NCBI GenBank assembly: GCA_951828585.1
Contig: OX639991.1
Span: forward strand, 3,256,576 to 3,320,575
From: Longimicrobiales bacterium
GTDB taxonomy: Bacteria > Gemmatimonadota > Gemmatimonadetes > Longimicrobiales > Gaopeijiaceae
DNA: 64,000 nucleotides
Direction of reading: 5' to 3'
Part shown: positions 1-64,000 of the stretch, piece after piece
How the letters are laid out: each line of letters starts with the position of its first letter
Numbering within the stretch: the stretch's first letter is position 1
The notes under the pieces: generated by a model
What the model saw: the letters and a program-made list of their open reading frames with translations, nothing else
Database searches by the model: none
Told to the model about the DNA's origin: nothing
Made by a program: the position numbers and the translations under genes

Positions 1-2
1 AG

Positions 3-323
3 CGACGCGAGGTTTCGGAGTTCACGGCGCAGCAGGTGGACGAGGAGGTCAAGGTGCTCCTTGACGCTGCGCACTCGCGGGCGCGGGAGGTTCTGGAGGC
101 GAACCGCAGCCTTCTGGATGACCTGGCCGAAGCGCTGTTGGAGCGGGAGACGCTCGACGGCGACGAGATCCAGCTCCTCCTGGACGGGAAGTCGCTGCCG
201 CCCATGGCCGAGGAGTTCGAATCCGAGCAGCCGCAACTCCCTCTTCCGGGCGCCGAAGCCACGGTGGCTCCGAAACCGAAGCCGGGGTTGGGGAGCCCCG
301 ACCCGCTGCCGTCACCCAGCTGA
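3..323 (+). CDS. ftsH: ATP-dependent zinc metalloprotease FtsH, C-terminal end (partial)
   Basis: The gene enters from the left edge, so only the last 106 codons are present. FtsH is a membrane-anchored AAA+ protease that degrades membrane and regulatory proteins. The visible part matches the helical end of the M41 peptidase domain: an acidic stretch VDEEVKVLLDAAHSRAREVL followed by LAEALLERETLDGDEI and GKSLPP. A Pro-rich, low-complexity tail of about 40 residues follows, typical of FtsH C-termini. The AAA module and HExxH site lie outside the window. The next gene, cdaA, converges from the other strand. Confidence 0.88.
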   Translation, partial: RREVSEFTAQQVDEEVKVLLDAAHSRAREVLEANRSLLDDLAEALLERETLDGDEIQLLLDGKSLPPMAEEFESEQPQLPLPGAEATVAPKPKPGLGSPDPLPSPS

Positions 324-343
324 CCGGGACAGTCCGCGGCCGC

Positions 344-1153
344 CTACGCCGGCTCCAGCGGAGGCGTCGCGAGTCCTCCGGCCGCGGACCGGGGCAGCGA
401 CGCCTCGAGCATCTCGCGGAGGCGTTCGCCGGTCACGCCGGACTCGATCCTGCCCCGATAGGCGATGGAGATCCGCGAGGTCTCCTCGCTGACCACGATC
501 ACGATCGCGTCCGTCTCCTCGCTGAGGCCGATGGCAGCCCGGTGGCGCGTGCCGAGCGTGCGGTCACCGACCGGGTTCTGGGTCAGCGGAAGGATGGCGC
601 CGGCGGCCTGTATGCTGTCCCCCACGATGATCACCGCACCGTCGTGGAGGGGGGAGTTGGTGGCGAATATCGTGCCGAGCAGCTCCGGCGAGAGTACGGC
701 CTCGATGCTCCTTCCGGTCTGTGCGTATTCGCGCAATCCCGTCTCCCGCTGTACCGCCAGGATCGCGCCCACGCCCGATCTGGACAGCTGCTCCGCGCCG
801 TCCACAAGCCGGTCCACGATCCTGGCCTCCCGGCTCGATCCCAGCATGCTCACCAGCCTGCTCTGCCCCAGCCGGGCGAGGGCCGCGCGCATCTCGGGCT
901 GAAAGACCACCAGCGCCGCGATCGCCCCGTATTGGAAGAGCGCCTCGATCAGCCGGCGGATCAGGGAAAGGTCCAGAATGACCGATACGAGGTACAGCCC
1001 GGCCAGCAGGAGAACGCCCAGCAGCATCTGCATGGCCCGCGTTTCCCGAATGAGCAACAAGAGCCGGTAAACCAGGAGGAAGACGATGACGATTTCGACG
1101 AGGTCGTTCCACCCCGGCCTCAGAAACTGGAGCTGCTGCAGGAAGCCGTTCAT
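344..1153 (-). CDS. cdaA: Diadenylate cyclase CdaA (c-di-AMP synthase)
   Basis: A 269-residue membrane-bound diadenylate cyclase that condenses two ATP into c-di-AMP, a second messenger for potassium and osmotic homeostasis. Three hydrophobic segments lie within residues 15-85, followed by a DAC domain with the catalytic SPLHDGAVIIV motif (DGA at 171-173) and the GTRHRAAIG motif (RHR at 203-205). Size and order match the CdaA/YbbP family. The ATG at 1153 was chosen because the protein then begins just before the first membrane helix; 52 more in-frame codons exist upstream but look non-coding. A C-terminal tail of about 25 residues follows the DAC fold. The gene is monocistronic, convergent with ftsH and divergent from exbB. 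Confidence 0.93.
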   Translation of the reverse strand: MNGFLQQLQFLRPGWNDLVEIVIVFLLVYRLLLLIRETRAMQMLLGVLLLAGLYLVSVILDLSLIRRLIEALFQYGAIAALVVFQPEMRAALARLGQSRLVSMLGSSREARIVDRLVDGAEQLSRSGVGAILAVQRETGLREYAQTGRSIEAVLSPELLGTIFATNSPLHDGAVIIVGDSIQAAGAILPLTQNPVGDRTLGTRHRAAIGLSEETDAIVIVVSEETSRISIAYRGRIESGVTGERLREMLEASLPRSAAGGLATPPLEPA

Positions 1154-1319
1154 GACTCCTGTACGATAACAGGAGCCGGAAGGATGCACCGCGCGGATCC
1201 CGCCCAGGTGGCGCCGGTTCGGCGGGAGCCACATATTGGCGTTGACGCTCGCGTTCCGGCCTCCTACATTGCGGTCGGGTTCCGTTTCCATCCACCGCAG
1301 TTCATTCACGGAGCAACCG

Positions 1320-1979
1320 TTGAACAGAAACTATGAGCTTCTGACGCTCTTCGCCGACGGCGGCCTCATGATGTATCCGCTCGTCATCTGCTCGCTGATC
1401 GGCCTTGGTGTCATCCTTGCGAAGTTCTGGGCCCTTTGGGTGGCGGGCCGACAGACCACTTCGGTGATCGAACAGGTGGAGGAAGCCGCCTCCGCGGGAC
1501 GTCTCGACGAGGCGGCCGCGATCGCCGCGTCGACCCCCGGACCCGCTGCCGCCATCCTGGTGGCCGGGCTCCGAAGAATGCGGAGCCTCAGGGTTCAGGA
1601 AGGTGAACTGGAGCAGGTCGTATCCACCACCGGCACGATCGAGCTCAGCTTCCTGGAGCGCGGGCTGGTGATCCTGGCCACGATCGCCAACGTCGCCCCG
1701 TTGATGGGCTTCCTGGGCACGGTGGCGGGGATGATACTCGCCTTCGATTCGATCGCGGACGCGGGTGACGTGGATCCCACTACGGTAGCCGGGGGGATCA
1801 AGGTGGCCCTCCTGACCACGGCGGCGGGGCTCACCATCGCGATCCCCATCAACATCGGGTACAATTTCTTCGTGAGCCGGATCGACAAGCTCATCGTGGA
1901 TATGGAGGAAAGCACGCAGAAGGTGCTGAACATCGCGTGGGACCTGGAGCGCGAGGGCAAGTTGCGGGTCGTGTCGTGA
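1320..1979 (+). CDS. exbB: MotA/TolQ/ExbB proton channel family protein
   Basis: A 219-residue inner-membrane channel subunit that, with ExbD, uses proton motive force to energise TonB. Three membrane segments are visible: near residues 12-35, then around 110-140 (LGTVAGMILAFDSIAD nearby) and around 155-180 (VALLTTAAGLTIAIPINIGYN). This is the usual ExbB/TolQ topology with a large cytoplasmic loop between the first two. I chose the TTG start at 1320, preceded by GGAG six bases away; a longer reading from 1236 adds 28 unlikely residues. It heads the exbB-exbD-exbD-tonB operon. Confidence 0.9.
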   Translation: MNRNYELLTLFADGGLMMYPLVICSLIGLGVILAKFWALWVAGRQTTSVIEQVEEAASAGRLDEAAAIAASTPGPAAAILVAGLRRMRSLRVQEGELEQVVSTTGTIELSFLERGLVILATIANVAPLMGFLGTVAGMILAFDSIADAGDVDPTTVAGGIKVALLTTAAGLTIAIPINIGYNFFVSRIDKLIVDMEESTQKVLNIAWDLEREGKLRVVS

Positions 1980-2071
1980 GTATTCGCAGGGCGGGGGACT
2001 GGAGGAACATCCGGCAACCCGTTACGGTATTAGAAACGTAAGAGAAGACCCCGAACCTGGGAGATCCATCA

Positions 2072-2497
2072 ATGGCGGTTCTCGGTAGCAAGAAATCCAA
2101 GGTCTCCGACGAGATCCCCTCTTCGTCCATGGCCGACATCGCGTTCCTTCTGCTCATCTTCTTCCTGGTCACCACGACCTTTCCCAAGGACAAGGGGTTG
2201 GCGATCGTGTTGCCCGAACAGGCCCAGGAGCAGGAGGTCCCCCAGAAGAACGTGCTGCACGTCATCATCAATCCGACCGGGACGGTGATCATCAAGCGCG
2301 GCGAGCAGCAGCAGGAGCAGCAGGTCCGCCCCAACGATGTGGAGGCCATCTGGCGCCAGGGCTTCGCGGAGAACGAGAACCTCATCGCGGCGGTCAAGAC
2401 CCACCGCGACGCGCCGTACCGCTTCATGGTCGATGTCCTGGACGCTCTCCAAACGGCCGGGGCCAGGAAGATCTCACTGCAACTGCTGGAGGAGTAG
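2072..2497 (+). CDS. exbD: Biopolymer transporter ExbD/TolR (first copy)
   Basis: A 141-residue ExbD/TolR protein, a single-pass inner-membrane stator partner of ExbB. The N-terminus is cytoplasmic; the membrane segment DIAFLLLIFFLVTTTF at about 23-38 carries the conserved Asp needed for proton coupling. The rest is a periplasmic TolR-like domain with an inserted Gln-rich patch (GEQQQEQQ). A GGGAG Shine-Dalgarno lies before the ATG. It lies 92 bases after exbB and 6 bases before a second exbD. Confidence 0.92.
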   Translation: MAVLGSKKSKVSDEIPSSSMADIAFLLLIFFLVTTTFPKDKGLAIVLPEQAQEQEVPQKNVLHVIINPTGTVIIKRGEQQQEQQVRPNDVEAIWRQGFAENENLIAAVKTHRDAPYRFMVDVLDALQTAGARKISLQLLEE

Positions 2498-2503
2498 CGC
2501 AAA

Positions 2504-2953
2504 ATGGGTCTCAAGTCCGGTGGGCTGCAGAGAAAGTCCAAGGCCTCGCAGGAGATTCCGTCGTCTTCAATGGCGGACATCGCCTTCCTCCTTCTCATCT
2601 TCTTCATGGTCTCCACGGTCTTCCAGAAGGACAAGAAGCGGGAGATCCTGTGGCCCGAGGCCGAGGCCAGCGAGAAGATCGACGCGAAACAGAAGGAAAT
2701 CCTCAATATCTGGGTGGAGCCGAACGGGGACGTGTACATCAACGACCTGCTATGGGAGATGGAGGAAGTCAGATCGGTGGTCAGACCGCTGTACGTGGAG
2801 ACCCAGGCGGCGCTGGTCGTTTCCATCCGTTCCGACCAGAATGTCCCCTACTTCCATGTCGACCTGCTGCAGAAGGAGCTGCAGGCGGCGGGAGCATTGC
2901 GCGTGGTGTTCGCGACCGAACTTGAACAGGACCTCATCATGGAGAGACGATGA
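2504..2953 (+). CDS. exbD: Biopolymer transporter ExbD/TolR (second copy)
   Basis: A 149-residue paralogue of the preceding ExbD, with the same membrane segment (ADIAFLLLIFFMVSTVFQ, conserved Asp) and a divergent periplasmic domain. Tandem exbD genes usually encode a heteromeric stator partner in TonB systems of Gram-negative non-proteobacteria. It starts 6 bases after the first copy. Its stop overlaps the tonB start by four bases (ATGA), indicating translational coupling. Confidence 0.92.
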   Translation: MGLKSGGLQRKSKASQEIPSSSMADIAFLLLIFFMVSTVFQKDKKREILWPEAEASEKIDAKQKEILNIWVEPNGDVYINDLLWEMEEVRSVVRPLYVETQAALVVSIRSDQNVPYFHVDLLQKELQAAGALRVVFATELEQDLIMERR

Positions 2954-3633
2954 CCGACCAGACCCCCCACGATGTATCGGCGGAGATCAACGCGACCGCC
3001 AACGACGACTACAAGCGTTCCTTCTCAACCTGGTTCTGGGGCTCGATGTGCGCGGCCACCGCGATGCACTTCCTGGTGTTCGCGCTGATGCCGGCCATGC
3101 AGGCCGACGATGTCGCCGTGAACCAGGACGTCATCGAGATGGTCGATATCCCGGAGCAGATCGACATTCCGCCTCCGCCGGAAGCCATCGCGCGGCCGGC
3201 CATGCCGGTCATTACCGATGCGCCGATCGAAGAGGACATCACGATCGCGGACGTCAACTTCGACGCCAACCCCGTCGAGAACCTGCCGCCGCCTCCCGAC
3301 GAGGTGGAGACCGACATTTCCGCCGCGCCGGTGTGGACGGATGTCGACATCAACCCGGCTCTCAAGAACGAGGACGAGGTGAAGCGTGCATTGGAGCGCG
3401 AGTATCCGCCTCTGCTGCGGGATGCGGGCATCGGGGGCACTACCACGATGTGGTTCTTCATTGACGAGACCGGCAAGGTGGTCAAGACCCAGGTGCATAC
3501 CTCTTCCGGGCACAAGGCTCTCGACGACGTCGCCAAAGAGATCTCGCACCTGTACGAGTTCTCGCCCGCCATCAACCGCGACAAGCCGGTTCCGGTCTGG
3601 GTTTCCCTGGGTATTACCTTCAAGACCCGGTAA
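2950..3633 (+). CDS. tonB: TonB family energy transducer
   Basis: A 227-residue TonB protein that links the ExbBD motor to outer-membrane TonB-dependent receptors. There is a cytoplasmic N-terminus of about 30 residues, one membrane helix (SMCAATAMHFLVFALMPAMQ, about 31-50), a Pro/acid-rich periplasmic spacer (IPPPPEAIARP and LPPPPDEVETD), and a C-terminal TonB fold from about 140 with YPPLLRDAGIGGTTTMWFFI and GKVVKTQVHTSSGHKALDD. It is the last gene of the operon, with a terminator hairpin 28 bases after its stop. No receptor gene is adjacent, so the substrate is unknown. Confidence 0.93.
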   Translation: MTDQTPHDVSAEINATANDDYKRSFSTWFWGSMCAATAMHFLVFALMPAMQADDVAVNQDVIEMVDIPEQIDIPPPPEAIARPAMPVITDAPIEEDITIADVNFDANPVENLPPPPDEVETDISAAPVWTDVDINPALKNEDEVKRALEREYPPLLRDAGIGGTTTMWFFIDETGKVVKTQVHTSSGHKALDDVAKEISHLYEFSPAINRDKPVPVWVSLGITFKTR

Positions 3634-3660
3634 CACTTCTGGCGTCCGGACAGCGCGAAA

Positions 3661-3692
3661 CGCCCCGCCGGCCGCGTGGCCGGCGGGGCGTT
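3661..3692 (+). terminator. Rho-independent-like terminator after tonB
   Basis: A perfect 13-bp stem (3661-3673 pairing with 3678-3690) with a GCGT loop and a short TT tail, 28 bases after the tonB stop. The stem is all G/C except the loop. The T-run is very short, as is common in high-GC genomes. It separates the exb/tonB operon from yggS. Confidence 0.8.
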
Positions 3693-3729
3693 CGCTCGTC
3701 CGGCTGCCATGCCTCGCGGATGGAGGGAA

Positions 3730-4437
3730 ATGCACGACAAGGACGTTTACGCCCGCACCCTGCGCGATCGCCTCCCGCGCGTGCGGGACGCGATCGCGGC
3801 CGCGGCGGAGCGGAGCGGCCGCGACGGGTCGGCGGTGCGCATCGTTGCGGTGACCAAGGGCCACCATTTGGGCGCGGTCCAGGCGGCCGCCGGGGCCGGG
3901 TTGCGCGACCTCGGCGAGAACCGGGTAGAGGAGCTCGGCGAAAAGCTGCCCCTGGTGGACACTCCGGGCATCAGGTGGCACATGATCGGTCACGTGCAGC
4001 GCCGCAAGGCGGCCCTGGCGGCCCGCCTCGCGACGCTCATTCACAGCGTGGATTCGGTCCGGCTCGCCGAGAAGCTGTCGCGTTTCGGCAAGGCGAACGC
4101 ACGGCGGGTGCCCGTGCTCGTGCAGATCAACGCCTCCGGCGAGGCCACCAAGGGGGGCTTTCCCGTGGAAGGGGCCCTCGACGCGGTCGGCAGGGTGGCC
4201 GAGCTGCCGGGACTGCGCGTCCTGGGCCTCATGACCATGGCCCCCTACACCGACGACGAAGCCGTGCTGAGATCCACATTCGGGAAGGTACGCGCGGTCA
4301 TGGAGGCCGCGGCGGTTCTGCCGGGGGTCGAAGGGTGTGAACTTTCGATGGGAATGTCCAACGACTACGGCCTGGCCGTCGAGGAGGGAAGCACGATGGT
4401 GCGACTGGGTACGACACTGCTGGGACCGCGGCCGTGA
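3730..4437 (+). CDS. yggS: YggS family pyridoxal-phosphate homeostasis protein
   Basis: A 235-residue single-domain PLP-binding TIM-barrel protein (YggS/PROSC/YBL036c). It carries PLP and helps maintain vitamin B6 and amino-acid balance; no catalytic reaction is established for the family. The PLP lysine is K43 in VAVTKGHH; the conserved GENRVEELGEK, WHMIGHVQRRK, INASGEATKGG and LSMGMSNDY motifs are all present. The ATG at 3730 follows GGAGGGAA directly; an upstream in-frame ATG at 3676 would run through the terminator stem. Its stop overlaps the punA GTG start. Confidence 0.92.
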   Translation: MHDKDVYARTLRDRLPRVRDAIAAAAERSGRDGSAVRIVAVTKGHHLGAVQAAAGAGLRDLGENRVEELGEKLPLVDTPGIRWHMIGHVQRRKAALAARLATLIHSVDSVRLAEKLSRFGKANARRVPVLVQINASGEATKGGFPVEGALDAVGRVAELPGLRVLGLMTMAPYTDDEAVLRSTFGKVRAVMEAAAVLPGVEGCELSMGMSNDYGLAVEEGSTMVRLGTTLLGPRP

Positions 4438-5348
4438 CGGCGCGCGGCGAGATGGAACGCCTGCGCGAGGCGGTGGCGGCGGTGCGGGGGGCGGGGGGGA
4501 CGCGTCCCCGGGTCGGGATCGTGCTCGGCACCGGGCTGGGTGGCCTTGCCGACGCGATCGAGGTGGAGGCCGCGCTGGCGTACGAGGACCTGCCCCACTT
4601 TCCGGTATCGACCGTCGAGAGCCATGACGGGAAGTTGCTGCTCGGCACGCTGGAAGGTGTGCCGGTGGTGGCCATGCAGGGCCGCTTCCACTGCTACGAG
4701 GGGTACACCCTGCGGGAGATCGCCTTCCCGATTCGCGTCATGAAGCTTCTCGGCGCGGAGAACCTGGTCGTGTCGGCGGCGTGCGGGGGCATGAACCCGC
4801 TGTGGGGACCGGGCGACCTGGTCCTCCTCGACGACCACATCAACTTCATGGGGGACGGTCCGCTCACCGGGCCCAACCTGGACGAGCTGGGGCCGCGCTT
4901 TCCGGACATGTCGGTTCCGTATGACACCGGGCTGCAGGAAGCGGCGGCTGCGGTCGCCATGGCCGAGGGGGTTCCGCTCCGGCGCGGGGTGTACGTGGCC
5001 GTGGTGGGGCCCCAGCTCGAGACGCGCGCCGAGTACCGCATGCTGCGGGCCATGGGGGCCGACGTGGTCGGGATGTCCACCGTTCCCGAGGTGATCGCGG
5101 CGCGGCACATGGGCATGCGCGTGCTGGCGGTCGCGATCATCACCGATCAGTGTCTGCCCGACGCGCTCGAAGAGGCGGACGTGCCCACGATCATCGCGAC
5201 GGCGCGGGCGGCCGAGCCGAGGCTGGCCCAGGTGGTGAGAGGGGTGCTTCGCGGGCTGGGCGAGCGTTCTCCGGGGGCCGGGTCCGTCGCCGTCCGGAGC
5301 ACCGTCGAATCGTCGGCCGCAGCCCGGCCGGACCCCGATCCCGCGTAG
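4434..5348 (+). CDS. punA: Purine-nucleoside phosphorylase, PNP family 1
   Basis: A 304-residue trimeric-type purine nucleoside phosphorylase, cleaving inosine/guanosine with phosphate to base and ribose-1-phosphate in purine salvage. Visible motifs are GIVLGTGLGG (phosphate loop), MQGRFHCYEGYT, VSAACGGMNP, VGPQLETRAEYRML and VGMSTVPEVIAA. The start is a GTG sharing bases with the yggS stop (GTGA overlap). The last 25 residues, after GLGERSPGAG, are a non-conserved Ala/Pro-rich tail. The gene is 20 bases upstream of ileS. Confidence 0.93.
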   Translation: MTARGEMERLREAVAAVRGAGGTRPRVGIVLGTGLGGLADAIEVEAALAYEDLPHFPVSTVESHDGKLLLGTLEGVPVVAMQGRFHCYEGYTLREIAFPIRVMKLLGAENLVVSAACGGMNPLWGPGDLVLLDDHINFMGDGPLTGPNLDELGPRFPDMSVPYDTGLQEAAAAVAMAEGVPLRRGVYVAVVGPQLETRAEYRMLRAMGADVVGMSTVPEVIAARHMGMRVLAVAIITDQCLPDALEEADVPTIIATARAAEPRLAQVVRGVLRGLGERSPGAGSVAVRSTVESSAAARPDPDPA

Positions 5349-5368
5349 GTCCCCCGGCAAGCCCGCCC

Positions 5369-8300
5369 GTGCGCTACCCCTCCCTCCCCGCCTCGCGCGT
5401 CGCGCTGGAGGAGTCGGTCCTCGAGATCTGGCGCGAGGAGGACACCTTCCGCCGCACCCTCGAAATCACCCGCGACGGTGAGCAGTTCGTCTTCTTCGAG
5501 GGTCCGCCCACCGCGAACGGCCGCCCCGGACTGCACCACATCATCAGCCGCGCGATCAAGGATCTGGTGTGCCGCTACCAGACCATGCTCGGCAAGCACG
5601 TCACCCGCATCGCCGGCTGGGACACGCACGGCCTCCCGGTCGAGATCGAGGCACAGAAACGGCTCGGCATCGAGAACAAGAAGGAGATCGAGGAGCGGGG
5701 CATCGCCTGGTTCAACGAGCGCTGCAAGGAGTCGGTCTTCACCTACAAGGACGAGTGGGAGCGCTTTTCGGAGCGGATCGGTTACTGGCTGGACTACTCG
5801 CGGCCGTATGTGACCTTCCACGCCGAGTACGTGGAGTCGGTGTGGTGGCTGCTCGGGCAGATGGCGGACCGGGGGCTGCTCTACCGGGGCCACAAGGTGG
5901 TTCCGTGGTGCCCGCGGGATCAGACGGTGCTGTCCTCGCACGAGCTCTCGCTGGGGTACATGGATGTGGAGGACCCGTCGCTGTGGGTGACGCTTGAATT
6001 GCTGGACGGGTCGGGGCGGCAGCTGCTCGTGTGGACCACGACGCCGTGGACGCTGGTGTCGAATGTGGCGCTGGCGGTTAATCCGGCGATCGAGTACGTG
6101 GAGGTGGAGCACGAGGGGCGGGTGTTGATCCTGGCGCGCGGCCGGGCGGTGGCGCTCTTCGGGGAGGATCGGATCGGGGGCCGTGTGGAGGTCTCCGAAC
6201 TGGTGGACACGAAGTACCGCCGTCCCTTCGACTTGATTCCCGCCGCCGAGGCGCGCGGACGGGCCTGGGAGATCATTCCAAGCGACTTCGTCTCGGACGA
6301 GGAGGGGTCGGGGATCGTGCACATGGCCCCCGCGTACGGCGCCGACGACTACCAGGCGGGGAAGGACTTCGGCCTGGCCGTGCTGGAACCGGTCCAGACC
6401 GACGGCACCTTCGCGACGCACCTGCCGCTCGTGGGCGGGATGTTCTTCAAGGACGCCGACGCGCCCCTCGTGGAGGATCTGAAGGCGCGCGGCCTTGTCT
6501 TCCGCGCCACGCGCGAGGTCCACTCCTATCCCCACTGCTGGCGCTGCGACACCCCGCTCGTGTACATGGCGCGGCACAGCTGGTTCGCGAGCACCTCGTC
6601 GCTCAGGCGGGAGCTGCTGGACAACAACGCGCAGGTTGCGTGGCATCCGCCCGAGGTCGGCGCCGGACGGTTCGGCGAATGGCTGAAGGGCAACGTGGAC
6701 TGGGCGCTGTCGCGCGACCGCTACTGGGGCACGCCGCTTCCCGTGTGGGTGTCCGAGGACGATCCGGACAACGTCGAGTGGATCGGGAGCTTCGCCCAAC
6801 TGGCCGAGCGGGTGGGGGACCTGGGGGAGGACTTCGACCCGCACCGCCCCTTCATCGACGAGGTGACGTGGCGCTGCCCCGAGACCGGCTCCATCATGCG
6901 CCGCGCGCCCGAGGTGATCGACGTGTGGTTCGACTCGGGCGCCATGCCGTGGGCCCAGTGGCACTACCCGTTCGAGAACCGGGAGATGTACGAGCGCCAC
7001 TTTCCCGCGGACTTCATCTGCGAGGCGGTGGACCAGACGCGCGGCTGGTTCTACTCGCTGCACGCCATCTCGACGATGCTCGGCCTGGGTCCCGTCTTCC
7101 GCAACGTGATCGTCAACGACATGATCCTGGACGCGGCGGGACGCAAGATGTCCAAGTCGCGCGGCAACGTGGTGGACCCGTGGGACGCGGTGGCCGACCA
7201 CGGCGCCGACGGCGTGCGCTGGTACATGATCACGGTCAGCAACCCGTGGCTGCCCACCCGCTTCGACCCCGACGGGGTGAAGGAGAGCGCGGCGCGATTT
7301 TTTGATACCTTGCAGAACATTTATCGCTTCTTTGCGCTGTATGGGAATGTGGAGGATTGGGGGGTGGGGAAATCCGGTTCCGCAGCCCACACACCCCTCG
7401 ACCGCTGGCTGCTGTCGCGGCTCAACACGCTCGTCACACGGGTGCGCGACGAGCTGGACGGCTACAATCCCACCCGCGCCTACCGAGCCGTGGCCGCGTT
7501 CGTTGACGGCGAGCTCTCGAACTGGTACGTGCGGCGTGCCCGGCCCCGCTTCTGGGGCAACACCGACCCGGCCGACGCCAACGCCGCCTTCTCCACCCTG
7601 CACGAGGCGCTCCGCACCGTCGCCCTACTGATCGCGCCTGTCACTCCTTTTGTTTCGGATTGGCTGCACCGGGCCCTCACCGGCTGCTCCAGCCACACCG
7701 AGCCCTTCCCCGAGGCCGATTCCGCGCGCATCGACGAGGAGCTGGAGCTGCACATGACTCATGTGCGCAGCCTCAGCACGCTGGCCCGGGCCGCGCGCGA
7801 GGAGGTCAGGATCCGGGTGCGGCAGCCGCTCGGGCGATTGCTGGCGGTGGTGCCGGGCGCGGCGCCCGCCGACGATGTGCTCGCGCTGCTGATCGACGAG
7901 ATCAACGTGAAGAAGGTGGAGTTCGCGGCCTCGTCCGAGGGGCTGGTGACGCTGTCGGCGCGGCCGGCGTTCCGGGTGCTGGGGCGGCGTTTTGGGAAGC
8001 TGACGCCGGAGGCCGCAGTCCGTATTCGCGAACTGGGTGAGGATGAGCTGGGGGTGGTGCGTGGTGGTGGGGTGGCGCGGATCGAGGTGGGGGGCGAGGT
8101 GGTGGAGGTCGGTGGGGACGAGATGGAGGTGGTCGAGGAGGCGCGGGGGGGATGGGTGGTGCGGTCGGAGGGGCGCTACACGGTGGCGCTGGATCCGACG
8201 CTGGACGAGGCGTTGCGGCGCGAAGGGCTCGCGCGGGAACTGGTCAACCGCATCCAGCGGCTGAGGCGCGACTCGGGGCTCGAGATTACGGACCGGATCC

Positions 8301-8485
8301 GTCTGGCGGTGGGGGGTTCGGAGGCGGTGTGCGCGGCGGCGCGGGAGCACGAGGCCGCGATCGCGCGGGAGACGCTGGCGGCGGTGGTGGAGGTGGGGAC
8401 GCGGGCGGGTGAGGAATTGGCCGCGCGCAAGGAGGTGGTGGTGGACGGGGAGTCGGCGGTCCTCGGGCTTGACCGGCAGGCGTGA
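5369..8485 (+). CDS. ileS: Isoleucine--tRNA ligase, type 2 (IleRS2), with an altered HIGH motif
   Basis: A 1038-residue class I aminoacyl-tRNA synthetase charging tRNA-Ile. The Rossmann catalytic core has PPTANGRPGLHH at residues 46-57 in place of HxGH, and KMSKSRGN at about 593-600. The CP1 editing domain lies between them (WTTTPWTLVSN, GSGIVHMAPAYGADD), with VIDVWFDSGAMPWAQ and the anticodon-binding domain after the core. Length and C-terminal layout fit the eukaryote-like IleRS2 group. The start is GTG at 5369, giving VRYPSLPAS; the frame stays open upstream through punA, but that is not coding. In the signature tetrapeptide Gly and His occupy swapped positions (GLHH, 54-57). The stop overlaps rluD. 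Confidence 0.95.
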   Translation: MRYPSLPASRVALEESVLEIWREEDTFRRTLEITRDGEQFVFFEGPPTANGRPGLHHIISRAIKDLVCRYQTMLGKHVTRIAGWDTHGLPVEIEAQKRLGIENKKEIEERGIAWFNERCKESVFTYKDEWERFSERIGYWLDYSRPYVTFHAEYVESVWWLLGQMADRGLLYRGHKVVPWCPRDQTVLSSHELSLGYMDVEDPSLWVTLELLDGSGRQLLVWTTTPWTLVSNVALAVNPAIEYVEVEHEGRVLILARGRAVALFGEDRIGGRVEVSELVDTKYRRPFDLIPAAEARGRAWEIIPSDFVSDEEGSGIVHMAPAYGADDYQAGKDFGLAVLEPVQTDGTFATHLPLVGGMFFKDADAPLVEDLKARGLVFRATREVHSYPHCWRCDTPLVYMARHSWFASTSSLRRELLDNNAQVAWHPPEVGAGRFGEWLKGNVDWALSRDRYWGTPLPVWVSEDDPDNVEWIGSFAQLAERVGDLGEDFDPHRPFIDEVTWRCPETGSIMRRAPEVIDVWFDSGAMPWAQWHYPFENREMYERHFPADFICEAVDQTRGWFYSLHAISTMLGLGPVFRNVIVNDMILDAAGRKMSKSRGNVVDPWDAVADHGADGVRWYMITVSNPWLPTRFDPDGVKESAARFFDTLQNIYRFFALYGNVEDWGVGKSGSAAHTPLDRWLLSRLNTLVTRVRDELDGYNPTRAYRAVAAFVDGELSNWYVRRARPRFWGNTDPADANAAFSTLHEALRTVALLIAPVTPFVSDWLHRALTGCSSHTEPFPEADSARIDEELELHMTHVRSLSTLARAAREEVRIRVRQPLGRLLAVVPGAAPADDVLALLIDEINVKKVEFAASSEGLVTLSARPAFRVLGRRFGKLTPEAAVRIRELGEDELGVVRGGGVARIEVGGEVVEVGGDEMEVVEEARGGWVVRSEGRYTVALDPTLDEALRREGLARELVNRIQRLRRDSGLEITDRIRLAVGGSEAVCAAAREHEAAIARETLAAVVEVGTRAGEELAARKEVVVDGESAVLGLDRQA

Positions 8486-9498
8486 GCAGGGGGGCGGGGA
8501 CGGGGGAAGCCCGGGACGCGGGCGTTGACCATCGGTGGATTGTGGGGAGTGGGGTGAGGGGACGGCTGGACACCCATGTGGCGGACCGGACCGGCCTGTC
8601 GCGAAGCCGGGTGGCGGCGCTGATCGCCGAGGGGCGTGTGCTTGTGGATGGTCGGCCCGGGAAGAAGTCGGAGGCGGTGGGGGTGGGTCGGGTGGTCGAG
8701 GTGTGGGTCCCGCCACCGGCTCCGAGCGAGGCGGTGGCCGAGGACATTCCGTTGGAGATCGTCTTCGAGGATCGCGAAGTGGTGGTCGTCAACAAGCAGG
8801 CGGGGCTTGTGGTGCACCCCGCACCGGGACATCCGACTGGGACGCTGGTCAACGCACTGCTGCACCACGTCGGCGACCTGTCGGGGATCGGGGGGACGCT
8901 GCGGCCGGGGATCGTACACCGGCTGGACCGCGATACTTCCGGGCTGATGGTGGTGGCCAAGTCCGACCGCGCCCACCAGGGGCTCTCCGAAGCGCTCAAG
9001 AGCCGCCGCGTGAAGCGCGTCTACCTGGCGGCGCTGTGGGGGAGATTGCGCGAGGATCGCGTGGTGGTGGACCGGCCGATCGGGCGGCACCCGCGGGACC
9101 GCACGCGGATGGCCGTGGTGGCGGGGGGCAGGCCGTCGAGGACGCGTCTGCGGCATTTGGAGGAGTGGCCGGCCGCGTCGCTCTGCGAGGCCACGCTCGA
9201 TACGGGGCGCACGCACCAGATCCGGGTGCACGCGGCGTCGGTCGGGCATGCGGTGGTGGGGGATGAGGTGTACGGGGCGGGGAGGGAGCGGGGGTTCGGG
9301 GGGACGGCGCGCAGGTGGGCGGTGGAGCTGGCCGCACGGACACGGAGGCAGTTTCTGCACGCGCACCGTCTGGAGTTCAGCCATCCCGTAACGGGGGAGG
9401 TGCTTGCGTTCAGGGCGCCGCTGCCGGGTGATTTGGCGGCGGTGCGGGGGTGGGCGGTGGGGGAGGGAGGAGAGGATGATATCAATACGATATCATAG
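8482..9498 (+). CDS. rluD: RluA family 23S rRNA pseudouridine synthase (RluD-like)
   Basis: A 338-residue pseudouridine synthase. An S4 RNA-binding domain at about 25-80 (RLDTHVADRTGLSRSRVAAL) is followed by the RluA catalytic domain with the signature GIVHRLDRDTSGLMVVAK holding the catalytic Asp, and TLDTGRTHQIRVHAASVGH. RluD-type enzymes modify helix 69 of 23S rRNA; the precise target is inferred from the S4-plus-RluA architecture. The GTG start overlaps the ileS stop by four bases. The lspA gene often found beside rluD is absent. The last codons run into an AT-rich repeat (9476-9507). Confidence 0.92.
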   Translation: MSRGAGTGEARDAGVDHRWIVGSGVRGRLDTHVADRTGLSRSRVAALIAEGRVLVDGRPGKKSEAVGVGRVVEVWVPPPAPSEAVAEDIPLEIVFEDREVVVVNKQAGLVVHPAPGHPTGTLVNALLHHVGDLSGIGGTLRPGIVHRLDRDTSGLMVVAKSDRAHQGLSEALKSRRVKRVYLAALWGRLREDRVVVDRPIGRHPRDRTRMAVVAGGRPSRTRLRHLEEWPAASLCEATLDTGRTHQIRVHAASVGHAVVGDEVYGAGRERGFGGTARRWAVELAARTRRQFLHAHRLEFSHPVTGEVLAFRAPLPGDLAAVRGWAVGEGGEDDINTIS

Positions 9499-9507
9499 TG
9501 ATATCAT
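9476..9507. promoter_or_regulatory. Triple GATATCA repeat at the rluD/peptidase junction
   Basis: An abrupt AT-rich patch in GC-rich surroundings. ATGATATC (9476-9483) and GATATCAT (9489-9496) form an inverted pair with a 5-base spacer, and a second GATATCAT (9500-9507) abuts the ATG of the next gene. Regularly spaced palindromic half-sites over a start codon look like an operator for a dimeric DNA-binding protein. No regulator gene is nearby, and the repeat also encodes the last residues of RluD. Confidence 0.4.
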
Positions 9508-10603
9508 GGAGGGCGGGAAGGGCCGGGGGTGGGGTGCGTTGAGGGGGTGGTGGGGGGCGGGGGGCGTCGCGCTCGGGGCCGCGTGGGCCATCGGGCCGAT
9601 GACTGCGCGGGCCACCCTGACCCTTGCGGCACGGGCCTTCGCGCTCGCGGCGGTCGCGGCCATCGCGCTAGTGGCGGCGGCATCTCCAGAATCCCCCCAG
9701 ACCCCGCCCAACCCTGCCGCTTGGCAGACCCTGCACGGCACCACGATCACTGCCAGGTACCAGGGGACCGATTCCCTGCGGGCATCACGCGCACTCGCGC
9801 TGCTCGAATCGACCCCCCGGCTCCCCGGTCTCTCCGGCCCCGGCCCCCACCTCACGCTGACTATCGCCCCGACCCGGGCCGTCATGGATTCCCTGGTCGG
9901 CGGGCGGGTCCCCGAATGGGCGGGGGCCGTCGCGATCTCCGAGCGCATGGAGATGATCATTCCCGGAGGCCGCTTCTGGCCGCGGACGCCCCTGGAAGAG
10001 GTGCGTATCCTTCGTCACGAGTGGGCGCACCTGGCGTTGGCGCACGAGATGGGGCCGCTGCGCATTCCCCGCTGGTTCAACGAAGGCTATGCGGAGTGGG
10101 CGTCCGGAGGCTGGGCCGGCGGCAACGGATGGAAACTCCGGGTGGCCCTCGCCTTCGGGGATGCCCCTCCACTCGATTCGATCGCGCTCCGTTGGCCTCG
10201 CGACCGCGTTCCCGCCGAGGTCGCCTATCTCCTCTCGGCATCGGTCATCCAGTACCTGGTGGAGTCGAGCGGGACGCGGGGTCTGGAGACTTTCCTGGCG
10301 GAGTGGAAGCGGCAGCGGTCCTTCGAGGCGGCTCTGCGAGGCGTGTACGGTGCTACCCTCGGCCAACTGGAGACGGACTGGCGCAATTGGGTGAAGCGGC
10401 GGTACGGCTGGCTCACGGTGCTGGCCGATACGGCGGTCTTGTGGGCGCTATTGTCCGTTGCGCTGGTGGCGATGTTCTGGGTAAGGCGCCGGTACCGGCG
10501 TGAACAGATGGCGCGGCTGAGGGCCGGCGAGCCGCCCGATGCGCCCGAGTTCTGGAGGGCGGACGAGGAAGAGCCGATTGACCCCGGCCCGTCGTCTCGA
10601 TAG
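9506..10603 (+). CDS. Peptidase MA-like (gluzincin) membrane-anchored metalloprotease
   Basis: About 365 residues. The N-terminal export signal contains AARAFALAAVAAIALVAAA. A zinc peptidase domain has the HExxH motif in LRHEWAHLALAHEMG and the third ligand Glu in RWFNEGYAEWAS, matching peptidase MA-like domains. A C-terminal membrane helix (LADTAVLWALLSVALVAMFW) ends in an Arg-rich cytoplasmic tail. It is probably an envelope protease with its catalytic domain outside the cytoplasm; the substrate is unknown. The ATG at 9506 lies inside the GATATCA repeat; an alternative ATG at 9599 (MTARATL) gives a more normal signal peptide and may be the real start. Confidence 0.8.
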   Translation: MEGGKGRGWGALRGWWGAGGVALGAAWAIGPMTARATLTLAARAFALAAVAAIALVAAASPESPQTPPNPAAWQTLHGTTITARYQGTDSLRASRALALLESTPRLPGLSGPGPHLTLTIAPTRAVMDSLVGGRVPEWAGAVAISERMEMIIPGGRFWPRTPLEEVRILRHEWAHLALAHEMGPLRIPRWFNEGYAEWASGGWAGGNGWKLRVALAFGDAPPLDSIALRWPRDRVPAEVAYLLSASVIQYLVESSGTRGLETFLAEWKRQRSFEAALRGVYGATLGQLETDWRNWVKRRYGWLTVLADTAVLWALLSVALVAMFWVRRRYRREQMARLRAGEPPDAPEFWRADEEEPIDPGPSSR

Positions 10604-10612
10604 CGTTTGAGC

Positions 10613-10816
10613 ATGGCTAGAAGGAAGAAGAAGGCAGCGCAGGAACCGTCGCTGAAGTTCTCCAAGGTCAACCTCTGGTTCGCCCTGGGGGGACTGGCCA
10701 CCATAGCGCTCGGCTACTACCTGCTCGGACAGGGTTCGATCACGATGGCGCCGGTGCTTCTGGTCATCGGCTACGTCGTCCTGCTGCCCGCGGCCATCAT
10801 CCTGCAAAGGTCGTGA
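10613..10816 (+). CDS. Small two-helix membrane protein
   Basis: A 67-residue protein: a Lys/Arg-rich N-terminus (ARRKKKAAQEP) followed by two hydrophobic segments, LWFALGGLATIALGYYLLG and MAPVLLVIGYVVLLPAAIIL. By the positive-inside rule the N-terminus is cytoplasmic. The start is ATG at 10613, nine bases after the previous stop, and its TGA overlaps the GTG start of the M28 peptidase. The function is not known. Gene order suggests it belongs with the neighbouring envelope peptidases. Confidence 0.75.
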   Translation: MARRKKKAAQEPSLKFSKVNLWFALGGLATIALGYYLLGQGSITMAPVLLVIGYVVLLPAAIILQRS

Positions 10817-12528
10817 CCCGGGTTCCCACCACCCGGGCCTGCCCGGCTGGTCCGGCCCGCCGCCGCGTCACCATTCTCACTCATGCGGCCTTCACGCTGT
10901 TGGTGATCATCAATCCCGTTGCAGCCGTGGCCCAGGAGGCCTCCTGGTCGTGCCCGGACCCGCCGTCGCTCGTCGGCGACCTTGAAGGCGAACTCGCCCA
11001 CGTGCGCTACCTGGCCGACGACCTGCTCGAAGGGCGGGCGGTGGCGACCCGGGGCGAGCGGTGCGCGGGTGACTACATCGCGGCGCGGTTCCGTGCGCTG
11101 GGCCTCCGTCCGGCGGGTGAAGGGGACGGCTACTTCCAGGCATGGATGGTGCGGACGGGCAGCGCCGCCGGCGACGGGAACTCGTTCTCGGTGGCGGGCG
11201 GCGATCCTGCCGGGTTCACCCTTGGCGACGACTGGGTCCCGTACGGGTTCTCGGCCTCGGCCCGGGTCGTGGCGCGAATGACGATGGTCCCGGTGGAGGC
11301 CGGCGCGCAGCTTGGCGATGCCTGGCACGCGGAAATTGCCGGCGGGGCCATGGTGATCGAGGGGACGGCGCCCCATCCCCACGCGGCCGCCCCGGACGCG
11401 CACCGGGTCGCTTCGAGAGCGGCCGCGATGGGCGCTGCCGCCCTGATCGTGCTGCTGGGCGATTCCGGCCCGCTGCCGTCGCTGGAGGCGGAACGGCGCG
11501 CGGCCCTCGCCATCCCCGTGATCGCCGTGCGGGGCGCGGCGGCGGAACGTGTTCGCGCGGCAGCCGCGTCGGGCGCCATGGCCAACATCGCTCCCGCCGT
11601 CGAGCCGGTGCGGCGCGAGGCGCGGAACGTGGCGGCCATCCTGCCCGGGACAGACCCACAGGGCCACCAGATCCTCGTCATCGGCGCCCACTACGATCAC
11701 CTCGGGCTCGGTGGCGCGGGTTCCCTCTCCCCCAACGCCGTAGGCGAGGTCCACAACGGCGCCGACGACAATGCCTCGGGCACGGCGGTCCTCCTTGAGG
11801 TGGCCCGGCAACTCGCCGGGGGTCCGCCACTGGCTCAGGCCATCCTTTTCATTGCGTTCACGGGGGAGGAACGGGGACTCTGGGGGTCGGCGCACTACGT
11901 CGAGTCTCCCCTGCTGCCGCTCGAAGGGACCGTCGCCATGCTCAACCTGGACATGGTAGGCCGGGTCAGCGACGACCTGCTGACGGTCTTCGGAACGGGC
12001 ACCGCCGAGGAGTGGACGGACGTTCTCGAGCGTGCCAACGGCCGTACCCGGGCGCCTCTCGACCTCCGATTCAACAGCGACGGATTCGGCGCCTCGGACC
12101 ACAGTTCCTTCTATGCGCGGGGCATCCCTGTTCTGCATTTCTTCTCCAACACCCACGCCGAGTATCACCGGGTGGAGGACGATTGGGAGCTCGTCAACGC
12201 CGAGGGGATGGGGCGGGTGACGGATCTTGTCGCGGCGGTGGTGCGCGAAGTGGTCCCCGGGTCCGGTCTGGCTTCGCTCACGCCCGTCGAGGGGACGGGG
12301 AACCCGCATGGCGTCCAGGGGCCGACGGACGGAAGCACGGTGCGGAGCGGTTTTCGGGTGCGGCTCGGCACGATCCCCGACTACTCGCGCGAATCGGGCG
12401 GGATGGCGATTACCGGGGTGCGCGAGGGGAGTCCGGCGGCGAAGGCGGGGATCAAGGGCGGCGACATCATCGTGAAGTTCGGGCCCCACGACATCGAGGA
12501 TGTCTACGGGTACATGTACGCGCTGTGA
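10813..12528 (+). CDS. Secreted M28 family aminopeptidase with PDZ domain, 3' end cut by an IS3 element
   Basis: 571 residues. A signal peptide (THAAFTLLVIINPVAAVAQ, about 24-42) is followed by a PA insert and the M28 zinc-peptidase core: IGAHYDHLGLGG, GADDNASGTAVLLE, TGEERGLWGS, LNLDMVGR and HAEYHRVEDDWE carry the expected His/Asp/Glu metal and catalytic residues. A PDZ domain follows (MAITGVREGSPAAKAGIKGG). The reading frame ends exactly where an IS3 element begins: the first three bases of the IS (TGA) are the stop codon. The missing 31 residues lie on the far side of the element (14017-14112). The protease core is intact, so activity may survive with a damaged PDZ domain. Confidence 0.92.
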   Translation: MTRVPTTRACPAGPARRRVTILTHAAFTLLVIINPVAAVAQEASWSCPDPPSLVGDLEGELAHVRYLADDLLEGRAVATRGERCAGDYIAARFRALGLRPAGEGDGYFQAWMVRTGSAAGDGNSFSVAGGDPAGFTLGDDWVPYGFSASARVVARMTMVPVEAGAQLGDAWHAEIAGGAMVIEGTAPHPHAAAPDAHRVASRAAAMGAAALIVLLGDSGPLPSLEAERRAALAIPVIAVRGAAAERVRAAAASGAMANIAPAVEPVRREARNVAAILPGTDPQGHQILVIGAHYDHLGLGGAGSLSPNAVGEVHNGADDNASGTAVLLEVARQLAGGPPLAQAILFIAFTGEERGLWGSAHYVESPLLPLEGTVAMLNLDMVGRVSDDLLTVFGTGTAEEWTDVLERANGRTRAPLDLRFNSDGFGASDHSSFYARGIPVLHFFSNTHAEYHRVEDDWELVNAEGMGRVTDLVAAVVREVVPGSGLASLTPVEGTGNPHGVQGPTDGSTVRSGFRVRLGTIPDYSRESGGMAITGVREGSPAAKAGIKGGDIIVKFGPHDIEDVYGYMYAL

Positions 12529-12822
12529 AGTGGTCCTACTTCGTTGGACAGTCCGAGGGCAAAGCTAAGGTGGACTCCGACTGGTTCTGAGAGCCCTCGG
12601 GAGCTTTCGCTTGGTTCTGTCTTGAAAGGGATGTTAGACGCTGAAGTCCTCTCCGGCAAGGAGAAGGACGGATGCCGGGATGAGCCCCGCTCGCCGGGAG
12701 GGGGACCCGACCGGCGAGCGGGGCTTGGACACCTGTGGCGCGCGGCGCGCAGGATGGGTGTATCACCCGCTCCCCGCCGCTGCCTCGCGAGGGCGGTCGC
12801 CAGCCCCGCAATGATCCGCTGT

Positions 12823-13638
12823 TCACATCACCCTCGTGCCGTTACGGTAGGTCTCGCCTGGCGTGCGCCCGGCCAGCGCCGAGTGCGGGCGCACCTCGTT
12901 GTAGAAGTCGATCCACGTCCCGATGAGCCGACCGGCTTCCGGGCCGTCGCGAAGCTCGTGCAGGTACACGGCCTCGTACTTCAGCGACCGCCACAGCCGT
13001 TCGATGAAGATGTTGTCGAGAAAGCGGCCCCGGCCGTCCATCGAGAACGCCACGCCCGCACCCAGCACCCGGTCGGCGAACGCCTCGCTGGTGAACTGCG
13101 AGCCCTGGTCCGTATTCAGGATCTCCGGAGTCGTCCGGATGAGCGCGTCGTCCAGAGCCCCGATGCAGAACGAGGCGTCCATCGTGTTGGACAACCGCCA
13201 GGAGAGGACGTGCCGGGTGGCCCAGTCCATCACGGCCACAAGGTAGAAAAACCCTTGCGTCACAGGGATATAGGTGATGTCGGCGCACCACACGTGGTCC
13301 GCACGGAAGATCTCGAGGCCGCGCAGCAGGTAGGGAAAGATCCGGTGCTCCGGGTTCGCCACGCTCGTGCGCGGCCGCCGGTAGGTCGCCTCCATCCCCA
13401 TGAGCCGCATGAGCCGCCGGATCCGGTGCCGGCCAGCCGTGACACCCTCGCGGCGGAGATGCCGCATCATCTGCCGGCTCCCGTAGAACGGATAGTCCAT
13501 GTGGAGCTCGTCCATCCGTCGCATCAGGGCCAGGTTCTGCGCGCTCTCCCCCTTCGGCCGGTAGTAGAGCGACGACCGGCTCACGCCCAGCAGCACGCTC
13601 TGCCTCGACAGGCTCAGCGGTCCATCCGGCTCGATCAT
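12823..13638 (-). CDS. IS3 transposase OrfB (rve integrase core)
   Basis: 271 residues from the internal ATG; in vivo it is probably made as an OrfAB fusion. The integrase core has the DDE triad in CADITYIP, LNTDQGSQFT and FIERLWRSLKYE, with the C-terminal FYNEVRPHSALAGRTPGETY typical of IS3/IS407-like enzymes. No stop interrupts the frame and the triad is intact, so the element may be active. The upstream open frame reaches the slippery run at 13680-13686. Confidence 0.93.
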   Translation of the reverse strand: MIEPDGPLSLSRQSVLLGVSRSSLYYRPKGESAQNLALMRRMDELHMDYPFYGSRQMMRHLRREGVTAGRHRIRRLMRLMGMEATYRRPRTSVANPEHRIFPYLLRGLEIFRADHVWCADITYIPVTQGFFYLVAVMDWATRHVLSWRLSNTMDASFCIGALDDALIRTTPEILNTDQGSQFTSEAFADRVLGAGVAFSMDGRGRFLDNIFIERLWRSLKYEAVYLHELRDGPEAGRLIGTWIDFYNEVRPHSALAGRTPGETYRNGTRVM

Positions 13639-13658
13639 CCCGAAGCGCTCCGTCCGGC

Positions 13659-13946
13659 TCAGCGCTTCAACCCGCGCCGAAAAAAATCCCGCTCGACGGT
13701 GAGCTCTCCGATCTTCGCGTGCAGGTCGTGGACCTTCGCCTCATGCTCCTTGGCGAGCTTCCGGCTCCCGCCCTTGGCGAACACCTCCGGCACGGCGTCG
13801 AGCAGCTGCCGCTTCCAGGCGCTCACCTGGTTCGGATGAAGCTCATGCCGCACGGCGATCGCCTGCACGCTGTCGCGCTCCTGAAGCGCCTCCAGCGCCA
13901 CCCGGCCCTTGAACTCCGCTGTGAACCTCCGTCTCTTCCTGGCCAT
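13659..13946 (-). CDS. IS3 transposase OrfA (helix-turn-helix)
   Basis: 95 residues with RRRFTAEFKGRVALEAL at the N-terminus, the HTH region (AIAVRHELHPNQVSAWKRQL) and a C-terminal leucine-zipper-like helix (KLAKEHEAKVHDLHAKIGEL) that mediates OrfA/OrfAB contacts. It ends FFRRGLKR, just after the T7 slippery run in the coding strand. Confidence 0.92.
   Translation of the reverse strand: MARKRRRFTAEFKGRVALEALQERDSVQAIAVRHELHPNQVSAWKRQLLDAVPEVFAKGGSRKLAKEHEAKVHDLHAKIGELTVERDFFRRGLKR
13680..13686 (-). other. Predicted -1 ribosomal frameshift site in the IS3 element
   Basis: Seven consecutive A on the plus strand, that is U7 in the mRNA, inside the DFF codons of orfA. Slipping back one base reads on as SARVEALSRTERFG and joins orfB at MIEPDG in frame. 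The offset between orfA and orfB is exactly -1, as expected for OrfAB synthesis in IS3 elements. Confidence 0.75.
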
Positions 13947-14013
13947 CTCGGTGCCTCCTGTTCCATAGTGGAATCCACCTTAACGACCTGTCCGAAAAAC
14001 CGGGACCACCTCA

Positions 14014-14112
14014 CTGGGCGAGTTCGAGCCGGGCGACGAGGTGGAGATCGTGGTGCTGCGGGGGGACGAGCGGCTGGTGTTCGAGGTGGTGCTGGAGGCG
14101 GGTGGGGGCTGA
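14014..14112 (+). pseudogene. Detached 3' end of the M28 peptidase gene
   Basis: After the duplicated CTG the frame reads GEFEPGDEVEIVVLRGDERL and ends after EAGGG at a TGA (14110-14112). This is the final strand and tail of a PDZ domain. Joined at CTG to codon 571 of the gene at 10813 it restores a full protein of about 602 residues. It has no start of its own. Confidence 0.92.
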
Positions 14113-14133
14113 GGGGATGGTGGGTGCCTGGGG

Positions 14134-14416
14134 TCACAGTGGGTTCGGTTCCCGGTCCGGTTCATAGGCCTTGAGGTTTGCTTTCTTGGTCCAGATGTGA
14201 ACTCGGTAGTCGCCCATACTTCCGTACTTCCGCTTGAGGTTCAACGCCACCGTAACGACCTCCGATTTCGTTAGGCCAATCCGGAGGTACCCTGGGTCCG
14301 AAGCGAATTCACGAAGGAATCCCGGCAGCTCATCAAACCCCCGGGACGGAACGAGGACCCAGGGAATACCCTCTTCCTGACTCGACTCGACATCTGTGAC
14401 TACCTGATGCGCTAAC
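14134..14416 (-). pseudogene. 3' half of a PIN-like gene split by the IS1634-family element
   Basis: It encodes HQVVTDVESSQEEGIPW, then LPGFLREFASDPGYLRIGLT and HIWTKKANLKAYEPD, ending 22 bases from the peptidase stop on the other strand. Alone it looks like an orphan small gene. Removing the IS and one copy of the 6-bp duplication joins it in frame (QQLA-HQVV) to the fragment at 16382-16587, giving a 160-residue PIN-fold-like protein. The start visible at 14466 belongs to IS sequence and is not genuine. Confidence 0.88.
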
Positions 14417-16381
14417 CCGAAGTTCTGCGGCTGTGAATCGGGCAAGTGATTGCGGCGCAGTGACATAGTGCGATTGGGGGAGTGTACGCTACTGGGTACG
14501 GGTCATGGGCGGACGCCGAGGAGACGGAAGGCCTTGGCCTGGAGCGGCGTGGGGCGGGCGAGGATGTCGGCGGTCATGGCGCCGGGGACGGCGGGCCGCA
14601 CGCGGTTGCGGGTCAGGGTGGCGAGATCGCCGAGCAGGGTCTGGAAGCTGTGGACGGGCAGGCCGTCGGGGGTGCGTTTCCCGCCCGCCTTGGCGCGCGC
14701 CGACGGGGAGCGCCGCGCGGGCGCGACGGGTGAGGCGCGGGCGGCCTCGGCGGCGGCCGGGTCGTCGTCGTCGAAGAGCATGGGCGCCAGGGCGCGCCGC
14801 ATGTGCCACTCGACGTGGTAGGCGAGCATGCAGAGGAAGACGTGGGCGCGGACGCGGTCTTCGAGGCGGTGGTGGACGGGGCGCACCTTGAGATCCACGC
14901 CCTTGAGGCTCCGGAAGGCGCGCTCGACCCGGCCGAGGCTCTTGTAGGCCCGCACCGCGTCCTCGGGTCCGATCTCCGTGTCGGGCACGTTGGTGCGGAT
15001 CACGTAGATGCCGTCCAGCGCGGCCTCCTCGGCGATCTTCTCCTCGTCGCGCTCGTACGAGAAGCCGTCGTCGGTCGCGGCGGTCATGAAGTGCTTGCCG
15101 ACCTTGTGGGCGCGCAGGGCCCGGTCGGCGCGCACGGCGATGTTCTTCTCGCCCCGCAGCGGACGGTTCTCGCGCTTCGTGGCCCGCGCGACCAGGTCGA
15201 GCTTCGCCTCCGTGGCCCGCAGCAGCGCCTCGCGCTTGCGGGCCCGCTCGGCGGCGAGCAGCGGGTTGCGGCAGACGACGAGCCGCTCGCCCGGGTAGAG
15301 CTCGGGCGCGGAGATCTCCGCGAGGTCCCGCTCGTCGAAGACCGACAGCTGCAAGTCGCCTCCGGAGACCAGCTTGCGGATCTTCGGGGCCCGGAGCGCG
15401 GTGATCCACCGCAGCCCCGCCGGAGAGAGGTCCTCGCGGATGCGGGCGTCGGTCAGCAATCCCCGGTCCCCCACCAGCACGACGCGCGACAGCGAGAAGC
15501 GCCGGCGCAGCTTGTCGGCCTGGTCGGCCACGGCGCCGGGATCGGCGGTGTTGCCGCGAAAGACCTCGGCGGCCACCGGACAACCCTCCCGGTCGCAGAG
15601 CAGCGCGAAGACGATCTGGAGCTTGCCGCGCTTGCCGTCGCGGGAGTAGCCGCGCTTGGCCAAGGGGCACTTGGAGCCCTCGAAGTACACCGAAGTCAGG
15701 TCGCACAGCACGAGCGAGCCGTCCTCGATGCGCTTCGCCGCCAGAGTTCGCTCGATGCGCTTTTGGCGCCGCAGCAGCCAGTCCATCGCCTCGTACAGCT
15801 CCTCGGCCGTCGCGTCCGCCGCGCCGGTCTCCTCGCCCAGCGTGTCGGTCCGGGTCTCGGAGCCGAGGCCGCGGGCGGCGGCGAGCTTCGAGCGGGGGTC
15901 GAGCACGCGCCCGGCGATCATCGCCAGCGCGAGCGACCGCATCCGCGACGGACGGCGGTCGAGCAGTCTCTCGAGGCCGAGCTTGCGGGCCGTCCCCAGC
16001 ACGGCGGCGACATGCCCGTGGGGGCGGGAGCGCAGGATCTCGAAGGCGTCGTCCATGGACTTCAGGGCCACGCCTCCCTTGAGCAGGACGCGGAGCCCCC
16101 GGACGAGTTCGTCGGGCCACTTCGACAGGTTGGCCAGGGTGCGCTTCCTGACCTTGCCGCCTTCGCGGTAGGATTCGCGCAGGAGCACGGCGGGCGGGGA
16201 CTTCCGGTTGGGCACGCGTTCGATATACATGGCTTCAATCGTAACAGCTAAACGACATTATGTCAATAGAATAGCACCTCCATTACATGGGTACACATAG
16301 CCCAAACCCGAACCCATGTCAAGTCCCTTCCCCACACCGGGTTACGGCCCGAAATCAGCCCCGTTCGGGGCAGAACTTCGG
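14417..16381 (-). mobile_element. IS1634-family insertion sequence in the PIN-like gene
   Basis: 1965 bp bounded by perfect 12-bp inverted repeats (CCGAAGTTCTGC at 14417-14428, complement at 16370-16381) and a 6-bp duplication GCTAAC (14411-14416 and 16382-16387). Both the duplication length and a single long transposase fit the IS1634 family. Within the element an inner imperfect inverted pair (near 14492-14503 and 16306-16316) lies close to the transposase ends and could be internal binding sites. Confidence 0.92.
14503..16230 (-). CDS. IS1634 family transposase
   Basis: A 575-residue DDE transposase of the IS4-like superfamily. Triad regions are LVLCDLTSVYFEG, VVLVGDRGLLT and the YREK-like helix AYKSLGRVERAFRSLKG. 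The rest fits the family: MYIERVPNRKSPPAVLLRE at the N-terminus, RGYSRDGKRGKLQIVFALLC before the second Asp, and a conserved HVFLCMLAYHVEWHMR helix near the end. No stop or frameshift is seen, so it may be active. A charged Ala/Pro-rich insert lies near residues 495-525. Confidence 0.93.
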   Translation of the reverse strand: MYIERVPNRKSPPAVLLRESYREGGKVRKRTLANLSKWPDELVRGLRVLLKGGVALKSMDDAFEILRSRPHGHVAAVLGTARKLGLERLLDRRPSRMRSLALAMIAGRVLDPRSKLAAARGLGSETRTDTLGEETGAADATAEELYEAMDWLLRRQKRIERTLAAKRIEDGSLVLCDLTSVYFEGSKCPLAKRGYSRDGKRGKLQIVFALLCDREGCPVAAEVFRGNTADPGAVADQADKLRRRFSLSRVVLVGDRGLLTDARIREDLSPAGLRWITALRAPKIRKLVSGGDLQLSVFDERDLAEISAPELYPGERLVVCRNPLLAAERARKREALLRATEAKLDLVARATKRENRPLRGEKNIAVRADRALRAHKVGKHFMTAATDDGFSYERDEEKIAEEAALDGIYVIRTNVPDTEIGPEDAVRAYKSLGRVERAFRSLKGVDLKVRPVHHRLEDRVRAHVFLCMLAYHVEWHMRRALAPMLFDDDDPAAAEAARASPVAPARRSPSARAKAGGKRTPDGLPVHSFQTLLGDLATLTRNRVRPAVPGAMTADILARPTPLQAKAFRLLGVRP

Positions 16382-16587
16382 GCTAACTGTTGGCGGCGCC
16401 CCCCATCCACCACATCTCCAACGTGATCACAGAGTTGGTAGACGCACCCCAATGGAACGTAGAATCTGTCTTGGACCGCCGCAGTCAGTTTCTCTCGCAA
16501 GCGGCTCGAAAACTCGGCGTTCGAGAATCCCGGGAGGGCGTAGAACTCGCAGAGATAGCTGGTTTCAACGACAAAGATTCGGGTCAC
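16382..16587 (-). pseudogene. 5' half of a PIN-like gene split by the IS1634-family element
   Basis: The ATG at 16587 overlaps the stop of the upstream ATPase (ATGA), so the two were co-translated. The fragment reads MTRIFVVETSYLCEFY, then RFYVPLGCVYQLCDHVGDVV and ends QQLA at the IS junction; the frame then runs 13 codons into the IS. The opening hydrophobic strand followed by an acidic residue and TSYL is PIN-like, although the usual Asp is Glu (VVETS). With 14134-14416 it rebuilds 160 codons. PIN-fold proteins are usually metal-dependent ribonucleases; this assignment rests on motif reading only. Confidence 0.82.
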
Positions 16588-17861
16588 TCAGCCAGCCCTG
16601 CTACCCAACGTCGCATCTTCTCGGTGCGTTTTTTCTCGAAATCAGGGTCAAGGTGCTGGTCAACGACGCGACGCGTCACCAAGTCTCCGAGTCGCCCCCT
16701 TTCCAGCAATTCGTCATGGCGTGCGACTTGGGTCAGCGGCAGCAGTCGGCTGCAGTAATCCTCCCTGGACCGGAAAGCCAACATCACATTCTGCTGCTGC
16801 TGTTCCGGAGTCAGGGCGTTCAGCACCTCTGGATTGTGAGTCGACAAAAGCACGTTGATTTTCCTCTCCTCACTGCTTCGGGTGATCGCTTGGATCAGCG
16901 ATGCGACCCGGCTGGGGTGCAACCCATTGTCGAACTCCTCGACCACTACCCGCGAATACCGTTCACCGGTTGCCACGGCAGTAAGCACAGCCAGCGTCCT
17001 GAGAGTGCCGTCAGAGAGCATTCGGGCGTCGGAGAGGCGGTCAGGGCGTTCTTCGTGCAACCCGAAAATCACATCGCCCAGTCGGGTCGTAACGAAGTCG
17101 AACTTACTGTAGGGCTCGTCCGGCACCTGCCGGATGTGGCCGAACAGCTCATCCAGTTTGGCCTTGCCGTTCTCATTGAGACCGTAGAGCACAGAGGACA
17201 GATTCGAGCCGTCCCGCAGCAAGGAGTCGTGTCCGATGCGCTCGTACCGCCGCATCGCGCTTGGTTTGGGATCGAAGACGAATGAAGCGCGCAGGTGATT
17301 GCGAACGGCACGTATCAGACGGAGGGAGGTCCGACGCTTCTTGTTCTTTGTAGCGAAATGCTCGTATTGGGAGAGGACGGACCGGGTGGCCGACACCGCA
17401 GCCTGAGGTTTCCGTCCACCCTGGGCGAAGTTGTTGTATTCCACCCGGATGTCGGCGGATGTGGGGCTTCCGCTCCCTTCGATCTTGCGAAAGAGCATCG
17501 TCTTGTCAAAAAAGAGGGACTCGGCCTTGATACGGGGTTCGGCAAGGGGAGCGACGGTGACGGAATACTCGAATGGCCCGATTTGGCGGGACCATCGAAA
17601 ACCGGCGGAAAACGCAAGGGTAAAGCTGTCGGTCCCATAACGAGGGCAGCCCTGCAGCCCGCCTCGCACATTCAACGCCCCTTCCCTGTTCAAGTCGGTG
17701 ATTTCCCGCAGCCGGTTCCCCGCCGCGATCGAGGCCAGCACCTCGATTCCCTCTAGCGCGTTGCTCTTTCCCGATCCGTTGGGCCCGACCAGGATCGTCA
17801 AAGGGCGAAGGAGATCGATCTGGGCGCGACGGAAGCTCTTGAAGTCGACGAAATGATGCAT
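16584..17861 (-). CDS. AAA/ABC-type ATPase (OLD/RecF-like), partner of the PIN-like protein
   Basis: 425 residues. Walker A is ILVGPNGSGKSN at about 23-34; a long central region follows; Walker B is RVVVEEFDNGLHPSRV at about 300-315; the H-loop is LLSTHNPEVLN about 20 residues later. The layout matches AAA_15/AAA_21 ATPases related to OLD, PtuA and AriA-type defence ATPases. It is the first gene of a two-gene unit with the PIN-like gene, overlapping by four bases, which suggests an ATPase-sensor plus nuclease-effector pair. The effector is now broken by an IS; the ATPase frame is intact. Codon usage is less GC-biased than in the core genes, consistent with transfer. Confidence 0.85.
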   Translation of the reverse strand: MHHFVDFKSFRRAQIDLLRPLTILVGPNGSGKSNALEGIEVLASIAAGNRLREITDLNREGALNVRGGLQGCPRYGTDSFTLAFSAGFRWSRQIGPFEYSVTVAPLAEPRIKAESLFFDKTMLFRKIEGSGSPTSADIRVEYNNFAQGGRKPQAAVSATRSVLSQYEHFATKNKKRRTSLRLIRAVRNHLRASFVFDPKPSAMRRYERIGHDSLLRDGSNLSSVLYGLNENGKAKLDELFGHIRQVPDEPYSKFDFVTTRLGDVIFGLHEERPDRLSDARMLSDGTLRTLAVLTAVATGERYSRVVVEEFDNGLHPSRVASLIQAITRSSEERKINVLLSTHNPEVLNALTPEQQQQNVMLAFRSREDYCSRLLPLTQVARHDELLERGRLGDLVTRRVVDQHLDPDFEKKRTEKMRRWVAGLAE

Positions 17862-18031
17862 GGTTGGTGCCTTTATTGTGGCGGCCGCCGATAGGGAGGG
17901 CCGCTCCGAACCGCAATCTAGCCAAAATCCATTCTCGGTGAATCACCAGTGGATCACGCACGCATCGCGGAGTCCGGCGAGGCGACCTCCGGCGACACCC
18001 CGCAGCCACCTTGCCAATCCCCCCACACGGC

Positions 18032-18073
18032 GGCAGTATCAGATAGTGCCACGGCAGTATTCAATAGTGTGTA
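18032..18073 (+). promoter_or_regulatory. Two 21-bp direct repeats upstream of the cytochrome cassette
   Basis: Two tandem units of 21 bases (18032-18052, 18053-18073) share GGCAGTAT, then two variable bases, then ATAGTG. They sit 31 bases before the ATG at 18104, in the 242-bp divergent spacer between the ATPase (17861) and this operon. Tandem units near one DNA helical period apart times two are typical of activator or repressor sites. No promoter boxes can be placed with confidence. Confidence 0.35.
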
Positions 18074-18103
18074 CAGACCCTTTCCCGGAACACCTTCGCG
18101 GCC

Positions 18104-20551
18104 ATGACCAGACTTGCTTCCATCCTCGTCCTCGCGGCGGTTCTGGAAGTGACCCTGGCCGCCGGGATCGGCTCCCCGCCACGCGCGAACGTCCCATCGA
18201 TGCGTGACTTCGCGGCCCTCGCATCCACCGCCGCCAGCCCCGCCGAGGACATTGTCCAGCAGTACTGCGTCCGCTGCCACAACGGGAGGCGCCTGCTCGG
18301 CAACCTCACCCTGGAGGAATTCGACGCGGCGGATCCGGTCGCGAACGCGCCCATCGCCGAGAAGATGATCCGCAAGCTGCGGGCCGGGATGATGCCGCCG
18401 CCCGGGGTCCCGCGGCCGCCGGATCACGAAGTCACCGTCTTCGTCACGGCCCTCGAGGAGAAGCTCGACGCGGCGGCGGCGCGGAATCCCAACCCGGGAA
18501 GCCGCACTTTCCAGCGCCTGAATCGCGCCGAATACGCGCGGGCCATCGAGGATCTGCTGGGTCTCCGGATCGATGCGTCGGCGTACTTGCCGGGAGAGAC
18601 GGTGAGCGCCGGATTCGATAACATCGCGGATGTGCAGAATCTCTCCGCGACCCTGCTCGAGGCGTACCTGACCGCGGCCTCCGAGGTAAGCCGGCTGGCA
18701 CTGGGCGACGCCAACGCCACCCCGTCCGAAGCCACCTACGAAGTGTCGCGCTACGCGGAGCAGCGTGAGCATGTGCCCGGCGCGCCCTTCGGCACCCGGG
18801 GCGGGATCTCGGTGGTGCACAACTTCGTCGCCGACGGGGAGTACTACTTCCGGCTCGCCTTCCAACACGAGTCGACCGGGAACTTCTTCGGACAGACGGC
18901 GCCCTTCGACGAACAGGTCGAAGTCTCGGTGGACGGGGTGCGGGTTGCGCTGATTCCGTTGGACCGGTGGATGCACCGGCAGGATCGGAACGGGGTCGAG
19001 GTGGTGACGGATCCGGTTCGGGTCACCTCGGGGCCGCACAGCATCTCGGCGGCGTTTCTGAAGGTTGCGGAGGGTCCGGTCGAGGACCTGACCTCGCCCC
19101 ACGAGTGGTCGCTCGCCGACAAGAAGATCGGGTATTCGTACGGGATCACCGGGTTGGCGCACCTGCGCGATCTGACGATCGGGGGGCCGTACAATGTGGC
19201 CGGGGTGTCACGGACGCCGGCGTGGGAACGGGTGATGAGCTGCCGGCCCGCCACGGTCGCCCAGGAGACGGTGTGTGCGCGCGAGATCATCACGCGGCTC
19301 GGGACCCGTGCCTTCCGCCGACCGGTCACCGACGTCGAGGTCGAGGGGCTGATGGGTCTCTACGCGGAGAGCGCCGGGGCGAACGGATTCGAGATCGGGG
19401 TGCGGACGGCGCTGCAGGGGATCCTGGCCAGTCCGGACTTCGTGTTCCGGTTCGAGGAGCAGGGGAAGGGCGACGGCGCCGGGATGTACCGGGTCAGCGA
19501 TGCCGCGCTGGCCTCGCGGCTTTCGTTCTTCCTGTGGGGACGGCTTCCCGATGAGGAGTTGATCGAGGCCGCGTCGGACGGTGGCCTCTCGGACCCGGCG
19601 ACCCTGGAGCACCAGGTCGACCGCATGCTCGCCGATCCGCGGGCCGAGGCGCTCGGCACCCGCTTCGCCGCCCAGTGGCTGCGCCTCCAGGACCTGGACC
19701 AGGTGCACCCCGACGCGCTCCGCTACCCGGACTTCTACCAGCAGCTTGCGCGCGACATGCGCCGTGAGACGGAGACCTTCTTCAACGCGCTGGTCCAGCA
19801 GGGCGGCTCGCTGATGGACTTCCTCACCGCCGACTTCTCGTACATGAACGAGCGCCTGGCCCGCCACTACGGGATTCAGGGAGTTGCGGGCGAGCACTTC
19901 CGCCGCGTCGAATACGCCAACGAGGCGCGTCGCGGGATCCTCGGACACGGCAGCTTCCTCACCCTCACATCGCACGCCAACCGCACCTCTCCTGTTCTGC
20001 GCGGCAAGTGGGTCATGGAGGTCCTCCTGGGCACGCCTCCCCCACCCCCGCCCCCCGACATCCCCGACCTGGACGTCACCGCCGAGGCCACCGACGGCCG
20101 TTTCCGCACGGTGCGCGAGCGGCTCGAGGAGCACCGCGACAACCCCCAATGTGTCTCCTGCCACCGCTTCATCGACCCCATCGGGCTCGCGCTCGAGAAC
20201 TTCGATGTGACCGGCACCTGGCGGGTTCGCGACAGTAACACCCCCGTCGAGACGATCGGCGAACTGTACGACGGCACCCCGATCCACGGTCCCGCCGACC
20301 TGCGCGCGGCGCTGCTCCGCCGCCCCGAGTCGCTCGTGCGGACCTTCACCGAGAACCTGATGGCCTACGCGCTGGGGCGCCGGATCGAATACTATGACAT
20401 GCCGACCGTGCGGCAGATCGCCCGGGAGGCTCGCGCCGAGGACTACCGGCTCACCGCGTTCATCAAGGGCGTGGCGAGGAGTCAGCCGTTCACAATGACA
20501 AAGGCCGCCGCTGTCGTGGAGGAACCGATGGGCGGCGGCGGCCCGAAGTGA
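18104..20551 (+). CDS. Two-haem PSD/PSCyt-type protein, DUF1592 family (cassette copy A)
   Basis: 815 residues with a signal peptide (LASILVLAAVLEVTLAA, about 4-20). Two c-type haem motifs are present: CVRCH at 55-59 and CVSCH at 683-687. Between and around them are regions typical of DUF1587 (FQRLNRAEYARAIEDLLG), DUF1595 (LGTRAFRRPVTDVE), DUF1592 (SRLSFFLWGRLPDEEL), DUF1588 (NRTSPVLRGKWVMEVLLGTP) and DUF1585 (FTENLMAYALGRRIEYYDMP). These proteins are common in Planctomycetota and related phyla and are thought to be periplasmic electron-transfer or polymer-degradation proteins; the reaction is not established. It is followed after 13 bases by a DUF1552 gene. Confidence 0.9.
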   Translation: MTRLASILVLAAVLEVTLAAGIGSPPRANVPSMRDFAALASTAASPAEDIVQQYCVRCHNGRRLLGNLTLEEFDAADPVANAPIAEKMIRKLRAGMMPPPGVPRPPDHEVTVFVTALEEKLDAAAARNPNPGSRTFQRLNRAEYARAIEDLLGLRIDASAYLPGETVSAGFDNIADVQNLSATLLEAYLTAASEVSRLALGDANATPSEATYEVSRYAEQREHVPGAPFGTRGGISVVHNFVADGEYYFRLAFQHESTGNFFGQTAPFDEQVEVSVDGVRVALIPLDRWMHRQDRNGVEVVTDPVRVTSGPHSISAAFLKVAEGPVEDLTSPHEWSLADKKIGYSYGITGLAHLRDLTIGGPYNVAGVSRTPAWERVMSCRPATVAQETVCAREIITRLGTRAFRRPVTDVEVEGLMGLYAESAGANGFEIGVRTALQGILASPDFVFRFEEQGKGDGAGMYRVSDAALASRLSFFLWGRLPDEELIEAASDGGLSDPATLEHQVDRMLADPRAEALGTRFAAQWLRLQDLDQVHPDALRYPDFYQQLARDMRRETETFFNALVQQGGSLMDFLTADFSYMNERLARHYGIQGVAGEHFRRVEYANEARRGILGHGSFLTLTSHANRTSPVLRGKWVMEVLLGTPPPPPPPDIPDLDVTAEATDGRFRTVRERLEEHRDNPQCVSCHRFIDPIGLALENFDVTGTWRVRDSNTPVETIGELYDGTPIHGPADLRAALLRRPESLVRTFTENLMAYALGRRIEYYDMPTVRQIAREARAEDYRLTAFIKGVARSQPFTMTKAAAVVEEPMGGGGPK

Positions 20552-20564
20552 GGAGCTTGAACGC

Positions 20565-21947
20565 ATGCAATACCTGACCGGAGCGACGATCCCCCGCCGG
20601 ACCTTCCTGCGGGGCCTCGGGGCCACCGTTTCGCTGCCCTTCCTCGACGCCATGGTCCCGGCCGGGCGCGGGCTCGGCGCGGCGGCCGACGGTCCCACCC
20701 GGATGGTCGCCATCGAGATGGTGCACGGCGCCGCGGGCAGCAACGCGTGGGGCAGGACGAAGAACTACTGGTCCCCCGCGCAGACCGGGCGCGACTTCGA
20801 CCTGTCGCCGAGCGCGCTCAGTCCCCTGGATCCCTTCCGCAAATACCTCACGATCGTCAGCGACACCGACATCGAACCCGCCGAGGCGACGAAGCCCAAG
20901 GAGATCGGCGGCGACCACTTCCGTTCCAGCGCGACCTTCCTCACCCAGTCGCATCCGCGCCAGACCGAGGGGTCGGACATCTTCGTCGGGGAGTCGCTCG
21001 ACCAGATGTTCGCGAAGCGCTTTGGGCAGGAGACGCCGATCCCCTCCATGCAGCTCTGCATCGAGAATGTGGACCAGTCGGGGGGCTGCGCGTACGGGTA
21101 CGCGTGCGTCTACACCGACACGATCAGCTGGGCCTCGCCCACCGATCCGCTGCCCATGGTGCGGGACCCGCGCGTCGCCTTCGACCAGCTCTTCGGCGCG
21201 GGCGGCAGTCCCGGGGAGCGGGCCTCGCGGCGGCAGGTCAACAAGAGCATCCTGGACTTCATCACCGGGAGGGTGTCGCAGTTGAAGCGGCAGCTTGGCC
21301 CCGCCGACCTGATCCGCCTGGACCGCTACCTGGAGCACGTGCGGGAACTGGAACGGCGCATCGAGAGGGTGGAGGTGCAGAATCGGAGCGGTGAGGGCCG
21401 GGAACTGCCTGAAGCCCCCGCCGGGGTGCCCGATTCCTTCCAGGAACACGTGCAGCTCATGTTCGACCTGCAGGCGCTGGCCTTCGCGTCGGACGTGACC
21501 CGCGTCTTCTCCTTCAAGATGGGCCGCGACTCGTCGGCGCGCGTCTTTCCCGGGAGCGGCGTCAACAAGCCCTTCCACCCCGCCTCGCACCACGGCGGCA
21601 ACGAGAAGAACATCACCGATTTCGCCGAGATCAACCGGTATCACGTCGGCATGCTGCCGTACTTCCTCGAACGGCTCGAGAGCACGATGGAGGGCGACAC
21701 GCACCTGCTGGACCGCACCATGATCATCTACGGGTCGCCGATGGGGGACCCGAACGTGCACAACCACAAGCGCTGTCCGCTCTTTGTCGCCGGGGGGGCG
21801 AACGGCGGGCTGGAGGGCAACCTGCATCTGCGCGCGGATCCGGGGACGCCGATGGCGAATGTCATGCTGAGCCTGGCGCACAGGCTGGGGCTGGATGACA
21901 TGGAGCGGTTGGGGAATAGCACGGGCGACTTTTCACTGGCGCCATGA
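20565..21947 (+). CDS. Tat-exported DUF1552 (HXXSHH) protein (cassette copy A)
   Basis: 460 residues with a twin-arginine signal (IPRRTFLRGLGATVSLPFL, about 8-26). The family hallmark FHPASHHGG carries the HxxSHH motif. Other conserved blocks are IEMVHGAAGSNAWGR, IVSDTDIEPAEATKPKEIGG, GGDHFRSSATFLTQ and IYGSPMGDPNVHNHKRCP. DUF1552 proteins co-occur with DUF1592 cytochromes; their biochemical role is not known, and Tat export suggests a folded cofactor-bearing protein. Its stop overlaps the ankyrin gene start by four bases. Confidence 0.9.
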   Translation: MQYLTGATIPRRTFLRGLGATVSLPFLDAMVPAGRGLGAAADGPTRMVAIEMVHGAAGSNAWGRTKNYWSPAQTGRDFDLSPSALSPLDPFRKYLTIVSDTDIEPAEATKPKEIGGDHFRSSATFLTQSHPRQTEGSDIFVGESLDQMFAKRFGQETPIPSMQLCIENVDQSGGCAYGYACVYTDTISWASPTDPLPMVRDPRVAFDQLFGAGGSPGERASRRQVNKSILDFITGRVSQLKRQLGPADLIRLDRYLEHVRELERRIERVEVQNRSGEGRELPEAPAGVPDSFQEHVQLMFDLQALAFASDVTRVFSFKMGRDSSARVFPGSGVNKPFHPASHHGGNEKNITDFAEINRYHVGMLPYFLERLESTMEGDTHLLDRTMIIYGSPMGDPNVHNHKRCPLFVAGGANGGLEGNLHLRADPGTPMANVMLSLAHRLGLDDMERLGNSTGDFSLAP

Positions 21948-23851
21948 AGCCGGGACGGGGCACCCCGCGCGGTCTCTTCGCCAAAGCCTTGAAGGCGGCG
22001 CAGGCCCCCTCGCGTGGTGCCGGTCGGCTCCGGATGGGCCTTGTGGGCAGCTTTTTGCTGGCTGGAGTGCTCTCGGGGGCCGGATTTGGGCCCGGTGACA
22101 GATTCGCGGACAGATTCCGGGTAGAATCTGTCACGGTTGGGGGTCCATGGACGTGGTTGGCCGACTCCACGGTCGCTGACGCGGCCATGCGCGGCGATGT
22201 GGTGGCTGTGCAGGCGCTGCTGGCCGAGGGCGCCGACGTCAACGAGCCCCAGGGCGACGGTATGACCGCGCTCCACTGGGCCGCCCACAACGGAGACGCG
22301 TCGTTGGCGCGGGTCCTCCTCGACGCTGAAGCGGACGTTGCCGCCGGAACCCGGATTGGCCACTACACGCCGCTCCACCTGGCTGCGCAGTCCGGGGCGG
22401 GGGAAGTGGTGGGGATGTTGCTCGACGCTGAAGCCGACCCGTTGACGCCCACCGAGGGAGCCGGAGCGGCGACTCCGCTCCACTTCGCCGCCGCCTCCGG
22501 GAACGTTCGGGCCGTCGAGGCGCTGGTCGCCGCCGGCGCCGAAGTAGACGTCGCCGAGGAGGCATGGGGTCAGACGCCCCTGGTCTTCGCCGCATCGAAG
22601 GGTCGAACCGAGGCCGTGCGGGCGCTGCTGACAGCCGGTGCCGACCCCTCCATCCACACCCGGGTGATGGACGTGGCCGCGCGGGCCGTCTCGGACCGGA
22701 TCGAACGCGCCGAACGCAACCGCCGGATCAGGGCTGGCGAGCGGTGGGGGCCCGACGTGGCGGAACAGGTGCGCCGCGAGCAGGAGGAGGAAACCCGTCG
22801 CGCCCGGGCCGAGGAGGCGTCGCGCAAGGAGTCCGAGACCCGGATGATCGAGGAGCCGGAACCCCTCTCCTACGGCGAACTCGTCGGCGGACACGGCGGC
22901 CTCACGGCACTGCTCCACGCGGCCCGCGAGGGACACACCGAGACCGCCCTCGCCCTGCTGGCCGGCGGCGCCGACATCGACCAGGCGAGCGCGGGCGACG
23001 GCACCAGCCCCATCCTCATGGCCATCATCAACGGCCACTACGACCTGGCCATGCTGCTCCTGGAGCGCGGCGCCGACCCCAACCTGACCAGCCACGCCGG
23101 CGCGGCGCCCCTCTTCGCCGCCATCAACACGCACTGGGCGCCCAAGTCGCGCTACCCACAGCAGCACATCTACATGCAACAGGACCACACCTACCTGGAG
23201 GTCATGCGGAAGCTGCTCGACGCGGGCGCCGACCCCAACGCGCGCCTCAACCGCCACCTCTGGTTCATGTCGTACAACTTCGACCTCCTGCAGATCGATG
23301 TTCGCGGCGCGACGCCCTTCTGGCGCGCGGCGCACGCGCTGGACGTCGAGGCGATGAGACTGCTGGTGGCGTCCGGCGCCGACCCCGCGATCCCGACCGG
23401 CAAGGGCCCCTCGCGCAGATCGCGTGCAGGCGGCGACAGGCCCGATCCTTCAGGACTGCCGCCCGTCCCCGTCGGCGGCCCGGCGGTCCATCCGATCCAC
23501 GCAGCCTCGGGTGTGGGCTACGGGCAGGGCTACGCGGGCAACGCGCACCGCCACGTCCCCGACGGTTGGATCGCTGCCGTCCGCTACCTGGTCGAGGAGC
23601 TGGCCGCCGACGTGAACGCGCGCGATCACGAGGGCTACGCCCCGCTGCACCACGCCGCCGCCCGGGGCGACAACGAGTTGATCCGCTACCTGGTGTCGCA
23701 GGGGGCGGACGTGATGGTCGTGAGCCGCAGGGGACAGACCACGGTCGATATGGCCAACGGGCCGGTGCAGCGCATCCAGCCGTTCCCCGAGACGATCGTG
23801 TTGCTGGAGGGCCTGGGGGCGGTGAACAACCACAGATGCGTGTCCTGCTGA
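21944..23851 (+). CDS. Secreted ankyrin-repeat protein (cassette copy A)
   Basis: 635 residues. The N-terminus has a hydrophobic export segment (MGLVGSFLLAGVLSGAGFG, about 31-49), then ankyrin repeats in two blocks. The first covers about residues 75-250 (GDGMTALHWAAHNGDASLAR, YTPLHLAAQSGAGEVVGMLL, ATPLHFAAASGNVRAVEALV). A charged coiled stretch about 255-300 separates the second block, which runs to the end (HEGYAPLHHAAARGDNELIR). It probably acts in the periplasm as a protein-binding partner of the two upstream proteins. The coding region between the ATG and the first repeat contains a perfect hairpin repeat (22095-22133). The true N-terminus is not certain, but the ATGA overlap supports this start. 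Confidence 0.85.
   Translation: MKPGRGTPRGLFAKALKAAQAPSRGAGRLRMGLVGSFLLAGVLSGAGFGPGDRFADRFRVESVTVGGPWTWLADSTVADAAMRGDVVAVQALLAEGADVNEPQGDGMTALHWAAHNGDASLARVLLDAEADVAAGTRIGHYTPLHLAAQSGAGEVVGMLLDAEADPLTPTEGAGAATPLHFAAASGNVRAVEALVAAGAEVDVAEEAWGQTPLVFAASKGRTEAVRALLTAGADPSIHTRVMDVAARAVSDRIERAERNRRIRAGERWGPDVAEQVRREQEEETRRARAEEASRKESETRMIEEPEPLSYGELVGGHGGLTALLHAAREGHTETALALLAGGADIDQASAGDGTSPILMAIINGHYDLAMLLLERGADPNLTSHAGAAPLFAAINTHWAPKSRYPQQHIYMQQDHTYLEVMRKLLDAGADPNARLNRHLWFMSYNFDLLQIDVRGATPFWRAAHALDVEAMRLLVASGADPAIPTGKGPSRRSRAGGDRPDPSGLPPVPVGGPAVHPIHAASGVGYGQGYAGNAHRHVPDGWIAAVRYLVEELAADVNARDHEGYAPLHHAAARGDNELIRYLVSQGADVMVVSRRGQTTVDMANGPVQRIQPFPETIVLLEGLGAVNNHRCVSC
22095..22133. repeat. GACAGATTC/GAATCTGTC hairpin in the ankyrin gene leader (copy A)
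   Basis: Two nested inverted repeats share one right arm. GTGACAGATTC (22095-22105) pairs with GAATCTGTCAC (22123-22133), an 11-bp perfect stem; alternatively an inner GACAGATTC (22109-22117) pairs with GAATCTGTC across a 5-base CGGGT-type loop. The same hairpin recurs twice in the second ankyrin gene. Confidence 0.85.
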
Positions 23852-23858
23852 CTGTGCC

Positions 23859-26615
23859 ATGCTGAAGCTCGCGACCTCCCTGGCGGCGGTCGGTGTGATC
23901 GTTACCGGCCTAGCAGCCCGTGAAGAAAATCCCCCCGGCATTCGAGCGGCGATGCATCCGGGCTGGGCGCTTCGCTTCACCGGTTCACGATGTAAAGACA
24001 ACGTTACATCTTGTCAACCGCAGTATACATTCGGTGGCGCCAAGGCTTCGCTCTGCGTTGCTCCTCGGGCGAATAGCCCTGCTATTCACCTCTCGTCGCG
24101 CCTTGCCAGCCCGGCGCCTCACCGCTCTCGGTGCTCGGGCGGCTTTGTCCACGGACTGCTGGGGGTTTCGCGCGCCGCGGGTCCGGAAGCTTGCGACGTT
24201 CCATCGCCCACTGGGCCTCCGGCATCCTGCTTCGAGCACGTGCCCGCGGGGGATCCGCACGCCATCGCCCCGCCCCCCGACAACGAAGTCATCGAGCAGT
24301 ACTGCCTCCGCTGCCACAACGACCGCCGCCTGCTCGGCAACATGTCGCTGGAGCGCTTCGACGCCGCCGACGCTCCCGCCGACGCGGAACTCGCCGAACG
24401 CATGATCCGCAAGCTGCGCGCCGGCCTGATGCCGCCCCCCGGCACCCGCCGCCCAACCGAAGAAGCGCTCACCGCCCTCGCCGTCTCCCTCGAGGGGCAA
24501 CTGGACGCCGCCGCCGCCGCCAACCCCACCCCCGGCCGCCGCTCCTTCCAGCGCCTCAACCGGGCCGAGTACCGCGCCTCCATCCGCGACCTCCTCGGCC
24601 TCGAGATCGACGCGGGCGCATATCTCCCGCTCGACACCAGGAGCGCCAACTTCGACAACATTGCCGACGCGCAGCTCCTCTCGGCCACCCTCACCGACAG
24701 CTACCTGCGCGCCGCCGCCGAGATCAGCCGTCTTGCCATCGGCGACCCGCACATCACGCCCAGCGAGTCCACCTACCGGGTGTCGCGCTGGGACTCGCAG
24801 ACCGAGCGCGCCGAGGGGGCGCCTTACGGCACTCGGGGCGGTGTCTCCGTTCGGCACAACTTCCCGGCGGACGGCTACTACGGCTTCCGCGTCTCCTTCC
24901 ACCACGAGACCACCGGCGCCCTCTTCGGCAACGGCCGCAACGCGCTTCACACCCGCGACGGCGAGCCCGAAATGCTCGAGATCTCGATCGACGGGGAACC
25001 GGTGGTGGTCCTCGAGGTCAACCGCTGGATGCACGCGTCGGATCCGGACGGGGTGAACATCCGTTCCGAGCGTGTCTTCGTGCGGGCGGGGCCGCGGCAG
25101 GTGTCGGCGGCGTTCATCCGGCGGTCGGAGGGGCCGCTGCAGGATCTGATCTCGCCGCACGACTGGTCGCTGGCGAGTACCAGCATCGCGGGGTCGTACG
25201 GGTTTACGGCGCTGCCGCACCTGATGGATCTGGCGGTGGGGGGGCCGTATGAGGTGGCGGGGGTGTCGGAGACGCCGAGTCGGGTGCGCGTTTTCTCGTG
25301 TCGTCTGGGGGAAGGGGAAGATGCCCATGCCTGCGCCCGCGAAATCATCACCCGCCTCGGCACCCAGGCCTATCGCAGACCCCTCACCGACGAGGACCTT
25401 GCCGGCCTGCTCGGCCTCTACGACGCGGGCGCGGCGGCCGGCGGCTTCGAGGACGGCGTGCGCACGGCCCTAGAAGGAATCCTCGCCAGCCCGCACTTCG
25501 TCTTCCGCTTCGAGGAGCCGGCGGAGGGCGGGGCGGGGGACGGCGCCTACCGCGTTAGCGGCACCGACCTGGCCACGCGCCTGTCCTTCTTCCTCTGGGG
25601 TTCCGGACCCGACGCGGCACTGCTCGAGGCCGCCGCGGCCGGTCGCCTCTCCGACCCCACCGGCATCGAAGATCAGGTCCGCAGAATGCTCGCCGACGAA
25701 CGAGCCCGTGCCCTGTCGACCCGCTTCGCGGCCCAGTGGCTGCGCCTCCAGGACCTGGAGAAGATCCAGCCGGACGTGCGCGTCGCCCCCGACTTCGACG
25801 AGTCCCTCAAGCGCGCCATGCTCCGGGAGACCGAGGCCTTCTTCGACAACCTGGTGCGCGCCGACCGTCCCGTCCTCGAACTGCTGACCGCCGACTACAC
25901 CTTCGTCAACGAGCGCCTGGCGCGGCACTACGGCATCCCGGGCGTGGCGGGGGACCGCTTCCGGCGCGTCGACTACCGCCACGACGAGCGCCGGGGCCTG
26001 CTCGGCCACGGCAGCATCCTCACCCTGACCTCGCACGCGGGCCGCACGTCGCCCGTTCTGAGGGGCAAGTGGGTGATGGAGGTACTGATGGGGACGCCAC
26101 CGCCCCCGCCTCCTCCCGACATCCCCGAAATCGAGGACGACGCGGTCGAGGACGGACGCTTCCTCACCGTGCGCGAGAAGCTGGAGATGCACAGAGACGA
26201 TCCCCGGTGCATTTCCTGTCACCGCATGATCGACCCCATCGGTCTGGCGCTCGAGAACTTCGACGTGAGCGGCGCATGGCGCATCCGCGACCGCGGCACA
26301 CCCATCGACGCGGCGAGCGACTTCTACGACGGCACCCCCATCGCATCCCCCTCCGACCTGCGGGCGGCGCTGCTCAAGCGCCCCGAACCGCTGTTGCGCA
26401 CCTTCACCGAGAACCTTATGGCGTATGCGCTGGGGCGGCGCCTGGAGTACTATGACATGCCGGCCGTGCGGGAGATCGTCCGTGAGGCCGCGGCGCACGA
26501 CTACCGCGTCTCGGCCTTCATCCTGGGCGTGGCCAAGAGCGACGCCTTCCGCATGAAGGCCGGTCCCGTGCGGATGGACGAGTCTCCGGACCCCGGCGAA
26601 GGAGCGAATCCATGA
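23859..26615 (+). CDS. Two-haem PSD/PSCyt-type protein, DUF1592 family (cassette copy B)
   Basis: 918 residues as read, paralogous to the protein at 18104 along its length. Haem motifs are CLRCH at 149-153 and CISCH at 784-788, with the same PSD domain order (FQRLNRAEYRASIRDLLGLE, TRLSFFLWGSGPDAALLEAA, GRTSPVLRGKWVMEVLMGTP, FTENLMAYALGRRLEYYDMP). It begins with a good signal peptide (MLKLATSLAAVGVIVTGLAA). Unlike copy A, about 90 extra residues lie between the signal and the first haem; their DNA contains long palindromes and looks like inserted non-coding sequence that happens to remain open. Either the insert is translated or the real start lies nearer 24130. The last codons overlap the next gene (ATGA). 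Confidence 0.86.
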   Translation: MLKLATSLAAVGVIVTGLAAREENPPGIRAAMHPGWALRFTGSRCKDNVTSCQPQYTFGGAKASLCVAPRANSPAIHLSSRLASPAPHRSRCSGGFVHGLLGVSRAAGPEACDVPSPTGPPASCFEHVPAGDPHAIAPPPDNEVIEQYCLRCHNDRRLLGNMSLERFDAADAPADAELAERMIRKLRAGLMPPPGTRRPTEEALTALAVSLEGQLDAAAAANPTPGRRSFQRLNRAEYRASIRDLLGLEIDAGAYLPLDTRSANFDNIADAQLLSATLTDSYLRAAAEISRLAIGDPHITPSESTYRVSRWDSQTERAEGAPYGTRGGVSVRHNFPADGYYGFRVSFHHETTGALFGNGRNALHTRDGEPEMLEISIDGEPVVVLEVNRWMHASDPDGVNIRSERVFVRAGPRQVSAAFIRRSEGPLQDLISPHDWSLASTSIAGSYGFTALPHLMDLAVGGPYEVAGVSETPSRVRVFSCRLGEGEDAHACAREIITRLGTQAYRRPLTDEDLAGLLGLYDAGAAAGGFEDGVRTALEGILASPHFVFRFEEPAEGGAGDGAYRVSGTDLATRLSFFLWGSGPDAALLEAAAAGRLSDPTGIEDQVRRMLADERARALSTRFAAQWLRLQDLEKIQPDVRVAPDFDESLKRAMLRETEAFFDNLVRADRPVLELLTADYTFVNERLARHYGIPGVAGDRFRRVDYRHDERRGLLGHGSILTLTSHAGRTSPVLRGKWVMEVLMGTPPPPPPPDIPEIEDDAVEDGRFLTVREKLEMHRDDPRCISCHRMIDPIGLALENFDVSGAWRIRDRGTPIDAASDFYDGTPIASPSDLRAALLKRPEPLLRTFTENLMAYALGRRLEYYDMPAVREIVREAAAHDYRVSAFILGVAKSDAFRMKAGPVRMDESPDPGEGANP
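23989..24112. repeat. Palindromic insert in the 5' region of cassette copy B
   Basis: GATGTAA (23989-23995) and TTACATC (24004-24010) form an inverted pair with an 8-base spacer, resembling an operator. Further on is a long imperfect hairpin with a perfect centre GAATAGC-CCT-GCTATTC (24071-24087) and outer arms reaching about 24040 and 24112 (AAGGC/GCCTT). Copy A has nothing equivalent. A weaker relative of both parts, in the same order, is found near 60481-60566. Confidence 0.6.
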
Positions 26616-28006
26616 ACCTGATCACCGGCAGGCACCTGCCCCGGCGCACCTTCCTGCGCGGTCTGGGCGCCACCGTCGCGCTTCCGTTCCTGGACGCGAT
26701 GGTGCCGGCGCGGGAGCTGTGGGCCGTCACCCGGTCCCGTACCGCCATGGACAGGACCCGCCTGGTCGCGATCGAAATGGTCCACGGCTCGGCGGGCAGC
26801 AACGCCTGGGGCGCGAGCGAGCACCTGTGGTCCCCACCCACCACCGGGCGCGGCTTCGATTTCGGCCCCAGCGTCCTGAGCTCTCTGGAACCCTACCGCG
26901 ATCAGCTCACCATCATCAGCGACACCGACGTCGAGGGCGCCGAGGCCACGAGACCCAAGGAGATCGGCGGCGATCACTTCCGCTCCAGCGCCACCTTCCT
27001 CACCCAGGCGCACCCAAAGCAGACCGAGAGCTCGGACGTCTACGTCGGCACCTCGCTCGACCAGATCTACGCGCAGCGCTTCGGGCAGGAGACGCCGATC
27101 CCGTCCATGCAGCTCTGCATCGAGAATGTGGACCAGGCCGGGGGGTGTGCGTACGGGTACGCCTGCGTCTACACCGACACCATCTCGTGGGCGGCCCCGG
27201 ACCAGCCTTTGCCGATGGTCCGCGATCCGCGCATCGCCTTCGACCAGCTCTTCGGCGCCGGCGGCACCCCGGAGGCCCGCGAGGCCCGCCGCCGGTCCGG
27301 GAGCAGCGTGCTGGATTTCATCGTGGGCGAGGTGAACGCGCTCAAGCGGTCGCTGGACAGCGAGGACTCCCGCCGCCTGGACCGCTACCTGACCGACGTG
27401 CGCGAGATCGAGCGGCGGATTCAGCGGGTGGTGGCGCGCAACGAGAGCGGGGTGGAGCGGGCGCTTCCGGGCGCGCCGGCCGGGGTGCCCGATTCCTTCG
27501 ACGAGCACGTCAAGCTCATGTTCGACCTGCAGGCGCTGGCCTTCGAGGCGGACGCCACCCGCGTGTTTTCCTTCAAGATGGGGCGCGATGCGTCGAGCCG
27601 GGTGTATCCGGAGAGTGGGGTGGACAAGGGCTTCCATCCGTCGTCGCACCATGGGGGTCGACCCGACAACGTGCTCGAGTTCGCGGAGATCAACCGGTAT
27701 CACGTCGGTCTGGTTCCCTACTTTCTGGAGAAGTTGGCGAGCATTCAGGAGGGGGACGCGAGCCTGCTCGACAAGACGATGGTGATCTACGGTTCGCCGA
27801 TGGGGGACTCGAATGTGCACAACCACAAGCGGTGTCCGCTGTTCGTGGTCGGGGGGGCGAATGGACAGCTCGATGGGGACGTGCACCTGAGGGCCGCGCC
27901 GGGGACGCCGATGGCGAACGTCATGCTCAGCCTGATGCACAAGCTGGGACTGGATGACGTGGAGAGCTTCGGGGACAGTACCGGGGCGTTTTCGCTGTCG
28001 CCATGA
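26612..28006 (+). CDS. Tat-exported DUF1552 (HXXSHH) protein (cassette copy B)
   Basis: 464 residues, paralogue of the protein at 20565. Twin-arginine signal LPRRTFLRGLGATVALPFLD at about 9-28; HxxSHH motif in FHPSSHHGG; conserved blocks IGGDHFRSSATFLTQAHPKQ, SMQLCIENVDQAGGCAYGYA and YGSPMGDSNVHNHKRCPLF. The start overlaps the upstream cytochrome stop by four bases, and the stop overlaps the ankyrin gene by four, so the three proteins are translationally coupled. The exact role is unknown. Confidence 0.9.
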   Translation: MNLITGRHLPRRTFLRGLGATVALPFLDAMVPARELWAVTRSRTAMDRTRLVAIEMVHGSAGSNAWGASEHLWSPPTTGRGFDFGPSVLSSLEPYRDQLTIISDTDVEGAEATRPKEIGGDHFRSSATFLTQAHPKQTESSDVYVGTSLDQIYAQRFGQETPIPSMQLCIENVDQAGGCAYGYACVYTDTISWAAPDQPLPMVRDPRIAFDQLFGAGGTPEAREARRRSGSSVLDFIVGEVNALKRSLDSEDSRRLDRYLTDVREIERRIQRVVARNESGVERALPGAPAGVPDSFDEHVKLMFDLQALAFEADATRVFSFKMGRDASSRVYPESGVDKGFHPSSHHGGRPDNVLEFAEINRYHVGLVPYFLEKLASIQEGDASLLDKTMVIYGSPMGDSNVHNHKRCPLFVVGGANGQLDGDVHLRAAPGTPMANVMLSLMHKLGLDDVESFGDSTGAFSLSP

Positions 28007-29931
28007 AGGGGTTTGGGGGATTTCGGGCTGTTTGGGGCCGTGGCGCGCGTTTTTGGGCAGACGGGCCGGTATCGTCCCGTGTGGACAGATTCGGGATAGA
28101 ATCTGACTTGGTGGGGGTGTTTTTGCTGGTAGGGCTAGTCTTGTGGCCGGGGAATGACGGGTTTGTGGACAGATTCCGGGTAGAATCTGTCACGGAATCT
28201 GTCACGAAGGGTGAAGGGGTCTCCGATGCGGCCACCGAATCTCCCATCGCCGACGCCGCCAGGGGGGACGACATCGAGGCAGTGCGGGCGCTGATCGCGG
28301 ACGGGGCCGACGTGAACGCGGCCCACGGGGACGGGATGACCGGGCTGCACTGGGCGGCCCTGAACGGAAACGGGGAGATGGCGCGCCTGTTGATTGATGC
28401 GGGGGCGACGCTCGAAGCGGCCACCCGGCTCGGCGCACACACGCGCCTGCACGTTGCGGCGAAGGAGGGTCACGGGGGGATCGTCGAGATCCTGGTTGCG
28501 GCGGGAGCCGACCCGGCTGCGGCCACCGAAACCGGCGCGACCCCCCTCCACTTCGCCGGCGCCTCCGGCGACGCGCGCGCGGTGACCGTCCTTCTCGACC
28601 ACGGCGCCGCAGTGGACGCCCGGGAACCGGAGTGGGGACAGACCCCCCTCATGTTCGCGGCGGCGCTCGGCCGCACCGAGGCGGTGGTGGCACTCCTCGC
28701 AGCCGGGGCGGACGGCACCGCGACCGGCCGCGTCATGGACCTGGTCGAGCGCGACATCGTCGACCGTGCGTCGCAGCGGCGGCGCAGCCGGGAGGTCGCG
28801 GCGCTACGTGAGGGCAGGGAGCCCCCTCCGGATCCCCCACCCCCCCCGCCCGAACCCAACACCCCCGACACCTCACGCGCCGCCCAGGCCCGCGACGCCG
28901 CCCGGGAAGCCCTCGAAACCCAGCTTCGCACCGGTGAACCCATCCCCCTCAACTACGCCGGCCTGGTCGGCAAGCACGGCGGCCTCTCCGCCATCCACCT
29001 CGCGGCACGGGAAGGCCACAGCGCCACCGTCGGCGCCCTCCTCGACGGCGGCGTCCCCATCGACCTCCCCAGCGCGGCCGACCACACCACGCCGATGCTG
29101 ATCGCCGCCATCAACGGCTACTTCGATCTCGTGGCCGAACTCCTCGCGCGCGGCGCCGACCCCAACGCGGCCAGCGACGCGGGGGCCACGCCCCTCTACG
29201 CGGTCCTCAACGTGCACTGGGCGCCCAAGGCCCGTCACCCGCAACCGCTCGAGCACGAACAGCAGGAGGTCGGCTACCTGGAGCTGATGCGCGCCCTGCT
29301 CGACGCCGGCGCGAACGTCAACGCCCGCCTCAGGCACACCCTCTGGTTCACCACCTACAACCGCGACCTGCTCGGCGTCGACCGCGCCGGCGCCACCCCC
29401 TTCTGGCGCGCGGCCCACGCCACCGACGTGCCCGCCATGAAGCTCCTGCTGGAATACGGCGCCGACCCCGGTCTCCCCACGATCAAGGTGTCCCAGCGCG
29501 GTGGCGGCATGGCCGACCGACCCGACCCGTCAGGACTGCCGCCCGTCCCCATCGGCGGTCCCGCGGTCTACCCCATCCACGCGGCCGCCGGGGTCGGCTA
29601 CGGCCAGGGCTACGCGGGCAACTCCCATCGCCACGCCCCCGAGGGCTGGATGCCCACCATGAGGTTCCTCGTCGAGGAGCTGGGGTCCGACGTCAACGCC
29701 CGCGACATCAACGGCTACACCCCGGTGCACCACGCCGCCGCCCGCGGCGACAACGAGATGATCCTGTACCTGGTGGAGCAGGGCGCGGATGTGACCACGG
29801 TGGCGCGCAACGGGCGGACCACGGCGGACATGGCCAACGGGCCGGTGCAGCGGATTCAGCCGTTTCCGGCTACGGTGGCGTTGTTGGAGAGGCTGGGGGC
29901 GAAGAACAATCATCGGTGTGTGAGTTGTTGA
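28003..29931 (+). CDS. Secreted ankyrin-repeat protein (cassette copy B)
   Basis: 642 residues, paralogue of the protein at 21944. A hydrophobic segment (LVGVFLLVGLVLWPGN, about 30-45) is followed by ankyrin repeats (GDGMTGLHWAALNGNGEMAR, ATPLHFAGASGDARAVTVLL), a Pro-rich linker (PPPDPPPPPPEPNTPDTS, about 275-292) in place of the copy A charged linker, then a second repeat block ending NGYTPVHHAAARGDNEMILY. The C-terminal 60 residues are almost the same in both copies (MANGPVQRIQPFP, NNHRCVSC). Two copies of the GACAGATTC hairpin lie in its 5' coding region, before the first repeat. Confidence 0.85.
   Translation: MKGFGGFRAVWGRGARFWADGPVSSRVDRFGIESDLVGVFLLVGLVLWPGNDGFVDRFRVESVTESVTKGEGVSDAATESPIADAARGDDIEAVRALIADGADVNAAHGDGMTGLHWAALNGNGEMARLLIDAGATLEAATRLGAHTRLHVAAKEGHGGIVEILVAAGADPAAATETGATPLHFAGASGDARAVTVLLDHGAAVDAREPEWGQTPLMFAAALGRTEAVVALLAAGADGTATGRVMDLVERDIVDRASQRRRSREVAALREGREPPPDPPPPPPEPNTPDTSRAAQARDAAREALETQLRTGEPIPLNYAGLVGKHGGLSAIHLAAREGHSATVGALLDGGVPIDLPSAADHTTPMLIAAINGYFDLVAELLARGADPNAASDAGATPLYAVLNVHWAPKARHPQPLEHEQQEVGYLELMRALLDAGANVNARLRHTLWFTTYNRDLLGVDRAGATPFWRAAHATDVPAMKLLLEYGADPGLPTIKVSQRGGGMADRPDPSGLPPVPIGGPAVYPIHAAAGVGYGQGYAGNSHRHAPEGWMPTMRFLVEELGSDVNARDINGYTPVHHAAARGDNEMILYLVEQGADVTTVARNGRTTADMANGPVQRIQPFPATVALLERLGAKNNHRCVSC
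28084..28107. repeat. GACAGATTC hairpin, first copy in the copy B ankyrin leader
   Basis: GACAGATTC (28084-28092), a 6-base loop GGGATA, and GAATCTGAC (28099-28107): the same hairpin as at 22109 with one arm mismatch. Confidence 0.85.
28168..28203. repeat. GACAGATTC hairpin, second copy in the copy B ankyrin leader
   Basis: GACAGATTC (28168-28176), loop CGGGTA, GAATCTGTC (28183-28191): identical in arms and loop to 22109-22131. A further GAATCTGTC arm (28195-28203) follows directly. A half-copy sharing GATTCCGGGTAG lies just after the operon at about 29936-29947. Confidence 0.85.
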
Positions 29932-30094
29932 GAGGGATTCCGGGTAGGCGAGTCGACTGACCTGACGGTTTCCGGAATCAGTCCCATTCCGTCATGTATC
30001 CGCCCACCAGCGGGGTGCATCGTTGGATTCACGAAGAGGATCGACGCGATAGCTCGCATTGACGGTGCCAGTGCGGCTTTTCAGGCGGACACAG

Positions 30095-31111
30095 ATGGCC
30101 GAGAGACCGAGACACGACGAAGCGTACAAACACCTGTTCACGCACCGGCGAATTGTCGAGGATCTGCTGCGGGGCTACGCGGGAGATTGGACTCGCATGC
30201 TCGACTTCTCGACCATGGAGCAGCTGTCTGGTGAATTCGTGCCTCCCGGTCTCATCCGTCGCAGTGCCGACATGCTATGGCGGGTACGCTTCCGCGATCC
30301 GCTAATTCCGAGCCTGTTCCTGCAGATCGAGTTTCAGGCGATGCCGGACATCACGATGGGCAAGCGCGCCGACGAATATGCCAACCTCACCATCCTTGCC
30401 GCGGACGAGAAAGACCGAGGGCCCAACGGTGAGCCACCGTTCGTGTTCTCCCTGGTGGTCTACAATGGCAGACCCGCATGGAAGGCACCGACTGGCGTTG
30501 CGGATCTGGTCGGTCCCGGTTCGGCCCACGCACTCCGCGAACTGCTTGGCTTTCGGGGGCACCGGTGGTACCTTCTGCTTGGAGTGAGGATCGGTAGGGG
30601 TCCCGGGATCGTCCCCGGCAACCTGGTTTCCGCCGCGTTCGCGCTGGAACGTGCCGGTTCGCCAACGGAAGCGGCACGGACGGTCGGGGAGCTGGAGGAA
30701 CTGCTGGACAACGCTGGTGACGAAGACCTGAGAGCGAGGTTTGCCGAGTGGATCGCGTATGTGATGCGACTCCGGGGATTCCCGGGGCTGGAGACGCAAC
30801 GTTCGAAGAGGGAGGTGATGACCTTGGGTGAAATCCGCACCGCTTTTGCGGACCAGGTAAAGGAGTGGACGGACCGCTGGCATAGGGAAGGATTCGAAGA
30901 GGGAATCGAACGAGGACGGGAAGAGGGACGGGAAGAATACCGGGCCCTTGTACGGCAGTTGGCCGAGCGGAAATTCGGTCCTGAGACAGTCTCGGCCCTC
31001 GGTCCGCTACTCGACCGGCTATCCGACCCGGATCATGTTGTCAATGTGGTGGGCGCCGTCATTGAATCCCGGACCGGCCACGAGTTCATTGCGCGCCTCC
31101 GGACCCTCTGA
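30095..31111 (+). CDS. Rpn/transposase_31-type PD-(D/E)XK nuclease with DUF4351-like tail
   Basis: 338 residues. It opens RPRHDEAYKHLFTHRRIVED, the classic start of Rpn (recombination-promoting nuclease) proteins. The PD-(D/E)XK core is visible as Asp in RSADMLWRV and the QIEFQ strand in SLFLQIEFQA. A charged repeat EGFEEGIERGREEGREEYR leads into a DUF4351-like tail. Rpn proteins are DNA nucleases that stimulate RecA-independent recombination, and some act in phage defence. The ATG at 30095 matches the family N-terminus; an in-frame TTG at 30059 would add 12 residues. It stands alone, in lower-GC DNA than its neighbours, as expected of a mobile gene. Confidence 0.87.
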   Translation: MAERPRHDEAYKHLFTHRRIVEDLLRGYAGDWTRMLDFSTMEQLSGEFVPPGLIRRSADMLWRVRFRDPLIPSLFLQIEFQAMPDITMGKRADEYANLTILAADEKDRGPNGEPPFVFSLVVYNGRPAWKAPTGVADLVGPGSAHALRELLGFRGHRWYLLLGVRIGRGPGIVPGNLVSAAFALERAGSPTEAARTVGELEELLDNAGDEDLRARFAEWIAYVMRLRGFPGLETQRSKREVMTLGEIRTAFADQVKEWTDRWHREGFEEGIERGREEGREEYRALVRQLAERKFGPETVSALGPLLDRLSDPDHVVNVVGAVIESRTGHEFIARLRTL

Positions 31112-32743
31112 TCACCCCACCCCCGCGTAACGCACCCCCGTAAGCTCCGCCGTCTCCCGCCTCCAGGTGGTCAGATCCCGCACGCTGAACCGGCTCAGGT
31201 CATCATGCCCGCACGCCCGCGCAAGGATCTTCATCAGCTCCACCGTGGCGTCGAGGTAGTTGGCGAGCTGTTGCGCTGACGCGTGCACCTGCAGCCGGGC
31301 CCGCAGATCCTCCTTCTGCGTGGCGATCCCGACGGGGCAGTTGTTGGTGTGGCAGGCGCGCATGCCCAGGCAGCCGATCGCCTGGATGGCCGAGTTCGCG
31401 ATGGCCACGCCGTCCGCGCCTAGCGCCATCGCCTTGACGAAGTCGGACTCGGTGCGGAGGCCGCCCGTGATGATGAGGGTGACGTCGCGGCCGGTTCCGC
31501 GCGCGTCCAGGTGGCGGCGGGCGCGGGCCAGGGCGGCCATGGTCGGCACGGAGATGTTGTTCTTGAAGATTTCGGGGGCCGCGCCGGTGGCGCCGCCGCG
31601 CCCGTCCAGGATGATGTAGTCGACGCCCACGCCGAGTGCGAAGTCGAGGTCGTCCTCGATGTGTTGGGCCGACATCTTGAAGCCGACGGGGATGCCGCCG
31701 GTCTGTTCGCGCACTTCGTCGGCGAAGGTGCGGAAGTCGTCCGCGGTCACCAGGTTCGGGAACCGTGACGGGCTGATCGCGGGGGTGCCGGGCTCGAGGC
31801 CGCGCACCTGGGCGATCTTGCCGATCACCTTGGTGCCGGGCAGGTGTCCCCCGGTACCGGTCTTCGCTCCCTGTCCCCCTTTGAAGTGGAAGGCCTGGGA
31901 CAGGCGGGCTTTTTCCATGGACCAACCGAACCTGGCGGACGCCAGTTCGTAGAAGTAGCGCGAGTTGCTCTGCTGCTCCTCCGGCAGCATGCCCCCTTCG
32001 CCCGAGCAGATGCCGGTGCCGGCCATCTCGGCTCCCTTGGCGAGCGCCAGCTTGGCCTCTTCGCTCAGGGCGCCGAAACTCATGTCGCTCACGAAGAGGG
32101 GGATCTTCAGGCGCAGCGGCCGCTTGGCCCGGGGACCGATGACCAGTTCGGTTGCCACGGGGTCGTCGTCCGCGAGAGGCCGGGTGGCGAGTTGCGCGGT
32201 CAGGATCTGCAGGTCGCTCCAACCGGGAAGTTCGGTGAGCGGCACGCCCATGGCGGTCACGACCCCGTGATGCCCGACCTTCTCCAGCCCGTTGCGCGCG
32301 AGTTCCTGGATGTAGTGGTTGTGGGGCTCCTCGGGGGTGCCGTGGACGTCGGCGTAGAGACCGAGGTACTCGTCGCGGTTGTAGGCCTGGGGAAACTTGT
32401 CGTGCCAGGCCGCTACCTCGGCTTCGTCCACGAAGACGGCGTCGGCGTCGGGGTCGATCCAGGCGCCGAACTTGTGGAGCGCCTCCTCGGGGTTGTAGGA
32501 GCTGACGCCGGTGTCGTAGCGGTAGTCCCAGTTGTGGACGCCGCAGATGAGGTCGTCGCCGCGGATATGGCCGTCGGAGAGGAGGGCGCCGCGGTGGAGG
32601 CAGCGGCCGAAGAGCACGGAGACCTGGTCGTCGTAACGGATGACGACGAGGTCGACGTTGGCGACGAGGGCGTAGGCGGGGCGGCGGTCTTCGAGCTGGC
32701 TCCAGGTGGCGACTTTGGTGGCGGTCGCGGTGGTGGATTGCAT
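31112..32743 (-). CDS. Glutamate synthase-like FMN protein with N-terminal Rieske [2Fe-2S] domain
   Basis: 543 residues from the ATG at 32743. Residues 10-120 form a Rieske-type ferredoxin domain with C48-L-H50 and C67-G-V-H70 (FGRCLHRGALLSDGHI, DDLICGVHNWDYRYDTG). From about 160 on it is the FMN-binding glutamate synthase barrel: FVSDMSFGALSEEAKLALAK, GTGICSGEGGMLPEEQQ, FHFKGGQGAKTGTGGHLPG, YIILDGRGGATGAAPE. The [3Fe-4S] ligands are in CLGMRACHTNNC. There is no glutaminase domain, as in archaeal-type GltB proteins. The electron source and true substrate are unknown; the Rieske domain may feed electrons to the Fe-S/FMN core. No gltD gene is adjacent. It is convergent with the Rpn gene. Confidence 0.9.
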   Translation of the reverse strand: MQSTTATATKVATWSQLEDRRPAYALVANVDLVVIRYDDQVSVLFGRCLHRGALLSDGHIRGDDLICGVHNWDYRYDTGVSSYNPEEALHKFGAWIDPDADAVFVDEAEVAAWHDKFPQAYNRDEYLGLYADVHGTPEEPHNHYIQELARNGLEKVGHHGVVTAMGVPLTELPGWSDLQILTAQLATRPLADDDPVATELVIGPRAKRPLRLKIPLFVSDMSFGALSEEAKLALAKGAEMAGTGICSGEGGMLPEEQQSNSRYFYELASARFGWSMEKARLSQAFHFKGGQGAKTGTGGHLPGTKVIGKIAQVRGLEPGTPAISPSRFPNLVTADDFRTFADEVREQTGGIPVGFKMSAQHIEDDLDFALGVGVDYIILDGRGGATGAAPEIFKNNISVPTMAALARARRHLDARGTGRDVTLIITGGLRTESDFVKAMALGADGVAIANSAIQAIGCLGMRACHTNNCPVGIATQKEDLRARLQVHASAQQLANYLDATVELMKILARACGHDDLSRFSVRDLTTWRRETAELTGVRYAGVG

Positions 32744-33011
32744 GATGATGGAGGGCTGGGGGGCGTGGGGGATGGTGTCACCCTTTGGTAGTACGGGGTG
32801 GGGCGATCGTTCCAGGTTCCGAAGCGGGCGAAACCCGCCCAAGGTAACCCCTCAAGGGGGAGGTCGTTCCCAGAAAAGTCAAGTAGGGTTTACATAATGG
32901 AAACCGGAGATGACATTGAAGCCCGCTCCGGCCCTTCCGACCGTGGCGCGTCTACACCTCCGCCTGCCGCTCCCGACTCTCCCGGTAGCGGGCGTATAGC
33001 GCCGCCATTTT
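32744..33011. other. 268-bp intergenic leader with two hairpins
   Basis: No gene is supported. Read on the minus strand, upstream of the Rieske/GltB gene, two short stems are visible: CCCCCTTGAGGGG near 32855-32868 and GGGCGGGTTTCGCCC near 32830-32847. They could form a structured 5' leader. The far end abuts the stop of the sigma-54 regulator, so part may be its terminator. No known riboswitch was recognised. Confidence 0.3.
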
Positions 33012-34175
33012 TCACCCCGTTAGCCCGTCGATGTGGTACTTGCGGACCTTGTAGAAGAGCTGGCTCTTGCTGATTCGGAGGAGTCTCGCGGCCGCCGACT
33101 TGTTGCCGCCCGTCCGCGCCAGGACCTGACGGATCACGTTTTCCTCCAGGTCGTCGATCGCACGGGCCAAGTCGATTCCGTCCGCGGTGGCGTCGCCGGG
33201 TGCGCCGGAAGGGCCCGGCCTGGACCCGTTGACGTTGACCAGAAGGGGAAGATCGCTGGCTTCGAGCACATCACCTTCGGCCAGCACGAGCGCCCGTTCG
33301 ATCACGTTCTCCAGCTGTCGCACGTTGCCAGGCCAGTCGTAGTCCACGAGCCGCTCCATCGCGGCCGGGGCGACGGCGGTGGCCCGGGAGCGGGTGCGGC
33401 TCCTCAATTTCGCGACGAAGTGCTCCGCGAGCAGCGGTATGTCGTCTCTGCGCGCCCTGAGTGGAGGCAGCGTGACGGGCACGACGTGAAGACGGTAGTA
33501 CAGGTCTTCGCGAAAGCCCTTGGTCGCCAGGAGGTCCGCGGCCGGAGTGTTCGTGGCCGCCACGATTCGCACGTCGACGGATATGGTGTCTTCGCCACCG
33601 ACGCGTTCCAGTTCGCGTTCCTGAAGGACACGCAGGAGGCGCACCTGGGTAGCGGGGTTGATGGTAGCGATTTCGTCCAGGAAGAGGGTCCCGCCATCGG
33701 CCAGCTCGAAACGGCCCCGGTGCCGCTTCGCCGCGCCCGTAAAGGCCCCGCGTTCGTGGCCGAACAGCTCGGAATCGAGCAGCCCCTCCGGCAGAGCACC
33801 GCAGTTGACCCGGATGAACGGCCCCGCGTGGCGGGCCGACGCGGCGTGAATCGCCCGGGCGACCAGCTCCTTCCCCGTGCCGGACTCGCCATAGACGATT
33901 ACGGTCGAGTCGGAGCGCGCAACCCGCTCCACGAATCGCTTGACCCTCCGGATGCCGCTCGAGTGCCCCACCATCTTCCCGCAGGGTGTGCCGCGGCCAC
34001 CCGGGTCGCTCCGCACGGAGGTCTTCTCAATTCGAAGCGTGAGCTTCTCCTGCAGGTCCTCCTCCCCCTCCTTCCCGGACGGGGTCTTGCGACCGCGGCG
34101 GCGCATCAGGAGTTCGAGGCCATCCCGCTCGCCGTCGGGGTCGTCAACGGTGAGAACCCGCCTGGATCCGCTCAT
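33012..34175 (-). CDS. Sigma-54-dependent transcriptional activator (AAA+ and Fis-type HTH)
   Basis: 387 residues. The AAA+ core has Walker [15 protein letters not shown] (about 97-110), the sigma-54 contact loop [10 protein letters not shown] (about 138), Walker [13 protein letters not shown], and the R-finger region [20 protein letters not shown]. The C-terminal Fis helix-turn-helix is [20 protein letters not shown]. The N-terminal 85 residues hold only a shrunken receiver-like start ([20 protein letters not shown]) without the rest of a response-regulator domain, so the sensing input is missing or degenerate. The ATG at 34175 lies downstream of AGGAGG. A longer reading to 34349 crosses AT-rich, probably non-coding DNA. 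Confidence 0.88.
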
Positions 34176-34497
34176 GTCATGGCATCCTCCTGCTGGTAGC
34201 TGGGGTCGTACCATGAACGGTTGGGGCGGCCTTAACCACATGTCAAGAAGTGAGCATTGCTGAATGAGATTGTTTATCGTCCTCAAACCGTGGATGAATG
34301 CACTATTGTGTACATGTGTGCACACCATACGCACGCGCTTTGTATACACGGCTTGATCGTTTATGTGGCGGTGTCACATGGACTTATGGGATTGACGTTT
34401 AAGCGGCTGTTTCGGCTCTCGCGACCGATGGACTCAGGTACGGCGGGGCGGTTTTATGGACTTGCACCTGCCGGCCAGGGGTCCTTCGCGACTTAGC
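34176..34497. other. AT-richer intergenic region upstream of the sigma-54 activator
   Basis: No gene is supported. It contains palindromes including GTGTGCACAC (34316-34325) beside TGTGTACATG, and ATGTG-GCGGTGT-CACAT near 34364-34379. These are plausible operators for autoregulation, but no -24/-12 promoter could be fixed. The region ends at the IS1380 boundary. Confidence 0.3.
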
Positions 34498-36211
34498 CCG
34501 TATTTCTCACACCGGCAAGCAGAGGACCGCGGAGGGGGCCGTAAGGCGGGGTTGAAGCCGTCGCGGCGTGGTCAACGGCGTTGAGGTGCGGAAAACAGGG
34601 GAGGACAGCCCTGCGACGAGAGAGTTCGTAGCTCCGAACAGGCCAACCGGGGGGCGAAGGACGCTCTGGCGGGTCCCGGGGCGCACGGGTCCCGTGAGGG
34701 GTGGGGTGCAGACGGTCGGGAGCGGCGCCTTCCTCGGAGGCTACCCTGGTAATCGCGCGTGGACGCGGGCGAAGGCTGCGGCGGAGGGGTGCGCGGAGTC
34801 CATGGCGATCTTGACGCGGCGCACCGACACCATGACGCGGGCGCCGATCCTGAGAAGCTTCAGCCGGAGCGTTCCGGCGGTGGCCCGGGCCAGCCGGGTG
34901 CCGTGAAGCGCTTGCCTGAGGACGGCGAAGAGGACCGCTGCGAAGGCGGAGAAGAGGAGCCGGAGCTGGTTGGCGGCGAAACAGGTGGCCGACGTCCGGT
35001 CGGAGAAGAGATCCAGTTGCTGCTCCTTGATCGCGTTCTCGGCGTTGCCCCGCTGGCAGTACACGCGCTCGTAGACGGTGCGGGCCGAGAAGGTGTCCGC
35101 GGGCAGCGAGGTGACCACGAAGCGCGGGTTCGCCTTGTCCGCCAGATGCTCGGCCTTCGCGATGACGCGGCGCTCGCACGACCAACTCTTCCGGGTCGCG
35201 TACGGGAACTCCGTGTACCGGCGGGCCGCCCGCCCCTTCCTCTCAGCTTCCGCCGCGGCGTCGTCGAGCACCCATTCGATCCGCTCGGCAAGCCGCGAGT
35301 TCCTGGCCAGGCCGACGACATAGTCCACGTCGTTGTCCCTGCACCACGCCATCAGCTCCTCGCGGGCGTACGCGGAATCGGCCCGGACCATGACCTTCAG
35401 CCATGGCCACTGCCGCCGGAGCCGGGCGATGACGCGGCCGAGCGGCCCGGTCACCTCTCCGGCGGGATCGGCGTTGCCCGGCCTGAGCTGTGCGAAGAGC
35501 GGGCGTCCGGCGCAGAGGATGTACAGCGGCAGGAGGCAGTAGTGCCCGTAATAGCCGTGGAAGAACCGCCCCTCCTGCCGGCCGTGCACCGGATCGTCGG
35601 TCGTGTCGATGTCCAGCACCAGCCGCTCCGGGGGCAGTCCCTGCCAGGAGTCGATGAACAAGTCGGCCAGCACGTCCTGAAGCTTCTCAGGGTCGTGGCC
35701 GATCTTGCGGTAGCGGTCGGGCCGGCCCCGGGCGGGCGCGTGTTCGAGACGGCTCAGCGTGCTCTTGCCCGCCAGCGGCGCGCAGCCCTTCCGGCGTCCC
35801 TCGAGCTTGCCCGACAGCAGCGCCAGCAGCGGGTCGCGCCGCAACTCGTCGTGGTCGTTGAGGTCCTCGTATCCCAGCGTGATGCCAGTGATCCGCTGCG
35901 CCACCAGCGTCCGCACCGAATGCTCCGTGAGACGGGGGTCGCGGTGGTCCGTGAAGCACGCGGCCACCCGGTCGAAGAAGCCGAGCGCCCGGTCGATCTT
36001 CCTCAGCAGCAGCGCTCCGGCGTTCGACGTGATCGATCCGCCGTCGAACGCGGCGGTCACCTTGCGGCCCCGGCACCCTTGAAATGCGAACGAATCCGGT
36101 TTACACTGTGTCGGCATCGGTCCTCCGTGGGGAATCGGTTCAAGTTCAACGCCTATATGAACTTAACATCCCCCGGAGGCCGGTGCCTACTGGTGGGTGT
36201 GAGAAATCCGG
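34498..36211 (-). mobile_element. IS1380 family element, type A, complete copy
   Basis: 1714 bp. Terminal inverted repeats match at 15 of 16 positions (34498-34513 CCGTATTTCTCACACC; complement at 36196-36211). It carries one transposase gene. A nearly identical second copy begins at 62484, which fixes the left end because the flanks differ. A target duplication cannot be read: an IS1182 element landed only a few bases from the right end. Confidence 0.92.
34741..36117 (-). CDS. IS1380 family transposase (type A)
   Basis: A 458-residue IS4-like DDE transposase. Conserved IS1380 features are FDGGSITSNAGALLLRKID near the N-terminus, LDIDTTDDPVHGRQEG (first Asp), VMVRADSAYAREELMAW (second Asp) and YCQRGNAENAIKEQQLDLFS (Glu in the YREK-type region). 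Length is typical and there are no stops, so it is probably functional. About 245 bases of non-coding IS sequence lie between its stop and the left end. Confidence 0.94.
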   Translation of the reverse strand: MPTQCKPDSFAFQGCRGRKVTAAFDGGSITSNAGALLLRKIDRALGFFDRVAACFTDHRDPRLTEHSVRTLVAQRITGITLGYEDLNDHDELRRDPLLALLSGKLEGRRKGCAPLAGKSTLSRLEHAPARGRPDRYRKIGHDPEKLQDVLADLFIDSWQGLPPERLVLDIDTTDDPVHGRQEGRFFHGYYGHYCLLPLYILCAGRPLFAQLRPGNADPAGEVTGPLGRVIARLRRQWPWLKVMVRADSAYAREELMAWCRDNDVDYVVGLARNSRLAERIEWVLDDAAAEAERKGRAARRYTEFPYATRKSWSCERRVIAKAEHLADKANPRFVVTSLPADTFSARTVYERVYCQRGNAENAIKEQQLDLFSDRTSATCFAANQLRLLFSAFAAVLFAVLRQALHGTRLARATAGTLRLKLLRIGARVMVSVRRVKIAMDSAHPSAAAFARVHARLPG

Positions 36212-36216
36212 GCTAG

Positions 36217-37818
36217 GAGCTTGCGCCGCAGAAGCGCGGCGGACGTGACGGAAACCTGGGAAGGGCACTGGGGGATCGAAAGACTCGGGGGTGGGGGGAT
36301 GGGGGATCCGAGCCGCTGACGGGGCGGGAGGGCCGTGCAGTGCCAAATCGGGGCCCAGGAGGCCCGTGGGAGCCTCGGTGGGCGTAGTTGCGGGGCAACG
36401 AACGCCGCCTCATGCGGCCTGGAGGGTATGTAGCCGCTTCACGTTGAGGGCCAGACACACGAGGGTCCACTCGGCTTCGACCTTCCGCAGGCCCCGAAAG
36501 CTGAATCTTCGAAATCCCATCACCTCCTTGATCCAGCCGACAGGCGCCTCCGCCATCCACTTGCGGCGTGCGTACCGTTTTCGGCCCTCGTCGCTTGCCA
36601 GCTTCTCGGCCATGCGGGCCTTGGCGGGATACTCTTCCGGATCGGGGTCGGCGGCCGTCTTGCCCTCACGCGCCAGCGGTACATAGCCGTCGATGTCCCG
36701 CTCCTTCAGCGCCTGCAGGTTCGGTTCGCTGCAATAACCCGCGTCCGCCAAGACCTGCTCCGGCGTCTCGCCACATGTCTGCGCCACCGCGTCGACCATC
36801 GGGACCAGCTGGCCCTGGTCACTCGCGTTGTCCGTCACCGCCGCAGCCACCACCAGCTGGTTGTCCCCCTCCACCGCGATCTGCGCGTTGTAGCTTTGCT
36901 GAAACCCTTCCGAACTCGTCTTCATGATCCGGCTCTCGGGGTCCGTAAAGTTGCTCTGCGCCTTCTCTTCCGGCTCGCCGTACTCCCGCTTGTAGGGCCT
37001 GCCTCCCTTCGCGTTGCGCTCCTGTCCCGGCTTGCGGCCCCGCGCGTCGTCCTTCGCCCGCTGCTCGGCCTCAAGCCGCGCCTTCGCCGCCCGGATGGCC
37101 GCCAGCCGGTCCTCGCGCCGCTTCAACTCCTCCGGCAACTCGTCGCCCCGAACGTCCTCCCCATAGTGGGCATCCTCCGCCGCGTCGACCGCTTCCGCCT
37201 CCTCCAGCAGTCCCGCGATCTCCGCTCGCAGCCGGCGCTCCTCCTTGGCCATCCGGCCATAGCTCATCGCCTTGCGCTTGCTCGCGTTGGCCCGGACCTT
37301 CGTCCCGTCCACCGAGACCCTGCCCAACCCCGCCAGGCCCATCGTCCGCGCCAGCCGAACCACCTCGGCGAACACCGCCCCGAAATCATCAAGATGCCGC
37401 CGGCGAAACTCGCACAGCGTCCGGTGTTGCGGAAAGTTGCCCGCCGCCAGCATCCGAAACGCGATGTCCTCCACCAGCTTCGTCGCCAGCTTCCGCGACG
37501 AAAAAGTGCCCGTCGCGTATCCGTAGACCAGCACCTTCACCATCATCCGCGGATCGTACGGCGAGTTGCGCCGCCCGTCCCCCTCGTACGGCGCGTAGAA
37601 CGAATCCAGATCCAGCGCGTCCACCAGGTCGCTCACATGATGCGCCAAGTGCCCTTCCGGGACCCACTCACGCAGATCCTGCGGCAGCAGCTGCATCTGG
37701 TCCGGCTGGTACGGTCGGAACGTCGTTCCCATTGACCCCCCTCGGCTGGCCATCAACCTTTCACGATGCCTTCGACTCCCCTAAAGATAGCAGTCGTGGT
37801 TTTCTGCGGCGCAGACTC
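36217..37818 (-). mobile_element. IS1182 family element inserted at CTAG beside the IS1380 copy
   Basis: 1602 bp. Inverted repeats GAG, two variable bases, TGCGCCGCAGAA occur at 36217-36233 and in complement at 37802-37818. A palindromic CTAG target is duplicated (36213-36216, 37819-37822), typical of IS1182. Without it, the IS1380 right end would run almost directly into the purF fragment. Confidence 0.93.
36410..37732 (-). CDS. IS1182 family transposase
   Basis: 440 residues from ATG 37732, preceded by GAGGGGGG. The N-terminal domain is FRPYQPDQMQLLPQDLREWV and the core region YDPRMMVKVLVYGYATGTFS. The DDE residues lie in GRVSVDGTKVRANASK, VLADAGYCSEPNLQ and the C-terminal region around WIKEVMGFRRFSFRGLRKVE. 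A long Glu/Ala/Arg-rich helical insert at about 165-240 is family-typical. The frame is complete. Confidence 0.94.
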   Translation of the reverse strand: MGTTFRPYQPDQMQLLPQDLREWVPEGHLAHHVSDLVDALDLDSFYAPYEGDGRRNSPYDPRMMVKVLVYGYATGTFSSRKLATKLVEDIAFRMLAAGNFPQHRTLCEFRRRHLDDFGAVFAEVVRLARTMGLAGLGRVSVDGTKVRANASKRKAMSYGRMAKEERRLRAEIAGLLEEAEAVDAAEDAHYGEDVRGDELPEELKRREDRLAAIRAAKARLEAEQRAKDDARGRKPGQERNAKGGRPYKREYGEPEEKAQSNFTDPESRIMKTSSEGFQQSYNAQIAVEGDNQLVVAAAVTDNASDQGQLVPMVDAVAQTCGETPEQVLADAGYCSEPNLQALKERDIDGYVPLAREGKTAADPDPEEYPAKARMAEKLASDEGRKRYARRKWMAEAPVGWIKEVMGFRRFSFRGLRKVEAEWTLVCLALNVKRLHTLQAA

Positions 37819-37819
37819 C

Positions 37820-37945
37820 TAGCCCTCCAAATCGACGAGCGGCGCTGAATACTCCCCCGAGAAGCACGCCGCGCAGAACGGCCCCCCCTCCGCCCATCCA
37901 GCGACAGATGTCGTCCCCCGCACGATAGCGTCGCCCACCACCGAG
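37820..37945 (-). pseudogene. Internally deleted fragment of purF 3' end
   Basis: On the minus strand the fragment reads DAIVRGTTS, then after a deletion the bases of the SLDG region, then [23 protein letters not shown] and stop. The complete purF at 52993-54411 has the same segments (DSIVRGTTS and [20 protein letters not shown]) separated by about 65 more residues. The 3' end abuts the CTAG of the IS1182 insertion, and the 5' side runs into the anti-sigma gene. It is a partial duplicate of purF left by rearrangement. Confidence 0.88.
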
Positions 37946-37949
37946 ACCT

Positions 37950-38369
37950 CTACCCCGCGGCCAAGACCCCCCGGGACTCCTTGCGATCGCGATGCCTGGT
38001 GTACAGCGCGGCCACGATCCCCGTCACGACCGCACCGATCGCGGCAGTGCCGGTTGGCAGTGCGGTTTCGGCATTCCCCCCGGCGATGAAGAATGCGAAG
38101 GTACCGATCGCGACCAGGGCGCCCAGGATCGGAAAGTCCCACCAACGTTCCGTTTCTTCCAGCCACCTGGCTTCCCGTTCGATCCGGGCCATTGCGCGCT
38201 CGTTGAGGCCGGGGGGGAGTTCGGCTTCGGGATTCAGTGCATAGCGGGCTCCGTGCTGAATCTGCCAGTCCAGCCAGCACGAAGGGCAACTCTTGAGGTG
38301 CTCCAACACATCGGGGTCGGCTTGGGGCGAGCTCGCGCGCGTGAGCGCGGTGGGGTCGGGGCAGGTCAT
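37950..38369 (-). CDS. Probable anti-sigma factor (zinc-finger-like, two membrane helices)
   Basis: 139 residues. Near the N-terminus a ZAS-like HLKSCPSCWLDWQ (His-x3-Cys-x2-Cys) is followed by a helix (LNERAMARIEREARWLEETE) and two hydrophobic segments (FPILGALVAIGTFAFFIAG, GTAAIGAVVTGIVAALYT). The start overlaps the ECF sigma stop by four bases, the normal layout for a cognate membrane anti-sigma factor. A small periplasmic loop connects the helices, so the stimulus may be sensed within the membrane. The stop lies against the purF fragment. Confidence 0.82.
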   Translation of the reverse strand: MTCPDPTALTRASSPQADPDVLEHLKSCPSCWLDWQIQHGARYALNPEAELPPGLNERAMARIEREARWLEETERWWDFPILGALVAIGTFAFFIAGGNAETALPTGTAAIGAVVTGIVAALYTRHRDRKESRGVLAAG

Positions 38370-39055
38370 GGTCTGTAGTCCTTCATCAGTTGACGGAGTT
38401 TCTTGGCTGCGTGGCGGAGGTTGGAATGCACCGTCGCGCGGCTGACCCCCAGGGCCAGGGCCGTCTCCGCGATGTCGCGTCCCTCGACGTGCACGAGGGT
38501 GAAGGTCTCCTGTTGCCTGGCGGGCAATTGGGCGAGCGCATCACGCAGGCGAACCATGAACTCCTTGTTTGCCACGAGCTTCGATGGATCCTCCAGTCTC
38601 GTGTGGGCCTCGTCGAGCGCGAGCGTGTCGGCGGCAAGCCGTTCCACGGTCGCGGCCCGGGAAGTCCGTGAGCGATGCCAGTCCTTGCAGTGATTGTGTG
38701 CAATCCGGTTGATCCACGCCGCCAGCGGCCCCCGGCCCGAATACCGAGCCCGGTGTTTCCACAGGCGAACGCAGATCTCCTGGTACAGTTCCTGACGGTC
38801 ATGGTGGTTGGGAGTGTACGGGGCGACGATGCTCATGATCAGTGGGCCGAAGTGTTGCAATACGGTCCGAAACGTCCCGGAGGCACCGCGGTGGAAGTCG
38901 TCGACGCCAACTCCTGGTGCCAGCTCGTCGTCTCTGTCCACCCCGGCCTCGCGTAATGTGGGTCGGTACGGCAACCGGACCGTGACCGCTTGGGCGGCGA
39001 CCCGGCTGGAATCCCCCAACGGGTACTGTAACGCTTTGCTGGCTGTGGGAGTCAT
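38366..39055 (-). CDS. ECF-type RNA polymerase sigma factor
   Basis: 229 residues from ATG 39055. A variable N-terminus of about 60 residues is followed by sigma region 2 (VAPYTPNHHDRQELYQEICV, RLWKHRARYSGRGPLAAWIN) and region 4 (LAQLPARQQETFTLVHVEGR, ETALALGVSRATVHSNLRHA). It overlaps both the upstream membrane protein (4 bp) and the downstream anti-sigma gene (4 bp), so all are co-translated. The target promoter may be the operon itself and the divergent genes at 40393. Confidence 0.92.
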   Translation of the reverse strand: MTPTASKALQYPLGDSSRVAAQAVTVRLPYRPTLREAGVDRDDELAPGVGVDDFHRGASGTFRTVLQHFGPLIMSIVAPYTPNHHDRQELYQEICVRLWKHRARYSGRGPLAAWINRIAHNHCKDWHRSRTSRAATVERLAADTLALDEAHTRLEDPSKLVANKEFMVRLRDALAQLPARQQETFTLVHVEGRDIAETALALGVSRATVHSNLRHAAKKLRQLMKDYRP

Positions 39056-39873
39056 CCGCGTTTCCTGCGAATCAGGTAACACAGCAGCAGCGCTTCCGTC
39101 AACGGAAACGCCAGCGGGATCCAGGCGCTCAGGACCCCGGAGCGCAGAGTGCCGTCCCGCAGAAAGGGCTGGATTGGGGCGGCGAGTCCCACACACGCGA
39201 GGAACGCAATGCCTCCGAAGACACCGATGGCGATTCGCGCATTGCGCCGGGATTGTCGGCGGAGGTGTACGGTCACCCGGGTGGCCAGCATGCCGAGCAG
39301 CAGGTTTGTCAGGCCGAAGACGGCCAAGGCCACAGGTCGATGAAGCACCCACCGGAGCACATTGGGTGGTCGCCGGTGCCGAGCGTCGACTGACGTGGCG
39401 TACTCCTCGGGTGGGTTGGCCTCCACGAAACGGAGGTTTCGCAGGATTCCGGCGGGAGTTTGCGGCCCGAACCGGCTTCGCTCGGCGGTCGCCGGTTCCA
39501 GGGTCGTCAGGTATGCGTGGTGAAGCTCCGGTTCCACCCACGCGGTCAGGACGTAGGACAGTGAGCCGAATGCGATTCCGATGGCCAGGGCCATTCGTGC
39601 CAAGTGGCGCGAGTGCGCACGCACGCGCCCCAACGCCACGCCCGACGCGAACATCGCGAACGGAAGTATGAAGCCGATCCCGCCAACGACGAACCACATC
39701 CACCAGCGCACGGAGTCCATTCCCCCCCGCCACTGCGCAAGGTGCAGCACCAGAAGGGAACCGAGCAGCAGAAGGCACCATGGAGCCATCCCGCTCCAGG
39801 CCACTCCGATCCAACCGACCGACCGGTCTCGCCTTTCCGCCCGGATCCTCCTGGGGCTTCCGAGCGTGAACAT
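39052..39873 (-). CDS. Multi-pass membrane protein of the sigma/anti-sigma operon
   Basis: 273 residues from ATG 39873. About six hydrophobic segments: MAPWCLLLLGSLLVLHLAQW, WWMWFVVGGIGFILPFAMFA, MALAIGIAFGSLSYVLTAWV, a pair near 180-235 (VALAVFGLTNLLLGMLAT, IAIGVFGGIAFLACVGLAA) and a last one near the C-terminus (AWIPLAFPLTEALLLCYLI). A soluble region of about 65 residues lies between the third and fourth. It loosely resembles LptF/LptG-type permeases in helix order, but that is not firm. The start codon shares a base with the stop of the Cys-rich gene (TAATG), so it is translationally coupled to it. Confidence 0.75.
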   Translation of the reverse strand: MFTLGSPRRIRAERRDRSVGWIGVAWSGMAPWCLLLLGSLLVLHLAQWRGGMDSVRWWMWFVVGGIGFILPFAMFASGVALGRVRAHSRHLARMALAIGIAFGSLSYVLTAWVEPELHHAYLTTLEPATAERSRFGPQTPAGILRNLRFVEANPPEEYATSVDARHRRPPNVLRWVLHRPVALAVFGLTNLLLGMLATRVTVHLRRQSRRNARIAIGVFGGIAFLACVGLAAPIQPFLRDGTLRSGVLSAWIPLAFPLTEALLLCYLIRRKRG

Positions 39874-40085
39874 TATTGCGGCGCGGGTCCCCTGCAGTCG
39901 AGGTCGCGTTCGCAATCATGGGTCAGCAAGCAGCAGTCTTCGCAGCAATGGGCGTTCGGCCCCTCGCCCTGGCAGCAGTCGTAGAGCCAATTCGCGGAAC
40001 GTTCGCCCGCAGGTGCCGCGATCAGAACCGCTGCCATCACCAGATTCACCAGGATGAGTACCATCGACTTCGCGCGCGTTTCCAT
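39873..40085 (-). CDS. Small secreted cysteine-rich protein
   Basis: 70 residues, too short for many gene finders. A strong Shine-Dalgarno (AAGGAGG) precedes ATG 40085. Residues 7-24 are a signal or anchor (SMVLILVNLVMAAVLIAA). The exported part has eight cysteines: 37, 38, 47, 48, 51, 52, 58 and 64 (YDCCQGEGPNAHCCEDCCLL). The spacing suggests disulfides or metal binding. It is first in an operon with a membrane protein, an ECF sigma factor and its anti-sigma factor, and a thioredoxin-like gene is divergent. The function is unknown; it could be a secreted peptide or a redox/metal sensor. Confidence 0.72.
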   Translation of the reverse strand: METRAKSMVLILVNLVMAAVLIAAPAGERSANWLYDCCQGEGPNAHCCEDCCLLTHDCERDLDCRGPAPQ

Positions 40086-40392
40086 TCTTCCTCCTTGTTG
40101 GGTTCGGTGCGGGCCACCGGTTGAACGGCCCTCGTACCCATAGGGACGGATGCCGACCCCAAATCTTGCAATCACGGCATTCTGAAGGTAACGCCCGGCG
40201 GCTGGACGGCCACTCCCTCCTCCGACCTCCGCGATGGACTCCACAGAAACGAATGTGCTCCTGGTTCCACGACGGAGCCCCGGATCCAGATTCCGACCGC
40301 CCTGCCCCGCTTTGCAAGATTCGGCACCGAGATCCGTCATGCTCATGTAGGAAGGCGGCATCGAGGACCTGAGCACCGCAAAGTGCTCCCTG
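40086..40392. promoter_or_regulatory. Divergent intergenic region between the Cys-rich operon and the redoxin gene
   Basis: A 307-bp spacer without a supported gene. It must hold promoters for both directions and is the obvious place for sites of the linked ECF sigma factor. AAC-type -35 and CGTC-type -10 elements could not be paired reliably by eye. Confidence 0.35.
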
Positions 40393-41100
40393 ATGAGGAG
40401 CGAACGAGTGGCTGGCAGCGACGGACGACATCATCGGTCGATCCTGAAGTGGGGAGGCGCCCGCTTCTTGACCCGTATCGTGCGCAGGGAACGAATCGTG
40501 GTGGCTATGTTGGCCCTGTTGGCTACGGCCCAGGCAGCAGTCATCGGCAAGCGAATGCTGGACGATCACACTCGACACGATGAGATCAAGGCCGGCGACG
40601 ATCTGTCGGAGGTGTCGCTTCGGCGGGCCGACAGTAGTCTGGTTGGCCTCGGCGGAGGCCGGACGACGCTCCTGTTGGTCTACGATCCGGAATGCGCCCA
40701 CTCGGACAGGGTCGCGGCTGGATGGCGGGAGTGGCTAGAGCGTGAGGACTATGGGGCGAATCAGGTCTTCGCCCTTCATGTCGGTGCCCGCTCACTCGCC
40801 GAGGCCTATTCGCGCGGGCAGCGGTGGCCGATTGAGGTAGTGTCCGGCGAGAGCAGTGTCGACGGGAGTGGAGAACAGGCCCTCACCAGGCGGACGCCCT
40901 GGATTTTCGCAATTGATGAGGACGGCCTCGTGGTGGCGAGCGGTCACGGCCGCAAGCTCCCCCAGGTAGCGCGAGCTTTGATCCCCACGCACTCAGGCTG
41001 GACACTTGCCGGTCAGCCGTCGGGGCCGAGGCCACGTCCCCCGGGTGGGTTGGCGCGACGAACCGGAAGCGATCAAACGGCCTTGGAGAGAGTGCGATGA
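40393..41100 (+). CDS. Membrane-anchored thioredoxin-fold protein
   Basis: 235 residues. A cytoplasmic Arg-rich N-terminus is followed by one helix (IVVAMLALLATAQAAVIG, about 35-52) and a periplasmic thioredoxin-like domain. LVYDPECAHSDRV places a single Cys where the CxxC of a thioredoxin would be, and RRTPWIFAIDEDGLVVASGHG has the cis-Pro strand. A single Cys suggests a peroxiredoxin-like or RedB-type redoxin rather than an oxidoreductase with CxxC. It is divergent from the eight-cysteine protein, a plausible partner. The ATG at 40393 has weak ribosome-binding support; ATG 40507 is an alternative. The stop overlaps the next start (ATGA). Confidence 0.75.
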   Translation: MRSERVAGSDGRHHRSILKWGGARFLTRIVRRERIVVAMLALLATAQAAVIGKRMLDDHTRHDEIKAGDDLSEVSLRRADSSLVGLGGGRTTLLLVYDPECAHSDRVAAGWREWLEREDYGANQVFALHVGARSLAEAYSRGQRWPIEVVSGESSVDGSGEQALTRRTPWIFAIDEDGLVVASGHGRKLPQVARALIPTHSGWTLAGQPSGPRPRPPGGLARRTGSDQTALERVR

Positions 41101-41690
41101 GCAAGGCCGGTGGGCGGAAGTCGGACCGGCCGGATTCGGTAGGGGACTTTCCGGAGGATTTGGTTCGGAGCTGGGTTACGCAATACCGGAACAGGATGTT
41201 GCGTGCTGCCCATGGCTACGAAGGGCGGTTTGATGAAGATGTGGTCGGTCTGGCTGGCAATCGGGATGAGTGGAGTCGTCGGCCATCAACGGGTTGGTGT
41301 CCTGCTTCCCCCTCACGAGGACCTGACGCCAGGATCATCGCTTGTCCGGAACGATCCGATTCGTCCATCTCTTCGCACGGCGAATATGGCCGCCTGGAAT
41401 GTGAACTCTTGGCGGGCGGGGCGGCATGCAACACGAGCTCCGACCCTGAAGGTGGCCCAGACTGCAAGGTCGACGTGACCTTGGCCGGTCGAGTCTCGCC
41501 GGATGTGGATTCGGAACCGTGGCCCGAAGGAGTTGGTGGGGCGGCGGTGCCCCGACGGTTAACCTCGGCGGTCCATCTCGTCGGTTTTCCGGTGGCCCGG
41601 CACGAGTGTTCGAGCGCGATCATTCGACGCCGCTGCTCCTCGGAGCGAATCGCTGAACTGCGTTCGGGCCTTCGGCGTGTCACGATCTGA
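41097..41690 (+). CDS. Hypothetical protein, possibly frameshifted
   Basis: 197 residues, supported mainly by the ATGA overlap with the redoxin gene. The first 50 residues look coding (FPEDLVRSWVTQYRNRMLRA, HGYEGRFDEDVVGLAGNRDE). After that the composition becomes irregular. Another frame starting near 41224 encodes a signal-like segment, MKMWSVWLAIGMSGVVGHQ. A likely reading is a short first gene followed by a second small secreted protein, with a frameshift or decay between. No family recognised. Confidence 0.35.
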   Translation: MSKAGGRKSDRPDSVGDFPEDLVRSWVTQYRNRMLRAAHGYEGRFDEDVVGLAGNRDEWSRRPSTGWCPASPSRGPDARIIACPERSDSSISSHGEYGRLECELLAGGAACNTSSDPEGGPDCKVDVTLAGRVSPDVDSEPWPEGVGGAAVPRRLTSAVHLVGFPVARHECSSAIIRRRCSSERIAELRSGLRRVTI

Positions 41691-42020
41691 CGCCTTGGTC
41701 GGTGCCGCGCTGGCCTGTTTGTCCGCCGCCTCGCCCCTCTCGGGCACCGGGCAACCGGAGCAGTGGACATTGGAGCTCACCGTGACGATTGGCAGTGTGT
41801 TCGATGCGGAAACGGGACTCACGGCAGTAGGCGGCGTGATTGTCGAGGGCGACCGGCTGTTCGTGGCGCAACCGTATGAGCAACGCCTCAGGGTGTTCTC
41901 CCTCACCGGAGACTTCCTGGACTTCATCGGCCGCGACGGAGAAGGCCCAGGGGAGTTCCGGAGTGTTGATGGCATAGGCCTGCACGAAGGTTTGGTCTGG
42001 GTCCTGGCCGCTGTTGATAG
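41677..42020 (+). pseudogene. Truncated six-bladed beta-propeller protein
   Basis: From a GTG at 41677: a signal segment (ALVGAALACLSAASPLSG), then one propeller blade, GGVIVEGDRLFVAQPYEQRL and FSLTGDFLDFIGRDGEGPGE, with FRSVDGIGLHEGLVWVL. Such secreted propeller proteins normally run 350-400 residues. Here homology stops after about 110 residues, and the frame continues through a hairpin to 42126 without similarity. It is a 3'-deleted remnant. Confidence 0.65.
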
Positions 42021-42053
42021 AGTTCCCGGATTACCAGCTTCCGGAAAGAAAAG

Positions 42054-42074
42054 GGGGGGTGAGGCACACCCCCC
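42054..42074 (+). terminator. Hairpin upstream of the lipoprotein gene
   Basis: An 8-bp perfect stem, GGGGGGTG (42054-42061) and CACCCCCC (42067-42074), with a 5-base loop. It lies 49 bases before the lipoprotein ATG, whose Shine-Dalgarno is AAAGGAG. It could be a terminator of the truncated propeller transcript or a 5' structure of the lipoprotein mRNA. Confidence 0.45.
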
Positions 42075-42122
42075 GGGGTTGGTGGGAGACCCGATGACAT
42101 CCCACAGCAAAGGAGAAGTCCC

Positions 42123-43001
42123 ATGAGATCACAGACATGGATGGTCATTCCGCTGTTCGCCTTCCTGGCCGGATGCGGTCTGGAGGATGGAGCCAACATG
42201 GAGCCCGAACAGCCGGACAGGGAAGGCAACTGGGCCGCCGTCGAGCTGTACGAGACGGCCGGTCCGAACGGTGAGTGGGTGGCGGTGAGCGAAGCCGCGA
42301 TCAAGGCGGACAGGAATTGGATCCAGCCGGGTGAGGATGATGGATGGGAAAAGGTTCTGTGGACCGATCAGCCGGATGGCTCCCGTGAGCCCTATCGTCC
42401 CCTGGTACCCGGGTGGGTTCAGGAATTGCGACTGGAGAATGGGGGAGATTGGCCGGAATGGTTCGGGCCGGCTGAGCGTGCCTTCTACGGCAGTGCTGAT
42501 GCGGGGGACGTTGCGGCGTTTCGCAGTGGCAGATGCGGCAACCAGGAGGAGCCTGTTCTGTTCATGGAGACCCCCTACTCGGTTGCTCACATCAGCCAGT
42601 CCAAGCGGGGCCCCAACCGGGGCAGCGTCGCGTTCACGGTCGGAGCGGCGTAGGAGACGGCGATCAGCGTGCCTCCCGGCACCGAGCGCAACGAAGCTCG
42701 CCACCGGCTGGGTATTCACGGCACCTTGTCCGGCTTTGGCCCCGACAAGACCTATCCAGGCCACGGTACGGTGAGCCCGGGCTGCCAAACGGGGTTCCTC
42801 AAGTTCGTGTACGGGCAAATCCCAGCTGACCAGATCCATACCAAGACGACACTCTGCGTGGCGACCTCGACCTATCATTTCGCGGACAACGACTATATTC
42901 TCTGGTCTTGGGATGACGAAACCTGGACAGGTCTGCAGTGTATCGAAGTCTGCCCGGTCGACATGATGGATGCGGACGGCAATTGCGACCTCCACTACTG
43001 A
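42123..43001 (+). pseudogene. Lipoprotein gene interrupted by an in-frame TAG
   Basis: A lipoprotein signal (MVIPLFAFLAGCG, lipobox Cys18) opens a 292-codon frame interrupted by one TAG at codon 177 (42651-42653). On both sides the sequence is coherent: RGPNRGSVAFTVGAA before, and ETAISVPPGTERNEARHRL after, with a C-terminal part holding four Cys (CQTGFLK, LCVATSTYHF, CIEVCPVDMM). A GAG to TAG change would explain it. Without readthrough it yields a 176-residue lipoprotein; an in-frame ATG at 42729 is not available, although GTG 42669 could restart. No family recognised. It lies 14 bases upstream of another secreted protein. Confidence 0.7.
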
Positions 43002-43015
43002 GGAAAGGGATTCTC

Positions 43016-43408
43016 ATGAAAGCTCTCGTCTTCATCGCCCTTTTGGCCTGTGTCTCGGTTGGCGCCTCGGCGTTTTCAGAAACCGGGAGCGATGTCGAAA
43101 CCGCATGGGCGGATCTCCATGCCTGCCTCAAGCTGAACTCCGCCCAAATCGCCAAGCTCCATACCCACCTCCGGCAGATGGAAGATCATGCCGCCGGGCT
43201 GGCGGAGAACCCCGGCGTCTTGCCGGCGGACAGCTTGTCGCGTGAAATGCGGAAACAGAGCAGGGATCTCAGGCAACTCTACGCCGAACAGGATCTCCGG
43301 TATGCCCGGACCATGAACGCGATGGAGCGCTTCCGCGATGCTGTCGATGCGGAGATGCCATTTGATGAATCCAAGGTGGGGAGGTGTCCGGAGGGGAGGG
43401 GAGTATGA
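43016..43408 (+). CDS. Small secreted helical protein
   Basis: 130 residues from ATG 43016 with GAGGAAAGG upstream. Signal peptide KALVFIALLACVSVGASAFS with cleavage near residue 20. The mature part is helical and charged (LNSAQIAKLHTHLRQMEDHA, EMRKQSRDLRQLYAEQDLRY), with a conserved-looking WADLHACLKL. It resembles small periplasmic helical proteins but no family is claimed. It is last in its group, followed by a strong hairpin. Confidence 0.72.
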   Translation: MKALVFIALLACVSVGASAFSETGSDVETAWADLHACLKLNSAQIAKLHTHLRQMEDHAAGLAENPGVLPADSLSREMRKQSRDLRQLYAEQDLRYARTMNAMERFRDAVDAEMPFDESKVGRCPEGRGV

Positions 43409-43440
43409 TCCCGGGCTCTTTGACGGGTTAGCTTTTTGAG

Positions 43441-43478
43441 CGCCCCCCCGCTGGCTTTTGGGCCGGAGGGGGGGCGTT
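43441..43478 (+). terminator. Terminator hairpin after the secreted-protein group
   Basis: A 14-base stem (43441-43454 with 43463-43476; 12 of 14 pair as Watson-Crick) with an 8-base loop and TT tail, 33 bases after the stop at 43408. Confidence 0.7.
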
Positions 43479-43489
43479 AGTCCCGGACG

Positions 43490-43691
43490 AGATCGCGGTA
43501 CTCAAGGGGTTCGGTTTCGAGGATCCTGATCAGCGTGTCGCGGAAGATGTGAGGGTTCAGGCGGTTATTGAACCGCCATGTGGACATCGCCGACGATCCA
43601 CGTGGCCGGTGTGGTGGCGGACCTGCTCGTGTTTCCGGGTCTCCGTCTCGAGGTCGACGTAGGAGCGCAGCTCGTCGGTGTAGATCACTGG
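43490..43691 (-). pseudogene. Remnant of an ISXO2/IS1595-type transposase
   Basis: On the minus strand: VIYTDELRSYVDLETETRKH with QVRHHTGHVD, then after an internal deletion and frame change RFNNRLNPHIFRDTLIRILE. This matches the end of ISXO2-like DDE transposases (YTDE, then the FRFNNR motif) with the EGFWS-type middle missing. The fragment stops at 43691 where an IS3 element was inserted. Confidence 0.75.
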
Positions 43692-43860
43692 ACCTGCCCC
43701 GCTGTTACGGACGGTTAGTTGTTGGGGTTGATGGTGTCTGATAATGGCTTCTTTTTCTCGCTTTTCCAACGGTGGAGAGGGGTAACGAGCGACCCCGACG
43801 AAGCGAGCAGGCCGGAGAAGCCCGGAGAGCTTCGGCCGCCCCCGGCGCTGCAGGTTCGCT

Positions 43861-44590
43861 TCAGGCCGCATGGTTGAGTTTCTCGAAGTCCGCCGGCGAT
43901 TCGTAGCCGAGCGCGGAGTGGAGCCGGCGGGTGTTGTAGAAGCCCTCGATGAATTGGAAGACTTCACGCCGCGCCTTGGCCACCGTCGGAAAACGCCGCC
44001 GGTCGATGAGTTCGCACTCGAGCGTGGCGAAAAAGCTCTCGCACATCGCGTTGCTGGCGGCGGCGGACCGCCATCTCCAGCGCGGCCCCCACCAGCTCGG
44101 CCTTCATGTGGGGTGCCATCGCCCAGCCGACGATCCGCCGGCTCCAGGCATCGAGCACCACGGCGAGGTACAGCCAGCCGGTCCAGGTGGGCACGTACGT
44201 GATGTCCGCCACCCACAGCTGGTCGGGACCCTTGGCCGAGAAGTTCCGGTTCACGAGGTCCGGCGCGGGCTTGGCCTTGGCGTCCCTCTTCGTCGTGCCC
44301 GTCTTGAATCGTCTCCGCGTCACGCCCTCGATGTCCAGCTCCCTCATCAGGCGTGCCACTCGCTTCCGGCTCACACGCTCGCCGTCGCCCACGAGCGCCG
44401 CGTGGATCCGCGGGCAGCCGTAGGTCTCGTCGCTGTCGCGCCAGATCGCCTTGATCCTGACCTTGAGCTCGGAGTCTCGTCCCGCTCGCGCCGAGGGCGG
44501 TCGGTTCAGCCAGCCGTAGTACCCGCTGGGGGAGAGACCCAGCACCCGGCACATGGCCGCAAGCGGGAAGGTGGCCCGGTACGCCTTCAT
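43861..44590 (-). pseudogene. IS3 OrfB with internal deletion
   Basis: From ATG 44590 the frame reads AAMCRVLGLSPSGYYGWLNR, then the first catalytic Asp in LWVADITYVPTWTGWLYLAV. Near 44058 the frame changes. The 3' part continues in another frame as MCESFFATLECELIDRRRFP and FYNTRRLHSALGYESPADFE. The block with the second Asp (normally HSDRGSQY through YDNA) is missing. Catalysis is therefore impossible. The ATG overlaps the orfA stop. Confidence 0.87.
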
Positions 44591-44904
44591 GAACGCATAC
44601 CCCCGCCTGGGATCGATTCGCTCTCCCTCGCGAACCAGGCCGCGGCTTTTTTTAGGATGTCCCGCTCCATCCTGAGCCGCTTGACTTCCCGCTTCAGCTC
44701 CCTCATCTCCTTGCGTGCCTCCGTCGTCAGACCGTCACTGCGCCGGCCCTCGTCCAGGTCCGCCTGCTTGACCCAGTTCCGGATCGTCTGCTGCGAAGGC
44801 TCGAACTCGCGTGCGAGAGACCCCGGACTACGCCCGGCTCTCACCAGCTCGACGATACGTTCCTTGTACTCGGGCGGATACCGCCCTCGTCTTCTTCCCG
44901 CCAT
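44587..44904 (-). CDS. IS3 OrfA (second IS3 element)
   Basis: 105 residues. The HTH is in LVRAGRSPGSLAREFEPSQQ and TIRNWVKQADLDEG; the coiled C-terminal helix is EMRELKREVKRLRMERDILK. An A-rich slippery run at the KK codons (ILKKAAAW) is a probable -1 frameshift site. The frame is intact, unlike its orfB. Confidence 0.88.
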   Translation of the reverse strand: MAGRRRGRYPPEYKERIVELVRAGRSPGSLAREFEPSQQTIRNWVKQADLDEGRRSDGLTTEARKEMRELKREVKRLRMERDILKKAAAWFARESESIPGGGMRS

Positions 44905-44994
44905 GACTCACCTCCTTGGTTGAACCCAATGGAAAGGTGTCCGTCATAGCGGGGCAACTCCACACCTCCGCCTCGGGTCAAGGAGGTTCGGGCA

Positions 44995-45315
44995 GTGGTC
45001 GCGGAGATTCTGGGAACAACGGATCGGAAGGCTGGCGGGTCGTGGCTGCGGGATCCAGAGGCGGTCGCGGCGGCAGCGGCAGAGACCATTACCGGGAAGA
45101 TCGCGATCATGGTGCGTGAAGCTACGCGGGCGGCGGTGGCGCTCGAAGCGGGCGACATGGCCGAAGAGTTGATAAAGCGGCTCGTACCGGAGGCCGTTCC
45201 AGCCGCGCGAAAGGCTGTGGAGGAGGCGTTGGGCACTCGGTCGAAACGGGAAGCGGCGGGACCTCGCGGAAGCGCGTCAACAGCAGCGCGTGAAGTGGCG
45301 CGGAAAGCGGTCTAG
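44995..45315 (+). CDS. Hypothetical Ala-rich helical protein
   Basis: 106 residues from a GTG with AAGGAGG eight bases upstream. Almost entirely helical (DPEAVAAAAAETITGKIAIM, EATRAAVALEAGDMAEELIK, PEAVPAARKAVEEALG) with a basic C-terminus. No cysteines and no signal. The Shine-Dalgarno match is the best evidence that it is real. No family recognised. Confidence 0.45.
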   Translation: MVAEILGTTDRKAGGSWLRDPEAVAAAAAETITGKIAIMVREATRAAVALEAGDMAEELIKRLVPEAVPAARKAVEEALGTRSKREAAGPRGSASTAAREVARKAV

Positions 45316-45467
45316 TGAATGGGGCCGGGGGGCATCCACCCAACCGCCACCGCCATAGCGGCTTCGATGGTACAACCCTCTTGGATTGCGCCGACTTGGA
45401 CCCTCGACCAACGGTCTCCTTGACCAGCGTGTGGCACCACGGAGGCCCGTTGTGACCGCAGTTGCCA

Positions 45468-46248
45468 CTACAGGAAAGCCACGGTGCCGACGAGTAGAGT
45501 CAACAAGACAATGATCGCCGCAGCCCCAAGGCAACCGCCGCCTTGGCTTTGCCCCGATTTCAGCCTGTCAATGGCCTCGCTAGCATGCCGCCTGGTCTTG
45601 ACGCGGGACGGGTTGCCGCCCAAGTCGCTAATGTAGTCCAGTTGTTTTCGCGCCGGAGGCAAGTCCTCCATCCCCGACCAGCGATCACCGGGTGCCTGCT
45701 CTACCGTGGAGGAGCGCGTCCGATTGGAGTATGCCAGCCATGGACGCCGTGGCGACAGCGTCGTTGAGTGGATCGTGAATCTTGTCGGCAAACCGCCCGA
45801 GCGACATCCTTCCATGGCGTTTCGCAAGGAGGGGCGGTAGCCCCATGCCTCGCGGAGTGCACGCTGGACGCAGCAGCTCCGCTTCCGCTGGAAGCTCTTG
45901 AAGCCATGCCTCTTGAGTTCGGCGTTCAGGATCCGCTTGTCGAAGCTCACATTGAAGCCGACCAGAGGTCGGTCTGCCATGAAGTGCGTGAGTTGCTCCG
46001 CGATCTCGACGAAGTTCCCCAAGTCACTAACGTCCGTGTCGCGTATCCCGTGAACCCTCGTCGCGGCTGCCGGGATGGGCACGCCGGGATGGACGACAAC
46101 CTCCAAGGTCTTGGCGTCGTGTCTCTCTCCCCTTCTGAGATCGACCAGCACAACAGTCAAACGAGACTATCCGATCCTGTTGCGAATCTGTCCCCGTGGC
46201 CTCGCAATCGATGACCGCCACCTCGCCGAGCGTTTCAAACGGATGCAT
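45468..46248 (-). pseudogene. DnaQ-like 3'-5' exonuclease with three frameshifts
   Basis: The exonuclease motifs are readable only across frames. Exo I GEVAVIDCEATGTDSQQD from ATG 46248; a frame change near 46155 to VVLVDLRRGERHDAKT and Exo II PLVGFNVSFDKRILNAEL; a second near 45825 to Exo III DKIHDPLNDAVATASMAGIL; a third near 45700 back to QLDYISDLGGNPSRVKTRRH. It ends in a membrane helix (GAAAIIVLLTLLVGTVAFL). Metal-binding Asp/Glu residues are intact in each piece, so decay is recent. The presence of a C-terminal anchor is unusual for this family. Confidence 0.8.
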
Positions 46249-46311
46249 CGGGCTCCTTGCTCATCCCATTAGTCCATGTAAGGTCAGACCACCCGATCCG
46301 AAGAAGGGGCC

Positions 46312-47547
46312 TTAGGATGCCATTTTGCAAGGATCATCGCTCCGAACCCTCCGCCGCCACGCTAGGGGCCCCGGGGCTGGGGCGGTCGGGAAGTAATGCG
46401 GGTCATGCTCCGGCCACGCTCCCTGATCTCCCGCGCCGCCCGCTTGATGTCGGGTCAGCGGTTCGCGCTTCTCCGCGTCCCGCAAGCCCTTTCGGTAGCC
46501 CTCTCTCGCCCTCCGCTCGATCTCCCGGGCGCTGTCGCCGTGCGCCTTGCCCAGCGTGGCCCGCTCGCCCTTGTGGGACCGGTCGAGATCCTTGCGCCAG
46601 CCCTCGACCAGGTCCTCCCGGCCCCGGCCCGCCCCGACCAGCCCCCGCAACGAGCGCTCGGTTCGCCAGATCCGGAGTCGGCCGCGTAGGGTGCGGCTCT
46701 CCCGGTCCAGCCTCTGCCGCATGTCCTCCTGCCGCTTATGCGGCTCGGCCCATTCCTTGCGCGCCTGGGTTTCGAGGCGCCAGAACCCCAGCCAGCGGCG
46801 ATCCTCGACCTGCTCCCAAAGCCGCGCCTCGGCGCGCCGCCAGTCTTCCATGTCGACCCGCTCTTCGTCGCCCGGCCCGGTCGCCCGCCGCGTCCGTCCG
46901 GGCAGCATGCCTTCGCGGCGGAAGCGCCCCCAGTGAAGCGGCCGGTCCCATATGGGGCGAAGCACCTCCTCGCCCGCCCGGCGCCGCGCGTTGTTCTTGG
47001 CCCGCCTCTCGACCCGGATCCGGCCCTGTTCCCGCTCGTAGCCCTCGGCACAGCGCGACAGCCGGAGCTCGCTGTTGCCGAGCTTCGCCGCCTTCCCGGT
47101 CTCCGGATCGACCCGGTTGGCGATCACGTGGAAGTGGGGGTGCCGGGTGTCGTCGTGCGCGACGATCAGCGCCTCATGGCCCTCCAGCCCCGGCGTCTGC
47201 AAGGTCCCGTCCACCGCCCGGCTCATGTCCCTCCTGTCGGGCGTCTCGTCCTGAGCCCAGCTGAGCGACTAGCTAGCTAGCTAGTGCTAGTGCAGGACCG
47301 GCTTCGCCAGCTTGCGCCCCCTTAGCGCCCCGCCTGCCAGCCGCTTGAGGTCGGGGGCCGCCTTCGCGGTCGCAGCCATCAGCCGCGCCGCCCGCTCCGG
47401 CCGGATCGTCGCAAGGTTCCGGGTGTCGGTCCACCCGATCCGATCCGAAGTCTCCGGACGGCGGTCGTCCGGCTGCGGGGCGTCGTGCAAGCAGTACGCC
47501 GCGACTCCGGCAAACGAGCGCCCCAGTCCGTTGATCTTCGGGATCAT
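46312..47547 (-). pseudogene. MobA-type relaxase split by a stop-codon insert
   Basis: From ATG 47547: MIPKINGLGRSFAGVAAYCL (candidate catalytic Tyr18), IGWTDTRNLATIRPERAARL, and KPVLH. Then seven extra codons with three TAG stops (47269-47289). The same frame resumes SLSWAQDETPDRRDMSRAVD and the His-rich metal site DDTRHPHFHVIANRVDPE, followed by a long Arg/Glu-rich helical tail. Intact relatives read LHYSLSW at this point, so the insert is +18 nt. An ATG at 47226 could start the 304-residue C-part, but without the catalytic Tyr. Relaxases nick oriT to start conjugative mobilisation. Confidence 0.82.
47266..47290. repeat. (CTAG)4 tract creating stops in the relaxase
   Basis: Four uninterrupted CTAG units at 47269-47284 with another CTAG two bases on (47287-47290). 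CTAG is self-complementary and, repeated, gives a TAG stop in every frame on both strands. CTAG is also the IS1182 target found at 36213. Confidence 0.92.
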
Positions 47548-47572
47548 CGGTCCAGCGCCTCGCCGGTTAAGG

Positions 47573-47896
47573 TTAAGAGACCCCCCCCGCGAGTTCGCCC
47601 ACCCGCTCGACGGCCTCCAGCGTCCCGGCCGGTGCCGAGGCCCCGGAGTTCGGCGCACGGGCGATCTGGTTGAGGTTCACGCCGATCCGCTGAAGTTCGA
47701 CCCGCTCCCTAGCGCCGAGACGGTGAACGGCCGCCTCGCGGACCGGCTGCCCCAGCTCCCTGCGGCGCATGTAGCTGCCCTTCGTCATGCGGGCCGCTCC
47801 GGCCCGCTCGGCAATCTCCGCGGCCTCCGCGGTTGTGACGCGCACGCTGATCGCGCGGCTCCTGCGTTCGGCCTCGGGCTGCCGGGGACGGACCAT
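47573..47896 (-). CDS. MobC-like mobilisation accessory protein
   Basis: 107 residues. N-terminal ribbon-helix-helix-like strand (SRAISVRVTTAEAAEIAERA) and the MobC signature near the end (ELQRIGVNLNQIARAPNSG). MobC proteins bind oriT and help the relaxase melt it. The gene ends 26 bases before the relaxase ATG in the same direction. The 308 bases upstream (47897-48204) contain no supported gene; they could hold oriT next to mobC, and the part from about 48000 may belong to the IS110 element. Confidence 0.8.
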   Translation of the reverse strand: MVRPRQPEAERRSRAISVRVTTAEAAEIAERAGAARMTKGSYMRRRELGQPVREAAVHRLGARERVELQRIGVNLNQIARAPNSGASAPAGTLEAVERVGELAGGVS

Positions 47897-48204
47897 GTCG
47901 GGGGGCCTCCTTGTGGGCGCGGGATGTCGTTGCGGGGGTCCGGGGGTGCGTGACGCCAGCGTTCTGGAGGACGGGTTCGAGGGTGCGGTCAGGTGCTGTC
48001 ATCTATCCGGCCTGTTCGTGCGGCATGTCATAATCCGCTGGCCTGAATGGAGATACGCGGACCGAGTCCAAATCACACATCTGCAAGCTGGATGCTCTGT
48101 GTTTTCGCCCTGGCTTTCCCGATCCCGTCTCGTTGACCGTTTGCCCATACCTGTTTCGTCCGTCCTGTCCACGTCCCCGACAGCTGCTTCCATTGCCGCT
48201 CCGT

Positions 48205-49237
48205 TCAGGCAGCGGCGGCTGCGGTGTGAAGCCGGTAGACCTCCTTCTTCGTCGAGAGTGTCCATACGATGCGTGCCGTCCTGTTGGCGAGGGCCACCAA
48301 GACCAGCATCCTGGGCTTGCGCTCCAACATGCTGGCCAGCCACGGATCCGCCGTCTTGCCACGTCGGATCGCGCTCTGGATGACGGCCATCGCCCCCGAG
48401 ATCAGCAGTCGCCTTAGGTCGCGCTGACCCATCTTCGATATCCTGCCAAGCCTCGGCTTGCCCCCGGTCGTGTGCTGCTTGGGCACGAGGCCGAGCCACG
48501 CCGAGAAGTCGCGCCCGCGCCGGGAACTTTCCATCGGTGGCGCGAAGGCTTGGATGGCCAGCGCCGTGACCGGCCCGATTCCCGGGATCGTCATCAGTCG
48601 CGCCGCCTCCTCGTCCTCCCGCGCCGCCGCCAGCAGCTCGACGCTCAGTCCATCGATCCTCTCGTCCAGCTCGTGGATCCGTTCGAGCAGCAGCCCACCC
48701 AGTTCGACGACGGCCTCCGGCAGGCCGGAGCCTCCATCGTCGAGCGCTCCGGCCAGTCGCTCGATCCGGGCGACGCCCCGAGGAGCCACGACGCCGAACT
48801 CGGCCAGGTGACTCCGCAGTGCATTGATGATCTGCGTGCGCTGGCGCACCAGCACGTCGCGGGTCCGAAAGAGCATCGCCCGCGCTTGCTGCCCTTCCGT
48901 CTTGACCTCCACGGAGTTCATGGTCGGCCGCTGCGCCGCTTCCGTGATCGCCTCCGCGTCGGCCGCGTCGTTCTTGTGATCTCTTGACGAACGGCTTGAC
49001 GTAGACCGGCGGAACCAACCGCACCTCGTGGCCGAGCGCCATGATCTCCCGGCCCCAGTAGTGGGCGCTGGCGCACGCTTCCATCGCCACCACACACCGC
49101 GGCCGGGCGGCGAGAAACCCCAGAAGCCTCGCCCGGCTCAGCTTCTTGCGGTACGCCACCGATCCGTCGGCCTTCGCGCCGTGGACCTGAATGGTGTTCT
49201 TTGCCAGATCGATCCCGATGACGTTAGCCTCCTCCAT
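48205..49237 (-). pseudogene. IS110 family transposase with one frameshift
   Basis: From ATG 49237: VIGIDLAKNTIQVHGAKADG, AMEACASAHYWGREIMALGH and PPVYVKPFVKRS. One extra base near 48978 shifts the frame; the DEDD motif KNDAADAEAITEAAQ then continues in the other frame through MTIPGIGPVTALAIQAFAPP, SAWLGLVPKQHTTGGKPRLG and KMGQRDLRRLLISGA to the stop at 48205. All DEDD acidic residues and the C-terminal Ser region are present, so one base repairs it. IS110 elements lack inverted repeats, so the ends are not fixed. Confidence 0.88.
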
Positions 49238-49238
49238 A

Positions 49239-49317
49239 GGACGCCTCCTCCCTCAGATGGTCGGTAAGTACGAAGTACCATCTTGGCACATTGTGATGCC
49301 GTCGGGAGGGGGCGTCC
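49239..49317 (-). ncRNA. Hairpin 5' of the IS110 transposase, possible bridge-RNA segment
   Basis: A 14-base outer stem (49239-49252 with 49304-49317, one G-U pair) encloses an inner stem AGATGGT/ACCATCT (49255-49261, 49277-49283). It begins two bases from the transposase start. IS110 elements encode a structured bridge RNA in a non-coding end; this is the most structured stretch flanking the gene. The target- and donor-binding loops cannot be assigned by eye, and the roughly 200 bases after the gene are an alternative location. Confidence 0.35.
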
Positions 49318-49319
49318 AC

Positions 49320-49872
49320 TCCATCACATCTGGTTCCCCGGAAACCCGCAAACTGCGGGCCTAGCGAGCGGCGATCAGCCGCTCAGCCCCCGAGGCCGCG
49401 ACGGCGGCTGCCCCGGAGGCCATGATCACCCCCTCGGCGCGGGAGTCCGACGCACGGAATCCGTGGGTCGCCGGAATCGCCACGACGTACAGTCGGGGGA
49501 CCGTTTCGGGCGGTGTCAACAACCGCCGAAACGGCGATGTCCGACGGCTTCCAGAGCCGTCCCAAAGGCGAACCGGCCTCCGCCAGCGGCGCCTCCGTCG
49601 CCAGCGTCCAACCGGTGCTCGATGTGGTCGGGCCTGAGGTCCAGCGCCTCGTCCGGAGTCGTGCGCGCCATGGCTTGGAATTCGTGAAGGGTCACCCGAA
49701 TCGCTCGGGATGTCCAGCACCCGAAACGCGCCCTATGGAGTGGCGACCCGGGGCTGGCGAGGGGCTCGGCCCCTTCGAATCCCAACCGACCCGCGCTACG
49801 GACTGTCGGGGGACACCGCCTCCCGAACCCGTTGGCGGTGTCCCCGTCCCTGACGTCGGCCTCCCCTGGGCA
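49320..49872. other. No supported gene; degenerate sequence
   Basis: Short open stretches exist on both strands. A few minus-strand pieces have protein-like composition (RLYVVAIPATHGFRASDSRA at about 49420-49480; ARTTPDEALDLRPDHIEHRL at about 49610-49670) but lie in different frames. This looks like a decayed gene that I cannot identify. Confidence 0.3.
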
Positions 49873-50142
49873 TTACACTATCAGGAGCCACTTGATGAGC
49901 GGACGGCAGTCGATCCAAGCCGCCGCAACATGGTCGAGAGCGTCCGGGGTTCGAATCGCCGGGCAGCGATCGTACGCGAATGTTGCACCGACCGGTAGTT
50001 CGAGATTCGAAGCCTTGTTGGCGACGACATGCTGGGCCGCTTCCATCCACTCGCGCTGTTTCTTCACCCCTGAGTCCGGGTCTCCCCGGAGGTTCGCAGA
50101 TTGATGTCCAAATAGTATAGGCGTCCTGGAATGACAGGCCAC
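49873..50142 (-). pseudogene. Unidentified gene fragment
   Basis: 89 codons with coding-like composition: VKKQREWMEAAQHVVANKAS, NLELPVGATFAYDRCPAIRT and PDALDHVAAAWIDCRPL. The last part resembles the end of DUF429-type putative nucleases (a D-A-L-D-A-x-x-A-A-W pattern), but that is weak. No good start is present, and it borders the IS21 remnant. Confidence 0.3.
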
Positions 50143-50169
50143 TGCGGGTGCGCCAATGCCGTTGCTTCA

Positions 50170-50797
50170 GAATCAAGCGGGGCTCCATCCCCGGGCAATT
50201 CGCAGCACGTGCGACACCGTCCAGTCCGGCAGCGACCGGGTCATCGTGACGTCGACAATGGTGTGGTTCGACGCCGCCAGCACCCCGACGAACAACCTTC
50301 GCTTCGTGGAGCTGTCCGGTCCGCCGGTCCGTGACTTTGACCGTCGAGCCCGCGTAGTCCACGAAGGCCTTCTCGCCCGCCCGGTAGACTTGGCGTCATA
50401 CCACGTTGAGGCGCCCGCGCCACTCGCGGTAGCGGTCGCAGAACCGGCTGTACCCATACCCGTCCGGGTGCTCGTCGCGGTACTCCAGCCACAGAAGCTG
50501 AAGCGTCACACCCTTGTGGCGCGCCAGCTCCCGGTGCACCCGTGCCCAGTTCGGTTCCGGACGCGGCACCCGCGAGGGCGCCGTCGGCGGATACAGCGCC
50601 GTCTCCAGACCCGCGTCGTCCAGATCGTCCGGCAGCGGCCAGGTCACTCCCGCCTCCCGCGCCCGCCGGACGTAGCTGCCGACCGTGCTGTGGGAGATCC
50701 AGAGAATGACTCCGATCTCCCGCTGGCTCCGGCCGAGTTCGTGCTTCAGCCGGAGTACATCTCGAATCTTGCGCATGGATAACCTCTTCTGGGCCAC
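50170..50797 (-). pseudogene. IS21 family IstA remnant
   Basis: From ATG 50797: MRKIRDVLRLKHELGRSQRE and the HTH IGVILWISHSTVGSYVRRAR, the usual IstA start. The frame stops after YREWRGRLNVV (50396). Continuing in other frames are FVDYAGSTVKVTDRRTG (first catalytic Asp) and FVGVLAASNHTIVDVTMTRS, after which homology is lost. The rest of IstA and all of IstB are missing. Confidence 0.8.
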
Positions 50798-51015
50798 CGT
50801 TCTCCTCCTCGCTCAGGGATCTCTTGCGAGGCTGGAAGAACAGCTACCAACATCAGGTCATCCAGCACCCCTCCCCACCCGCTCGACTCCTGCGCGTTGG
50901 CGTCGCGGGCACGCCCCCCAACGAGGGTGCACCGAAGTGGACGACATGCGTCGGAATCAGCATATCTGTCAACCCCTACCCGAAGTAGGACCGAAGAGGC
51001 TTCCAGCGGGAGGTT

Positions 51016-51420
51016 CTACCGGCGTCGCATCCCGAGGTGGCCGATTTGGAACTCGATCGCGTCACGCACGCAAACCGTTTCGCCGGACATCACCACTTCG
51101 TCCCGGTGCTGGGCGGTGTAGCGGCACTCCGCGGTTCCTGCGGCAAGTTCGACGTTGAACTCAATGAGTACGTCTATGAAGTCGGGGTTGAAGCTGATGG
51201 AGGAGCCGGTCAGGGGTCCGCTGACCCGTGGGGGGTCTTCCTCCCATTGGATCTCGTAGGTACCGGTAAGGCGGCCGTGGGCGTCCTCAATGGTCATGGT
51301 CCAGATGTCGGTGTCAAAGCGCCGACCCTCCCATGTGCCGACAAGGGGGCTTGCCTCGGGTTCGCAGTTCGTGAGGACCAGGAAGGCAGCCAGCAGGGTG
51401 AAACGGATGGTGGATCGCAT
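51016..51420 (-). CDS. Small lipoprotein
   Basis: 134 residues from ATG 51420, eight bases after AGGAGG (an ATG at 51426 is too close). Lipoprotein signal STIRFTLLAAFLVLTNCE, lipobox Cys19. The mature part begins PLVGTWEGRRFDTDIWTMTI and DAHGRLTGTYEIQWEEDPPR, a lipocalin-like or bacterial beta-sheet pattern (GTWEG then alternating strands). Function unknown. The 218 bases between this gene's stop and the IS21 remnant hold no gene. Confidence 0.75.
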   Translation of the reverse strand: MRSTIRFTLLAAFLVLTNCEPEASPLVGTWEGRRFDTDIWTMTIEDAHGRLTGTYEIQWEEDPPRVSGPLTGSSISFNPDFIDVLIEFNVELAAGTAECRYTAQHRDEVVMSGETVCVRDAIEFQIGHLGMRRR

Positions 51421-51589
51421 TCTCATCGCCTCCTGTGATTTGGGCGAGTGGGGGGCAACTGCTTGGCAATAGGAACCGTCCGACACCTGCAATGCAATAG
51501 CGGTTTGGGGTGCGAGGGGGAACATCGTTCGGGCAACGCATTTCGCGGAAGGAGGACCGAAATGGTGTCGGGAGGGTACCGATAGACAC

Positions 51590-52569
51590 CTGGCTTTGCT
51601 CAAGAGAAGGGGACAATACGGCTAACTTGACCAACTATAAGCGGCTTGTGGAGGCCGGTCTGGAAGCGGTGCTCGGGAACCGGCAGGGTCGTCGTGCAAA
51701 ATACCTTCGCAAGGCGGACGGCGAATTCGAGGCGCGGCTGGTCGCGCTCAGCTGCGGCGATCCGCCCGAGGGACGCGCGCAGTGGTCTCTGCGCCTGTTG
51801 GCGGATCGTGCGGTGGAACTCGGCTACATCGACAGCGTCTCGCACGAGACGGTGCGGCGGGTGCTAAGAAAAACGCCATCAAACCGTGGCGGCGCGTCGG
51901 CTGGGTGATCCCGCCGCAGCGCAATGCCGACTTCGCGGCGGGGATGGAGCGGGTGCTCGACACATCTACTGGCGTCCGTACGATGCGAACTTCCCGGTGG
52001 TGTGCATGGACGAGACGCCGCGCCAGTTGATCGGCGAAACGCGCACGCCCGTCCCTCCGGCACCGGGACGGGCGGCCCGCGAGGACTACGAGTACCGGCG
52101 CCTCGGCACCTGCAAGGTGTTCATGGCCACCGAACCACTGGCCGGCTGGCGCCTGACCAAGGTGACCGAGCGCAGAACCAAGACCGACTGGGCCCGCTTC
52201 CTGCGCGACATCGCCGCGCAGTACCCCGGCGCCACCCGAATCACGCTGGTGATGCACAACCTCAACACGCACCGCCCCGGCGCGCTTTACGAGGCCTTCG
52301 AACCTGCCGAGGCCAAGGCGCTCTGGGACCGCTTCGAGTTCGTCCATACCCCCAAGCACGGCAGCTGGCTGAATGTCGCCGAGGTCGAAGTCAACGTCAT
52401 GATCCGCCAGTGCCTCAACCGCCGCATCGATTCCATCGACACCCTACGCGCCGAAGTCGCCGCCTGGCAGGCGACTAGGGACCAAATCCGAGCCAAGGTC
52501 GATTGGCAGTTCACCACGGACGACGCACGTGTCAGGCTCAAGCGCCTCTATCCGACGTTTGATGTGTGA
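51590..52569 (+). pseudogene. IS630 family transposase, frameshifted, catalytic Asp lost
   Basis: Pieces in order: KRLVEAGLEAVLGNRQ, ALSCGDPPEGRAQWSLRLLA and SVSHETVRRVL; a one-base loss near 51868; KKNAIKPWRRVGWVIPPQRN; a second near 51958; YWRPYDANFPVVCMDETPRQ (first Asp), LVMHNLNTHRPGALYEAFEP, HTPKHGSWLNVAEVEVNVMI (Glu) and LKRLYPTFDV with stop. The second catalytic Asp, normally in MDNLNTH, is His. The N-terminal HTH domain is also incomplete. The right end cuts the lipoprotein gene at 52548-52877. Confidence 0.87.
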
Positions 52570-52877
52570 CATGCCGGCTCTGGCACGTCGAACCACACGA
52601 TCCACTTGGCTTCCGGCGTGTCGGGGTACGCCCATTTCTCCTCGATGGGAGTGTTCCCGCCCGCATAGTGCAGGACCACCTTCGCCCGGTCCGCCTCGTC
52701 CTCGGAGTCTGGATGGCTCCACGTGAGCTGTAGGCCAAGCTGCTTCGGCGGCTCAGGCTCCACCCCGCCGCAGGCCGCCAACACCAGCGCCGTGAGCGTG
52801 GCCTGAAACCATTTCCGCGCACCCACGGACACCCTACAGCGGCTAGTGAGGCAGGGGTGGTTCTCTGGACAGTTCAC
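52548..52877 (-). pseudogene. Truncated lipoprotein at the IS630 boundary
   Basis: Reads VGARKWFQATLTALVLAACG (lipobox Cys in LAACGG), then PKQLGLQLTWSHPDSEDEAD and KWIVWFDVPEP, and runs into IS630 sequence near 52570. The start is unclear: an ATG at 52877 gives an overlong n-region, and a GTG about 15 codons in fits the signal better. The 3' part beyond the IS630 element was not found. Confidence 0.55.
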
Positions 52878-52992
52878 GGCGGTTCCCTCTGCGAGTGAGC
52901 GGCCCTGTCACGCCTTCTCCTGGCCGGGACGGCGGACGAGCCCGCGCGGGCCGTGTAGATCCGGGTGACCCCGAACCGGCGTTCTCGACTCA

Positions 52993-54407
52993 CTACCGCC
53001 TGGACTCGGACCCCTCCAGATCCACCAGCGGCGCCGAATACTCCCCCGAGAAACACGCCGCGCAGAACGGCCCCCCCTCCGCCACCGCCTCCTCCATGCC
53101 ATCCAGCGACAGATACCCCAAGGAGTCCACCCCCAGATCGGCCGCGATCTCGTCCACGGTCATCCGGGACCCCATGAGCTCTTCCTTCGACGGCATGTCG
53201 ATCCCGTAGTAGCAGGGGAAGCGCACCGGCGGGCTGGCCACGCGGAAGTGCACCTCGGCCGCCCCCGCCCCCCGGATGAACTTGACCAGACTGGTCGACG
53301 TGGTCCCCCGCACGATCGAGTCGTCCACCACCACCACGCGCTGGCCCGCGAGGACCTCGCGCACGGGGTTGTACTTGATGCGGGCGCCGAAGTCCCTGTC
53401 GGCCTGCGACGGCCGGATGAAGGTGCGCCCCACGTAGTGGTTGCGGAGCAGCCCCAGTTCGTACGGAATCCCGCTCTGTTCGCTGTAGCCCAGCGCCGCC
53501 GAGTTGGCGCTGTCGGGCACCGCGATCACGCAGTCGCCGTCCACCGGGTGCTCCCGCGCCAGTTGCCGCCCGAACGACCGCCGCGCCCTGTCGACGCTCA
53601 TCCCCCACAGATTCGAGTCGGGACGCGCGAAGTAGACCAGCTCGAAGATGCAGGGCGCGGGGGTCTCCGGGTGCATGCCGTGGAGACTGTCGGCGCGGCC
53701 ACCCTTGAGGCGCACGAGTTCGCCCGGCTTGATGTCGCGCACGTACCGCGCCCCCATGATGTCCAGGGCGCAGGTCTCGCTGGCGACGACATGTCCCCCG
53801 TCCAGCTCCCCGAGAACGAGCGGACGGAATCCGCGCGGGTCGCGCACCGCGTACATGGTCTCGCCGACGGTCACGACGAGCGCGTAGGCGCCTTCGATGA
53901 AGCTGAGCGCGTCGCGCAGCTGGGCCTCGATCGACCGGTGCCGGGACCGCGCGACCAGGTGCACGATGACCTCCGAGTCGGACGAGCTCTGGAAGATCGC
54001 GCCCTCGGCCACGAGCTGGCGTTTCATGTAGTTCGCGTTGGTCAGGTTGCCGTTGTGCGCGATGGCCAGGTCGCCCTCGGCGTAGCGCACCACGATCGGC
54101 TGGGCGTTGACGCGCTGTCCGCCGCCTGCGGTCGAGTACCTGACATGGCCGAGCGATGTCCGTCCGGGCAGCGACGCGATGCGGTCGGCGTCGAAGACAT
54201 CCGAGACGAGCCCGAGTTCCTTGTGGAGCTTGGTGTGGCCGTTGTTCGCGGTGCAGATGCCCGCCGCTTCCTGGCCCCGGTGCTGCAGGGCGTAGAGTCC
54301 CAGGAAGGCGAGTTCGGAGGCCTTGTCGACGTTGCTGATGCCGATGATCCCGCACTCCTCGCGGGGACGGTCGTCGAGAAGGGGGAGATGGATGTCTGTG
54401 GGGTGGT

Positions 54408-54411
<4 letters not shown>
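52993..54411 (-). CDS. purF: Amidophosphoribosyltransferase
   Basis: 472 residues; first step of de novo purine synthesis, making 5-phosphoribosylamine from PRPP and glutamine. A 19-residue propeptide precedes the N-terminal nucleophile Cys20 ([11 protein letters not shown]), the sign of the self-processed type. The glutaminase domain includes [13 protein letters not shown] and [17 protein letters not shown]; the PRPP site is [16 protein letters not shown]. Cys in [15 protein letters not shown] and PFCAACF match the [4Fe-4S]-containing, Bacillus-type enzyme. It is the last gene of the seven-gene operon, overlapping purL by four bases. A deleted 3' duplicate lies at 37820-37945. Confidence 0.96.
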
Positions 54412-56734
<2,323 letters not shown>

Positions 56735-56735
<1 letters not shown>

Positions 56736-57448
56736 CAGGCCACCTCCGACCGCGCGGCGGCCGTGACTTCCGTCCCCACCAGCGACTCGAACAGCGGCAG
56801 CCCGTCCACCGAGCCCAGCACCTCCTCGATCGCGCGGTCGGGGTGCGGCATCATGCCGAGGACGTTGCCGCGCCGGTTCATGATGCCGGCGACGTGATTC
56901 AGCGAACCGTTGGGATTGGCCTCCGGCGTCACATCGCCCCGGGCGTCGCAATAGCGGAACACGACGCGTCCCTCCGCCTCCAGCTCCGCCAGAGTACCCG
57001 CGTCGGCGTAGTAGTTGCCGTCCGCGTGCGAGAGCGGCATGCGGATGACCTGGCCCTCGCGGTACTCGCGGGTGTAGGGCGTGCCCGCCCGTTCCACGCG
57101 CAGCCAGCAGTCGTGGGACTGGAAGCGGAGCGATCGGTTGCGCAGCAGCGCGCCCGGCAGGAGTCCCGCCTCGCAGAGCACCTGGAAGCCGTTGCAGATG
57201 CCGACCACCAGTCCCCCCTCGCGGGCGAAGTCGATGATCGCGTCCATGATCGGGCTGAAGCGGGCGATGGCGCCGGGGCGCAGGTAGTCGCCATGCGCGA
57301 ACCCGCCGGGCACGATGACCGCCTCCGCGCCGCCGAGCGTGGTCTCGCGATGCCAGACGTATTGCGGCGACCCGCCGGCCAGCTCCACCGAGCGGTGACA
57401 GTCCTGGTCGCAGTTGGACCCCGGGAAGGTGACGACGGCGACGTTCAT
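56735..57448 (-). CDS. purQ: Phosphoribosylformylglycinamidine synthase subunit PurQ (glutaminase)
   Basis: 237 residues, class I glutamine amidotransferase delivering ammonia to PurL. Motifs: [35 protein letters not shown], nucleophile Cys in [15 protein letters not shown], and His/Glu in [15 protein letters not shown]. Start ATG 57448 overlaps the purS stop (ATGA); an in-frame ATG further upstream adds 21 residues overlapping purS and is unlikely. Confidence 0.96.
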
Positions 57449-57702
57449 CGGTGCGTCTCCGCAGTCACGCGAAAGTCCTCGGTCACGGGGTTGGCGAGCA
57501 GCTTGCGGCACGCCTCCTCCACCCGCTCCGCCGCCTCCTCCGCCGAAGCGGCCGCGACTTCCAGGTAGATCGCCTTGCCGACGCGGACATCCTCGACGGC
57601 ATCGTAGCCCAGCGACGCGAGCGCGTGGTGGATCGCCTTGCCCTGTGGGTCCAGGAGGCCCGGCCGGGGGGTGACCAGGACCTCGACGGTGAATCGGCTC
57701 AA
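57445..57702 (-). CDS. purS: Phosphoribosylformylglycinamidine synthase subunit PurS
   Basis: 85 residues, small bridging subunit of the FGAM synthase complex. [20 protein letters not shown] and the strand [20 protein letters not shown] match the family. The start codon is TTG (57702), overlapping the pssA stop as TTGA, so its translation probably depends on coupling. Confidence 0.93.
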
Positions 57703-58574
57703 GAAGTGTTCTCCTTCCAGTCGTTCAAGTTGGGTTCGTGGGTGAGTTCGTGGTAGTCCAGATCGCGGGGCTCGACATCGGCGTCGGTCGACTCGGGGGC
57801 GTCGAGCAGGGGGTCGCGCTCGGGCAGGCGTTCAAGCAGGCCCAGGAAGACCGACCGGAGCAGTCCCCAGAGCGTGTAGCCGACCAGGACGGGGAAGAAG
57901 GCGTAGGCGGGGAAGAGGAGCAGCACCACGATGAGCGCCGCGACCGACGACGTTCTCAGCACCCCCCTGCGGCTGCGCAGGTCGATCCGCGGGAATTTGG
58001 CGTACGGGACATGGCTCAACATCAGGATCGAGGTCAGCACCATCGTGATGACCATGATGCGGGGCCAGGGCAGGTCTCCCAGGTACTGCTGGAAGAAGAC
58101 CGTCTGCGAGAACGGGTGGTGGGTCGCCAGGATCATGCCGGCGGTGGGGGTCGGCAGACCGTGAAAGTGCCGCCTCGCCTCGCCGCCCTGCTCGACGTTG
58201 AAGCGCGCCAGCCGCACCACGACCGCCGAAACGTACACGAATCCGATCACCCAGCTCCAGTCCGTTCCCGTGAAGTAGAGCAGGATCATGATGAGCGCCG
58301 GCGCGACCCCGAAGGAGATCGCATCGGTGAGCGAATCCAGTTCGGCTCCGAAGGCGGAACCGGTGCGCGTGAAGCGAGCGACCCGGCCGTCGAGCACATC
58401 GAGCGTGGCGGCGAAGACGATGAACCAGCCGGCCCAGGCGAAGTCCCCCCGGAGCGCCGCCACGACGGCGTAGAGGCCGAAGAAGAGGTTGCCGAGGGTG
58501 AAGGCGGACGGGAGGATGATGACGCCGCGCCGCAGGCGGCCGCGGGAGGCGTTGCGGCGGCGGGGGCGTCTCAT
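57699..58574 (-). CDS. pssA: CDP-diacylglycerol--serine O-phosphatidyltransferase
   Basis: 291 residues. Makes phosphatidylserine from CDP-diacylglycerol and serine at the inner membrane. The CDP-alcohol phosphotransferase motif is complete: DGRVARFTRTGSAFGAELDS with LTD, giving DGxxAR-x8-Gx3Dx3D. About eight hydrophobic segments, e.g. LPSAFTLGNLFFGLYAVVAA and VAALIVVLLLFPAYAFFPVL. It has an acidic C-terminal tail of about 50 residues, longer than in most PssA. It overlaps psd upstream and purS downstream. Confidence 0.93.
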   Translation of the reverse strand: MRRPRRRNASRGRLRRGVIILPSAFTLGNLFFGLYAVVAALRGDFAWAGWFIVFAATLDVLDGRVARFTRTGSAFGAELDSLTDAISFGVAPALIMILLYFTGTDWSWVIGFVYVSAVVVRLARFNVEQGGEARRHFHGLPTPTAGMILATHHPFSQTVFFQQYLGDLPWPRIMVITMVLTSILMLSHVPYAKFPRIDLRSRRGVLRTSSVAALIVVLLLFPAYAFFPVLVGYTLWGLLRSVFLGLLERLPERDPLLDAPESTDADVEPRDLDYHELTHEPNLNDWKENTS

Positions 58575-59263
58575 TGGGGGCCTCCGGGGTTGGGTGGCAG
58601 GCTGCGTCCGCCGGGAATCCTCGCGATCGGCGTCTCGCCACCGCGCACCTTGTCGCCCGGTTCCACGGTCACCGGCCAGTCCGGCGGCAGGAACAGGTCC
58701 ACGCGCGAGCCGAAGCGGATCAGGCCGATGCGGTCGCCGCGTGAGACGGTGTCGCCCTCGCGTGGATAGGTGGCGATGCGGCGGGCCACGAGGCCGGCGA
58801 TCTGGCGCACCAGCAGCGGCCCGGCGTCCGTATCGATGCCGAGCGACGCGCGTTCGTTCTCGCGGCTGGCCTCTTCGCGCCAGGCGGCGACGAAGGTGCC
58901 CGGCTGGTAGTCGTAGTGCGCGACGCGGCCTCCAAGCGGCGCCCGCTGGACGTGCACGTTGAAGATGTTCAGGAAGATCGTGACGCGGGTGGCGGGGCCG
59001 TTCATGAAGTCCTCGTCGGCCGCCGCGGTGACGCCCATGACTTTGCCGTCGGCGGGGGAGACGACCAGCAGGGGATCCTGCGGGATATGGCGCTCGGGGT
59101 CGCGGAAGAAGTACGCGGTGAAGAGGGTGAGGGCGAGGAAGAGGGCGGGGGCGGTGGAACGGATGCCCCAGCCGCCGCTTCGGGCCCAGAGGGCGGCGAG
59201 TGCGGTGAGGGCCAGGAGGGTGAGGATGAAGGGGAGGCCTTCCCGGGCGACTGGGAGGGTCAT
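58571..59263 (-). CDS. psd: Phosphatidylserine decarboxylase proenzyme (short form)
   Basis: 230 residues. Decarboxylates phosphatidylserine to phosphatidylethanolamine, using the PssA product. Two N-terminal membrane segments (PFILTLLALTALAALWA, PALFLALTLFTAYFFRDP) anchor it. VVSPADGKVMGV, IFLNIFNVHVQRAPLGG and the self-cleavage Gly-Ser in GLIRFGSRVDLFLP, where Ser becomes the pyruvoyl group, are present. Size and GS site fit the archaeal/short Psd group. It overlaps purC and pssA by four bases each. Confidence 0.93.
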   Translation of the reverse strand: MTLPVAREGLPFILTLLALTALAALWARSGGWGIRSTAPALFLALTLFTAYFFRDPERHIPQDPLLVVSPADGKVMGVTAAADEDFMNGPATRVTIFLNIFNVHVQRAPLGGRVAHYDYQPGTFVAAWREEASRENERASLGIDTDAGPLLVRQIAGLVARRIATYPREGDTVSRGDRIGLIRFGSRVDLFLPPDWPVTVEPGDKVRGGETPIARIPGGRSLPPNPGGPQ

Positions 59264-60261
59264 GGGGCGGTGCCGCCGGGGTCGAATCGAGGCGGTTCGT
59301 AGGCGTCGAGGTCCGTGCCCGTTAGCCGTTGGAATACGTTTCGGTAGCGTTCGGAGGTGGCCGCGACGACGTCGGGGGGGAGGGGTGGGGGCGGGTACTG
59401 CTTGTCCCAGTCGGGCAGAGTCTCCAGGTAGTCGCGTACCGGCTGTTTGTCGAGGGACGGTTGGGCGCGGCCGGGCGCGTAGTGTTCCCGAGGCCAGAAC
59501 CGGGACGAATCTGGAGTAAGCACCTCGTCGATCAGGAGAAGGTCGCCGTCGGGCGTGGTCCCGAACTCGAACTTGGTGTCGGCGAGGATGATGCCCGCCT
59601 CGCCGGCCGCGGCGCGTCCCCGTTCGTAGATATCGAGGGAGCGTGCGCGGAGGCGACTGGCCAGGTTGCCGCCCAGAAGGTCCGCCACCTGCTCGAAGGT
59701 GATGTTCTCATCGTGGCCCTCCTGGGCCTTCGTCGAGGGTGAGAAGATCGCGGGGACGAGGGGGTCGCTCTCGGCGAGTCCCGGGGGCAGCCGCTCCCCC
59801 GCCAGCGTCCCTGATTCACGATACTCCTTCCAGGCGGAGCCGGACAGGTAGCCGCGCACGACGCACTCGACGGGGAGGGGGCGGGTTCGGCGTACCAGGG
59901 TTGCGCGGCCTTCCCAGGCCTCCGGGCACGCGGCGAGTCCCGGGACGGCGCGACGGATCTCGTCGGGGCGGACGGAGACGAGGTGGTTGGGGATGTCGGA
60001 AAGGTGGGTGCTCAGCCACCAGGTGGTGATCTGGGTGAGGACGCGGCCCTTGTCGGGGACGGGTTCGCGCATGACCACGTCGAAGGCGCTGACGCGGTCG
60101 GTGGCGACGAGGAGGAGGTGGGGGGTGGGGAGGGTGGTGGCGTCGGCTTGGGCAGCGCCATCGTCGGGTACCGCGTAGACATCCCTGACCTTGCCGCGGA
60201 AGAGGAGGGGGAGGGGGAGCGCGCCATTACCTCGCCGGGGTCGCGGGGTGTGTCGTGTCAG
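59260..60261 (-). CDS. purC: Phosphoribosylaminoimidazole-succinocarboxamide synthase
   Basis: About 333 residues. Converts CAIR and aspartate to SAICAR. LLFRGKVRDVYAV, VATDRVSAFDVVMREPVPDK, VECVVRGYLSGSAWKEYRES, DENITFEQVADLLGG and ILADTKFEFGTTPDGDLLLI are all present; it is the longer type with EVLTPDSSRFWPREHY. The start is uncertain: no ATG lies just before the conserved region. I used CTG 60261 with AGCAGGGGAG upstream; TTG 60318 or ATG 60474 in the same frame are alternatives, the latter adding 71 non-conserved residues. First gene of the pur/psd/pss operon. Confidence 0.85.
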   Translation of the reverse strand: MTRHTPRPRRGNGALPLPLLFRGKVRDVYAVPDDGAAQADATTLPTPHLLLVATDRVSAFDVVMREPVPDKGRVLTQITTWWLSTHLSDIPNHLVSVRPDEIRRAVPGLAACPEAWEGRATLVRRTRPLPVECVVRGYLSGSAWKEYRESGTLAGERLPPGLAESDPLVPAIFSPSTKAQEGHDENITFEQVADLLGGNLASRLRARSLDIYERGRAAAGEAGIILADTKFEFGTTPDGDLLLIDEVLTPDSSRFWPREHYAPGRAQPSLDKQPVRDYLETLPDWDKQYPPPPLPPDVVAATSERYRNVFQRLTGTDLDAYEPPRFDPGGTAP

Positions 60262-60480
60262 AGTGGGTCTCCCCTGCTCTCCGTGTGGTGGCGGGTGGCC
60301 GCGATGAACATCGATCAATATAGCGAAGCCGGGCGCTGGCTCCACACGCCGGGGAGCGTTCAGCGCTATCCACGCACCGGCGTAGGGCGACTTCGTCCGG
60401 GACCGAAATGGAGTCCATGACTCTCGTGCAGTCGGCGACTCCTCGAGGAGGCCCGCCATCGCGACCGACGGCATAAATCG

Positions 60481-60509
60481 AATGTAAAGTACACATTCCG
60501 TATTGGAAA
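60481..60509 (-). promoter_or_regulatory. Candidate promoter of the purC operon
   Basis: On the minus strand, TTTCCA (60504-60509) as -35 and TACATT (60481-60486) as -10 are separated by 17 bases, in the only AT-rich stretch upstream of purC. Initiation would fall close to the ATG at 60474, so a leaderless message from that codon is conceivable. The stretch is also part of a palindromic segment resembling 23989-24087. Confidence 0.4.
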
Positions 60510-60574
60510 CTACACAGTTTACTATTGATGGCGATTGGCACGGGTGATAGCCCTGTGTTCACCCCCGGTGGGCC

Positions 60575-62395
60575 CTTTGCTCCCGGACGATGGCACCATT
60601 GTCAACCTGCCTTATTCATGAATTCGCGAGTCGAGGGCAAGGTAGGGGGCTGAGAGGCCTCTCACAACCCCGATGGCGGGTCGGGGGCGGTTCCGGGGGC
60701 AAAAAACGGGCGTTTCGAGTCCGAAAAGGTTAGTTTGTTCGACCGAACCGAGCCGGTTTCCGGCGCTTGGAGACACCTCGGCGTCCTTGCGGCCGCCGGG
60801 GCCGGGAAAGGGTTCGGCGCCTGGCGGCGCCCGCGCTATCCGGAGGGCCCGTGCAGGGTCGCGAGCCCGCGGGCGAGCATGCGCCAGTGCGCCGACGCGC
60901 CTCCGATGGTCATCGTAATCCGGCGGCCCGATACGGTGAAGCGCGCCGGGGTGCGGAGCACGCGGTCCGCGAGACGCCGCAGGCTCCAGCCGGTTCCGGT
61001 CATGCGCTCCAGCACGGCGCGCTGGACGTGCATGATCTGGTAGCCGAAGCCGGCGAGCAGCAGGCGCACCTGGTTGCACGCGAAGGGGTCCACACCCTTC
61101 TCGCGCTTCGCGATCTTCTTGCCCCGGTAGTGGCTCTTGCGGCGCGACGTGGACGACAGGGCCGGGGAGACGACGCTCATCAGCTCGCCCAGGTGGCCCT
61201 CCGCCTTGCCGCGCTTGCGGTACAGCGCCAGGAGGTCCTCGCCGGACATCTCCTCCGACGGCATCGAGGTCAGCAGCCAGAAGCAGCGCGGGATGAGTTC
61301 GCCCGGCCGCTCGACGACGACCTGCACGACCCGGCGGGAACGGGACCACGACCCGGCCCGGTAGGACGACTCGCAAACCCAGGTGCGGGGCTCGCCGCCG
61401 GGCGCCCCGTTGTTCAGCGCATCCCAGACCACGGCGTCCATGGCCGGCAGCGCCAGGCGCTTCAGCACGGCGTTGTTGCGCACCCGGGCCACGTAGTGCG
61501 TGCCCCGCTCCTCCAGCGCCGCCATCAGCGGCTCGCCGGGATATCCCGCGTCGAAGCGCACCGCTGCCTTCCCGCACAGATGCCGCTCCGCCCGCTCCAG
61601 CACCTCGAGGACGAACTCCAGCCCGCCGTCCGCCGTGTGCACCTGCCCCTCGCGCAGCCGCAGATCCAGGATGTCGCCCGTCTCCCCCGCCGCCGCCACG
61701 ATCGGATGATACACGCGCCGGTGATAGTAGCCGTTCCACGCGCTGCCCGGCTGTTCCCCATGGACCTCGACCGGCAGGCTGTCGATGTCGATCACCAGCG
61801 TCTTCGGACGCCGCCGGCCGCCCATCGCCTTCAGCCGCCACCCCGCCAGCCGCTGCAACCCCTCGCGCAGCACCTCGACGCCCTCCTTCGCCGACCACGC
61901 CGCCACCCGCCGCGACAGCGTCGGCTGCGAGGGCAGGCACCCGCCCTCGCCCAGCGGAGCCGTGCCCGCCCGGTCGCCGGTGGCCAGCCGCAGCGCCGGA
62001 TCGTCGCGCAGCTCCGTCGCGTCGCCATGGTCCCGGCGGCCCTGCCCCGCCAGCAGCAGAAGCGTCCGCGCCAGCCGCCTCTGAGAATGCCGGATCCGGC
62101 GCCCGTCCCGCTTGTCCGGCAGCCCCTCCGCCAGAAACCGCACCACCCTGCTGCGCCGCAGCAGCTCGCGCCCCGTCAGAGCCCCCGAATCCCCCGTGAT
62201 CCGGTCCCGGCCGGACCCAATCCTGATCGACCTGTTGAAGCTGAACGGCGCATCCATTATCTTCACCCCCGACGTGATGGCTGGCAGGTGCTCGCGATCC
62301 TTCTAACACTCTGAATCTAAAGCACTTGCCGCCTCACGTCGCCTCGCCTCCCGGCCATTCGTGAATAAGGGGGGGTCAATCGCCCGGGAGCAAAG
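60575..62395 (-). mobile_element. IS1380 family element, type B
   Basis: Two nested pairs of inverted repeats bound a transposase gene: an inner pair CCTTATTCA, one variable base, GAAT (60610-60623; complement 62357-62370) and an outer 17-base pair CTTTGCTCCCGG, A or G, CGAT (60575-60591; complement 62379-62395). The inner pair resembles usual IS1380 ends (1761 bp); the outer pair may be true ends or a pre-existing palindrome. No target duplication is evident. Confidence 0.8.
60836..62266 (-). CDS. IS1380 family transposase (type B)
   Basis: 476 residues, a DDE transposase of the same family as the one at 34741 but only distantly similar. TLVIDIDSLPVEVHGEQPGS (first Asp), KAAVRFDAGYPGEPLMAALE (second Asp) and LLALYRKRGKAEGHLGELMS (Glu in a YREK-like helix). 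C-terminal FACNQVRLLLAGFGYQIMHV is typical. The frame is complete. Confidence 0.93.
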   Translation of the reverse strand: MKIMDAPFSFNRSIRIGSGRDRITGDSGALTGRELLRRSRVVRFLAEGLPDKRDGRRIRHSQRRLARTLLLLAGQGRRDHGDATELRDDPALRLATGDRAGTAPLGEGGCLPSQPTLSRRVAAWSAKEGVEVLREGLQRLAGWRLKAMGGRRRPKTLVIDIDSLPVEVHGEQPGSAWNGYYHRRVYHPIVAAAGETGDILDLRLREGQVHTADGGLEFVLEVLERAERHLCGKAAVRFDAGYPGEPLMAALEERGTHYVARVRNNAVLKRLALPAMDAVVWDALNNGAPGGEPRTWVCESSYRAGSWSRSRRVVQVVVERPGELIPRCFWLLTSMPSEEMSGEDLLALYRKRGKAEGHLGELMSVVSPALSSTSRRKSHYRGKKIAKREKGVDPFACNQVRLLLAGFGYQIMHVQRAVLERMTGTGWSLRRLADRVLRTPARFTVSGRRITMTIGGASAHWRMLARGLATLHGPSG

Positions 62396-62483
62396 CGCCC
62401 CTCCTTCACCAGGTGCTCAGTTTGATCCGCACCACCCTGTTTCGGACTGAAGCACGTCCGGTGGTCACGATCTTGCCGCTAAG

Positions 62484-64000
62484 CCGTATTTCTCACACCG
62501 GCAAGCAGAGGACCACGGAGGGGGCCGTAAGGCGGGGTTGAAGCCGTCGCGGCGTGGTCAACGGCGTTGAGGTGCGGAAAACAGGGGAGGACAGCCCTGC
62601 GACGAGAGAGTTCGTAGCTCCGAACAGGCCAACCGGGGGGCGAAGGACGCTCTGGCGGGTCCCGGGGCGCACGGGTCCCGTGAGGGGTGGGGTGCAGACG
62701 GTCGGGAGCGGCGCCTTCCTCGGAGGCTACCCTGGTAATCGCGCGTGGACGCGGGCGAAGGCTGCGGCGGAGGGGTGCGCGGAGTCCATGGCGATCTTGA
62801 CGCGGCGCACCGACACCATGACGCGGGCGCCGATCCTGAGAAGCTTCAGCCGGAGCGTTCCGGCGGTGGCCCGGGCCAGCCGGGTGCCGTGAAGCGCTTG
62901 CCTGAGGACGGCGAAGAGGACCGCTGCGAAGGCGGAGAAGAGGAGCCGGAGCTGGTTGGCGGCGAAACAGGTGGCCGACGTCCGGTCGGAGAAGAGATCC
63001 AGTTGCTGCTCCTTGATCGCGTTCTCGGCGTTGCCCCGCTGGCAGTACACGCGCTCGTAGACGGTGCGGGCCGAGAAGGTGTCCGCGGGCAGCGAGGTGA
63101 CCACGAAGCGCGGGTTCGCCTTGTCCGCCAGATGCTCGGCCTTCGCGATGACGCGGCGCTCGCACGACCAACTCTTCCGGGTCGCGTACGGGAACTCCGT
63201 GTACCGGCGGGCCGCCCGCCCCTTCCTCTCAGCTTCCGCCGCGGCGTCGTCGAGCACCCATTCGATCCGCTCGGCAAGCCGCGAGTTCCTGGCCAGGCCG
63301 ACGACATAGTCCACGTCGTTGTCCCTGCACCACGCCATCAGCTCCTCGCGGGCGTACGCGGAATCGGCCCGGACCATGACCTTCAGCCATGGCCACTGCC
63401 GCCGGAGCCGGGCGATGACGCGGCCGAGCGGCCCGGTCACCTCTCCGGCGGGATCGGCGTTGCCCGGCCTGAGCTGTGCGAAGAGCGGGCGTCCGGCGCA
63501 GAGGATGTACAGCGGCAGGAGGCAGTAGTGCCCGTAATAGCCGTGGAAGAACCGCCCCTCCTGCCGGCCGTGCACCGGATCGTCGGTCGTGTCGATGTCC
63601 AGCACCAGCCGCTCCGGGGGCAGTCCCTGCCAGGAGTCGATGAACAAGTCGGCCAGCACGTCCTGAAGCTTCTCAGGGTCGTGGCCGATCTTGCGGTAGC
63701 GGTCGGGCCGGCCCCGGGCGGGCGCGTGTTCGAGACGGCTCAGCGTGCTCTTGCCCGCCAGCGGCGCGCAGCCCTTCCGGCGTCCCTCGAGCTTGCCCGA
63801 CAGCAGCGCCAGCAGCGGGTCGCGCCGCAACTCGTCGTGGTCGTTGAGGTCCTCGTATCCCAGCGTGATGCCAGTGATCCGCTGCGCCACCAGCGTCCGC
63901 ACCGAATGCTCCGTGAGACGGGGGTCGCGGTGGTCCGTGAAGCACGCGGCCACCCGGTCGAAGAAGCCGAGCGCCCGGTCGATCTTCCTCAGCAGCAGCG
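62484..64000 (-). mobile_element. IS1380 family element, type A, second copy (cut by window edge)
   Basis: From CCGTATTTCTCACACC at 62484 the sequence matches the copy at 34498 almost base for base; I noticed one difference (A at 62514 against G at 34528). Flanking bases differ, which defines the left end. About 200 bases including the right end lie beyond the window. Same orientation as the first copy, 27,986 bp away. Confidence 0.94.
62727..64000 (-). CDS. IS1380 family transposase (type A), second copy, N-terminus outside window
   Basis: The 424 visible codons translate to the same protein as residues 35-458 of the transposase at 34741-36117, with the DDE regions LDIDTTDDPVHG, VMVRADSAYAREE and YCQRGNAENAIKEQ intact. 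By comparison, the start codon is about 103 bases past the right edge. Confidence 0.93.
   Translation of the reverse strand, partial: LLLRKIDRALGFFDRVAACFTDHRDPRLTEHSVRTLVAQRITGITLGYEDLNDHDELRRDPLLALLSGKLEGRRKGCAPLAGKSTLSRLEHAPARGRPDRYRKIGHDPEKLQDVLADLFIDSWQGLPPERLVLDIDTTDDPVHGRQEGRFFHGYYGHYCLLPLYILCAGRPLFAQLRPGNADPAGEVTGPLGRVIARLRRQWPWLKVMVRADSAYAREELMAWCRDNDVDYVVGLARNSRLAERIEWVLDDAAAEAERKGRAARRYTEFPYATRKSWSCERRVIAKAEHLADKANPRFVVTSLPADTFSARTVYERVYCQRGNAENAIKEQQLDLFSDRTSATCFAANQLRLLFSAFAAVLFAVLRQALHGTRLARATAGTLRLKLLRIGARVMVSVRRVKIAMDSAHPSAAAFARVHARLPG

Follow-up and report, generated by a model that had tools for sequence, protein, structure and literature searches.

The locus lies within a 64,000-nucleotide stretch (the window) of contig OX639991.1 from a Longimicrobiales bacterium. 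A run of four minus-strand genes (37950-40085) encodes a small cysteine-rich peptide, a membrane protein, an ECF sigma factor and a putative anti-sigma factor, and a redoxin gene is divergent from this run. The stop codon of the peptide gene and the start codon of the membrane protein gene overlap by one base (TAATG), and 4-base overlaps (ATGA) were found at the membrane protein/sigma and sigma/anti-sigma junctions. An earlier note on this DNA had described the four genes with their 1-4 bp overlaps and the divergent, membrane-anchored thioredoxin-fold protein with a single Cys, and both were borne out from the sequence, in which the Cys lies within DPECAHS. Additional to that description are a truncated beta-propeller gene after the redoxin gene, the LptF/LptG-like identity of the membrane protein, promoter-like elements shared by the two transcripts, and insertion sequences that flank the locus on both sides. 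The features are:

37950..38369, minus strand, putative anti-sigma factor, 139 aa, with HLKSCPSC and C-terminal hydrophobic segments
38366..39055, minus strand, ECF sigma factor (Pfam Sigma70_r2 3.9e-16 and Sigma70_r4_2 7.5e-14; NCBIfam TIGR02937 2.5e-28)
39052..39873, minus strand, six-helix membrane protein with a predicted LptF/LptG fold, without jellyroll and shortened between TM2 and TM3 (AlphaFold2 model and fold comparison)
39873..40085, minus strand, eight-Cys peptide, 70 aa, an N-terminal hydrophobic helix followed by the Cys pattern
40145..40171, minus strand, promoter-like element of the peptide operon, TTGCAAGATTTGGGGTCGGCATCCGTC, an exact match to the common motif that recurs in relatives
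40312..40338, plus strand, promoter-like element of the redoxin transcript, TTGCAAGATTCGGCACCGAGATCCGTC, the other exact genomic match
40393..41100, plus strand, membrane-anchored thioredoxin-fold protein (AhpC/TSA-like) with CxxS, an invariant Cys101 and a near-invariant Gln47 in the transmembrane helix
41677..42126, plus strand, truncated remnant of a 6-bladed beta-propeller (DUF5128 1.9e-6)

The sigma factor (229 aa) contains sigma regions 2 and 4, both above the Pfam cut-off. The product of the gene beside it is assigned by its motif to the class I zinc type of anti-sigma factor (ASDI, Hx3Cx2C) and is a putative inhibitor of the sigma factor. The motif is present in 36 of 38 homologues, the other two having no zinc motif, and a weak match to an NCBIfam anti-sigma model was also obtained (1.8e-5). 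Membrane-bound zinc-type anti-sigma factors are common (PMC7406223). The pair resembles known ECF/ASDI pairs in its overlapping adjacent genes, zinc motif, C-terminal hydrophobic segments and apparently autoregulated promoter, but the operon here also includes the LptF/G-fold protein, which in about half of the peptide loci is apparently fused to an anti-sigma-like tail.

Conservation of the gene set was counted at the 48 peptide loci in the clade that remained after those at contig ends were left out. The redoxin was present at 43, the membrane protein at 46 and a 6-bladed beta-propeller at 42, and the operon gene order recurs in relatives. Non-conservation of the small gene beside the sigma operon had been named beforehand as the refutation of the proposed unit; the gene was found to be kept beside an ECF sigma gene at 46 of the 48 loci. 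Sigma70_r2 matches are few in the source genome (19 in 4.47 Mb), which gives any one gene about a 4% chance of having a match less than 5 kb away. Of 23 genomes sampled from the same genus, 20 carry the peptide family, in as many as seven copies each, and a contig search for relatives of the membrane protein recovered only four, all in Gemmatimonadota. The peptide, the redoxin, the LptF/G relative and the sigma/anti-sigma pair make up a multi-copy unit in marine, often sponge-derived Gemmatimonadota, and this unit has the look of an envelope signalling system not described before. No peptide was found near 16 of 47 membrane protein loci, which suggests a sigma cassette able to function in its absence.

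The AlphaFold2 model of the membrane protein (pLDDT 89.8) was matched by all listed LptF/G chains at Z scores of 13-18 (maximum 18.4), compared with 7.7 for the best other fold, and the LptF/G-like six-helix transmembrane fold spans 220-235 residues. At the sequence level, PF03739 was matched weakly by 10 of the 34 family members (best 0.0012; 14.5 bits, below the curated cut-off of 27.9), and profile-profile comparison with the LptF and LptG of the clade itself was not significant (hhalign probability 2 against LptG). The sequence link is therefore weak, and the assignment as a derived LptF/LptG-fold protein rests on the predicted fold. The protein shares the six-helix transmembrane fold with the permeases of the LPS exporter but differs from them in being linked to a sigma gene rather than to lpt genes, in the absence of the jellyroll domain (the model contains no strands) and in a shorter coupling-helix segment. 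Measured from the conserved proline of TM2 to that of TM3, the spacing is 44 for 28 of the 34 family members, compared with 57 for 31 LptF and 56 for 31 LptG from the same clade, leaving the protein about 13 residues shorter at the position of the LptB-coupling helix. In the LptB2FG complex of Klebsiella, the helices that dock in LptB are the coupling helices, located between TM2 and TM3 (PMC5548808). Because this segment is missing, the membrane protein is not favoured as a route for ATP-driven export, and LptB-driven transport is unlikely. A separate, standard LptF-LptG pair is encoded elsewhere in the source genome, and LptF/G matches over the cut-off were found in all 25 genomes searched.

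At other loci, one longer protein stands in for the membrane protein and the anti-sigma factor. It matched the membrane protein with an hhalign probability of 95 (E 2.6e-8; reversed control E 0.28), and its C-terminal part matched the anti-sigma factor with a probability of 72 (E 3.5e-5; reversed control E 0.017). At the peptide loci the free-standing membrane protein and anti-sigma factor always occurred together and never with the long form. Since the long form lacks Hx3Cx2C and its match to the anti-sigma factor is mainly over the C-terminal hydrophobic segments, these alignments suggest, rather than establish, a fusion of the membrane protein to an anti-sigma-like tail.

Both divergent transcripts are preceded by the promoter-like motif TTGCAAGATT-N12-CCGTC, and the two elements of the locus are the only exact matches to it in the genome. 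The word pair TGCAC-N16-CTGT was found in 18 of 46 upstream regions, compared with at most 4 in shuffles. Regulon scans of the genome, by pattern matching only, gave 12 against 2 and 9 against 0 sites for the motif and the reversed pattern, respectively, and further sites were found at a cluster of propeller genes. A promoter search at the long-form loci yielded no one clear motif.

The Cys pattern of the peptide is CC-x8-CC-x2-CC-x5-C-x5-C. Across the alignment of 43 peptides there is no variation at any of the eight Cys or at Asn14 of the N-terminal helix, and dN/dS against the nearest relatives was approximately 0.39. The structure model was of low confidence except in the N-terminal helix (pLDDT 70.8, pTM 0.38) and gave no Foldseek hit, and no relative by sequence was found among solved structures. 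In the redoxin family Cys101 and Pro169 are invariant, corresponding to the active-site Cys motif and the cis-Pro of a thioredoxin-like domain. The active site is CxxS, with CxxC in some relatives. AhpC-TSA was matched by 10 of 36 family members (best 3.2e-5), and the copy in the window had no Pfam match. For the propeller in the window, only profile positions 20-143 were recovered (at 41698-42045), and this copy of the unit may be partly degraded, with its propeller broken. The earlier proposal of a self-contained envelope signalling or maturation unit is consistent with the conserved composition, the divergent shared promoters, the membrane-linked anti-sigma factor and the membrane-anchored redoxin. 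Of the fates proposed there for the small protein, it may be sensed, oxidised, exported or metal-loaded. Its extent was drawn too small, as in relatives the unit includes the 6-bladed beta-propeller that survives in the window as a remnant.

The earlier note knew of no described system with such a composition, and none was found in Pfam, NCBIfam, solved structures or open-access papers; a search of the open-access literature for NVEALA peptides and for propeller/redoxin/Cys-rich sets also returned nothing relevant. The nearest analogue is the bufferin operons associated with MNIO. In Buf1 operons, the gene for an exported peptide rich in Cys is accompanied by those for a DoxX membrane protein, a sigma factor and an NrsF anti-sigma factor (PMC12452194). 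The bufferin-1 (MNIO/DUF2282) systems and the unit described here both cluster a small exported Cys-rich peptide and a multi-pass membrane protein with an ECF sigma/anti-sigma pair. Here, however, the membrane protein has a predicted LptF/G fold rather than DoxX, the anti-sigma factor is of the zinc type rather than NrsF, and a redoxin and a propeller are added. Identity as a bufferin operon was dropped because no MNIO (PF05114) was detected in the whole source genome at E 0.01, whereas the controls, a Caulobacter genome among them, gave matches.

The reading we favour, tentatively and at a little short of even odds, is an autoregulated signalling cassette of an ECF sigma factor and a zinc-type anti-sigma factor with a derived LptF/G-fold membrane partner. 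The peptide, the redoxin and the propellers are best read as its envelope input or output. In the resting state, the anti-sigma factor, anchored at the membrane together with the LptF/G-like protein, would keep the sigma factor inactive. An envelope cue, most likely the redox state or a ligand engaging the peptide, propeller and redoxin side, would free the sigma factor to drive both the operon that encodes it and the redoxin-propeller transcript from TTGCAMG-N15-CYGTC promoters. In the periplasm, the redoxin would sort the disulfides of the eight-Cys peptide, which, once folded, may act there with the propeller as a sensor or effector.

An unlikely alternative, by analogy with methylamine dehydrogenase, is a two-subunit periplasmic redox protein with its maturation kit, in which the propeller would be the large subunit, the peptide the small subunit, the redoxin MauD and the membrane protein MauE, with the sigma pair serving only in regulation. 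Mau-type maturation sets (MauD/MauE) likewise combine a redoxin, a Cys-rich small protein, a beta-propeller and a membrane protein, and the parallel with MauA/B/D/E is no more than an analogy. The propeller, redoxin and peptide genes, adjacent to one another, are the smallest common set in more distant genera (loci L178, L182, L183 and L184), and 2 of the 43 peptides gave a sub-significant match (best E 0.014) to QH_gamma, the gamma subunit of quinohemoprotein amine dehydrogenase. Against this, the unit has no sequence match to mau-type sets and includes a sigma pair, no peptide of the 43 matched a known small subunit in Pfam, the family has no conserved Trp pair, and the LptF/G-fold membrane protein had no MauE or DoxX match.

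Two further readings, each improbable, concern the peptide itself. As a bufferin-like buffer against metal or thiol stress, it would chelate metal or scavenge periplasmic oxidants while the sigma/anti-sigma pair sensed the same stress. The broad recipe is that of the Buf1 operons, and the eight invariant Cys form three vicinal pairs plus two, but besides the undetected MNIO none of the 43 peptides matched DUF2282, and the dedicated redoxin suggests disulfides over free thiols. As a secreted effector or bacteriocin-like peptide, it would exist in lineage-specific copies, be oxidised by the redoxin and be released through the envelope. This is consistent with a multi-copy, diverging family on a fixed Cys scaffold and with the apparent sponge-metagenome origin of some genomes (going by bin names), but the recurrent partners are the sigma factor, membrane protein, redoxin and propeller, with no recurrent immunity gene, peptidase or exporter, and loss of the coupling-helix segment again counts against ATP-driven release. 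That the LptF/G-like protein is an active exporter of lipid or peptide driven by the LptB of the genome is very improbable, as the fold is set against the shortened coupling helix, the missing jellyroll and the absence of a recurrent ATPase gene from the unit.

A bolder form of the signalling cassette, which we consider doubtful, would make this a novel class of ECF signalling. An LPS-permease fold that has shed its periplasmic part and the part that couples it to the ATPase would serve the anti-sigma factor as a receptor subunit in the membrane, and the signal that it reads would be the eight-Cys peptide, oxidised by the dedicated CxxS redoxin. If this is right, a transport fold would have been put to new use as a signalling subunit, to which an anti-sigma-like tail is apparently joined at about half of the loci. 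The promoter motif would allow the regulon to be read from sequence, and the unannotated peptide, membrane protein and redoxin families of these poorly cultured marine Gemmatimonadota would gain a testable function space.

Reading of the sequence confirmed that the four genes on the minus strand, and the redoxin gene divergent from them, lie where an earlier note on this locus placed them. The operon genes, with starts fixed from the sequence, and the transposase genes that flank the unit on both sides (DDE_Tnp_1/DUF772 type, DDE_Tnp_1_4 type and an IS3-like pair) are as follows.

34741–37756, transposase genes
37950–38369, minus strand, anti-sigma factor
38366–39055, minus strand, ECF sigma factor
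39052–39873, minus strand, membrane protein
39873–40085, minus strand, peptide
43964–44904, transposase genes

The operon genes are intact and, in the order peptide to anti-sigma, the junctions are TAATG, ATGA and ATGA. The window peptide (METRAKSMVLILVNLVMAAVLIAAPAGERSANWLYDCCQGEGPNAHCCEDCCLLTHDCERDLDCRGPAPQ), the membrane protein and the redoxin, each taken alone, fell below every Pfam and NCBIfam cut-off. The six-bladed beta-propeller gene behind the redoxin is cut short to a remnant, with just profile positions 20–143 recovered, at 41698–42045. An ORF at 41097–41690 with no Pfam match, possibly degenerate, overlaps the redoxin stop by 4 bases.

A search with the single peptide produced matches in 42 of 196 related genomes, the strong ones mostly from the same genus. 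A 43-member profile detected the peptide in 33/394 genomes of the class. Of the 23 genomes sampled within the genus, 20 carry it, with as many as seven matches in one genome, and it occurs sporadically in other genera and families. All 43 aligned peptides retain the eight cysteines and Asn14, and dN/dS is approximately 0.39 against the two nearest relatives (0.40/1.03 and 0.36/0.92). Matches to the membrane protein and the redoxin were found in 26/196 and 20/40 of the genomes searched, respectively. Seventy-five neighbourhoods were fetched, and 48 peptide loci lying 4 kb or more from either end of the fetched stretch were counted. A sigma factor was found within 5 kb of the peptide in 46, an LptF/G-like membrane protein within 3–4 kb in 46, the redoxin within 4 kb in 43 and a six-bladed propeller within 5 kb in 42. 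One locus from another family (L183) contains a tandem pair of peptide genes beside the redoxin and propeller, and a divergent peptide with a reduced Cys pattern adjoins a CxxC redoxin at L145:10494–10703.

Two architectures were seen. In 25 of the 48 loci, including the window, the peptide, membrane protein, sigma and anti-sigma genes lie in that order, often with a divergent redoxin gene followed by propellers; in a locus from another genus (L144), redoxin, propeller, peptide, membrane protein, sigma and anti-sigma form a single-strand row. In 21 loci, a protein of about 400 residues is present and the separate membrane protein and anti-sigma are absent; at peptide loci, the free forms always co-occur and never accompany the long protein. 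Its first part aligns with all of the membrane-protein helices (hhalign probability 95, E 2.6e-8; reversed control, E 0.28) and its tail with the C-terminal part of the anti-sigma (probability 72, E 3.5e-5; reversed control, E 0.017). The long protein is likely a fusion of the two, although it lacks the Hx3Cx2C motif and hydrophobic sequence makes up most of the tail match. In seven long-form loci (L105, L110, L130, L140, L143, L148 and L156), a gene next to that of the sigma factor encodes a large protein of about 1500 aa.

An AlphaFold2 model of the membrane protein, built from a 34-member alignment, had a mean pLDDT of 89.8 and a pTM of 0.86. The top fifteen Foldseek matches all came from LptF/LptG complexes, with a best E of 0.006, and VIA-align gave LptF/G chains Z scores of 13.2–18.4 over 188–235 residues, against 7.7 for the next fold. 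As a Z near 8 is ordinary among helical membrane proteins, the gap weighs more than the value itself. Sub-threshold matches to PF03739 were found in 10 of the 34 members (best 0.0012). The model contains no strands and hence no jellyroll. The spacing between the conserved TM2 and TM3 prolines is 44 residues in 28/34 members, and 57 and 56 in 31 LptF and 31 LptG sequences, respectively, from the same clade. In LptB2FG, TM2 and TM3 are joined by coupling helices seated in the LptB groove (PMC5548808). The proline spacing suggests that it is the coupling helix that accounts for the 13 residues lacking here. A separate LptF–LptG pair is encoded in the genome (4408478–4410942).

At its N terminus, the redoxin has a transmembrane helix in which Gln47 is nearly invariant. 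Its active-site Cys is invariant, as is a Pro located where the cis-Pro is expected; the second active-site position is occupied by Ser in redoxins of the window type and by Cys in several further members, that of L144 among them. The polar residues fixed in the membrane helices, Asn14 of the peptide and Gln47 of the redoxin, hint at a possible contact within the membrane. Hx3Cx2C was found in 36 of 38 anti-sigma homologues, but the motif is no proof of redox sensing, as about half of the class I anti-sigmas that are membrane-bound carry it, perhaps in a structural role (PMC7406223).

When the regions upstream of peptide operons, redoxins and peptide-less membrane-protein operons were compared, TGCAC-N16-CTGT was found in 18/46, against at most 4 in shuffles. 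A matrix derived from these regions placed a site in 31/47 (17/25 peptide, 9/13 redoxin, 5/9 others), counts that are optimistic as the training set was also the scored set. Genome scans offered a test less dependent on that set. In 4.47 Mb, the pattern TTGCAMGNTT-N12-CCGTC is matched exactly at just two places, which lie in the window's intergenic region and face outwards.

40145–40171, minus strand, exact promoter-like site
40312–40338, plus strand, exact promoter-like site

Allowing one mismatch gave 12 matches, against 2 for the reversed pattern, and a CTGTY version gave 9, against none. Three of these nine are at a six-bladed propeller gene cluster near 576–581 kb (L250, G000 572000–590000), making propellers elsewhere in the genome probable targets of the window sigma factor or its paralogues. 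Among the others, one precedes a response-regulator-like ORF and one (exact, L247:3116–3142) is 127 bp before a rhomboid-like ORF, both names being read from translations.

MNIO bufferin operons similarly contain an exported Cys-rich peptide, a membrane protein, a sigma and an anti-sigma (PMC12452194), but a search of this genome detected no MNIO. No paper describing the gene composition of the unit was found in a search of mainly open-access literature. We favour an autoregulated ECF cassette in which the LptF/G-like protein would be the membrane partner of the anti-sigma. The parts of this reading that the analysis shows are the set of genes, the fold as predicted, the anti-sigma motif and the promoter-like sites that the transcripts share. 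The anti-sigma would inhibit the sigma factor, a cue would trigger release of this inhibition, and the peptide would act within the cassette.
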